The position numbers and the translations under genes are program-made. DNA of 39,126 nucleotides from Alphaproteobacteria bacterium. Its GTDB lineage: Bacteria > Pseudomonadota > Alphaproteobacteria > JAPYRI01. Within the stretch, counting starts at the first letter, position 1. Each line of letters begins with the position of its first letter. This document shows positions 1 through 39,126 of the stretch, piece after piece. The notes below the pieces were generated by a model. The model was not told the origin of the DNA, made no database searches, and saw only the letters and a program-made list of their open reading frames with translations. The DNA lies in NCBI GenBank assembly GCA_029941135.1, contig JAPYRI010000020.1, positions 1-39,126 on the forward strand, in the 5' to 3' direction.

Positions 1-18
1 GCCGAATAGACGATTCGG

Positions 19-110
19 TAAAATGGGGACAGTATACTATTTATTGACACCCTCCACTGATGCTGCGCCGTAAAATGATCGAAGGTAAATGGTATACTGT
101 CTCCGTTTTA
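19..110. mobile_element. Short inverted-repeat element (MITE-like), no transposase
   Basis: Two 19-bp arms at 19-37 and 92-110 are inverted copies with two mismatches; the core of each contains GGGACAGTATAC or its complement. They enclose about 54 bp with no coding potential. Arms of this kind (GGGGACAGTATACT) are, as I recall, typical of sequences flanking REP-associated (Y1/IS200-like) transposases, so this may be a non-autonomous remnant. No target-site duplication was identified. The repeat is seen directly; the mobile origin is inferred. Confidence 0.5.
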
Positions 111-115
111 CACAC

Positions 116-146
116 AAAAAAGCCCCGCCATTATTGACGGGGCTTT
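116..146 (-). terminator. Rho-independent terminator of the flavin oxidoreductase gene
   Basis: A 12-bp stem with one mismatch (AAAGCCCCG...CGGGGCTTT) closes on a 4-nt loop. Read on the minus strand it is followed by a run of Ts. It lies 25 bp past the stop codon of the minus-strand oxidoreductase gene. Confidence 0.85.
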
Positions 147-170
147 GATGTTTTGACGCTCAGTCGAAAG

Positions 171-1259
171 TTACTCGGCAGCACGCGCCTCGTCTTCGCC
201 CCAGCTTTGCAGTTCGGGCAGAACTTTCTGCGAGAACAGTCGCAGACCGGCTTCGGCATCCGCATAGGGCATGCCGGAGTAGGAGCACATGATGTTCAAT
301 TCAAAATCACCGATGATTTTGCGCCGTGCATCCATTTTGTCCAAGATCATTTGCGGGGTGCCCCACGAATTAATCTCAACGAACCCTTTGCCGGCGGCTT
401 CGAGGCCGGCGTCACGCAGCATATCGGCGGCGCCGCCATAGGCCGAATAGCCTTTGGTGTCTTTAAAGTGGTCGCTCAACATTTCGTAGTGCTGAATGAC
501 GGTCAAATAGTAAGCCGCCATATATTTATGGGCCATCTCTTCGGCCTTGTCGGCGCTTTCGTCGCAGCACATGAAATCAACCGCGACCACCGGTTTCGGT
601 GCGTCCGAATGGAACTTTGAATACTGAGCGCGATAATCGTTGATGTGCGCGAGGTTATCTTCCCAAGGCTTTTGCGCAAATATCATCATGCTGGCGCCCA
701 GTTCGGCGCAGATCGGCACCGAATCCGGTGACATGGCAACCGCGTAAAGCCGGTCCTTGAAAGTTTTAAACGGGCGTGGACGAATTTCGGTGCGCGGCTG
801 TTTATAAAAAAGACCATCGCCTTCGATGAACCCGGTTTCCAGCGCTTCACATGTCATGCGCGCCGATTCGTCAAAGCGCTCGCGGGTCGTGTTCATATCA
901 ATGTCGAAAGCATTGTACTCGCGCCGGGCCAAGCCTCGGCCCATGCCATAAATCGCCCGCCCGTTGGACAAATGATCCAGCAGCGCCATCTTTTCAGCCA
1001 CCCGAAGGGGATCGTTCCACGGCAGGATGACCGCCGCCGTTCCGAGCTTAATGGTGCTCGTCTTGGCCGCCAAGTAGCTCAGGAATTGAGTGTTGTCGGG
1101 CAGCATGGAATAGTCGAAAAAGTGATGCTCGACCCCCCACACGGTGTCAAAACCAAGCGGCTCGGCCAATTCGGCCAGATGCACTTCGTTGCGGTACACC
1201 TCTTCATCAGTGCGCTCGCCTTGATAATTTTGAAATAACAACTGCATTCCGACTTGCAT
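171..1259 (-). CDS. LLM class flavin-dependent oxidoreductase (luciferase-like monooxygenase)
   Basis: This 362-aa protein belongs to the bacterial luciferase-like TIM-barrel family, which uses reduced FMN or F420 to oxidise small organic substrates in the cytosol. Family hallmarks are the WGVEHHF segment (41-47), the LGTAAVILPW strand followed by NDPLRVAE (72-89), and SNGRAIYGMGRG (98-109). Length is normal for the group. The ATG at 1259 is preceded by AAGGAG at 1267-1272 with 7-nt spacing, which fixes the start. No flavin reductase lies next to it, so it must draw reduced flavin from elsewhere. The substrate cannot be read from sequence. A 16-bp palindrome lies upstream (1352-1367) and a strong terminator follows, so it is probably monocistronic. 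Confidence 0.9.
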   Translation of the reverse strand: MQVGMQLLFQNYQGERTDEEVYRNEVHLAELAEPLGFDTVWGVEHHFFDYSMLPDNTQFLSYLAAKTSTIKLGTAAVILPWNDPLRVAEKMALLDHLSNGRAIYGMGRGLARREYNAFDIDMNTTRERFDESARMTCEALETGFIEGDGLFYKQPRTEIRPRPFKTFKDRLYAVAMSPDSVPICAELGASMMIFAQKPWEDNLAHINDYRAQYSKFHSDAPKPVVAVDFMCCDESADKAEEMAHKYMAAYYLTVIQHYEMLSDHFKDTKGYSAYGGAADMLRDAGLEAAGKGFVEINSWGTPQMILDKMDARRKIIGDFELNIMCSYSGMPYADAEAGLRLFSQKVLPELQSWGEDEARAAE

Positions 1260-1351
1260 CGGGCAACTCCTTCTCAGCTATATGACCTGCGGTTCTCTCG
1301 GATTTGGTTAGGCGCTAACATGCCACAAAAAGCCGACCTCGTCCACACCGC

Positions 1352-1367
1352 CTAAACGATCGTTTAG
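1352..1367. promoter_or_regulatory. Perfect 16-bp palindrome, candidate operator
   Basis: CTAAACGATCGTTTAG is a perfect palindrome in the spacer between the minus-strand flavin oxidoreductase gene and the plus-strand cupin remnant. Its form (AAACG...CGTTT) suits a TetR-family operator, but no TetR gene is in the window. The palindrome is seen; the function is inferred. Confidence 0.45.
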
Positions 1368-1432
1368 ACTGCCCGAAGGGCTTTGATTTTCCTCGCTTTT
1401 CCGGGCCGCATGCAAAAGCTATGGTGAAACCT

Positions 1433-1815
1433 ATGACCGCCGATGAAATCATCCGCCTGCTCGACCTGGCGCCCCATCCCCGGATACGAATCGCGATCAT
1501 TCGACCGCCATTTATTACCTATTGCGGGCGGGTGAACGCTCCCACTGGCATCGGGTGGATGCCGCCGAAGTGTGGCACTGGTACGCGGGCGACACGCTTC
1601 AACTGGAACTATCCGACGGTGCCAGCCCGGCGGAGATCCACGCCTTGGAACCTGATTTGGATGCAGGTGAAAGACCACAGTTCGTCGTGCCCGCCAGGGT
1701 CTGGCAAGCCGCAGAAAGTATAGGTGAGTGGACCCTGGTCGGCTGCACGGTCGCGCCCGGTTTCACGTTCTCGGGTTTCGAGATGGCGCCACCCGGTTGG
1801 CAAGCCGGCAATTAA
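1433..1815 (+). pseudogene. DUF985 (cupin_5) family gene broken by an internal deletion and frameshift
   Basis: The first frame encodes TADEIIRLLDLAPHP, the N-terminus of DUF985 cupins. Reading then has to shift at about 1478-1483 into another frame, which continues DTNRDHSTAIYYLL, GERSHWHRVDAAEVWHWYAG and the usual C-terminus ending PPGWQAGN. The segment usually found between the halves (EGGYYRETFR-like, about 10 residues) is absent. The simplest reading is a deletion of roughly 28 nt that also changed the frame. The upstream frame runs on to 1723 as nonsense. The family is a small cupin-fold group of poorly known function. The gene abuts, tail to tail, the UPF0178 gene. A sequencing or assembly error is less likely, because whole conserved residues are missing rather than one base. 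Confidence 0.75.
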
Positions 1816-2283
1816 TCAGCTCGCGCGCGCGAGGTCCCGCAAGGTTTGGTCGAGTGCAGACAAAAACCGTGACCGGTCTTTCTGGGTGAAACCCGGATTG
1901 TAGCCCTTAATCTCCCCGGTCTCCCGCAAATGGCTTTTGAGATCCCGCATGGCAACCGCCATGCCGATGTTGTCATCGGTAAATGGCTTGCCGGTGGGAC
2001 CCAATACCCGCGCCTCTTTTTCGACGCAACGCGCGGCCAAGAGTATATCGGCAGTGATTGCGATGTCGCCCGCGCCGATGTGGTCGGCGATCCAACCGTC
2101 AGCGGCGTCAGGTTCCTCCGCCACAACCACCTGATTGACCAGGGCCGCATCCAAACCGCGCAGCCATCGATTGCTGACTAAATGCACACGCACCCCATGG
2201 CGTGCGGCCACTTTCACTACTTCGTCTTTTACCGGGCACGCGTCCCCATCCACATATATTTCAGTCAGAGCGCAAACACCCAC
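1816..2283 (-). CDS. UPF0178 (YaiI/YqxD, DUF188) family protein
   Basis: This 155-aa protein has the family signature YVDGDACPVK at residues 10-19, a PIN-like acidic motif, followed by ITADILLAARCVEKEA and the TDDNI motif near residues 104-108. It is cytosolic with no membrane segment. Its biochemical role is not established; the fold suggests a nuclease-like metal site. The start is a GTG at 2283, which lies inside the last codons of the upstream PQQ-dehydrogenase gene (19-bp overlap), so it is probably translated from the same transcript. Its stop is immediately adjacent to the stop of the convergent cupin remnant. Confidence 0.88.
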   Translation of the reverse strand: MGVCALTEIYVDGDACPVKDEVVKVAARHGVRVHLVSNRWLRGLDAALVNQVVVAEEPDAADGWIADHIGAGDIAITADILLAARCVEKEARVLGPTGKPFTDDNIGMAVAMRDLKSHLRETGEIKGYNPGFTQKDRSRFLSALDQTLRDLARAS

Positions 2284-4052
2284 AACATATACGCACGCTG
2301 CATGGTGTTGAGCTCGGTGCGGCCGAAGCTGCCAACGCCCGGACTGAGCCCGCCACCGCCACCGACGATCGCCACGTACTGTTTGCCATCGACCGCATAG
2401 GTCATGGGTGGGGCTTGAAACTCAACCCCCACATTAATGTGCCACAGCTCTTCCAATGAGGTGGCGTCGTAGGCCGAAAACCGCCCGTCCATGTGACCGG
2501 TAAAAATGAGATTGCCCCGGGTCGCCAAAACGCCGGAATAGTTGGGATACTCGGTTTTGACTTTTATGGTGGCCTCCCCGGTGGTCACATCGAAAGCTGA
2601 GATCGAGCCGACTATGCCTTCGGTTGCGCCAATGCCGCCGCCGCGCCAAATCTCACCCTCACCGGCATATTCGCGTCCGCCCTCCAACAGGCCGCCCGCG
2701 CCAACCACCTCCGGGATGACCACTTCGGAGCATCCTTCAATCGACGCGCCATAGGCGAGATTGAGGTCGGGATTGTAGGCGGTGGGCCAAAAATTGACCC
2801 CGCCTTGCGCGTGCGGGCAACTGGTGACCCGATCCACGCCTTCGCGGCGGGGAACCAAACCGGCCGTGTATTCCTGCAAGCCCACCGATGGATCGTAGCC
2901 GAGTGGCTTGCCGGTCTTGGGATCGATGCCCGCGGTCCAAGTGAGTTTGTCGATGTATTGCTTGGCGGCGATAAACGAGCCGTTGGTGCGGTCGAGCCGG
3001 TAGAAAAAGCCATTGCGGCCAAAATGCACGACGACTTTGCGGTCCTCGCCGCCAACCTTGCGGTCAATCAGCAAATGTGCACCGGTTTCGTCAAAATCGA
3101 AATAGTCGCCAGGAGTATATTGAAAGTGCCATACCAGCTTGCCAGCTTCCACATCAACTGCGACCGCGCTGTTGGAATACAGGTTGTCACCCGGGCGCGC
3201 TTCAGGATCGAACATGGGCACCGGATTGCCGGTACCGACGATCAGCAACTTATTCTCCGGGTCATAGGAGCCCGTGGCCCACACTGCCGCACCACCGGTT
3301 TTCCAGCAATCAGGCTGGCCACCTTCGTCGCAGCGCCAGGTGTCACCGCCGGGCTCATCCGGTGACGGCACAGTATAAAATCGCCACAGCTCATCACCCG
3401 TGGCCGGGTCGAGCGCGGCGATAAACCCACGCGTCGCCCAATCCCCCATGGATTGGCCGACAATCAGCTTACCGCCCGCAACCAAGGGCGCACCGGTGAA
3501 GCCTTCGCCAGCGCCGGTGGCGACCTGCTTTTCCCAGGCAATTTCGCCGGTGGCATCGTCAACCGCCACCACCCGACCATCGACAAGGTTCGAGAACACC
3601 AGATTGTTCCACAAGGCCACCCCGCGATTGACCGGTATCGCCATGGTTTCATGGTCAGTGTCGAAATCCGCCTTCCAGACGACACGGCCGCGATCGCCGG
3701 AGCGGGCGTCAATCTTGTAAACCGTGCCCCAACCGTCGGTCACATAGAGAAAGCCTCCATCCGCCAAGGGAGTGGCCTGCATGGCCGGACTGGTCAGCTC
3801 AGACGGCTCCCATCCACCTAAAGGCACTGCGAATGCGAGTTTGAGGCCTTTGGCGGTATGTTTATTGACTTCGTCGAGCTTTGAGAAGCGGTGCGCATTG
3901 TAAGTCCGGTGATGGGTGAGCCAGTTGGCTGCTTCCCCATCCGAACCTGCCGCCAGTAAGCGTGCATCGGTCACGTCGGCGGCCTGGGCCATGCCCAAGC
4001 CAAAGGCCAACGCAGCCCCGGCCAGAAGGGCCCCGAATACTTTATTCTCCAC
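2265..4052 (-). CDS. PQQ-binding-like beta-propeller dehydrogenase, exported
   Basis: This protein of about 595 aa resembles quinoprotein alcohol/methanol-type dehydrogenases, which oxidise alcohols in the periplasm and pass electrons to a cytochrome c. A signal peptide (ALLAGAALAFGLGMAQA, cleavage near residue 24) precedes the NWLTHHRTYNAHRFS motif (about 43-57). Repeated propeller blades follow (AAVWATGSYDPENKLLIVGTG, SYSAFD-like strands, WHINVG), with a GTGNPVP segment and PGDYFDFDETG in the place of the catalytic-aspartate motif of MxaF/XoxF. No vicinal Cys pair is visible where methanol dehydrogenases carry one, and no CxxCH haem domain is fused. I prefer the GTG at 4052 because GGGGAGAAG precedes it; a TTG at 4067 would add five residues. 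No cytochrome or PQQ-synthesis genes are adjacent, so substrate and cofactor use are uncertain. Confidence 0.8.
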   Translation of the reverse strand: MENKVFGALLAGAALAFGLGMAQAADVTDARLLAAGSDGEAANWLTHHRTYNAHRFSKLDEVNKHTAKGLKLAFAVPLGGWEPSELTSPAMQATPLADGGFLYVTDGWGTVYKIDARSGDRGRVVWKADFDTDHETMAIPVNRGVALWNNLVFSNLVDGRVVAVDDATGEIAWEKQVATGAGEGFTGAPLVAGGKLIVGQSMGDWATRGFIAALDPATGDELWRFYTVPSPDEPGGDTWRCDEGGQPDCWKTGGAAVWATGSYDPENKLLIVGTGNPVPMFDPEARPGDNLYSNSAVAVDVEAGKLVWHFQYTPGDYFDFDETGAHLLIDRKVGGEDRKVVVHFGRNGFFYRLDRTNGSFIAAKQYIDKLTWTAGIDPKTGKPLGYDPSVGLQEYTAGLVPRREGVDRVTSCPHAQGGVNFWPTAYNPDLNLAYGASIEGCSEVVIPEVVGAGGLLEGGREYAGEGEIWRGGGIGATEGIVGSISAFDVTTGEATIKVKTEYPNYSGVLATRGNLIFTGHMDGRFSAYDATSLEELWHINVGVEFQAPPMTYAVDGKQYVAIVGGGGGLSPGVGSFGRTELNTMQRAYMLWVFAL

Positions 4053-4163
4053 AAATCTTCTCCCCAAAACCGCCTACCCTGAAACCGGTGGGAGCATACA
4101 GACCTCGCACCAGCGAAGCCAATTGCGGCCACCGGACAGGCTGTTTTACCCAATTATAAAGAG

Positions 4164-4240
4164 TGGCGCGCCCGGGAAGATTCGAACTCCCGACCCCTAG
4201 ATTCGTAGTCTAGTGCTCTATCCAGCTGAGCTACGGGCGC
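4164..4240 (-). tRNA. tRNA-Arg (anticodon ACG), CCA encoded
   Basis: Read on the minus strand, this is a complete 77-nt cloverleaf. The acceptor stem is GCGCCCG/CGGGCGC with discriminator G and encoded CCA. The D-arm is AGCTCAGCTGGATAGAGC, the anticodon arm is CTAGA-CTACGAA-TCTAG with anticodon ACG, and the T-loop is GTTCGAATC. ACG is normally edited to ICG by TadA to read CGU/CGC/CGA. Confidence 0.97.
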
Positions 4241-4599
4241 TTAAGATGGGGGACAAGACGAGGTGCAGGCTGTCCCTTAAGGCGGCGGACAGTACCTAAA
4301 AGGATTCCCGAACGCAACCGCGCGAACGCAAAAATCGCCCCTATCTCCCCTGCGAGCGCAGCAATTTCGTCAAACAATTTGGAGACTTATTGGCTTGTGG
4401 CTGGATATGACCTTGGATTATGATCACACGGGGGAAAGCCCATACAGTTCGTTTAAGGTTTCACGTGGTAGCGTGGGAAGCCGGTGACGCCAAATGCCGT
4501 TTAGCATTTAGCATTGGGAGTTTACCGGAAATTGATTAAGTTCGCGTCGTGCGGTGGTGGCTCTACCGAACCGCCCATAACAAAATAGAGTGTACAGGA
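4241..4599. other. 359-bp spacer with no gene
   Basis: This spacer separates the divergent tRNA-Arg and lipoprotein genes. I see no conserved ORF or recognisable RNA. It includes a possible promoter at 4395-4424 (listed separately), a short inverted pair GGGACA/TGTCCC near 4251 and 4271, and a direct repeat TTTAGCATT(T) at about 4500-4515. Confidence 0.5.
4395..4424 (+). promoter_or_regulatory. Possible sigma70-type promoter for the lipoprotein gene
   Basis: TTGTGG (4395-4400) and TATGAT (4419-4424) are separated by 18 bp. The -10 matches five of six consensus bases, while the -35 is weak. The leader to the ATG at 4600 would be about 170 nt. This is inferred from sequence only. Confidence 0.3.
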
Positions 4600-5817
4600 A
4601 TGGCATTCCAAAAATTACAGACCCGAGCTCTGGGAAAGACTGTTCTGCAAAGGGGCCTGCATGCCTTCGTGCTTGCGGTTCTGCTCTCAGGCTGCTCTTT
4701 GGATAGCAACGTGCTGTGGCCGGATGACCCGAGCGACGCGCCCTATGCGTCGGTTGGTTCGCAAGACGCGGCTATCCCGCAATTGGCGGCATCACCGCCC
4801 CCGCGCTCGACCATAGGTGCGGCCCCGCCACCAGCTCTGGGCACGACGAATTTCGTGCCACCGCCGATTTCCTCGCCCCAGGCGACGGGCACGTTTGTCG
4901 GCCAAAAAGTTTCCCAGCACCGCAGTGAGCTGCGGACGCTGCAAGTTTCAATCAACGAACATAACCGCAAGCTTCAAGAAATCCGCAACGTCACCACAGC
5001 TAATGCCCAGCGCTATCACGGCACCGTGGCCGTGGTCACCGCGCGCCTGCAATTGGGCACGACGCCGGGCAACCCGGTATTGGTCAACCAGTGGAACGCG
5101 GCCCAACTGGCGCTCGACCGGATCAGCTCGGACATCACCAGCATGACTTCACTGGGGACAACCGTTGCCGCCGATTCAGCCATGTCCGCTTATTTGCTCG
5201 AAAGCCTGCGGGCGACCTATGGCCTTTCGGGTGCGATTGACGAAGATCACCGGCAAGTTTCGATCCTCGAAGACGAAACCAACCGGACGGTCGTGATGGT
5301 CGATCGTTTATTGAATGAACTGAGCGAAGACATTGCCCGTCAAACCGGCTATGTGGGTAACGCCCGCGGTGACCTGACAACACTGTCTTTGGCGGTTAAA
5401 AACGGCGAAATGTACGGCGCGAGTTTGGGCAACCGCGCGTTCAGTACAGCGGCTCCCGTGGTCAGCATGGCGCCTTCAAGCCTTGGCCGCAGTAGCAGCA
5501 GGTATGCCGGCGCCGATAGACGGCCCCTGGTGGTGATCCGCTTTGACCGCCCCGATGTGCCGTATCAACAGGCGTTGTATAGCGCGGTCAAAAAAGCGCA
5601 GGAACGCAAACCTTCCGCCCAGTTCGATCTGGTTGCCGTGGCGCCGACAAGCAGTTCGGCAGCCCAAAGCCAATTGGCGCAATCAAAATCCAAACGCCAT
5701 GCCCAAGAGGTTCTGCGAACCCTGAACGACATGGGTTTGCCGTCCGAGGTTGTCACCTTATCGGCAACCACCAGCGGCGACACAGCGACCAATGAGGTCC
5801 ACATCTACGTGCGCTGA
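4600..5817 (+). CDS. Predicted lipoprotein with helical middle and OmpA-like C-terminal tail, function unknown
   Basis: From the ATG at 4600 the product is 405 aa. A basic N-terminus leads into the hydrophobic segment HAFVLAVLLSGC, whose LSGC lipobox places the lipidated Cys at residue 32. An in-frame ATG at 4549 would make an implausibly long leader. A Pro/Ala/Ser-rich linker follows (about 40-100), then a mostly helical, possibly coiled-coil region (about 105-270). The last 100 residues start at PLVVIRFDRPDVPYQQAL and end SATTSGDTATNEVHIYVR; they look like a compact alpha/beta domain related to the OmpA-like group. Residue 33 after the Cys is Ser, which favours outer-membrane sorting. I do not recognise a named family. 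The gene stands alone, followed by a strong terminator. Confidence 0.75.
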   Translation: MAFQKLQTRALGKTVLQRGLHAFVLAVLLSGCSLDSNVLWPDDPSDAPYASVGSQDAAIPQLAASPPPRSTIGAAPPPALGTTNFVPPPISSPQATGTFVGQKVSQHRSELRTLQVSINEHNRKLQEIRNVTTANAQRYHGTVAVVTARLQLGTTPGNPVLVNQWNAAQLALDRISSDITSMTSLGTTVAADSAMSAYLLESLRATYGLSGAIDEDHRQVSILEDETNRTVVMVDRLLNELSEDIARQTGYVGNARGDLTTLSLAVKNGEMYGASLGNRAFSTAAPVVSMAPSSLGRSSSRYAGADRRPLVVIRFDRPDVPYQQALYSAVKKAQERKPSAQFDLVAVAPTSSSAAQSQLAQSKSKRHAQEVLRTLNDMGLPSEVVTLSATTSGDTATNEVHIYVR

Positions 5818-5832
5818 CAGGTAATCGATTTC

Positions 5833-5868
5833 AAAAGGCCGCGCGAAGAAATTCGGGCGGCCTTTTTC
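5833..5868. terminator. Bidirectional rho-independent terminator
   Basis: A 14-bp stem with one mismatch (AAAGGCCGC...GCGGCCTTT) has a GAAA loop. It ends in five Ts on the plus strand and is flanked by four As on the other side, so it can serve both the lipoprotein gene and the convergent P1 peptidase gene. Confidence 0.85.
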
Positions 5869-5879
5869 ACGCCCAGGCT

Positions 5880-6893
5880 TTACTCGGTGGTATGAACGGA
5901 TTTGTAACTGAGAAAGTCACCAAGTGTTTCAGCTTCGAAAACCCCCCGCGCAATGGCCCGGGCCACACAATCCGCTGCCAAAGACCCGATCCGCGACAGC
6001 GTGCCCGGCAAAGCCTCCACCCCTCCGCTAACTTCTTGGCCGCCGGTGGATAAGGCAAAAACCACATCCCCATCGAATGGCGTATGTACCGGACGCACCG
6101 CGCGGGCAATACCATCATGGGCCATGGAAGCAATCCGGCCGAGGGCCGCACGATCCAAATTCACATTGGTCGCAACAACGACAAGAGTGGTGTTGGTGCC
6201 GGGCAGTCCTTCCACAGGCAGATCAAGCTCCATGTCTGTGGGCCGGGCCGGAGGAGGAACTTGTCCACCAAGTTCGTTTTGTTGCTCATAAGGCCACGCC
6301 CAAAAGCTCGCCGAATTTGGCATGACGACTGAACCCTGGGGATTAACAGCAACCAGCGCACCCACTTGAATGCCATCATCAGTGACGATGGACGTACTGC
6401 CCAGCCCGCCTTTGAGCGGCCCGGCTGAGGCCCCAAAACCTGCCCCCACATTGCCGAGATCGAAAGTGGCACCGGCCCAGTCACACGCTTTTTGTCCCAA
6501 TTCTCGATAGGGGGGTGGGTCACCCCAGTTTTTATCGCCGCCATTAGCGAGATCATAGAGAATGGCGGAGGGCACCACGGGTATGGTCAACGGCTCTAGC
6601 GCCAATCCGCGCCTCCGTGCCGACATCCACGACACCACGCCCCCTGCGGCGTCGAGCCCGAACACCGATCCACCGCTCAAACACAAAGCATGGATATGCG
6701 TGACCAGACATGATGGGTTGAGCGCATCGGTCTCGCGTGTGCCCGGCCCCCCACCGCGCACGTCGACAGCCGCCGCCACGGGCGCGTCGGGCAAGACAAC
6801 GGTCACGCCCGTGCGAGCGTTATGATCAACCGCGTTGCCGACCTTGAGGCCGTCCACGTCGGTGATGAGATTTCGCGGACCCATTTGCGTCAT
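5880..6893 (-). CDS. P1 family peptidase (DmpA/BapA-type, MEROPS S58)
   Basis: The product is about 337 aa, a self-processing N-terminal-nucleophile aminopeptidase of the DmpA class. These enzymes cleave themselves into two chains and release N-terminal residues from short peptides or beta-peptides. Motifs include NLITDVDGLKVGNA near the start, VRGGGPGTRETD (about 46-57), LSGGSVFGLDAAGGV (about 72-86), and KGGLGSTS (about 161-168); the last probably holds the cleavage site and nucleophile. There is no signal peptide, so it is cytosolic. I use the ATG at 6893, since translation from the upstream TTG at 6929 adds 12 unconserved residues. It is divergent from the gamma-glutamyltransferase gene, and both products act on small peptides, suggesting peptide turnover. 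Confidence 0.9.
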   Translation of the reverse strand: MTQMGPRNLITDVDGLKVGNAVDHNARTGVTVVLPDAPVAAAVDVRGGGPGTRETDALNPSCLVTHIHALCLSGGSVFGLDAAGGVVSWMSARRRGLALEPLTIPVVPSAILYDLANGGDKNWGDPPPYRELGQKACDWAGATFDLGNVGAGFGASAGPLKGGLGSTSIVTDDGIQVGALVAVNPQGSVVMPNSASFWAWPYEQQNELGGQVPPPARPTDMELDLPVEGLPGTNTTLVVVATNVNLDRAALGRIASMAHDGIARAVRPVHTPFDGDVVFALSTGGQEVSGGVEALPGTLSRIGSLAADCVARAIARGVFEAETLGDFLSYKSVHTTE

Positions 6894-6937
6894 GCCGCCA
6901 CCGTAGCGCCCCTTCCCCAATTCCGGCAAGTCCCAAC

Positions 6938-6949
6938 GGCCAATTGGCC
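6938..6949. promoter_or_regulatory. 12-bp palindrome between divergent peptidase genes
   Basis: GGCCAATTGGCC is perfectly palindromic and lies midway between the divergent P1 peptidase and gamma-glutamyltransferase starts. It could be a shared operator, but a 12-bp palindrome in GC-rich DNA may arise by chance. Confidence 0.25.
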
Positions 6950-7003
6950 AGAGGGCTTTGGTCAGAGTAAGATCATTTCAATGAATTCGCCTGATGAACA
7001 CCC

Positions 7004-8782
7004 ATGAAAAATAGTCTTATGCCCTCTATTCAACGCCCTTGGTACGCCTGCGCCAGCAAACTCTTTTTTTTGCTCCTGTTAAGTTTTCCGGCCCAAGCCG
7101 GCGGACCGGACAGCATAACCTTGCCGTCGGTTGCGTCGGATAAAGCAGTGACGACCGCTGTCAAAATGATGGTCTCGGCAGCCAACCCTCACGCGGCAAA
7201 GGCCGGTCTTGAGATTCTAAAAGCCGGCGGCAGTGCAGTCGATGCCGCCTTGGCGATTCAGTTGATGCTCACCTTGGTTGAGCCGCAATCGTCTGGCATC
7301 GGCGGTGGCGGTTTCCTTATGTATTACGATGCGGCGACCAAAACTGTCAGCGCTTACGATGGCCGCGAGACCGCCCCGGCTGCCGCTACACCAGCATTAT
7401 TTCTGGATGAAAATGGAGAGCCGCAAAAGTTTTTCGACGCGGTCATGGGCGGCAAATCGGTCGGCGTGCCCGGCATCCTACGACTGTTTGAGCTGGCCCA
7501 TGCCGTGCATGGCAAGTTGCCCTGGGCGCAAATGTTCGCGCCCGGAATTGCCCTCGCGGACAATGGATTCGAGGTCTCTGAGCGGCTCCATTTTTTGCTC
7601 AATTATGATCTTTCACGCTTGACCGAGTTTCCCGGCACCCGCGCCTATTTCTTGACCCCGTCGGGAACGCCCAAAGCCGTTGGAACCGTACTCAAAAATC
7701 CGGCGCTCGCCGAAAGCTTTCGGACGTTGGCGGCAGAGGGGGCCGACGCGTTCTATGGCGGTGATTTGGCGCGCGATATTGTCGCCACTGTTGCCAATGC
7801 ACCGCGCGCGCCGGGGTCACTCACACGCGAAGACCTGGCCACGTACCGCGCCAAAGTACGTGACCCCATTTGCCACAACTATCGAGAGCACCGGATTTGC
7901 GGCATGGGCCCGCCCAGTTCAGGCGGCCTGACAAGTCTTATGATTCTGGGCATTCTTGAAAAATTCGATTTACCGTCGCTGGCGCCAGGGTCGGTCGAAT
8001 CGCTTCACCTGATATCGGAAGCCAGCCGCCTCGCGTTTGCTGACCGGGCCGCCTATATGGGGGATGCTGATTTCATCGCAATCCCCATCGCCGGCCTCCT
8101 GTCGCCCGAATACCTAAAAAGCCGGGCTCAATTGATCAACCCGGCGCGCGCCATGGCGGCACCCACGGCAGGCAGGATCGCGGGCTGGACCGGACCTCCG
8201 CCGGGGCCGGAAGTGACGCTCGCACAACCATCCACCAGCCATTTCACGGTGGTCGATCAGAGCGGCAATGTGGTTGCCATGACGTCAAGCGTCGAGTTTG
8301 CCTTTGGCAGTCACCTCATGGTGGGGGGATTTATGCTGAACAATCAATTGACTGATTTTTCGTTCCGCCCGACCAAGGATAGCGCCCCGGTCGCCAACCG
8401 GGTCGAAGGCGGCAAGCGGCCACGGAGCTCCATGTCGCCAACCCTTGTCCTCGATTCAGATGACAACTTTCGGGCCGCCGTCGGCTCCCCTGGCGGGCCA
8501 AATATCATTGGCTATGTGGTCAAAACCCTCATCGGCGTGCTCGACTGGGGACTCGACATGCAGCAGGCTATCTCGCTGCCCAATCATATCAGCCGGGGCG
8601 GTCCCTTGTACGTGGAAGTGGGCAGCAGTTATGAGGCCCGGGTGGACGAACTGACGGCGATGGGACACGACGCACGCACGCGACGGCTGAACAGTGGCTT
8701 GCACGGTATTGCGCGCGCGGCAAACGCCAATTTAGAAGGCGGCGCCGACCCGCGGCGGGAAGGCTTAGCGGTAGGCGATTAA
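7004..8782 (+). CDS. ggt: Gamma-glutamyltransferase precursor
   Basis: This 592-aa enzyme hydrolyses glutathione and other gamma-glutamyl compounds or transfers the glutamyl group, normally in the periplasm. A signal peptide (FFLLLLSFPAQA, cleavage near residue 32) is present. Conserved features are ANPHAAKAGLEILKAGGSAVDA, SSGIGGGGFLMYYD, and the autoprocessing site PS|TSHFTVVD, with nucleophile Thr411. RSSMSPTLV and GSPGG (oxyanion region) follow, and the protein ends in the usual DPRREGLAVGD. The usual Thr-Thr-His at the processing site is Thr-Ser-His here; the nucleophile itself is kept. The ATG at 7004 is followed directly by the signal peptide. The 3' end overlaps an antisense SAM-hydrolase gene fragment. 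Confidence 0.96.
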   Translation: MKNSLMPSIQRPWYACASKLFFLLLLSFPAQAGGPDSITLPSVASDKAVTTAVKMMVSAANPHAAKAGLEILKAGGSAVDAALAIQLMLTLVEPQSSGIGGGGFLMYYDAATKTVSAYDGRETAPAAATPALFLDENGEPQKFFDAVMGGKSVGVPGILRLFELAHAVHGKLPWAQMFAPGIALADNGFEVSERLHFLLNYDLSRLTEFPGTRAYFLTPSGTPKAVGTVLKNPALAESFRTLAAEGADAFYGGDLARDIVATVANAPRAPGSLTREDLATYRAKVRDPICHNYREHRICGMGPPSSGGLTSLMILGILEKFDLPSLAPGSVESLHLISEASRLAFADRAAYMGDADFIAIPIAGLLSPEYLKSRAQLINPARAMAAPTAGRIAGWTGPPPGPEVTLAQPSTSHFTVVDQSGNVVAMTSSVEFAFGSHLMVGGFMLNNQLTDFSFRPTKDSAPVANRVEGGKRPRSSMSPTLVLDSDDNFRAAVGSPGGPNIIGYVVKTLIGVLDWGLDMQQAISLPNHISRGGPLYVEVGSSYEARVDELTAMGHDARTRRLNSGLHGIARAANANLEGGADPRREGLAVGD

Positions 8783-8881
8783 GTCGACCACCGGAACCGC
8801 GTGCGCTTGGAGATGTAGAACCTCTTTCACCGGCCGTGTGTAGGGTCCGGCGAGGCCGAAGTCGACAAATAAGGCAATCAA
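8765..8881 (-). pseudogene. 5' fragment of a SAM hydrolase/halogenase-family (DUF62) gene
   Basis: Minus-strand translation from a TTG at 8881 gives IALFVDFGLAGPY then TRPVKEVLHLQAHAVPVVDL, and reaches a stop at 8765. This matches the N-terminal 35 or so residues of S-adenosyl-L-methionine hydroxide adenosyltransferases, whose hallmark is LFTDFG...GPY..MK.VL....P...VIDL. The full family is over 230 residues, so only the first seventh remains, and the frame then runs into the end of ggt. The start codon is TTG where relatives use ATG, and the Thr of TDFG is Val. It sits 12 bp after the tam stop, as an operon partner would. I infer a deletion remnant; it is not expected to work. Confidence 0.7.
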
Positions 8882-8893
8882 AGTACGCGCCGT

Positions 8894-9682
8894 TCAGCGC
8901 ACGGCATAAATAAACAAACGCCGGAAGCTATACACGGTACGCCCATCGGCTTGGGCCGGGTAAGCCGCCGCGATCGTCTGACTAAAGTCTGCCAGAAATC
9001 GCTCCCGCTGGGCATCATCCAGGGCATCCAAAAAGGGCTTCAAAACCGACCCTTTGACCCATTCCACCACCGGGGTTTCGCCCTCAAGGTGATACAAATA
9101 CTCGGTCGTCCAAATATCGAGTTGGCGAGCGAGCGGCGCCAGCAAATCATAATACTCCTTAGGCGCGCCGACCGGCTCGCGGCACACAAGGGGCGCGAGA
9201 TAGGGTCCCCAGGTTTTGCTTTCCGCGAGGTCGAAGATCGCTTGGTGGGACGGGGCCTGGTGGTTGGCAGCCATCTGCACCGCAAGCACACCATCGGCCC
9301 CTAAGGCCCCCATCAGCCGGGGCAGTATAACGTCATGGCGGTCCAGCCAATGAAACACTGCGTTTGAGAATATCAGGTGTTGAGGGTCAACTGGCGCCCA
9401 TTTGGTGATATCGGCCTCGTGCCATTCGACGGCATCCAAACCCGCCATACGCCTGGCTTCCGTGAGCATTTCGCCGGAACCATCAACCCCTGTTATCCAC
9501 GCGCCGGACCAGCGGTCATGCAGGAGTTTTGTCACCGTACCCGGCCCGCAGCCCAAATCAGTGATGCGCAGGTCAGTGCCTGTGCGACCGGCAGGCGCCA
9601 CGGGCACGCGCGCCATCAGGTCTAGCGCCGGCTGGGTGCGCTGGCGATCAAACTTGAGGTACTGACTTGGATCCCATTTCAT
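8894..9682 (-). CDS. tam: Trans-aconitate 2-methyltransferase-like SAM methyltransferase
   Basis: This 262-aa class I methyltransferase resembles Tam, which methyl-esterifies trans-aconitate and so removes an inhibitor of aconitase. The N-terminus MKWDPSQYLKFDRQRTQPALD is typical of Tam. SAM-binding motif I is TDLGCGPGT (41-49), the acidic end of strand 2 is GVDGS (65-69), and FSNAVFHWL (105-113) is a Tam-family signature. Length is usual for the family (about 255). It is cytosolic. A likely ribosome site, AAAGGTGA, lies upstream of the ATG at 9682. It follows the decayed histidine kinase on the same strand and may share that promoter, but no regulatory link can be shown. Confidence 0.88.
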   Translation of the reverse strand: MKWDPSQYLKFDRQRTQPALDLMARVPVAPAGRTGTDLRITDLGCGPGTVTKLLHDRWSGAWITGVDGSGEMLTEARRMAGLDAVEWHEADITKWAPVDPQHLIFSNAVFHWLDRHDVILPRLMGALGADGVLAVQMAANHQAPSHQAIFDLAESKTWGPYLAPLVCREPVGAPKEYYDLLAPLARQLDIWTTEYLYHLEGETPVVEWVKGSVLKPFLDALDDAQRERFLADFSQTIAAAYPAQADGRTVYSFRRLFIYAVR

Positions 9683-9709
9683 ATCTGTTCGTTCACCTTT
9701 CTGATGGCG

Positions 9710-11100
9710 TTACCGGTCGGGAATTTTGATCCTGAACCAAGTTCCGGTTGGATCGCTGCTGACCAGCGGAATGTCGCCCCCGTGTACTTTTACCAGATCG
9801 CGCGCGATGGCCAGACCAAGACCGGTGCCGCCTTCCCGTGCGCTGCCGTCAAAAATATCGAACAGCTTTGCTTGCGCGGATTGCGGAATACCCGGGCCTG
9901 TGTCGCGCACATCAATAAACACGGTGTCTTGTTCGCGCCGGGCCGATATTTTTACTTCGCCGCCGGTTTTATGGCCACCGGTTTTATGATTGTCCGCTTC
10001 CATGGCCTGCACGGCGTTTTGAACCAAATTGAGAAGAATTCTGAAAATCTGTTCAGGATCGCCATCCAACTCAAGGCCAAACTCAATATCATCAATCAAC
10101 ACCATACGATCTTCGCTGGTCGCGCCAACCGTCCTTTTTAAGTCGGAATTAAGGTGTCCAGGGGAAACAACCCCCGGCGCGGAAGCCGTTCGCCCGCCCG
10201 GCCGAAATCCAGAGTTTCTGTACACAAGGTGATCGCCCGGTCAACCGCCTTGTATAGACGGGGAGTGAGGCGGCGCACAACAGGATCGGAGCTATTGGCC
10301 ATGCGCTCGGACGCCAACTGCGCGCTGGCCAGAATATTGCGCAGGTCGTGATTGCCCTTACTCACCGCCGCGCCCAGCGCTGCCAACCGGGTTTTCTGTG
10401 CGAGCGATGCGCGCAGATCTTGCTGCACACTCTCCAGCGCCCCCTGGGCAATGCCAATTTCATCCGATCGATTGCTGGGTGCAATCATGTTCTTCGGGTT
10501 TTCAGGGTTGTCACGGAACTCAGCCATACTGTCGGTAATACGCCGTATGGGTCGAACCATCAGCCATTGAAGGCTAAAGAAAACAAGCCCGGCGGTCATA
10601 AGTGGCGCCTCGTTGAGCACAACTTCCAAGTAACTATCGTCTTCACTCTGCGGGGGATCGCTGGCCACTCTGATGACTCGGCCCCCATCGGGACCGCTGC
10701 CGTCGTTCCCCCGCAGTATGGCAGCGAAAGCATCAATAATCAGACTGGCCGCCGCCGCTTCACGCAAATCGAAACTCGCATCTACCGTAAGTGGCATGGG
10801 TTCAGATAAAAAGAGTGCCCGCAAGTCGTGGCGGCGCAAAATGACCGACCGCGCTTGAGCGCTGACGAGCAGTTAAGCCTCAAGGGAAGCCGACACCATG
10901 TTTGACGGAGCCGCCGACATGGCAAGTGTCGCAATCCGAGCGACGCTCAGTCGCTCTTCCAAATAAACCAACCTAAAACGAGCGATTGACGGCACATAAA
11001 TCAAAACTTCACTCAGCATGATGAAAAAGATCGTCAGCAAGATCAGGCGGGCAGACAGTCCGGTCGCCAAAGTGGATTTAAGCGATTTCTCCATTGTCAT
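9710..11100 (-). pseudogene. Membrane sensor histidine kinase gene inactivated by several lesions
   Basis: All parts of one kinase are present in order but cannot be read through. The N-terminal piece (11100-10873) has a membrane segment (LSARLILLTIFFIML...VYVPSIARF) and ends at an in-frame TAA where relatives read Glu. Reading resumes in the same frame through RRHDLRALFLSE and SLQWLMVRPIRRIT (HAMP side), then the phospho-acceptor box GNHDLRNILASAQ. A one-base shift near 10136-10150, beside a run of five As, moves the rest into another frame. That part has the N-box NLVQNAVQAM, G1 DTGPGIP and G2 GTGLGLAIA. The second membrane helix also seems lost (NEAPL joined directly to MTAGLVFF). A 15-nt tandem duplication (HKTGG twice) lies in the ATPase domain at 9962-9988. 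No cognate response regulator is adjacent. Confidence 0.82.
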
Positions 11101-11114
11101 ACGGAATAGTTACA

Positions 11115-11158
11115 TAAAAAACAGGCCCCCGCGCAAATCTACTTGCCCGGGAGCCTGT
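11115..11158 (-). terminator. Rho-independent terminator of the Cys-rich gene
   Basis: A stem of about 11 bp, ACAGGC-CCCG against CGGGAGCCTGT with one mismatch, is followed on the minus strand by six Ts. It lies about 58 bp past the Cys-rich gene stop and separates it from the kinase remnant. Confidence 0.75.
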
Positions 11159-11215
11159 GTGAGAGGCGCGTTCAAAATTGACGGGCGAACGCACCGTAAA
11201 AATTAGGGCAGATTC

Positions 11216-11431
11216 TTAGCCTTCCTTGCCCGCATCTTTTGCACCACACGGGTTGGCTGCACACGGATTAGCCGCGCACGGATGGGCTGCTGAACACGGG
11301 GTGCAGCCAGCGACATGAACGAAACCTGCTTTCTTAGCCGTCGGATTTGCGCCATCGCTAGGGACAGCCACGGCAATACTGGCGCTTGCGAGGGTGACGA
11401 CGGCAGCGGTAATGGCAAACTTATTCATCAT
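11216..11431 (-). CDS. Small secreted Cys-rich protein, function unknown
   Basis: From the ATG at 11431 (AAGGAG at 11439-11444, 7-nt spacing) the product is 71 aa. A clear signal peptide (FAITAAVVTLASASIAVA) is followed by a mature part of about 45 residues. Five Cys occur in CTPC and then the repeated HPC, NPC, NPC spacing, with AANPCAANPC a direct internal repeat; the tail is charged. The regular xPC units and exported location suggest metal binding or disulfide cross-linking, but that is inference. It lacks the long Cys-Lys pattern of DUF2282 bufferins, and no DUF692 enzyme is near. It lies upstream of the kinase remnant and downstream of the DUF547-TVP38 pair on the same strand, with its own terminator. 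Confidence 0.7.
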   Translation of the reverse strand: MMNKFAITAAVVTLASASIAVAVPSDGANPTAKKAGFVHVAGCTPCSAAHPCAANPCAANPCGAKDAGKEG

Positions 11432-11614
11432 CTTTGCTCTCCTTGTTTTGCTGTGATTATGGGTGTGTTGAAGGCGGCGGAGCACATTTCCGAGCACCGA
11501 CAACTACGCATTCGTTTAAGCTACAATTTTACCGGGAAGTGATCTTGAAACCTGACCAGTTCAACAAATTAACGCTAGCTAACTCTTACGCGCGGAGGGT
11601 GTGTCAAAATTGTG

Positions 11615-12397
11615 TCACGGATCAGTTTTCTCATTGTCGCGGACCAAAGACTTGAACTTTTTGTACGCCACCGGCAGCAAAGAAAACAGCCCCAATCCGG
11701 CGAATGCTACCATAAGTTCCGGCGTCAGCACGCTTGAAACCGAGAACGATTCCCCCCGGTCAAATATACTGCCAAGTCCCGCACCAACCAGCGCGTAGAC
11801 AAAACCGCCGGGGATGATACCGATAAATGTGGCGGCAAAAAATATTAGAATCGGTACGCCGAGAAAGGCCGGTGCGAGATTAATCAGCCAGAACGGAAAG
11901 ATTGGAATGAGCCGCAGGGTGAGTAAATAGCTGAAGGCATTTTCGCGGAACCCAGCTTCCATTTTCTTAAGTCGCGGCCCCGCTTTGGCCTTTAATAAAT
12001 CGCCAACCGCCGTTCGGGCCGCGGCAAAAACGATAACCGCACCGATGGTTGCACCGGTAACCGCACATAGTGTGCCGACGACCGCGCCAAACAAAAAGCC
12101 GCTGGTCATGGTGAGTATGGCGGCCCCGGGCACAGAAACAGCAATTGCCGCCGCATAAACGGCGATAAAAGCAACGGCCGCCAAAAGACCATTGCGCGCG
12201 ACCCAACTGGTAAGCAGGTCGCGGTTCTCCTTAAGCGCATCGAAAGTGAGGAAACGATCCAGATCGAGCGCCAAAACAATCCCCAATCCGGCCACCAGCA
12301 CCACTAGTGGCGCCAGTCTTCGGAGCGGAAACCGAGACGTTCCCGGGTCCCCGGCGTTCCCATTCTCTATCGTCGAATTGGTCAAACTTGTATCCAT
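11615..12397 (-). CDS. TVP38/TMEM64 family inner-membrane protein (VTT/DedA superfamily)
   Basis: This protein of about 260 aa has five to six hydrophobic segments. The VTT core carries GFLFGAVVGTLCAVTGATIG (about residues 101-120) and LRLIPIFPFWLINLAPAFLG (about 160-179), with the re-entrant glycine- and proline-rich pattern typical of the group. Members are thought to act as lipid scramblases/flippases or small-molecule transporters in the inner membrane; the specific substrate is unknown. I take the ATG at 12397, which lies two bases after the DUF547 stop; a TTG at 12403 would overlap it. This tight spacing implies translational coupling with DUF547. The pairing is recurrent in bacteria, including in arsenosugar-type clusters as I recall, but no arsenic genes are seen here. 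Confidence 0.9.
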   Translation of the reverse strand: MDTSLTNSTIENGNAGDPGTSRFPLRRLAPLVVLVAGLGIVLALDLDRFLTFDALKENRDLLTSWVARNGLLAAVAFIAVYAAAIAVSVPGAAILTMTSGFLFGAVVGTLCAVTGATIGAVIVFAAARTAVGDLLKAKAGPRLKKMEAGFRENAFSYLLTLRLIPIFPFWLINLAPAFLGVPILIFFAATFIGIIPGGFVYALVGAGLGSIFDRGESFSVSSVLTPELMVAFAGLGLFSLLPVAYKKFKSLVRDNEKTDP

Positions 12398-12399
12398 TG

Positions 12400-13326
12400 T
12401 CAATTCGCTTGCCTAAACTTGTCACGATGGTCGTTCAAGGACCAGTCGTAATCGCTAAATTCGAAACTACTGACCCCGTTCAGGACCCGCGACAACGGGA
12501 CCGCGGCAAATTTTCGCAAGTGATCGAGAACATTCGCGTCAGTTTCGCCAAAATCTTCCCGGTACCACTTATAGAGCCTGGACACTCGAACGCCATTGCT
12601 CTCAATGGATACCGCGCGGGGGTGATTGACAAATGCACGGGCGGCAGCATCAAGCTGAGCGCCCAGTCCGGCGCTGGTAAATGCCCTGGGCATCAAGTTT
12701 GGACACCCGACCGCCGCACAATTTAGAGCGTAATGAAGGCGCGGATCCTGCCAGATCGGCCGCAAGATGCTGTGCTCAATATCATCAAGGCTGAGAATTT
12801 GGCCTTCAATCTTGGTCAGTGGTGCGCCCCAAGGGCCGACCGCAAACCAACCCGGAGAAATATCAATATCGCGAATGGATTGAAGTGGATAGTGGCGCAG
12901 CACCAATCGAATCGTTAGGGCGTTGTATAGATTTATCCAAAAAGCCATTTGCTCCTGGCGATTGTAAGTGCCGATACGAACCCGCTCCAGGTAGGCAATG
13001 TAGGCGTCGAGCATCACCTTGTCGGTTGGACGAACATGGTTGTAATCGACCCGAGTCGCGCCCGCCTGATCGGTTGTTACGTACGCTTCCAAAAACCGCT
13101 CCCACACGGAATGTTCGAGCCTATCGGTTGAGTTTTGATCGTAGGTCCGCCAACGGGATTGAAAATCCGCGTCGGCTGCATCGGCCGCGACCACAGGAGC
13201 AGAAACCGTGAGCCACCAGGAGCCAAGCCCGGCTAATATCGACAATATTAGACGTTGGCGGCGCCATTGTTGAGAGATGTACAAACGCAGACCCCATGCA
13301 TGCGGATTCCAGATCGGGGAATCCAT
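12400..13326 (-). CDS. DUF547 domain-containing exported protein
   Basis: This 308-aa protein has an N-terminal signal or anchor (LILSILAGLGSWWLTVSAPVVA, ending near residue 48) followed by a DUF547 domain. Diagnostic blocks are VDYNHVRPTDKVMLDAYI, FWINLYNALTIRLVLRHYP, LTKIEGQILSLDDIEH, and HYALNCAAVGCPNL with its conserved Cys and His. The fold is related to transglutaminase/papain-like proteins, but no activity is established for the family. It is predicted to be periplasmic. It is the first gene of a two-gene unit with TVP38/TMEM64 (2-bp gap). Upstream is the rpmH promoter region, facing away. Confidence 0.88.
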   Translation of the reverse strand: MDSPIWNPHAWGLRLYISQQWRRQRLILSILAGLGSWWLTVSAPVVAADAADADFQSRWRTYDQNSTDRLEHSVWERFLEAYVTTDQAGATRVDYNHVRPTDKVMLDAYIAYLERVRIGTYNRQEQMAFWINLYNALTIRLVLRHYPLQSIRDIDISPGWFAVGPWGAPLTKIEGQILSLDDIEHSILRPIWQDPRLHYALNCAAVGCPNLMPRAFTSAGLGAQLDAAARAFVNHPRAVSIESNGVRVSRLYKWYREDFGETDANVLDHLRKFAAVPLSRVLNGVSSFEFSDYDWSLNDHRDKFRQAN

Positions 13327-13465
13327 TCGAAGAGTTTTACGCTAATTCCGGCCCAATTTGGGGCCGTATCACGGGCATGTGACCAAAGTTTACCCGCGCC
13401 CGTTTGCGAATCAATTGGGTTCCGTGGTCGCATTTCGGTCCCTGACCATTTTCTCACCGGATCAT

Positions 13466-13494
13466 TTGACTTGGGCGTGGCAAATCACTATACA
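13466..13494 (+). promoter_or_regulatory. Sigma70-type promoter of the rpmH-rnpA-yidD-yidC operon
   Basis: TTGACT (13466-13471) and TATACA (13489-13494) are 17 bp apart, each one base from consensus. This gives a leader of about 45 nt to the rpmH GTG. It is the best promoter match seen in the window. Confidence 0.8.
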
Positions 13495-13547
13495 GCCGGA
13501 GCCTTTTAGCGAAGTCTGCTTAAGAAAGCGGCGACGGAGTACGGCCA

Positions 13548-13682
13548 GTGAAACGGACATTTCAACCAAGCGTCCTCGTGCGCAAACGCCGGCACGGATT
13601 TAGATCCCGCATGGCAACCAAGAACGGCCGCCAGGTTCTTGCCCGGCGCCGGGCAAAAGGGCGCAAGCGTCTCTCGGCATAG
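13548..13682 (+). CDS. rpmH: Large ribosomal subunit protein bL34
   Basis: A 44-codon gene starts at GTG 13548 (GGAG at 13536-13539, 8-nt spacing) and ends with TAG at 13682. The product begins [18 protein letters not shown] and continues [20 protein letters not shown] then RKRLSA, the near-invariant bL34 sequence. The protein is very basic and binds 23S rRNA in the 50S subunit. It leads the operon from the promoter at 13466 and is 11 bp upstream of rnpA, the common bacterial order. Confidence 0.97.
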
Positions 13683-13693
13683 AGCGCGGACCC

Positions 13694-14116
13694 ATGCCTG
13701 GCACGCCGACGCGCGAATATGCGGCGACCTCCAGCATGAGCAAACCTAAAGCAGCGTTACACCCGGAGCGACTTAAAAACCGGCGTGATTTTTTGCGCGT
13801 GGCGAGATGCGGAAATAAGTGGGTAATGCCGGGGCTAATTGTTCAAGTGGATCCCAATCGGGGCAAAAAACCTGAGGACACCATGCGCGTAGGTTTTACG
13901 GTCAGCAAGAAAGTCGGTAACGCGGTCGCCCGTAACCGAGTGCGCCGCCGCCTGCGGGCCGCGGCCGATGACGTGTTGCCCACCGTGGGACGGCCGGGAC
14001 GGGATTACGTCGTGATTGGGCGTCGAGCGGCATTACGGAGATCTTTTGCCGATTTGACCGAGGATTTGAAGATCGCAGTGAACAAATCCGAACGCCACCG
14101 CAGCGCGGAGACATGA
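13694..14116 (+). CDS. rnpA: Ribonuclease P protein component
   Basis: This 140-aa basic protein is the cofactor of the RNase P ribozyme, which matures tRNA 5' ends. The family RNR signature is [13 protein letters not shown] (about residues 75-87), preceded by [12 protein letters not shown] (about 63-74) and followed by [10 protein letters not shown] (about 100-109). The ATG at 13694 gives a 14-residue extension; the in-frame ATG at 13736 starts nearer the conserved part ([10 protein letters not shown]). Neither has a clear ribosome site. The stop overlaps the yidD start by four bases, so the two are coupled. Confidence 0.94.
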
Positions 14117-14424
14117 GCGACATGATCCTCTCCGCATTCTTTCGCCGCCTGCCCGCGCGCATGATTACCCTGCTGATTACGGCTTATCGGGTAGGAATTT
14201 CACCGCTGTTATCGCCCCGCTGCCGGTTCGCCCCGACGTGCTCCGAGTTTGCCCTTGAAGCTGTTCGACGCCACGGCGCGTGGACCGGATCAAGGTTAGC
14301 ACTCGCCCGATTATTGCGGTGCCACCCCTGGGGAGGCACGGGTTACGACCCGGTGCCGTGCCGCCACGATTTGAAGCAGCAAAAGCAGAACCGGCGCACA
14401 GACGTGCCCACATTGGAGGCTTAG
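14113..14424 (+). CDS. yidD: Membrane protein insertion efficiency factor YidD
   Basis: This 103-aa protein is of the YidD/DUF37 family, which aids insertion of inner-membrane proteins together with YidC. Core motifs are [20 protein letters not shown] (about 25-44), then [10 protein letters not shown] and the [13 protein letters not shown] block, which include the conserved Cys residues. An amphipathic N-terminus likely associates it with the membrane. The ATG overlaps the rnpA stop (ATGA) and yidC starts immediately after the stop, a classic arrangement. Confidence 0.94.
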
Positions 14425-16200
14425 ATGTCGGACCAGAAGAATCTCATCATTGCGGTCGCTTTGTCGATTGCCGTGATCATGGGATTCCAGTTCTTTTATG
14501 AGATGCCGCGGATGGAGGCCGAGCAGGTCCGGCTGCAGGCTCTCACGGAAGCTCAAACCCTCGAAGAGACATCAGGTGCCGAGACTCCTCCAGTGTCCAA
14601 TGCCGGCCTTACACCCTCAGTAGCACCAATTGCCGGCAACGCGAGCGGAGTTCCAGTGCTTGCGCCGGGGACTACAAAAGTCGGGCCGGATGGCGCACTT
14701 CTGGCGGCCGCGCCGCGGGTGCCGATCAGCTCCGACAACTTACGCGGATCAATATCCATGCGCGGGGGCCGGGTCGATGATTTGGCCTTGGTCAATTATC
14801 ACGAGACCATCGATGACCAGAGCCCAGAGATCGTGTTGCTGGCACCGACGGGTACAGAGAAACCCTATCATGCTGAATTTGGTTGGATTTCAGCGCCGGG
14901 CGCCAATCTGAAACTACCGACGCGCGACACTTTGTGGCAGACAACCGGCAGCCAACTTTCGCCTGGCAGCCCGATCACCTTCGGGTGGGACAATGGCGCG
15001 GGATTATTGTTTGAACGCACGTACACGCTCGACGATAATTACATGTTCTCGGTGCGCCAACAGGTCTCCAACCGAACCAGCACGGCGGTTACACTCTATC
15101 CGTATGGTCTGGTTTCCCGCACCGGCACACCGGAAGTATCAGGTTTTATTATCCTCCACGAAGGTGCCTTGGGCGTGTTCGACGGCGAGCTCGTGGAAGA
15201 AGACTATGAAGATATCAGCGAAGCGCAAAGCCAGGAGCACAATAGCACTGGCGGCTGGCTGGGTTTCACCGATAAATATTGGCTGACGGCTCTCATTCCG
15301 GACCAAAAGCAAAGATTTACGGGCACCTTTAATCATTCACTAAGTGGTCAACGCGACCGATACCAGGTTGACTACCGGCTCGACGCCCAGCAGATCCCGG
15401 CGGGCGGAAGTGTGACGACTCTCGCCCACTTTTTTGCCGGCGCGAAAGAAGCTGATCTTTTGGAAGCCTATAACGACAACTACAAGATTACGTCGTTCGA
15501 TTTGGCCATTGACTGGGGCTATTTGCGTTTTATCACCCAACCCCTGTTCCATGTCCTTAAATGGCTGAACGGGCTGGTGGGCAACTTTGGGGTCGCTATT
15601 CTGCTCCTAACGGTTGCCATCAAAATCGTGTTCTTTCCGCTTGCCAATAAGTCATACAAGTCGATGAGCATGATGCGGAAACTGCAGCCCGAAGTTGTCA
15701 AAATGAAAGAGCGCTACGGCGACGACCGGACCCGCATGCAGCAGGAAATGATGGCGCTGTACAAAAAGGAAAAGGTCAACCCGATGGCCGGGTGCTTGCC
15801 CATCGTGGTGCAGATCCCCGTGTTCTTTGCCTTGTACAAAGTGCTGTTTGTCACCATCGAAATGCGTCACGCGCCGTTCTTTGGCTGGATCAAGGATCTG
15901 TCGGCGCCGGATCCCATGGTCTTTATCAACCTGTTTGGTCTTATTCCGTGGGACCCGCCGCAGCTATTAGCCATCGGGATTTGGCCGCTGATGATGGGGG
16001 CCAGTATGTTCCTTCAGCAAAAACTCAATCCGCAGCCGACCGACCCCATGCAAGCCAAAATATTCATGTTAATGCCGATCATGTTTACCTTCATGTTGGG
16101 CAGTTTCCCGGCGGGCTTGGTGATCTATTGGACCTGGAATAACGTGCTGTCGATCACCCAGCAGTGGGTGATCATGCGCCGCATGGGCGTCAAAATCTAA
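14425..16200 (+). CDS. yidC: Membrane protein insertase YidC
   Basis: This 591-aa inner-membrane insertase works with or without SecYEG. The N-terminal membrane anchor (LIIAVALSIAVIMGFQFFY, 6-24) is followed by the large periplasmic domain of Gram-negative YidC (about 80-360) and then the five-helix core (about 370-590). In the core, the groove's conserved basic residue is Lys400 in LLTVAIKIVFFPL, and the cytosolic hairpin KLQPEVVKMKERYGDDRTRM and MMALYKKEKVNPMAGCLPI are well conserved. The C-terminal helix contains LVIYWTWNNVLSITQQW. The ATG follows the yidD stop directly. Length is normal for Proteobacteria. Confidence 0.97.
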   Translation: MSDQKNLIIAVALSIAVIMGFQFFYEMPRMEAEQVRLQALTEAQTLEETSGAETPPVSNAGLTPSVAPIAGNASGVPVLAPGTTKVGPDGALLAAAPRVPISSDNLRGSISMRGGRVDDLALVNYHETIDDQSPEIVLLAPTGTEKPYHAEFGWISAPGANLKLPTRDTLWQTTGSQLSPGSPITFGWDNGAGLLFERTYTLDDNYMFSVRQQVSNRTSTAVTLYPYGLVSRTGTPEVSGFIILHEGALGVFDGELVEEDYEDISEAQSQEHNSTGGWLGFTDKYWLTALIPDQKQRFTGTFNHSLSGQRDRYQVDYRLDAQQIPAGGSVTTLAHFFAGAKEADLLEAYNDNYKITSFDLAIDWGYLRFITQPLFHVLKWLNGLVGNFGVAILLLTVAIKIVFFPLANKSYKSMSMMRKLQPEVVKMKERYGDDRTRMQQEMMALYKKEKVNPMAGCLPIVVQIPVFFALYKVLFVTIEMRHAPFFGWIKDLSAPDPMVFINLFGLIPWDPPQLLAIGIWPLMMGASMFLQQKLNPQPTDPMQAKIFMLMPIMFTFMLGSFPAGLVIYWTWNNVLSITQQWVIMRRMGVKI

Positions 16201-16224
16201 TCCCCGACCGGAGGCATGGCGGTT

Positions 16225-16884
16225 ATGGCACCGACAACAGAGCAATTGGAAGTAGGTCGGCTGCTGTTCGCGCAAATCTGCGATTTCGTGACCAGTGCAG
16301 TGTCATTGGACGGTTTACCCGAACCGAACTTGCTGGAAGTCGCCTTCGCCGGGCGCTCCAATGTGGGTAAATCAAGTCTCGTAAACGCCCTGACCGGCCG
16401 TAAAACGCTTGCCCGCACGTCGAACACACCAGGCCGCACCCAAACCATTAATTTTTTTAGTTTGGACGGTGCCCAGGGCCCGGCATTAATGCTGGTTGAC
16501 CTTCCCGGTTATGGTTACGCACGCGCACCCAAGACGGACATCGCGGTGTGGACAGACTTGGTCAACGCCTACTTGAAAGGCCGTCCCAATTTGCGCCGCG
16601 TGTGCTTGCTGGTGGACAGTCGGCATGGCCTCAAGGACCCTGACCACGAAGTCATGGCCATGTTGGACACGGCGGCGGTGTCCTACCAGGTCGTGCTCAC
16701 CAAGACCGACAAATCAAAGGCGGGCGAATTGGTCAAATGCGAAGCGAAAGTAATCGGTGAACTATCAAAGCGAGTCGCCGCCCACCCCGAGATTATTGCG
16801 ACCAGCACCACCAAAGGCCCCGGCAAGCAGTTTGGTGTTCCGGCGTTGCGCGCGGCTTTGGCGGCGCTGGCAGCCGGCGGTTGA
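16225..16884 (+). CDS. yihA: Ribosome biogenesis GTP-binding protein YihA/YsxC/EngB
   Basis: This protein of about 219 aa is a TRAFAC-class GTPase needed for 50S subunit assembly. From the ATG at 16225, G1 is GRSNVGKSS (43-51), G2 region TPGRTQ (68-73), G3 DLPGYGYA (92-99) and G4 TKTD (159-162). I prefer this ATG over 16216 because GGAGG at 16210-16214 lies 10 nt from it but only 1 nt from the upstream ATG. The gene is 24 bp after yidC and 20 bp before argB in an evident operon. Confidence 0.94.
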   Translation: MAPTTEQLEVGRLLFAQICDFVTSAVSLDGLPEPNLLEVAFAGRSNVGKSSLVNALTGRKTLARTSNTPGRTQTINFFSLDGAQGPALMLVDLPGYGYARAPKTDIAVWTDLVNAYLKGRPNLRRVCLLVDSRHGLKDPDHEVMAMLDTAAVSYQVVLTKTDKSKAGELVKCEAKVIGELSKRVAAHPEIIATSTTKGPGKQFGVPALRAALAALAAGG

Positions 16885-16904
16885 TTGGTCTATAAGGCGC
16901 TGCC

Positions 16905-17849
16905 ATGAGCCCTGACCGGAAAACCGAAAAAATCGCCCATGCACCGGCGAGCGAAACCGACCCTCAGGGGGAGTGGCATCGGGTTGCTCATACGCTGTCG
17001 GAAGCTCTGCCGTTCATGCGCCGTTATGCGGGTAAGACGGTGGTCATCAAGTATGGCGGCAATGCCATGGTCGACGACGCGATCGCCGATAATTTTGCCC
17101 GCGATGTGGCACTGATTAAGCAAGTGGGTATCAACCCGGTGGTGGTGCATGGTGGCGGCCCCCAAATTGGAGATATGCTCGAAAAGCTGGGGATTGAAAG
17201 CGAGTTTATCAACGGCCTTCGGGTGACCGACGCGAAAACCGTGGAAGTGGTTGAAACGGTGCTAACCGGCGCCATCAACAAAGACATTGTCAGCCGGATC
17301 AGCAAGGCCGGTGGCAATGCCGTCGGTATGTCGGGAAAACACGGGCGGCTGATCGAGGCCCGCAAGTTGATGCGGACCATCCGTGATCCGCAAAGCAATA
17401 TCGAAAAAGTGTTGGACTTGGGGTTTGTCGGCGAGCCCGTGCAAATCAACACTCAGGTGCTGGACGAGATGATCAACTTGGATGTGATCCCCGTGGTGGC
17501 ACCGGTCGGCATCGGCAAAGACGACGAAACTTATAATATAAACGCCGACACTGCGGCGGGCGCAATCGCGTCGGCGTTGAAGGCTACGCGCTTTTACCTA
17601 TTGACCGATGTGGCCGGAGTATTGGACGAAAACCGCGACCTAATCACCGAAATGGGCACGCGTGAAGCGCAAGAGCTGATCGCCAGCGGCACCGTCAACG
17701 GCGGCATGATCCCCAAAGTCAGCACCTGCATCGAAGCGGTAAAAGAACACGTGGGAGCCGCCGTGATTATGGACGGACGGGTCACTCACGCCTTGTTGTT
17801 GGAGATGTTTACCGAGCACGGCGCCGGCACCTTGATCGGCACCAAATGA
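16905..17849 (+). CDS. argB: Acetylglutamate kinase
   Basis: This 314-aa enzyme phosphorylates N-acetyl-L-glutamate with ATP, the second step of arginine synthesis. Motifs are [10 protein letters not shown] (46-55, phosphate binding), [12 protein letters not shown] (81-92, substrate binding), FINGLRVTD (101-109), and the C-terminal nucleotide region [15 protein letters not shown]. The long N-terminus before [11 protein letters not shown] resembles arginine-sensitive, hexameric forms regulated by PII, but inhibition cannot be proved from sequence. The ATG has AAGGCG 7 nt upstream, and the stop overlaps the next gene (ATGA). It follows yihA in the same operon. Confidence 0.97.
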
Positions 17850-18541
17850 ATACAGACGCGCCCCCGCCATCGTCGTCAAAGTTCGAGCATCCTGACGTCT
17901 GGGTCTTTGACCTGGACAACACGCTCTATCCCGCCAGGCACCAGCTGTTCCAGCAAATCGATGTCAATATGAAAACTTTCATCGCCGAATTGTTGGGGGT
18001 CGATAGGGAGGAAGCGCATCGCATTCAAAAAGATTTTTTCCACACCTATGGCACCACACTGCGCGGTCTGATGAATGCGCATAGCATCGAGCCCGGGCCG
18101 TTTCTCGATTTTGTCCATGACATTGACCTCAGTAATCTGCCGCCATCGCCCCAGATGAACCAGGCTTTAGGGGCACTTAACGGCCGCAAAATTGTATTTA
18201 CAAATGCGTCGCTCGATTACGCTGAGCGAGTGTTGGAACAATTGCAAATTCGCCATCATTTTGAAGATGTGTTCGACATCATCGCCGCCGATTACTTGCC
18301 TAAGCCCGATATCAATGCTTATTACAAGCTTATCAACGTGTATGGGATAGACCCCAAGCGCACGGCCATGTTTGAAGATATCTCGGCTAATCTGGCCCCG
18401 GCGCGGGCACTGGGCATGACCACCGTGTGGGTGCCCCGCGACCCTGAAGCCGCGCAGGTAACTGGTCCCGATGACCATGTGGATCATGTGGTCGAGGATT
18501 TAGCCCACTGGCTGCATGTGCTCAGTCTGACTTCAACTTAG
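17846..18541 (+). CDS. HAD-family pyrimidine 5'-nucleotidase-like phosphatase
   Basis: This 231-aa protein is of the haloacid dehalogenase superfamily, SDT1/pyrimidine 5'-nucleotidase type. Motif I is [10 protein letters not shown] (20-29) with nucleophile Asp22 and general acid Asp24. Motif II is [15 protein letters not shown], motif III lies around [11 protein letters not shown], and motif IV is MFEDISANL. The alpha-helical cap is short (C1 type). It probably dephosphorylates small nucleotides or sugar phosphates in the cytosol; the true substrate is unknown. It is translationally coupled to argB by a four-base overlap, a conserved alphaproteobacterial pairing, although no arginine-specific role is known. 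Confidence 0.9.
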
Positions 18542-18560
18542 TTTCCTTTCTCCACATACC

Positions 18561-18589
18561 TTGACACGCCCTGGCCGCTGTCACATGTT
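18561..18589 (+). promoter_or_regulatory. Possible promoter upstream of dapD
   Basis: A perfect TTGACA (18561-18566) is followed after 17 bp by CATGTT (18584-18589), a weak -10. Transcription would begin near 18596, giving a usable leader for a start at 18629 but almost none for 18602. Confidence 0.35.
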
Positions 18590-18628
18590 CAGCGCCTTCA
18601 AATGACCGACCAGAAGGTACAGACAGCA

Positions 18629-19474
18629 ATGAGTTCCAAGGCTTTAGAAACTGCGATTGACGGCGCATGGGGACACCGGGACCAGATCTCGGCGACAACT
18701 TCGGGCGACGTGCGTGCGGCGGTTGAGGCGGCGTTGGATGGCCTGGATGATGGTAAACTTCGGGTCGCTGAGAAAATCGATGACCGCTGGACGGTCAATC
18801 AGTGGCTCAAAAAAGCAGTGCTGTTGTCATTCCGGCTGAACGACAGCGCGCCGGTTGCGGGCGGCCCCGGCAATAATGGGTCCTGGTTTGATAAAGTCGC
18901 GTCAAAATTTGACGGCTGGGACCAGGCGCGTTTCGATGACGCCGGGTTCCGCGCCGTTCCCAATTGCGTGGTGCGCCACTCAGCCTACATCGCACCCGGT
19001 GTTGTGTTGATGCCGAGCTTTGTAAACCTCGGCGCCTATGTGGACAGCGGCACCATGGTCGACACCTGGGCGACGGTGGGCTCGTGCGCGCAGATCGGTA
19101 AAAATTGCCATATATCGGGCGGCGCCGGAATTGGCGGGGTGCTTGAGCCGCTGCAGGCAGGGCCGGTGATTATCGAAGATAACTGCTTTATTGGCGCTCG
19201 CTCGGAAGTTGCCGAAGGGGTGGTGCTGGAGACCGGCGCGGTACTCAGCATGGGGGTCTACATCGGCGCCTCAACCAAGATCATTGATCGCGCCACGGGC
19301 GAGATTCATTTCGGCCGGGTGCCTGCCTATTCGGTTGTCGTGCCAGGCACGCTGCCGGGCGCAGCACTACCGGACGGCAGTCCGGGGCCGAACTTGTATT
19401 GTGCGGTGATCGTCAAAAAAGTCGACGCCCAGACGCGCTCTAAAACATCGATCAACGAGTTGCTGCGGGATTAA
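18629..19474 (+). CDS. dapD: 2,3,4,5-tetrahydropyridine-2,6-dicarboxylate N-succinyltransferase
   Basis: This protein of about 281 aa uses succinyl-CoA to succinylate tetrahydrodipicolinate in the lysine/meso-diaminopimelate pathway. The N-terminal helical domain ([17 protein letters not shown]) leads into a left-handed beta-helix of hexapeptide repeats ([58 protein letters not shown]) and a C-terminal cap with [18 protein letters not shown]. The start at 18629 matches the usual family N-terminus and has AAGG 12 nt upstream; the ATG at 18602 would add nine residues. It lies 17 bp before dapE, so two successive-branch enzymes are co-transcribed. Confidence 0.96.
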
Positions 19475-19490
19475 CCTGGCCGAGGGCACT

Positions 19491-20675
19491 ATGAACGCTG
19501 CCCCTTTTTCTCTGACCGACCAGCGGGCCCTCGAGGACCCGATTGGACTGGCACGCGCGTTGATCGCCTGTGCGAGCGTGACACCCACCGACGGCGGCAC
19601 GCTCGATGTGCTTCAAGCGGCCTTGGAAACGCTTGGCTTTGTGTGTACCCGCTTGCCGTTTTCGCAATCCGGAACTCCGGACATCGACAATTTGTATGCC
19701 CGCCTGGGGACGGCGGCGCCCAATTTTTGCTTCGCCGGTCATACCGACGTGGTGCCCGCGGGTGATCTTGAAGATTGGACGGTCGAGCCGTTTGCGGCTG
19801 AGGTCAAAGACGGCAGGCTGCTGGGCCGGGGGGCTGCCGACATGAAGGGCGCCATAGCCGCTTTTGTCGCCGCCGTCGCGTGCGTTGTCAGCCAAGGGCA
19901 CGACATCGCTAAGGGCTCGATCAGCCTGCTGATTACCGGGGACGAAGAAGGACCCTCCATAAACGGCACCCTCAAGATGCTGGCGTGGTTGGACCAACAG
20001 GGAGAAACCCTGGACGCCTGCCTGGTCGGCGAGCCGACCAACCCCACGGTATTGGGTGAAATGGTCAAAATTGGGCGCCGTGGCAGCCTCAGCGGGCGGC
20101 TCAATGTGTCCGGCGTGCAAGGTCACGCGGCGTATCCCCACCTGGCCGACAATCCGATCCCAAGGTTACTGCGCATTCTTGGGCAATTGAGTGACCGGGT
20201 TCTCGACGATGGTACCGAGCATTTTCAGCCGTCTAATCTTGAGATCACCTCTATCGATGTGGGCAACCCGGCGGTGAATGTGATCCCAAGTGCGGCAACG
20301 GCGCAGTTTAACATCCGCTTTAATGACGAACACTCCGGCTCTGGATTGAAAAGCTGGATTGAAGGCGTGTGCCGGCAGGAAGACGCTGTCTTTGAGGTCA
20401 CTTACCAGCCGAGCAGCGAGCCGTTTATCACCCCACCCGGGCCGTTGAGCGCTTTACTTTCTGCGGCAATTGAAGAAGTGACGGGACGGACCCCGGAATT
20501 GAGCACAACCGGCGGCACGTCGGACGCGCGATTTATCAAGGACCATTGCCCGGTGATCGAATTTGGTCTTTTGTCGCAAACCATGCACAAGGTGGATGAA
20601 GCTACAGCGTTGGATGATTTGTCGAGCCTTACGCGCATTTATGCCGCCACGCTCACGCGGTTCTTTTCCGCATAA
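19491..20675 (+). CDS. dapE: Succinyl-diaminopimelate desuccinylase
   Basis: This 394-aa di-zinc M20 hydrolase removes succinate from N-succinyl-L,L-diaminopimelate, giving L,L-DAP for lysine and peptidoglycan. Metal and catalytic residues are visible: His84 in GHTDVVP, Asp117 in GRGAADMKG, Glu152/Glu153 in TGDEEG, Glu181 in GEPTNP, and the C-terminal His in [10 protein letters not shown]. The dimerisation insert includes [20 protein letters not shown]-like bases (CCGAGGGCACT) precede the ATG. It is directly downstream of dapD, so the window holds two steps of the succinylase branch. The transaminase DapC is not here. Confidence 0.97.
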
Positions 20676-20686
20676 GCTCCGGCCCC

Positions 20687-21277
20687 ATGCCCTTACATAC
20701 TGAAATAATCCATGCGCTCTACGGCGCATTTCGGTTGTTGCTGCTCGACCAAAACGGCATGCGTTGGTTTAATTTATCGATTACCGGATTTTGCCGGTCT
20801 TTTCTGGCGGCGGCGCTGGTCGCACCTGCATACTTTATGACCTTGGGATCGAGGACAGCGGATGGGGTCGAAGCCGACGGTTTACTCCTCATCCGAACCG
20901 TTCAGTACTTGATTGGATGGGTGGCCTTCCCGCTGGTGATGATCCTAATCACGCGTCTCATGGAGTGGAGCGATCGTTATGTCGCCTACATAGTCGCCTA
21001 TAATTGGTCGTCGGTGATCATGATCGGGGTGATGCTACCGGTGAGCCTGCTGGCTCAAGCCCTGCGCACACCGCAATCCGGATTAACCCTGGCGGACTCA
21101 GCTTATTACATCGTTTTTTTGTTCACATTGTTTTACAGCTGGTTCGTCGCCCACACGGCGTTGCGTATTAGCGCCGTGACGGCCGTCGCCGTTGTATTGA
21201 TGGATTTGATCATTGGTTTCGCCATTGGGCTCAGTGGCCTCAGATTGCTCGCCGGCACTGCTGAAACTGTGCTTTAG
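20687..21277 (+). CDS. Conserved membrane protein of unknown function
   Basis: This 196-aa protein has about five hydrophobic segments, roughly at residues 32-52 (FCRSFLAAALVAPAYFMTL), 70-90, 103-124, 134-155 and 160-190. An N-terminal amphipathic stretch (HALYGAFRLLLLD) precedes them. I do not recognise a domain; it loosely recalls Yip1-type integral membrane proteins. It follows dapE by 11 bp on the same strand. Its TAG stop overlaps the stop of convergent truA, so no terminator separates the operons. Alphaproteobacteria often carry a small membrane protein at this spot between dapE and truA, in my recollection. Its function is unknown. Confidence 0.75.
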   Translation: MPLHTEIIHALYGAFRLLLLDQNGMRWFNLSITGFCRSFLAAALVAPAYFMTLGSRTADGVEADGLLLIRTVQYLIGWVAFPLVMILITRLMEWSDRYVAYIVAYNWSSVIMIGVMLPVSLLAQALRTPQSGLTLADSAYYIVFLFTLFYSWFVAHTALRISAVTAVAVVLMDLIIGFAIGLSGLRLLAGTAETVL

Positions 21278-22038
21278 CCGTTTAAGGGGCCATCCGCTGG
21301 GGAATAATCAACTCTTGTCAGATACAGCCCATGGGGCGGCACTGTCTGAGGCCCCCGCGCCCGGTCTTTAGCTTCCAAGGCGGCGGTCACATCATCGGGT
21401 GTCCATTTCCCTTCGCCCACTTGTTTGAGCGCCCCGACCATAATGCGCACTTGATTGTGGAGAAACGAGCGCGCTTGCGCCCTCACGATCACCTGATCTC
21501 CATCGCGGGTGACGGTAAGACGGTCGAGGGTCTTCTCGGGCGAGCGCGCCTGGCATTGGGCCGCCCGGAAACTGGTGAAATCGTGCCGCCCCACCAGCCG
21601 CGCGGCGGCCAAATTCATTTGCCCAACATCCAAGGGCGCGACCACATGCCAGGCACTCCCGTGATCAACCGCCAACGGTGCCCGCCGATTGATAATGCGG
21701 TAACTGTAGTGACGGGCGAGAGCGTCAAAGCGCGCATGAAACTCAGGCGCTGCCAACTCGACCGCAAGCAAAGCGACCCGCGCGGGCCTTACATGAAAGT
21801 TGACGGCCCCCATGACATCATCAGCCGGGTGGTCGTGATCCAGATCAAAGTGGATGACCTGGCCGCGCGCGTGAACGCCGGAATCAGTCCGGCCCGCCGC
21901 CGCAACGACCACCTGTGCGCCGCAAAAATTAACCAGCGCCTCCTCGATCACTTCTTGCACAGATAAGCCGTTATCCTGCCGTTGCCAGCCGACAAAACCG
22001 TCGCCCTCATATTCGACAATGGCACGATAGCGCGGCAT
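21274..22038 (-). CDS. truA: tRNA pseudouridine(38-40) synthase TruA
   Basis: This protein of about 254 aa isomerises uridines 38-40 in the anticodon arm of tRNAs. The catalytic Asp52 is in AAAGRTDSGVHARGQ (46-60). The N-terminus MPRYRAIVEYEGDGFVGWQR is standard, as are HDFTSFRAAQCQARSP, FLHNQVRIMVG and ALEAKDRARGPQTVPPHGLYL. I start at the ATG at 22038, four bases after the fmt stop; the longer frame to 22203 lies within fmt and has no conserved residues. It is the last gene of a def-fmt-truA unit. Confidence 0.96.
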   Translation of the reverse strand: MPRYRAIVEYEGDGFVGWQRQDNGLSVQEVIEEALVNFCGAQVVVAAAGRTDSGVHARGQVIHFDLDHDHPADDVMGAVNFHVRPARVALLAVELAAPEFHARFDALARHYSYRIINRRAPLAVDHGSAWHVVAPLDVGQMNLAAARLVGRHDFTSFRAAQCQARSPEKTLDRLTVTRDGDQVIVRAQARSFLHNQVRIMVGALKQVGEGKWTPDDVTAALEAKDRARGPQTVPPHGLYLTRVDYSPADGPLNG

Positions 22039-22042
22039 GGCC

Positions 22043-22969
22043 TCAGCCTGCCCGGCTGCCTGCAGGGACGGGAAAACCACGCAGTAAAGCCTCCGCCGAG
22101 GTTGCCGATTTGCCCGCGCGCTGAACTTGCAACAGTCGCAAAGCGCCCCGCCCGCAGGCAATAGACAAATCATCGTCGAGAACTGTGCCGGGCTCGGCTT
22201 CATCCTTGCCGCGCGTGGGCTCGGCCAAAAGCACTCGCACGCGAGTGCCGTTCAATTCACACCAAGCGCCGGGCACAGGCGACAGGCCCCGCACCCGGCG
22301 GTCGATATCAATCGCCGACAGCGACCAATCGATGCGCGCCTCGGATTTTTCGATCTTGGCCGCATAAGTCACGCCCTCGTCGGGTTGCGGCTCAGGGGCC
22401 AATGACCCGTCTTCGAGGCCTTTTAGGGCATCCACAATCAACCGCGCGCCCAACTGAGCCAGTTGATCGTGCAGTTCGCCCGCGGTCATATGGGTCCCGA
22501 TGGCAATTTCCTCGGCAAGCAACATAGGACCGGTGTCGAGCCCGGCTTCCATGTCCATGACGGTCACGCCGGACACCGTATCGCCGGCCATGATCGCGCG
22601 CTGGAGGGGGGCAGCACCACGCCACCGTGGCAACAACGAGCCATGAATGTTAATGCAGCCAAGGCGCGGCGCCTTGAGCAAGTTTGGGGGCAATATCAGT
22701 CCGTAAGCCGCAACCACCGCCACGTCCAATTTCAGATCTCGGAACGCCTCGGCCTCAGCGTCGGATTTAAGCGAGCGTGGCGTGCGCGCGGGAATGCCAC
22801 GTTGATCGGCAAATGCGTGTACCGGCGAGCGCTTTTCCTTCTGCCCCCGACCGGCGGCACGGGGCGGTTGAGTGTAAATGCAACTCACCTCATGGCCGGC
22901 GTCCACGAGCGCCGCCAAAGCCGGAAGAGCGAAATCCGGTGTCCCCATAAAGGTCATGCGAAGTGTCAT
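22043..22969 (-). CDS. fmt: Methionyl-tRNA formyltransferase
   Basis: This 308-aa enzyme transfers a formyl group from 10-formyl-THF to initiator Met-tRNA. The catalytic triad is visible as Asn107 and His109 in [19 protein letters not shown] and Asp145 in [12 protein letters not shown]. The N-terminus has [15 protein letters not shown]. The C-terminal domain (about 205-308) is of the tRNA-binding type, including [15 protein letters not shown] and PGAWCELNG. Def lies 26 bp upstream on the same strand, so formylation and deformylation are co-transcribed as in many bacteria. truA follows by 4 bp. Confidence 0.97.
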
Positions 22970-22995
22970 GGCAATCGCCCGCGCTTAGAGCCGTA

Positions 22996-23520
22996 TCATC
23001 TTTCTGCAGCCGCGCTCTCGCGTTGAATCTTCCTCAGTTTCTTCAGAATGATTCCACGCCGCAGCATGCTGATGTGATCGACGAACAATATGCCTTCAAG
23101 ATGATCGAGCTCGTGCTGAATGCAAGTTGCGAGTAGTCCCCGCGCCTCCATTTCTTGCGGTACACCTGTGTAGTCCAGAAACTTAAGTTTTACCACCACG
23201 GGACGGCGCACATCGGCATATTGGTCGGGCAACGAGAGGCACCCTTCCTCATCAATCCAGGTTTCGTCTGATGTGAATAGAACTTCGGGGTTGATCAGGA
23301 ATAAAGGTTTGTCTTGCTCACCTTGCTCACCCGTATCAACAATAACGACCCGTTTCGGTACCCCAACTTGAACGGCAGCGAGGCCAATACCAGGGGCGGC
23401 GTACATGGTCTCCAACATGTCGTCCATGAGTCGCTGGATGCCGGCATCCACTTGGGCAACCGGCTCCGAGACCACTTTTAGGCGCGGGTCGGGGGCTGTG
23501 ATGATGGACAGCTTGGTCAC
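22996..23520 (-). CDS. def: Peptide deformylase
   Basis: This 174-aa Fe/Zn metalloprotease removes N-formyl groups from nascent proteins. All three motifs are intact: GIGLAAVQVG (44-53), EGCLSLP (92-98, metal Cys94) and QHELDH (135-140, His136, Glu137, His140). It starts with GTG at 23520, with AGGGAAAG some 12 nt upstream. Length is standard. It is divergent from rmuC, separated by 100 bp. Confidence 0.97.
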   Translation of the reverse strand: MTKLSIITAPDPRLKVVSEPVAQVDAGIQRLMDDMLETMYAAPGIGLAAVQVGVPKRVVIVDTGEQGEQDKPLFLINPEVLFTSDETWIDEEGCLSLPDQYADVRRPVVVKLKFLDYTGVPQEMEARGLLATCIQHELDHLEGILFVDHISMLRRGIILKKLRKIQRESAAAER

Positions 23521-23587
23521 TTTTTTTGTCTTTCCCTAGCGACAAGACCTGACATTGCGCCCCATCGTGATACTGTTGGGACCTGTA

Positions 23588-23607
23588 ATATATGAACTGT
23601 CATATAT
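23588..23607. promoter_or_regulatory. Inverted repeat just upstream of rmuC
   Basis: ATATATGA and TCATATAT form perfect 8-bp arms around a 4-bp spacer, ending 13 bp before the rmuC ATG. It could be a repressor site or an mRNA leader hairpin; no function is known. Confidence 0.35.
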
Positions 23608-23620
23608 AGAGTAACCCTTC

Positions 23621-25015
23621 ATGAATCCATCCCCTGACAGCATCCTTTTGTGGCAGATTTTAACTGGAGCTGGCGTCCTCGCGGCAATTGCCGGCTGGGT
23701 GCGGGCCCACCAAGCGAAATTGCGCGAGACTCGTGCAGAAGTTCGCCTTGAGGCCGCGGAAAAAGCAACCAAACAGGCGAACAGCCTGCGTGAAGTTGCT
23801 GAATCCGGTCATGAAACCGCGCGCGCGTCCGCGCAAGAGGCCGAAACCCGTATTGCCCGCGCCGATCAGCAAATATCTGACATACGCACTCAGATGACCG
23901 ATTGGAAAAAAACCCGCGAAGAGTACATAAATGCGGCCAAGGCCGGCGCCTTGGAAACCGCGCAAGAGCTGTCCAATAAACTGCTAGAAGATCACAAGCG
24001 CGAAACCGACGCGGCCAAGAAAGAAAACGAGGCGGAAACCAAGAAAATTCGCGACGAGTTCGCGAAAATCGTCGGCTCAGTCGCGTCTTTATCGGGCCAG
24101 GTGAAAGCCAACCAAAATACCATGGACAATGTCCACCGGGCCCTCAGCAACCCGGGCGAGGCCGGTCAGTTCGCTGAAATTGGCTTGGAAAACCAACTAA
24201 AGAATTTCGGTCTTCAAGCGGATCTTGATTTTTCCATGCAACACACTATTGGGGGGGAATACGGGGAAAGTAATTTGCGGCCCGATGCGGTGGTATTCCT
24301 GCCCGGTGATTCGGTGATGGTCATCGACAGTAAAGCGTCCAAGTTTTTGTTGGAACTCGCGCAAGTAGAAGGCACCGACGCAGAAGACGAAGCCTATGCT
24401 AGTTTAGCTAAGACCATGGACGGTCACCTGAAAGGGCTTGCGACCAAAAACTATAAGAACGCCATAACAGACAGCTATCGCCGATCTGGGCACGAACGTC
24501 CTTTACGCCGAGTGATCAGCGTCATGTATGTGCCGAGTGACGGCACCCTCGAACGCTTGATCCGCGTTGACCCAACCTTCAAGCAGCGCGCGCAAAAGAG
24601 CGACATCACTGTAGTTGGCCCGTCAGGCCTCACGGCGTGCATTGCTGTCGCACGGCTGGACATAAACTTAGGCCGTCAAGCCGAAAATCAGGCCCTGATC
24701 GTCGAAGTAACGCAGTCATTTTTGGAATCGGTCGCCAATACAATTGGGCATATCGAAAAAATTGGCAAGGGCATTAAAAGCGCTGCCGACAACTTCAGCA
24801 AAATGAGTAGCTCGGTAAATGCCCGGCTTCTGCCGCGCGCGCGCAAGCTGATGAACCTGGGGGTCAGCCCGGCCCACAACAAACCGTTGCCGGACAACTT
24901 GCCTTCATTTCACGTGAATTTGGTTGAGGACGCGAGCACCATTGAGGGCGAGGTGGAAGACATGACCTCCGCCGGGCAGATACCCGATCAGAGGAATAAA
25001 TCAGCAGTGGAATAA
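23621..25015 (+). CDS. rmuC: DNA recombination protein RmuC
   Basis: This 464-aa protein has an N-terminal membrane anchor (LLWQILTGAGVLAAIAGWV, about 8-26) and a long charged coiled coil (about 28-175). A PD-(D/E)XK nuclease-like RmuC domain follows (about 175-390); its core is RPDAVVFLPGDSVMVIDSKA, where Asp and DxK match the nuclease motif. A less conserved tail of about 60 residues follows. RmuC limits inversions and other rearrangements between short inverted repeats in E. coli. The ATG at 23621 is the only reasonable start. It converges with recR with 14 bp between stops, so two DNA-repair genes face each other. Confidence 0.94.
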   Translation: MNPSPDSILLWQILTGAGVLAAIAGWVRAHQAKLRETRAEVRLEAAEKATKQANSLREVAESGHETARASAQEAETRIARADQQISDIRTQMTDWKKTREEYINAAKAGALETAQELSNKLLEDHKRETDAAKKENEAETKKIRDEFAKIVGSVASLSGQVKANQNTMDNVHRALSNPGEAGQFAEIGLENQLKNFGLQADLDFSMQHTIGGEYGESNLRPDAVVFLPGDSVMVIDSKASKFLLELAQVEGTDAEDEAYASLAKTMDGHLKGLATKNYKNAITDSYRRSGHERPLRRVISVMYVPSDGTLERLIRVDPTFKQRAQKSDITVVGPSGLTACIAVARLDINLGRQAENQALIVEVTQSFLESVANTIGHIEKIGKGIKSAADNFSKMSSSVNARLLPRARKLMNLGVSPAHNKPLPDNLPSFHVNLVEDASTIEGEVEDMTSAGQIPDQRNKSAVE

Positions 25016-25029
25016 AGTCACGCCCCTGT

Positions 25030-25632
25030 CTAGAGTTTACGCCGGGCGGTCAGCGCCGCATTGAGTGTCCCGTCATCCAAGTAATCGAGTTCGCCGCCCA
25101 CCGGTACCCCATGCGCCAACCGCGACACCGTAACCTCACAGCCCGCGAGGCGATCCTTTATATAATGGGCGGTGGTCTGGCCATCGACGGTTGCGCTGGT
25201 GGCGATGATCACTTCGCCAACTTCAGCCACGCGGGCGCGGGCCAAGAGCGCATCAAATGAAAGCTCCTCGGGCCCGACTCCGTCCAGTGCCGACAGGACC
25301 CCGCCCAACACGTGGTAGCGGCCTTTGAATGCCTTCGCGCGCTCCAAGGCCCACAAGTCGGCAATGTCTTCAACCACACACAATATGGAGGGGTCGCGGC
25401 GGGGATCGGCGCAGATATGGCAGGGGTCAGACGTGTCCACGTTACCGCACTGCCCGCAGATCGAAATGCTTTCGGCCGCCGCATGCAATGCGTCCGCCAA
25501 TGGCGCCATCAGCCGCCGCCGGTCTTTGATCAGTTTCAGCGCTGCCCGCCGGGCCGAACGCGGCCCCAGTCCTGGTAGTTTGGCCAATAACTGGATGAGG
25601 CGGTCAATTTCTGGGCCGGCCGGTTGAGACAT
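25030..25632 (-). CDS. recR: Recombination protein RecR
   Basis: This 200-aa RecFOR-pathway protein loads RecA at ssDNA gaps. The helix-hairpin-helix is [18 protein letters not shown] (18-35). The zinc finger has Cys59, Cys62, Cys71 and Cys74 ([16 protein letters not shown]). The Toprim domain begins at [15 protein letters not shown], and the C-terminal [18 protein letters not shown] is invariant in the family. It is the third gene of ffs-dnaX-ybaB-recR, 36 bp after ybaB. Confidence 0.97.
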
Positions 25633-25668
25633 AATGGGATCAGATAATTGTTGGTAAAGATGAAAAAA

Positions 25669-25992
25669 TCAGAACGGTAATTTAAAACCTTCGGGCAGCT
25701 CTAGCCCGCCAGTCAATTTGGACATTTCCTCGGCAGCAAAAGTTTCAACCTTGGCCTTTGCGTCCGTGTAAGCCGCCACGACTAAATCTTCAAGCATTTC
25801 GACATTTTCCGGATCAACCAGGGTGGGATCAATCTTCACCCGGCGCAGTTCACCTTTGCCGTTCAAAGTTGCGCTCACCATACCGCCGCCACTGGCCCCC
25901 GAAATTTCAGCCGCACCCAAGGACTGCTGCATCTCCGCCATCTTGGATTGCATCTGTTGGGCCTGTTTCATCATTTGGCCAAGGTTCTTCAT
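25669..25992 (-). CDS. ybaB: Nucleoid-associated protein, YbaB/EbfC family
   Basis: This 107-aa, helix-rich dimeric DNA-binding protein has the family N-terminus [20 protein letters not shown] and the core [20 protein letters not shown], followed by [13 protein letters not shown]. It is normally cytosolic and binds DNA without strict sequence preference. The ATG overlaps the dnaX stop by four bases. Its conserved position between dnaX and recR supports the identification. Confidence 0.95.
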
Positions 25993-27734
25993 TCGCCTGC
26001 CTTTCTGCTCATGGGGATCATTTTATCGTCGGGTTCTTCTTCAACCAGGGGCTCCGGATCGGGCGCCCCTGCGGTTAAGTCGCGCACATCGGTTATTTTT
26101 GCTCCCGGGAATATCTCCAAGGCTTTTTGGACCAAAGGGTCGCGTCCGGCTTGCTCGCGGGCCAATTGTTCACTGGTCGCGGCGCGTTCAGCCAGCGTAG
26201 GCTCGGTGCCGCCGGGTACCAGGTGTATTTCCCAGGGGCGCCCGGTCCACTCCCGCAAGTGACGGGTGACGTTCGGCGCAAAATCCTTCGGAATACGGCC
26301 TTCCACGGACACCTCGATCCGACCCGCTTGGAAACTAACTTGGCGCACATTGTTCATGATCGCCGCGTAAAGCAGACCTTCTTTGCGGGCCGCGAACATC
26401 TCGGCCACGGCCATCAGATCCCCGGGCATCAGATCCTCGGGCAGGTTGGCGTCCGGCAGTGTCGCAAGGGAGTCGGTGGGTGGGACTGGCTTGATTTCTG
26501 TCATCTGCGCAGACGGCCCGGCGGGCGGCGGGGTGGGCAGGGCAGGGCTTGTCCCTTGCGGGACGGCCGGGTTGGGCGGTCGAGCGCTGATTTCGCGCAC
26601 CAGGTCGGCGGGGTTGGGCAGATCGGAACTATAGGCGATGCGCACCAGGATCATTTCGGCGGCGGCGACGGGTGAGGGCGCCATACGCGACTCGGTTATG
26701 CCTTTCAACAGCATCTGCCACGTGCGGCCGAGCACCGGCATGGATAGTTTTTGCGCCATGGCGCTCAGCCGTTGCTGCTCTACATCCGAGAGGGCCAAAT
26801 CGCCACCGCCGTCGGGGACCACTTTGAGGCGCGTCACATTATGGCTCAACTCCAACAAATCCTGCAGCACCACCACCGGGTCAGCTCCCTGGTCATACTG
26901 GTCCCGCAAAAGATCAAGGGCGGCTTGGATTTCACCCTTCATCAAGGCGTCGAACAGATCGATCACGCGAGAACGATCGGCAAGGCCGAGCATATCGCGC
27001 ACATCGGTTTCCGAGGCTTTGCCGCCACTGTGGGCGATCGCTTGATCGAGCAATGATAGTCCGTCGCGGACCGACCCTTCCGACGCCCGCACAATCAAAG
27101 CAATAGCGCCGGGCTCAACTTCGGCGCCCTCTTTGAGGGCTATTTCGCTTAAGTGGTTGCTGAGGACATCGCCTTCCACCCGCCGCAAGTCAAAACGCTG
27201 GCAGCGCGAGAGGACGGTGACCGGGACTTTGCGTATTTCGGTGGTGGCAAATACAAAAATGACATGATCGGGCGGCTCTTCCAGAGTTTTTAGGAGCGCG
27301 TTAAAGGCATTGCGCGACAGCATGTGAACTTCATCGATGATGTAGACCTTGTAACGCGCGGCCACCGGCGCATAGCGAACGCCGTCGATGATCTCGCGCA
27401 CGTCATCCACGCCAGTGCGACTGGCCGCGTCCATCTCAAGCACATCCACATGTCGCGATTGGGCAATCGATACGCAGTTGTCGCAGGTGCCGCAAGGGCT
27501 GATCGTCGGTCCATCGGCGCCCATGCAATTCAGCGCCCGCGCAATCAGCCGCGCCGTGGTGGTTTTGCCAATGCCACGCGTACCGGTGAGGATAAAAGCG
27601 TGCGCCAGCCGCCCGCCTTCGATGGCGTTGGTGAGCGTGCGCACCAGAGCTTCCTGGCCGACCAGCTCGCCAAAAGTCGAGGGCCGGTATTTCCGGGCGA
27701 GAACGCGGTAGTCCTGATGGAGTTTTTCGGTCAT
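25989..27734 (-). CDS. dnaX: DNA polymerase III subunit gamma/tau
   Basis: This protein of about 581 aa is the clamp-loader ATPase. Walker A is GTRGIGKTT (51-59), the zinc site has Cys70, Cys81, Cys84 and Cys87, Walker B/DEAD-like is IIDEVHML (132-139), and the sensor region includes [12 protein letters not shown] and the SRC arginine-finger motif VLSRCQRF. The C-terminal third (about 370-581) is Pro-rich and less conserved, as in tau. No obvious A-rich slippery site for making gamma was noticed. The ATG at 27734 is preferred over a TTG at 27737. It is followed by ybaB (overlap) and recR. Confidence 0.96.
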
Positions 27735-27759
27735 CAACAGTGGGTTTTAGTGACAGAGG

Positions 27760-27860
27760 TGGGAGACCGGTACGCGACCCGAAGCAAATCTCGTTACGGC
27801 TGCTTCCTTCCAGATCTGACCGGGTTGGCGAGGCGTTCGTCCGCAACCGACCTCCCGCCC
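27760..27860 (-). ncRNA. ffs: Signal recognition particle 4.5S RNA (small bacterial type)
   Basis: The minus strand contains the Ffh-binding domain IV core GGTCAGATCTGGAAGGAAGC followed by AGCCGTAACGAG, which is diagnostic. Flanking sequences GGGAGGTCGG and ACCGGTCTCCC can pair into the long helix, giving about 100 nt. A -10 like TATAGT lies at 27863-27868, fitting a 5' end near 27857-27860; the -35 is unclear. The ends are approximate. dnaX starts 26 bp past the 3' end on the same strand. Confidence 0.93.
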
Positions 27861-28029
27861 ACACTATAGCAAATTTGTCCCCGTCCCGCGCAAGTGAAAG
27901 GAAAAATTCGATATAACGACGTCAATAAGACAAATTGGATAAGGCAGTGGCGAGCAGTTGCGCAGTCGCATGCTTCTGTGCACACTCCCGTGCGCATAAT
28001 AACCCCGACTTTTTTGACCCGGACCCGCC

Positions 28030-28992
28030 ATGACCGCACCACGGCCAATTTTTTCCGACAACCCGATCGACCGCGCGAGTCATTTGCGCATGGACGATGC
28101 CTGGCTGGCGGACAGTTTGATTGACCCGCAAACCCGCTATGTACCGTTTCGCAACTTAAACGCCCTGATTGTGCCCTCGGAGCGCCCAGACGCCCCAATG
28201 GACATCGGCTGGCAAGCGCCCGTGAACGTGGCCGAATTTGTTGGTGACGGCGCTATTTGTGTGTTTTTGGGGTTGATGGACGGGGCGCCGCGGTATGCGG
28301 TTGATGTCTCAAGTTTGGATGACAAGCACGAAGCGTCCGAGCTTGCACGGGCGGGCCGCTTCATGGAAGTGCGGCGCGTGTCGACTCGTTTGGGCTTCGG
28401 TATTCCAGCGATCCTCGCCCAAGGACGCTCGATGATCGACTGGCACAAGCGTCACCAGTTTTGCTCCACCTGTGGGACGCCGTCAAAATCAAGTCAGGGC
28501 GGTTATTTGCGGCTGTGCACAAATGACGCCTGCGGTGCCCAGCACTTCCCCCGCACCGACCCGGTTGTGATCATGCTGGCGACGCGCAGTGATCAATGTC
28601 TCTTGGGCCGTCAACCGGGGTTCCCGCCCAACATGTTTTCGGCATTGGCTGGGTTTATGGAGCCCGGCGAGACCATCGCCGATGCCGTGCGCCGGGAGGT
28701 GATGGAAGAGGCCGGGATTAAAGTGGGGGCTGTCCATTACCGGGACACCCAGCCGTGGCCGTTCCCATCGTCCTTGATGATCGGTTGCCGGGCCGACGCG
28801 GAAAGCGAAGAGATCACCATCGACGGTCAGGAACTGGAAGAAGCGCGCTGGTTCGGGCGCGACGAAATCATCGCATCCTTGGAAAACCCGGCGATTAACC
28901 TTGAAGACCAAAAATGGCAGGGATTAACCGTGCCGCCACCCATGGCCATTGCCCATCATTTGATCCGCGACTGGGCGTTCGATAACGACTGA
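28030..28992 (+). CDS. nudC: NAD(+) diphosphatase / NAD-cap decapping Nudix hydrolase
   Basis: This 320-aa protein hydrolyses NADH/NAD+ to NMN and AMP, and in E. coli removes NAD caps from RNA. Zinc ligands are Cys145, Cys148, Cys163 and Cys168. The Nudix box is GFMEPGETIADAVRREVMEE plus AGI (208-230), and QPWPFPSS (241-248) is the NudC-specific motif. The N-terminal domain (about 1-130) is more divergent. It is monocistronic, divergent from ffs and convergent with pheA. Confidence 0.95.
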   Translation: MTAPRPIFSDNPIDRASHLRMDDAWLADSLIDPQTRYVPFRNLNALIVPSERPDAPMDIGWQAPVNVAEFVGDGAICVFLGLMDGAPRYAVDVSSLDDKHEASELARAGRFMEVRRVSTRLGFGIPAILAQGRSMIDWHKRHQFCSTCGTPSKSSQGGYLRLCTNDACGAQHFPRTDPVVIMLATRSDQCLLGRQPGFPPNMFSALAGFMEPGETIADAVRREVMEEAGIKVGAVHYRDTQPWPFPSSLMIGCRADAESEEITIDGQELEEARWFGRDEIIASLENPAINLEDQKWQGLTVPPPMAIAHHLIRDWAFDND

Positions 28993-29006
28993 TTAGACGC
29001 GGACTC

Positions 29007-29882
29007 TCAGAAAGCAGCAACTTCACGCCGGTACGGGTGCGCCGGATAGGTGCCCATGACGCGGATGCTGGTACTGAAAAATTCAAGCTCTTCCAGCGCC
29101 AATTCAACATTGCGCTCCGACGGGTGACCCTCAATGTCGGCGTAGAACAAAGTCGCATTAAAGCTACCGCCGATTTGATAGCTTTCCAGCTTCACCATAT
29201 TGACGCCGTTGGTGGCAAAACCGCCGAGCCCTTTGTAAAGCGCTGCCGGTACGTTGCGAACCTGAAAAATAAAACTGGTCATAACCGGGCCGGCGCTCGG
29301 GCCTGGGTCATCGGGCGCGCGCGCCATGACAATAAAACGCGTGGTGTTGTGTTCCGCGTCCTCGATCCCCGCCGCCAGAATTTCGAGACCATATATCTCC
29401 GCCGCCAAGTCGGACGCAATCGCCGCCACAGTTGGATCATTGCGTTCCGCCACTTCACGCGCGGCGCCAGCCGTGTCTACATGGACCACCGGCTTCAAGC
29501 CGCGCCCGCGCAGATATTTATGACATTGGGACAAAGCATGCACGTGGCTATGTGCCTCGCGCAGACCTTCAAGAGTTGCACCTTTGGGGGCCAGCAGTTG
29601 ATGGTTAACCCGCTGAAAGTGCTCGCCCACAATGAACAAGCCGGATTGCGGCAGCAAATGGTGGATATCGGCGACACGGCCCGCGACCGAATTATCAATC
29701 GGGATCATGGTGAGGCGCGCTTTTCCACTTTCGACCGTGCCCAAGGCATCGTCAAATGTGGTGCACGGCAGCACCTCCATTTGGGGGTGTACCATGCGGC
29801 ACGCCATGTGCGAATTTGCCCCCAATTCGCCTTGAAACGAGATGGTGTTTTGGGCTTCCGGGCCGGTGGTGAAACTGGTCAT
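29007..29882 (-). CDS. pheA: Prephenate dehydratase
   Basis: This 291-aa monofunctional enzyme converts prephenate to phenylpyruvate in phenylalanine synthesis. The catalytic domain (about 10-190) starts ISFQGELGANSHMA, includes MIPIDNSVAGRVAD and ends with the catalytic TTRF motif. The ACT regulatory domain (about 200-285) carries GGFATNGVNMVKLESYQIG, the Phe-binding region (ESRP in many relatives, ESYQ here). No chorismate mutase domain is fused, as usual in Alphaproteobacteria. It lies 42 bp after kdsB on the same strand. Confidence 0.96.
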   Translation of the reverse strand: MTSFTTGPEAQNTISFQGELGANSHMACRMVHPQMEVLPCTTFDDALGTVESGKARLTMIPIDNSVAGRVADIHHLLPQSGLFIVGEHFQRVNHQLLAPKGATLEGLREAHSHVHALSQCHKYLRGRGLKPVVHVDTAGAAREVAERNDPTVAAIASDLAAEIYGLEILAAGIEDAEHNTTRFIVMARAPDDPGPSAGPVMTSFIFQVRNVPAALYKGLGGFATNGVNMVKLESYQIGGSFNATLFYADIEGHPSERNVELALEELEFFSTSIRVMGTYPAHPYRREVAAF

Positions 29883-29924
29883 GACGCTATGCTGTTGTTA
29901 AAAACTGTGTTTAGTACAAAAGAG

Positions 29925-30695
29925 TTACGTAGCATTCGCAATTAAAGTGCGCGCGCGCTCAAGGTCCGCCGGAGTATCGACGCCGAACGGAACCGTGTCA
30001 ACGAGGGCCACCCGAATACGCATGCCGGCTTCAAGGGCCCGCAACTGCTCCAGCCGCTCGCGCAATTCCAAGGGGCTCGGAGGAAGCGCGACAAACCGCT
30101 CCAACGCTTCGCGACGATAGCCATAGATGCCGATGTGGTGATACCGCGCGCCATCGCCCCATGGGACCGTCGCGCGGGTGAAATATAGCGCCTGCCCGGC
30201 AAGCGCATCCTTTGCTATGGAGATCACGGCTTTTACCACGTTGGGGTCCGTGTGTTCGCGATCATCGGCGATCACTGCGGCAAGCGTGGTCATATCGGGC
30301 AGCGGCTGATCGTCCTCACCCAAAGATAGTTGTTCATACACGGCCCTAATCGCGGCGGGCTCCAAGAGCGGCAGATCTCCCTGTAGGTTAATAACCGCAT
30401 CGTGCCGGTGATCCGGATCAACAAGACACACAGCTTCATGAACGCGGTCGGAACCAGACGGATGATCGGCGCGGGTTGCCACCGCGCGACCGCCTGCGGC
30501 TTCTACGGCCGCAGTGATTTCCTGATCACCGCTCGCCACGACCACCGGGCCTAAATCGGCCTCGACCGCGCGCCGCCACACGTGAACGATCATCGGCTCC
30601 CCCGCCAAATCCGCCAGGGGCTTATCGGGCAGCCGGGTCGACGCCAAGCGGGCGGGAATGACAATAATCGGGTTTTTGGGGCCGTGCCGGTTCAT
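29925..30695 (-). CDS. kdsB: 3-deoxy-manno-octulosonate cytidylyltransferase
   Basis: This 256-aa enzyme makes CMP-Kdo for lipopolysaccharide inner core, so the organism is expected to have Kdo-containing LPS. Signature blocks are IPARLASTRLPDKPL (13-27), TRADHPSGSDRVHEA (74-88) and NLQGDLP (103-109, metal Asp). YRREALERFVALPPSPLE is conserved toward the C-terminus. Start ATG at 30695 has GAAGGAA about 11 nt upstream. It is divergent from the cytochrome c gene, and kdsB-pheA is a common alphaproteobacterial pair. Confidence 0.96.
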   Translation of the reverse strand: MNRHGPKNPIIVIPARLASTRLPDKPLADLAGEPMIVHVWRRAVEADLGPVVVASGDQEITAAVEAAGGRAVATRADHPSGSDRVHEAVCLVDPDHRHDAVINLQGDLPLLEPAAIRAVYEQLSLGEDDQPLPDMTTLAAVIADDREHTDPNVVKAVISIAKDALAGQALYFTRATVPWGDGARYHHIGIYGYRREALERFVALPPSPLELRERLEQLRALEAGMRIRVALVDTVPFGVDTPADLERARTLIANAT

Positions 30696-30846
30696 TGATG
30701 CAGTTTTTCCTTCATCGTCGATGTGTCGTGCCCTTGAGCATCCTTCTCAGAACGCACAGTTCCTTATACGGCTTGCGCGCGGGGCGCGGGAACCGCTAAA
30801 TTGCCCGCACTTCACTGCAAGTTCTTATTATTCCGGGATTTCTGCC

Positions 30847-31599
30847 ATGGATCGGTTACTCATCAAAAAATTCGCTGGAGCATTGCTCGGGTCAATACTC
30901 GTGCTGTTGCTCATCAATGAAGCGGGCAATCGCCTCGTACCCAACGTGGGGACGGCTGAAATTGCTGAAGCCGAAGTTGAAGTCGAAGATGTCATCGTCG
31001 AGGAAGATGTTATCGTCGAAGAAGTAGAGGCTGAAGCTGAAGCTGAAGCTGAAGCTGAAGCTGAAGAAGGAGAAGGAGAAGGAGAAGAGCAGCCGGAGGA
31101 AGTTGTGGTTGCCGTGGAAGATGTCACTCCTGTCGCGGAAGCCCTCTCTTCCGAAGACATGTCACTCACGGCCCTGTTAGCGGGCGCGACCCTGGAAGAT
31201 GGCCGGAAAGCGGCCAGAGTTTGCCGCACCTGTCACAGTTTTGATGAGGGCGGCAAAAATAAGGTTGGACCCAATTTATGGGGGATTGTGGGCGCCAACG
31301 TCGCTGCCGTCGAAGGCTTCAGGTATTCCAAGGCTTTATCAGAACTCGGCGGGTCATGGGGATACGCTGAATTGTTCAGTTATCTGAAAAACCCTAGAAT
31401 GTTCGCACCGGGCTCGAAGATGACCCAGAAAGTCAAAAAGCCCGCGGCACGGGCGGCCGCGATCTTGTATCTGCGCACGCTGAGCGACAGCCCGGTGGCA
31501 CTACCGACAATCCTTGTACCCGCCACGGAAGCGCCGGATGCGAGTGTTCCGGACGTTGAAGATCCAACAACGGAAATCCCCGCTGAAAGCGCCGAATAA
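30847..31599 (+). CDS. cycM: Membrane-anchored cytochrome c (CycM/c552-like)
   Basis: This protein of about 250 aa has an N-terminal membrane anchor (about 9-24), a strongly acidic Ala/Glu/Val linker (about 35-95), and a class I cytochrome c domain. The domain has haem motif CRTCH (126-130), VGPNLWGIVG, and the likely axial Met192 in GSKM. An acidic tail follows. Such cytochromes sit on the periplasmic side and carry electrons from the bc1 complex to the aa3 oxidase. Relatives have similar charged linkers. The linker holds hexanucleotide repeats (31031-31084). I start at the ATG at 30847; the frame upstream to 30658 lacks conservation. It is divergent from kdsB, as in many relatives. Confidence 0.9.
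   Translation: MDRLLIKKFAGALLGSILVLLLINEAGNRLVPNVGTAEIAEAEVEVEDVIVEEDVIVEEVEAEAEAEAEAEAEEGEGEGEEQPEEVVVAVEDVTPVAEALSSEDMSLTALLAGATLEDGRKAARVCRTCHSFDEGGKNKVGPNLWGIVGANVAAVEGFRYSKALSELGGSWGYAELFSYLKNPRMFAPGSKMTQKVKKPAARAAAILYLRTLSDSPVALPTILVPATEAPDASVPDVEDPTTEIPAESAE
31031..31084 (+). repeat. Hexanucleotide tandem repeats in the cytochrome linker
   Basis: Six perfect copies of CTGAAG (31031-31066) are followed by three copies of AAGGAG (31067-31084). They encode the Ala-Glu and Gly-Glu runs. Six-base units keep the frame, so slippage would change linker length without inactivating the gene. Confidence 0.9.
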
Positions 31600-31623
31600 C
31601 GGCGTCTCGTGATAGGGTGCGGC

Positions 31624-33501
31624 ATGACTAAAAGCAGACACCCTCTTCTAAATGCCGCGATTGCGACGACGACGGTTTTATGGCTGTCGGCGACACCGGT
31701 CATGGCGGACAATGTTGCGGCGGACGAGGGACGGGTCAGTCACGGTCTTTCGTTATTCGATACGCTGAAGTACCCGCCTGATTTCGAGCATTTCGAGTAT
31801 GTCAATCCGAATGCCCCCAAGGGCGGTTCTGTTCGCCTGTCATCCATTGGAAGTTTCGACACGTTGAACCCCTTTACTTTGAAAGGTCGTCCGGCAGCCG
31901 GTGCGCGTCTTATTTATGATCAATTGCTGGCGCTCGCGGCCGACGAGCCGTCTTCGGAATATGGCCTCCTGGTAGAAAGCATCGAAGTGTCCGAGGATAA
32001 ATCCTGGGTTGCGTTTACTTTGCGCGCTGAAGCCCGCTGGCACGATGGCAAGCCGGTGACGCCCGAGGATGTCATCTTCAGTTTAGAAATTCTGAAAACC
32101 AAAGGGCAGCCGTTCTTTCGCTTTTATTACGCCAACGTTGAAAAAGCCGAGAAGACCGGCCCGCGCACGGTGAAGTTCAGTTTTTCTGACGCCGGTAATC
32201 GGGAACTACCCTTGATTATTGGGCAGCTCATGGTACTGCCCAAACATTATTGGGAAGGCCGGGATTTCGAGAGAACCACCCTCGAGCCGCCCCTCGGCAG
32301 CGGACCTTACAAAATCGGTAAAGTTGATCCGGGGCGATCATTCACTTTGGAGCGGGTTGAAGATTACTGGGCGAAAGATCTGCCGGTTAATCGCGGGCGG
32401 TACAACTTTGGCACCGTGCGTTGGGAGTATTACCGGGACGACACCGTCGCTTTCGAGTCTTTTAAAACTCACGGTTACGATTTTATCCGCGAGAACAATT
32501 CAAAGCGCTGGGCCACGGGGTATGATTTTCCCGCGCTCAAAGTAGGCGATGCGATCAAAGAAGCCATTGGCCACGAAAGCCCAACCGGCATGCAGGGGTT
32601 TGTGTTTAACACGCGACGGGCAAAATTCGCGTCGCCAAAGGTGCGCCAGGCGCTCAACTACGCATTTGATTTCGAATGGTCCAATAAAAACCTGTTCTAT
32701 GGCATTTACACGCGCTCGCGCAGTTATTTTTCCAATTCGGAACTGGCCAGCCGGGGATTGCCGGAAGGCGCGGAACTAGCCTTGTTGGAGCCGTTTCGCG
32801 ACAATTTGCCAGCGGAAGTGTTCACAACCGAATACATGCCTCCACAGACCGACGGGTCGGGCAAAAATCGCAAGAATCTGCTTGTCGCCAAAAACCTTTT
32901 GGCAGCAACCGGCTGGAAGGTGGTCGACAAAAAGCTCACTCATGTGGATACCGGCGAGGTAATGGAAATCGAATTTTTGCTCATCAGCCCTGCGTTTGAG
33001 CGCGTGGTCGGACCCTTGACCCGCAACTTGAAGCGCCTCGGGATAAGCGCGCAAATTCGTTTGGTGGACACCGCCCAGTATCAAAACCGGGTCAACGAGT
33101 TCGATTATGACGTGGTGGTTAATTCCTGGGGCCAGTCGCTATCGCCCGGCAACGAACAGCGGGATTTCTGGAGCATCGACGCCGCCGACCGCCCGGGCAG
33201 CCGCAACTTTGCCGGCATCAAGGACCCGGTGGTGGATGCCCTCATCGACAAAATTATATACGCGCCTGACCGCGCGAGCCTGGTCGCCGCCACCCGCGCC
33301 CTGGATCGCGTCCTTTTGTGGGGCCACTATGTGATCCCCAATTGGCACACGCGTGAGTTCCGGGTCGCCTACTGGAATCGGTTTGGCCGGCCCAAAATAT
33401 CTTCCAAGTACCAACTATCGTTTTTCGACACCTGGTGGTTAGACCCGCAGAAATCAAGCGCGGGTAAAGAGCAAAAAGGTGAGAAGGCTCCGGCCCCGTG
33501 A
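31624..33501 (+). CDS. yejA: Extracellular solute-binding protein of a peptide ABC transporter (YejA-like)
   Basis: This protein of about 625 aa is of SBP_bac_5/family 5. A signal peptide ([15 protein letters not shown]) is followed by the YejA-type N-terminus [28 protein letters not shown], then [19 protein letters not shown] and [20 protein letters not shown]. It binds oligopeptides in the periplasm for YejBEF. In E. coli the system imports microcin C; in some rhizobia it takes up murein peptides. I use the ATG at 31624 rather than the GTG at 31609. Its stop overlaps the yejB GTG (GTGA), the first of three coupled junctions. Confidence 0.92.
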
Positions 33502-34619
33502 CCGCCTATATTCTCCGGCGATTGCTGCTGATCGTGCCCACCCTGCTCGGCATTATGGTGATCAATTTCATCGTCGTGCAAGCCGCCCCCGGCGGCCCGG
33601 TGGAGCAACTTATTGCGCGGCTTTCGGGGACTGACGTCGCGGCCACGGCGCGCATCGCGGGGGCCGCTGCGGGCGGCGAGCAAATCGGCGCCGAGCGCGC
33701 GGCCAGTCAAATTACGGCCGGCAATGGCGCGCGCAGCAAATATCGCGGTGCCCAAGGGCTGGACCCCGAATTTATTCTCGAACTTGAACGCATGTTCGGG
33801 TTCGACAAACCGCCCCACGAGCGCTTTTTGCTGATGCTCGGCAATTACGCCACGCTCGATTTCGGCGACAGTTTTTATCAGGACCGGTCGGTCATGGATC
33901 TGGTGTTGGATAAAATGCCGGTGTCGATCTCGCTCGGTCTGTGGACCACGTTGCTGGTCTATTTGCTGTCGATTCCCTTGGGCATTCGAAAGGCTGTGCG
34001 CGATGGCAGCCGCTTCGACATTTGGACCAGCGGCATCATTATTGTCGGCTATGCCATCCCGGGATTTCTATTTGCCGTGTTGCTCATTGTGCTGTTCGCG
34101 GGCGGCAGTTTTCTTGATTTGTTTCCCTTGCGTGGATTGGTATCGGAAAACTGGTCGGACATGTCCTGGCCGGCCCGCATTGTCGACTATTTCTGGCACA
34201 TCACCCTCCCTGTCATCGCCATGGTCATTGGCGGGTTCGCCGGCCTAACCATGCTGACGAAGAACTCGTTCCTGGACGAGATCAATAAGCAATATGTGCT
34301 GACTGCGCGCGCCAAGGGCCTCAATGAAGGCCAGGTGTTGTACGGCCACGTTTTCAGAAATGCCATGCTGATTGTGGTCGCCGGTTTTCCCAGCGCTTTC
34401 ATCGGCATTTTGTTCACCGGCTCGCTGCTGATCGAAGTAATTTTCTCCCTGGACGGCTTGGGGCTCTTGGGCTTTGAAGCCGCCATCGGCCGCGATTATC
34501 CGGTGATGTTCGGTACCTTGTTTTTCTTCACCTTACTCGGCCTGGTGCTCAATCTGTTGGGCGATCTGATGTACATGTGGATCGACCCGCGCATCGACTT
34601 CGAAAGCCGCGAGACATGA
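33498..34619 (+). CDS. yejB: Peptide ABC transporter permease YejB
   Basis: This 373-aa inner-membrane permease has six helices: an N-terminal one ([20 protein letters not shown], 5-24), then a long, Ala-rich periplasmic segment (about 40-110), then five more. The EAA-like coupling motif ([20 protein letters not shown]) docks the ATPase, and it ends [12 protein letters not shown]. It begins with GTG, overlapping the yejA stop, and its own stop overlaps the yejE ATG. It pairs with YejE to form the channel. Confidence 0.94.
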
Positions 34620-35668
34620 GCCGGGAGCGCATATTGGGCTTGCGCCTGACCCCCATGACCCACCGCCGGTGGCGGAACTTTCGCGCCAACCGGCGCGGCT
34701 TTTGGTCACTTTGGATTTTCTTGACGTTGTTTATCGTCACCCTCTTTGCCGAATTCATCGCCAACGACAAGCCGATCCTGGCGCATTACCAGAACAGCTT
34801 TTACATGCCGGTTTTCGTTGCCTATGCCGAGACCGAGTTTGGCGGTGAGTTTGAAACCGAGGCCGATTATCGAGACCCCTTCGTCCGCGACCTCATAGTA
34901 GACAGCGGTGGCTGGTTGTTGTGGCCGCCGGTGCGCTACAGCTATGGCACCATCAACTATAACCTGCCGGTACCGGCGCCGGCGCCACCGTCCGCAGAAA
35001 ACTGGCTCGGCACCGATGATCAGGGCCGCGACGTGGTCGCGCGCCTCATTTACGGATTTCGGATATCTGTGCTGTTCGGGTTGACGCTCACCTTATTCAG
35101 TTCGGTCATCGGAGTCGCTGCGGGTGCGGTCCAAGGTTATTTTGGCGGTTGGCTTGATTTGCTGTTTCAACGCTTCATTGAGATTTGGTCGGGCCTGCCA
35201 ATTTTGTTTTTGTTGATCATCCTCGCAAGCGTCGTTGAGCCCAATTTCTGGTGGCTATTGGGCCTCATGCTGCTGTTCAGTTGGATGGGTTTGGTCGGTG
35301 TGGTGCGCGCCGAGTTCTTGCGTGCGCGTAACCTGGACTACGTCAAAGCTGCGCGCGCATTGGGTGTGAGCAACGGGAAGATCATGGCCAAGCACGTGCT
35401 GCCCAACGCCATGGTCGCCACGCTTACGTTCCTGCCTTTCATCTTGAATGGCTCGATTACCACCCTCACCTCGCTCGACTTTTTAGGCTTCGGCTTGCCG
35501 CCGGGCTCGCCTTCCTTGGGCGAACTGCTCGCACAAGGAAAAGCCAACCTGCAGGCACCGTGGCTCGGCATTTCGGGCTTTATGGTGCTTGCCTTAATGC
35601 TGAGTTTGCTGATTTTCATTGGCGAAGCGGTGCGCGATGCATTTGACCCGCGAAAGGCGGCGGAATGA
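34616..35668 (+). CDS. yejE: Peptide ABC transporter permease YejE
   Basis: This protein of about 350 aa is the second permease subunit. It opens with [20 protein letters not shown] then [15 protein letters not shown] (first helix). A periplasmic loop carrying [20 protein letters not shown] (a DppC/OppC-family hallmark) comes before the remaining helices. The coupling motif is [20 protein letters not shown]. The ATG at 34616 overlaps the yejB stop (ATGA) and is preferred to the upstream ATG at 34577. It is also coupled to yejF by ATGA. Confidence 0.94.
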
Positions 35669-37356
35669 GTAGCACTGCCCAAAACGACACCCTTCAAAGC
35701 AACGCGCCCCAAAGCAACGCGCCCCAAAGCGCCGGTCCCCTGCTGACGGTTGACGATTTGTCGGTCAATTTCAAGACCCCCGGCCGCACCGTGAAGGCGG
35801 TCAAACACGTGTCGTTCTCGATCAACCGGGGCGAGACCGTGGCGCTGGTCGGCGAAAGTGGCTCCGGGAAATCGGTGACCGCGCTTTCCATATTGCAACT
35901 ATTGCCTTACCCCACAGCATCGCACCCGTCTGGATCCATCCGCTTTGACGGCGAAGAAATGATGGGCGCGGACGACGTTCGCCTGCGCGACATTCGCGGC
36001 GGACGCATTTCAATGATCTTTCAAGAACCCATGACGTCCTTGAACCCGCTGCATTCAGTGGAGCACCAAATCAACGAAGTACTGCTCTTGCACAAGGGTC
36101 TCGGCAGAGCTGCTGCACGGGCGCGCACCTTGGAACTGCTTGATCTCGTGGGCATTAAAGACGCCGCGCAGAGGCTGCAATCTTATCCCCATCAATTGTC
36201 GGGCGGTCAGCGTCAGCGGGTGATGATCGCCATGGCATTGGCGAACGAGCCTGATTTGCTGATTGCAGACGAGCCCACCACCGCCGTGGACGTGACCGTG
36301 CAGGCGCAAATTCTGAAGCTGCTCCATGAGCTCCGGCAAAAGTTTGGCATGGCCATGCTGCTGATCACCCACGACCTGGGGGTCGTGCGCAAAATGGCCG
36401 ACCGGACCTGCGTCATGAAGGCAGGAGAAATTGTTGAAGCCGCAACGACAGCAAGCATATTCAAGCGGCCCGCTCACCCTTATACTCAGCATTTGCTGGC
36501 GGCCGAGCCGAAAGGCGGACCGCGTTCAAAGCCGGACAACGCCAAGTTATTGGTGGAAGCCGACGATTTGAAGGTCTATTTCCCCATCCGGCGCGGGGTG
36601 CTGCGGCGCACAGTAGGCTATGTGAAAGCGGTCGATGGGGTCTCAATCCATCTCAAGGAAGGCCACACGGTCGGCGTCGTCGGCGAATCGGGTTCGGGCA
36701 AGACCACCTTGGGGATGGCAATCTTGCGGCTCATTTCAAGCGACGGTGCGATCCGTTTCGATGGCCGCGACCTTCAAGGCCAAGGCACGCGTAAATTGCG
36801 ACCCCTGCGCAACCAAATGCAGATCGTCTTTCAAGACCCGTTTGGCAGTCTGAATCCGCGTCTCTCGGTCGGTCAGATTATCGAAGAAGGCATGATCGTG
36901 CATGGCATTGGCGGCGATTACGACGCACGCCGGTCCCTTATTGATGCGGCGCTCGAGGAAGTCGGCCTCAGTGCGGATTTCCAAGACCGCTACCCCCATG
37001 AGTTTTCCGGCGGCCAGCGCCAGCGCATTGCCATCGCCCGCGCCATGGTGTTGCGTCCGCGCTTCGTTGTCCTCGACGAGCCAACCTCGGCGCTCGACAT
37101 GTCGGTGCAAGCGCAAATCGTCGATCTGCTGCGCGACCTACAGGAAAAGCACGGACTGGCTTACCTCTTCATCAGTCACGACCTCAAAGTCGTGCGCGCC
37201 TTGGCCGACCACGTGGTGGTCATGCGCGACGGCCAAGTCGTCGAGCAAGGGGCAAGAGATCAAATATTCGACGCCCCTCAAGCTCCCTACACTCAAGCAT
37301 TGATGTCGGCCGCGTTTGATCTCGAAATCGCTGACCCGGGCGCCGTCAAGGAATAG
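35665..37356 (+). CDS. yejF: Peptide ABC transporter ATP-binding protein YejF, two nucleotide-binding domains
   Basis: This 563-aa protein has two ABC ATPase halves. Walker A motifs are GESGSGKS (63-70) and GESGSGKT (340-347). Signatures are [14 protein letters not shown] and [14 protein letters not shown], with Walker B in LLIADEPT and FVVLDEPTS. It couples ATP hydrolysis to the YejBE channel. The N-terminus carries a 15-nt repeat (35695-35733) not seen in typical relatives. It is the last yej gene. No clear terminator follows within the 26 bp to the convergent NlpC/P60 gene. Confidence 0.94.
35695..35733 (+). repeat. 15-nt tandem repeat at the yejF 5' end
   Basis: CAAAGCAACGCGCCC occurs twice in tandem (35695-35709, 35710-35724) and then partially, encoding [15 protein letters not shown]. 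It stays in frame. Confidence 0.85.
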
Positions 37357-37382
37357 AGCGGAACCCGAAGCGAGCCACCTTC

Positions 37383-38270
37383 TCAGAGACGGCGAATGCC
37401 GGTAATCGCCGCGCTCAGCTTGCTCTCCAAAATTTGAACAAATTCCGCCAATGGCTGGCGCGCGACATTCATGGTGATCGCGTTTGCATGCAGCAGATGA
37501 AGGTCGTCGTCCATAATGCCCACATGGCTCGGGAAAAATACCAGGTCGCCGCGCTTGAGATCATGGGGATAGGCATCGAGATTGATTTCAGCACCCAATT
37601 GGGCCAATTGCATGTCGCTGTCCCGGGGCGCGGCGATACCTGCGCGCAACAAAACTGTTTGCACAAGGCCCGAGCAATCCAGGCCCAATCCACTGCGTCC
37701 ACCCCACAGATAGGGTACACCTGAGTAGAGGCGCGCAGTTTTGACAAAATCAGGCTCGGCTTCGCCCACAGGGGCAAGGTGTTTTAAAAATATCCACCCG
37801 CCGGTCGCCAGCTCGCCGTACCCCTTTTTTTCGCTGACAACCCGCACGGCTGCATTCATCGGCAGGGCGATCAGCGGTAAGGTTTTGAGATCGGGTTCGG
37901 CAAAGACAAAACTGCTAAGTACAGTCACGTGATGTGTCGGCGCTTTTGTACCCGTGGTTTTGCTCAAAGCGTCGGTGGGTATATAACCAACATAATCATC
38001 GAGAGCGGCTTGGGCCCAGGCCCAGTCATTCTCCACATCATAGACGGTCACGGTTTCACCAAATAAGGCTTCGGTGCCAAGGCGCGCCTGGGGAGCCCCT
38101 TCCGCGCGGGACGGGGCCACCGGCGCAATGACCTGATAGGTCACGCCGGACGCATAATGACGGGACGTATAGATGCCGCGCAGGACTTCAGCCGCCAAGC
38201 CGGGGCGGTACAGATTGATGCGAGGATCTGGATCCCCTTCCTGCACTGGCCGCGCCTTTTTGGACGTCAT
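37383..38270 (-). CDS. SH3-domain NlpC/P60 (C40) family peptidase
   Basis: This 295-aa protein has two SH3-like regions (about 35-100 and 110-168) followed by an NlpC/P60 domain (about 172-295). The catalytic Cys199 is in GLDCSGLVQ, His249 in FPSHVGIM and the third polar residue His261 in LLHAN. Such enzymes cleave the gamma-D-Glu-mesoDAP bond of cell-wall peptides. No signal peptide is present; the N-terminus DPRINLYRPGLA suggests a cytosolic enzyme, as for YkfC-type recycling peptidases. It overlaps the marR-like gene by four bases and converges with yejF, suggesting it may process peptides taken up by YejABEF. Confidence 0.88.
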   Translation of the reverse strand: MTSKKARPVQEGDPDPRINLYRPGLAAEVLRGIYTSRHYASGVTYQVIAPVAPSRAEGAPQARLGTEALFGETVTVYDVENDWAWAQAALDDYVGYIPTDALSKTTGTKAPTHHVTVLSSFVFAEPDLKTLPLIALPMNAAVRVVSEKKGYGELATGGWIFLKHLAPVGEAEPDFVKTARLYSGVPYLWGGRSGLGLDCSGLVQTVLLRAGIAAPRDSDMQLAQLGAEINLDAYPHDLKRGDLVFFPSHVGIMDDDLHLLHANAITMNVARQPLAEFVQILESKLSAAITGIRRL

Positions 38271-38608
38271 TTGCCGGCGGCCAGCCGTTCTCCGTCGTTG
38301 GCCGCATTCACGATCGAATCAGCGAATTCGGATAAATACACCGAGCCCTTGACCGTTCGTTGAATGAGAACACTACGCTTGTCCTCTTGGTCCCGCTTGC
38401 GGCGCAAGAGGTCCATGCGTCCCAAAGTATCGAAGGCCAGCGTAACAGCGGGCTTCGACATTTTGAGGTTGCCGGACAAACCCCGCACCGTATGGGGAGG
38501 AGATGCCGTATAGACGGTGAGTAAAAGCGCCATTTGACGCGCTGTTAAGTCTGGCGCCGTGTCACTCAGGGCGCGTCGCCAGATTTCCATGGCTTGTTGC
38601 TGGTTCAT
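38267..38608 (-). CDS. MarR family winged-helix transcriptional regulator
   Basis: From the ATG at 38608 (GAGCGGA about 10 nt upstream) the product is 113 aa. It has LTARQMALLLTVYTASPPHT, the recognition helix region LKMSKPAVTLAFDTLGRMDL, and the wing LRRKRDQEDKRSVLIQRT. Longer starts up to 38752 add an unconserved extension. MarR proteins bind operators as dimers and release on ligand binding. It is translationally coupled to the NlpC/P60 gene and may regulate that unit. The inducer is unknown. Confidence 0.85.
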   Translation of the reverse strand: MNQQQAMEIWRRALSDTAPDLTARQMALLLTVYTASPPHTVRGLSGNLKMSKPAVTLAFDTLGRMDLLRRKRDQEDKRSVLIQRTVKGSVYLSEFADSIVNAANDGERLAAGK

Positions 38609-38790
38609 TTTCACGATCCGCTCTTTCGTAATGATGTATCTCCGGTAAACGCCCGTCATACACTGATAATCATTTCGGGGCTGAATTGAGTAGACACTAG
38701 AAACCTTGAAAATGTATGTATCAATTGGCCCATTAGTCTTAATCCGAAACAATTTTCACCGCGCGCGGAAAACCACCTCTCCGCACACCG

Positions 38791-39126
38791 CTACTCGAGG
38801 ATGCCTGCTTCCAGATAAAAGCGCAGCGCCCCGGCATGGAGGGGAATGGACACCCCATGAAGTGCAGTTTCGACGCTAATTTCATGGGCGCGGGGGTGAC
38901 CGGCATCCAAAGTCTCGCGGGCGGTTGGGTGCCATAAGGCGCGGGCAATATCATGCACGCGCTGTTCACTTTGATCCCCACGCACCACCCACTGGGCACC
39001 GACACCCAGCGATGTGACTTCATCCAAATTGGCGTAAGTGTTTGCCGGGATGGCGCTGGTCAAAAAATAAGGATGTTCCCGCCGCAGTGTATCCGCCACT
39101 TTACCTTTGATCGGCACGATCACCAC
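38791..39126 (-). CDS. TAXI family TRAP transporter solute-binding protein (partial, C-terminal part)
   Basis: Only the last 111 residues are in the window; the 5' part lies beyond 39126. The sequence YFLTSAIPANTYANLDEVTS, LGVGAQWVVRGD, IARALWHPTARETLDAGHPR, and LHGVSIPLHAGALRFYLEAG matches the C-terminal lobe of TAXI solute receptors, which serve tripartite (TRAP) uptake of organic acids such as glutamate or 2-oxoacids. It ends at TAG 38791. The membrane subunit is not visible. The space from 38609 to 38790 holds no gene. Confidence 0.85.
   Translation of the reverse strand: MVIVPIKGKVADTLRREHPYFLTSAIPANTYANLDEVTSLGVGAQWVVRGDQSEQRVHDIARALWHPTARETLDAGHPRAHEISVETALHGVSIPLHAGALRFYLEAGILE

Follow-up and report, generated by a model that had tools for sequence, protein, structure and literature searches.

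Background

Bacterial metallothioneins and cysteine-rich copper-binding peptides are short, rich in cysteine and of low complexity. Bufferins (Buf1, which carries DUF2282, and Buf2) are small exported Cys-rich peptides, found in the company of the MNIO family (DUF692) and of DUF2063, and sequester copper by means of thiooxazoles derived from cysteine. Passages of PMC12452194 describe bufferin clusters for copper in which DUF2282 and DUF692 stand together with a sigma factor and NrsF. At the membrane, DedA proteins of the TVP38 type (COG0398) occur fused to flavoproteins carrying the PF07992 and PF02852 domains, and this subfamily is reported to be essential in two alphaproteobacteria, both according to passages of PMC10127716.

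In this work, we describe a locus which shares features with each of these systems and differs from each. The window, i.e. the whole stretch of 39,126 nucleotides that was analyzed (contig JAPYRI010000020.1 of assembly GCA_029941135.1), encodes a short Cys-repeat peptide next to genes for a DUF547 and a TVP38 protein (Table 1). Like metallothioneins and copper-binding peptides, the peptide is short, Cys-rich and of low complexity, but it differs from them in its signal-like segment, in the spacing of its xPC units and in matching no family model above cut-off. Bufferins are closer: the xPC peptides too are small, Cys-rich and of the exported type, and an NPC peptide from Skermanella lies near sigma70 and NrsF genes, as in the clusters described in passages of PMC12452194. 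In contrast to bufferins, however, the xPC peptides tested have no DUF2282 match and a different repeat architecture, and their company consists of DUF6969 and FGE-like proteins instead of DUF692 and DUF2063. As to the general bufferin pattern of a signal followed by several cysteines, the window peptide has the cysteines, and its signal was read by eye. Because two defining features fail, we do not file the xPC system under bufferins, despite the likeness in outline. The window's genome, which is 95% complete, gave no match to MNIO (DUF692, PF05114), so that a modification of the window peptide by an MNIO protein is unsupported for this genome.

Organization of the locus

Table 1. Features of the window around the xPC-repeat peptide gene
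Feature	Coordinates	Strand	Basis
DUF547 protein, N-terminal hydrophobic segment	12400..13326	minus	PF04784
TVP38/TMEM64 (VTT domain) membrane protein	11615..12397	minus	PF09335
Gap TVP38-peptide, 183 nt	11432..11614	minus	consensus scan, folding vs shuffles
71-aa exported-type xPC-repeat peptide	11216..11431	minus	ORF reading, profile score
Hairpin with U run, resembling an intrinsic terminator, in the peptide-kinase gap	11115..11158	minus	folding
Broken sensor histidine kinase	9710..11100	minus	HATPase_c on C-terminal piece
Methyltransferase, end of the recurrent block	8894..9682	minus	PF13649, E 8.7e-13

The original prediction placed a secreted Cys-repeat peptide downstream of a DUF547-TVP38 pair on the same strand, and this arrangement was confirmed, with the signal judged by eye. 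The N-terminus is hydrophobic and signal-like, and the mature part holds CTPC, HPC, NPC and NPC, i.e. four xPC units. A Shine-Dalgarno-like AAGGAG lies shortly 5' of the ATG at 11431; a longer version of 95 aa, starting from a TTG at 11503, is also open. None of the Pfam families matched the peptide, and the only match among NCBIfam models was below cut-off.

In the gap between TVP38 and the peptide, a consensus scan listed no promoter-like or terminator-like site; its terminator search accepts loops of 3-8 only, and also omitted the hairpin at 11158. The gap folds no better than shuffled sequence. The hairpin and U run located 3' of the peptide give an energy z-score of -4.1 for a stretch of 115 nt.

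The next gene downstream of the peptide, on which the original prediction does not comment, encodes the orthologue of a sensor kinase which follows xPC peptides elsewhere. Of the 385 genomes of the class, 190 have this orthologue, yet the window copy is broken, by an in-frame stop after residue 75, counted from the ATG at 11100, and by a shift of reading frame somewhere between about 10170 and 10100. An assembly error may be responsible for the kinase lesions; a poor assembly is less likely, because rnpA, yidD, yidC, engB and argB, on the opposite strand, all read as whole ORFs. A search with the sensor stretch of the kinase returned nothing useful. The methyltransferase which follows is provisionally labelled Tam.

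The xPC-repeat family

Used as a query, the window peptide produced matches, mostly weak, in 25 of the 385 genomes, its own included; since xPC repeats are of low complexity, some of the weak matches are compositional. The frames behind some of the matches are exported-type proteins with long NPC repeats, in part fused to a second domain, which in the case tested is cytochrome P460 (PF16694). In one mapped neighbourhood a clear NPC peptide was found just 5' of the kinase, and a search with this sequence gave matches in 38 of the 385 genomes.

At least 14 of 130 kinase loci whose upstream region was read, the window included, feature a same-strand ORF with three or more xPC units, a figure which, together with the absences, is to be read as a lower bound, as the filter misses true cases such as the Skermanella peptide. 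The distance from the end of the ORF to the estimated start of the kinase is no more than about 200 nt in eleven of them, and about 0.55, 1.1 and 2.1 kb in the remaining three. The same pattern was met in only 2 of 562 control strand-windows, drawn from both strands of 58 other loci and not from random genes of the same genomes, and neither of the two looks like an exported repeat. The 130 loci comprise the window, 30 loci among the matches listed and 100 further stretches, taken in rank order from the 190 kinase genomes with contig-edge cases skipped; one of the 100, L347, was dropped, having no kinase N-terminus, and G063 was added owing to a match in the peptide search and not counted as positive. 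Both G063 and G299, whose peptide contains an in-frame TGA, match in the searches but fail the pattern filter. The 14 positive loci are contributed by ten families, with two related genomes each in f104 and f113 and three in f82.

The window peptide features the signal-like N-terminus, spacer and repeated xPC units by which the family is defined. Against a profile built from the peptides of the 13 other kinase loci, the window being excluded, it scores 30.2 bits, a value reached by none of 2000 shuffles of its mature part, and by one of 2000 when the xPC words were kept whole. Its pre-repeat stretch, VHVAGCTPC, resembles VQLAACNPC, and a stretch of this type is found, by the pattern used, in 7 of the 13 other peptides. 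No other member of the set is as short, and its xPC units number four where the 13 others have 4-13. Nine other Cys-repeat peptides, searched alone against Pfam, gave no match except one to Amelogenin, below cut-off. Two NPC peptides compared with a plasmid collection had no match either, and one of them missed its own record, which we ascribe to the low-complexity filter. A literature search for NPCAAK found no paper, and one for NPC repeats or motifs found none relevant by title among the best 8 of 16 listed.

As 116 of the 130 kinase loci are without an xPC peptide under the filter used, the peptide is best described as an accessory at the kinase locus. It might be a sensory accessory of the kinase itself, its thiols reacting with a periplasmic metal or oxidant and the peptide contacting the sensor domain. 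The downstream kinase is indeed the recurrent neighbour, even at G081, G196 and G367, where no TVP38 or flavoprotein is found in the stretch read. Against such a role speak, besides those 116 loci, the strong terminator-like hairpin which separates the two genes in the window, and the integrity of the peptide ORF next to a broken kinase; we consider it quite improbable.

TVP38 lies in the same stretch, besides the window, at five of the 14 peptide-bearing loci (G341, G305, G027, G112 and G078), and upstream on the same contig, by coordinates, at G209, G377 and G001. Among the 14, DUF547 stands beside TVP38 in the window only. Because of this, the tie of the peptide is to the kinase/flavoprotein end of the neighbourhood. 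The outcome that would have refuted the original prediction, a lack of any conserved neighbourhood among relatives, was not observed, as the xPC peptide does recur here in other families of the class. The prediction is supported in part: the partner at this locus is the kinase and not DUF547, and the proposed tie to the DUF547-TVP38 pair is weakened by the other 13 loci.

The DUF547-TVP38 pair and its block

Both members of the pair are clear cases, DUF547 with an E of 1.8e-27 (96.2 bits, cut-off 27) and TVP38 with an E of 8.3e-22 (78.4 bits, cut-off 33.9), and 2 nt separate the stop of the former from the ATG of the latter. We take the window VTT protein to be a member of COG0398. With a model built from 25 of 38 loci and the window, DUF547 was detected in 102 of the 385 genomes of the class; the window TVP38 was found in 99 of the 101 DUF547 genomes searched, G072, with a DUF547 match below cut-off, being left out. 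TVP38 is located directly downstream of DUF547, at less than 1 kb and on the same strand, in 26 of these 101 genomes, which bears out the claim that the pair recurs; another 6 have it upstream of DUF547, at a distance of 1.6-3.9 kb. A divergent rnpA is found less than 1.7 kb from DUF547 or TVP38 in 31 of 53 mapped sequences, selected for DUF547 or for the top TVP38 match. The usual order, within the rnpA/yidC/engB neighbourhood, is a divergent rnpA followed by DUF547 (not always present), TVP38, a MerA-like flavoprotein, the kinase and, in some cases, the methyltransferase, the genes after rnpA being all on one strand.

The MerA-like protein, found after TVP38 in many relatives, is a pyridine nucleotide-disulfide oxidoreductase which resembles MerA in carrying both PF07992 and PF02852. 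A C-terminal Cys-Cys pair marks MerA; it is absent from the six block sequences inspected, and one representative (L171) scores 389.9 bits against the MerA model TIGR02053, below the cut-off of 454.45. No MerA-like match was obtained in the window block by tblastn with the relatives, and the nearest flavoprotein relative in the window's genome, 56% identical, is on a different contig. The succession of TVP38 and flavoprotein in the relatives' block recalls the COG0398-flavoprotein fusions; passages of PMC10127716 describe these fusions with no mention of DUF547, kinase or peptide, and the window block, for its part, is without the flavoprotein. An apparent MerA-TVP38 fusion at G130 was rejected, as it consists of two adjacent reading frames.

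The AlphaFold2 model of the DUF547 protein has a mean pLDDT of 83.9 and no match in the PDB at E <= 0.001. A likeness to 14-3-3, with a best Z of 4.2 on a second look, is not treated as a relationship. The invariant His and Cys of DUF547 could point to an active site or a metal site. We found no paper joining DUF547 and TVP38, and no study of a bacterial DUF547 protein was apparent from the literature listing.

The original prediction took the peptide and the pair, as a hypothesis, for one functional unit. They are adjacent on the same strand in the window, and DUF547, TVP38 and a Cys-repeat peptide share an island in Burkholderia (see below). Set against this, the 13 other peptide-bearing kinase loci are without DUF547 beside TVP38 and an xPC peptide is missing from most of the pair loci that were mapped, which makes a common unit very unlikely.

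Association with DUF6969

A second partner of the xPC peptides is DUF6969 (PF22308), a common neighbour of many xPC loci away from the kinase, found near the xPC ORF in 14 of 36 xPC loci examined, four of which were confirmed by Pfam. At the genome level, it is present in 42 of 44 peptide-positive genomes (the 38 from the NPC-peptide search, some of them weak matches, plus six others) against 9 of 36 others, picked in handle order and including at least three without the kinase (Fisher p 1.7e-11). In G052, one of the nine DUF6969 genomes counted as peptide-negative, an NPC ORF adjoins the DUF6969 gene. Peptide, DUF6969 and kinase are found together in G016.

Among 30 DUF6969 loci returned, 28 of which come from peptide-positive genomes, 19 have an FGE-like gene within about 1.5 kb (PF03781 in three tested), 16 an xPC ORF, 11 a cytochrome c, 10 a DUF2336 and 5 a P460 protein. 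Six His residues are invariant in 13 DUF6969 proteins (H52, H70, H72, H79, H81 and H114) and include the HxH and GHFH motifs; no export signal is evident by eye. Searches with DUF6969 gave no match by phmmer against PDB sequences, none in viral contigs and, in the library searched, no paper naming it.

In the window's genome there is one DUF6969 open frame (contig C94:6323-6928, E 2.2e-83), and it adjoins an exported-type NPC-P460 fusion (L413 2310-2921, G000 contig C94) in which both the frame and the heme motif are broken, the motif reading SADCH in another frame. No paper on cytochrome P460 with a cysteine-rich repeat was found.

With kinase and P460 paralogue both broken, the flavoprotein absent from the block and four xPC units where the 13 others have 4-13, the window peptide could be a non-functional relic of a system being lost, or a neutral small ORF. 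Its signal-like segment, Shine-Dalgarno-like sequence, stop and hairpin are nevertheless all intact, its score against the family profile exceeds that of nearly all shuffles, and the DUF6969 frame of the genome is open. We hold this explanation to be unlikely, in a comparison where none of the relatives returned belongs to the order of the window organism.

Two plasmids extend the association. In Burkholderia glumae plasmid p19s1p, a DUF6969 relative (E 1e-24 by tblastn) has a signal-bearing Cys-repeat peptide directly 5' of it, within an island (L422, NZ_CP100235.1 168000-200000) which also contains DUF547, ArsS, the TIGR04282/TIGR04283 arsenosugar genes, a bifunctional TVP38/FAD-dependent oxidoreductase and two DUF692+DUF2282 sets; no paper joining TVP38 and arsenosugar was found. 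In Skermanella mucosa pSM-3 the order, as annotated, is DUF6969 relative, NPC peptide, DUF302, sigma70 and NrsF, the NrsF piece being below the Pfam cut-off. The gene company on these plasmids suggests, as a hypothesis, a part in metal or metalloid handling, of the kind that the original prediction had proposed. Passages of PMC6180224 link the Caulobacter SigF-NrsF system to oxidative stress, chromate and cadmium; they also report that the NrsF-type counterpart of S. meliloti is silent to H2O2, cadmium and chromate, which counts against such a part.

Other neighbours point in a different direction: P460 fusions and cytochrome c, PF04143 (sulfur transport) and Mla lipid transport. The xPC-repeat/DUF6969 system might serve redox, nitrogen-oxide or sulfur chemistry in place of metals, in line with the PF16694 fusion, with the share of cytochrome c, P460 and FGE-like genes among the returned DUF6969 loci given above and with the PF04143 gene which adjoins one NPC peptide. 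The stand-alone peptides of the kinase loci, however, are without a P460 domain, and the loci of Burkholderia and Skermanella have metal/metalloid or sigma-NrsF genes for neighbours; we regard a system devoted to such chemistry as improbable.

Possible function

What is observed is the fit of the window peptide to the family profile, the recurrence of such peptides 5' of one conserved kinase and their co-occurrence with DUF6969. The explanation we prefer, tentatively and at somewhat less than even confidence, is that the window peptide belongs, as a short and perhaps decaying representative, to an unnamed thiol-rich family of the exported type, concerned with metal or sulfur handling in the envelope. 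On this best reading it would act as a thiol-rich envelope buffer, bufferin-like but without MNIO, and here perhaps in decay.

The peptide would reach the periplasm by export, and soft metal ions, such as Cu(I), Zn, Cd, Hg or As(III), or reactive sulfur could be bound there by its cysteines. DUF6969, with its invariant HxH...GHFH histidines, may prepare or load the peptide, alone or together with the FGE-like protein. The same envelope stress would be sensed by the kinase, and TVP38 and the flavoprotein disulfide oxidoreductase would form the membrane side of this response. In the window's genome the arrangement is partly lost, kinase and P460 paralogue being broken and the flavoprotein gone from the block. 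Two further points weigh against a thiol-rich buffer: of the 36 genomes lacking a peptide match in the searches, 9 do have DUF6969, and the decay in the window's genome may have left the peptide a relic.

A wider proposal, which we put forward as doubtful, is that xPC peptides together with DUF6969 and the FGE-like protein constitute a so far undescribed alphaproteobacterial class of peptide modification, with a relative in Burkholderia. DUF6969 would then be a new metal-dependent maturase, modifying or loading cysteines prior to export, and the peptides would be MNIO-independent metal or sulfur buffers, one branch of which is wired to the TVP38-flavoprotein-kinase block.

DUF6969 provides a concrete partner for exported-type Cys-repeat proteins which the Pfam and NCBIfam models tested miss, and the TVP38-flavoprotein block, so far without a settled role, is now seen to have thiol peptides and a sensor kinase as neighbours. 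If DUF6969 modifies cysteines, this would make it a maturation enzyme of a new kind; otherwise, the pairing could still be tested as a module of the response to metal or sulfur stress.

Other DUF6969 loci

DUF6969 relatives are also found on further plasmids. In those of Azospirillum (L416, L417, L421 and L423) a Mla lipid-transport operon is followed by the DUF6969 relative and then by DUF2336; two of the Azospirillum loci were scanned and gave no xPC ORF, by a filter known to miss some. In Sinorhizobium meliloti pSymB (L419 ~5640-6000) a signal-like ORF with APC repeats adjoins the DUF6969 relative, and the other neighbour of this ORF encodes a membrane protein resembling, by eye, YeeE/YedE.
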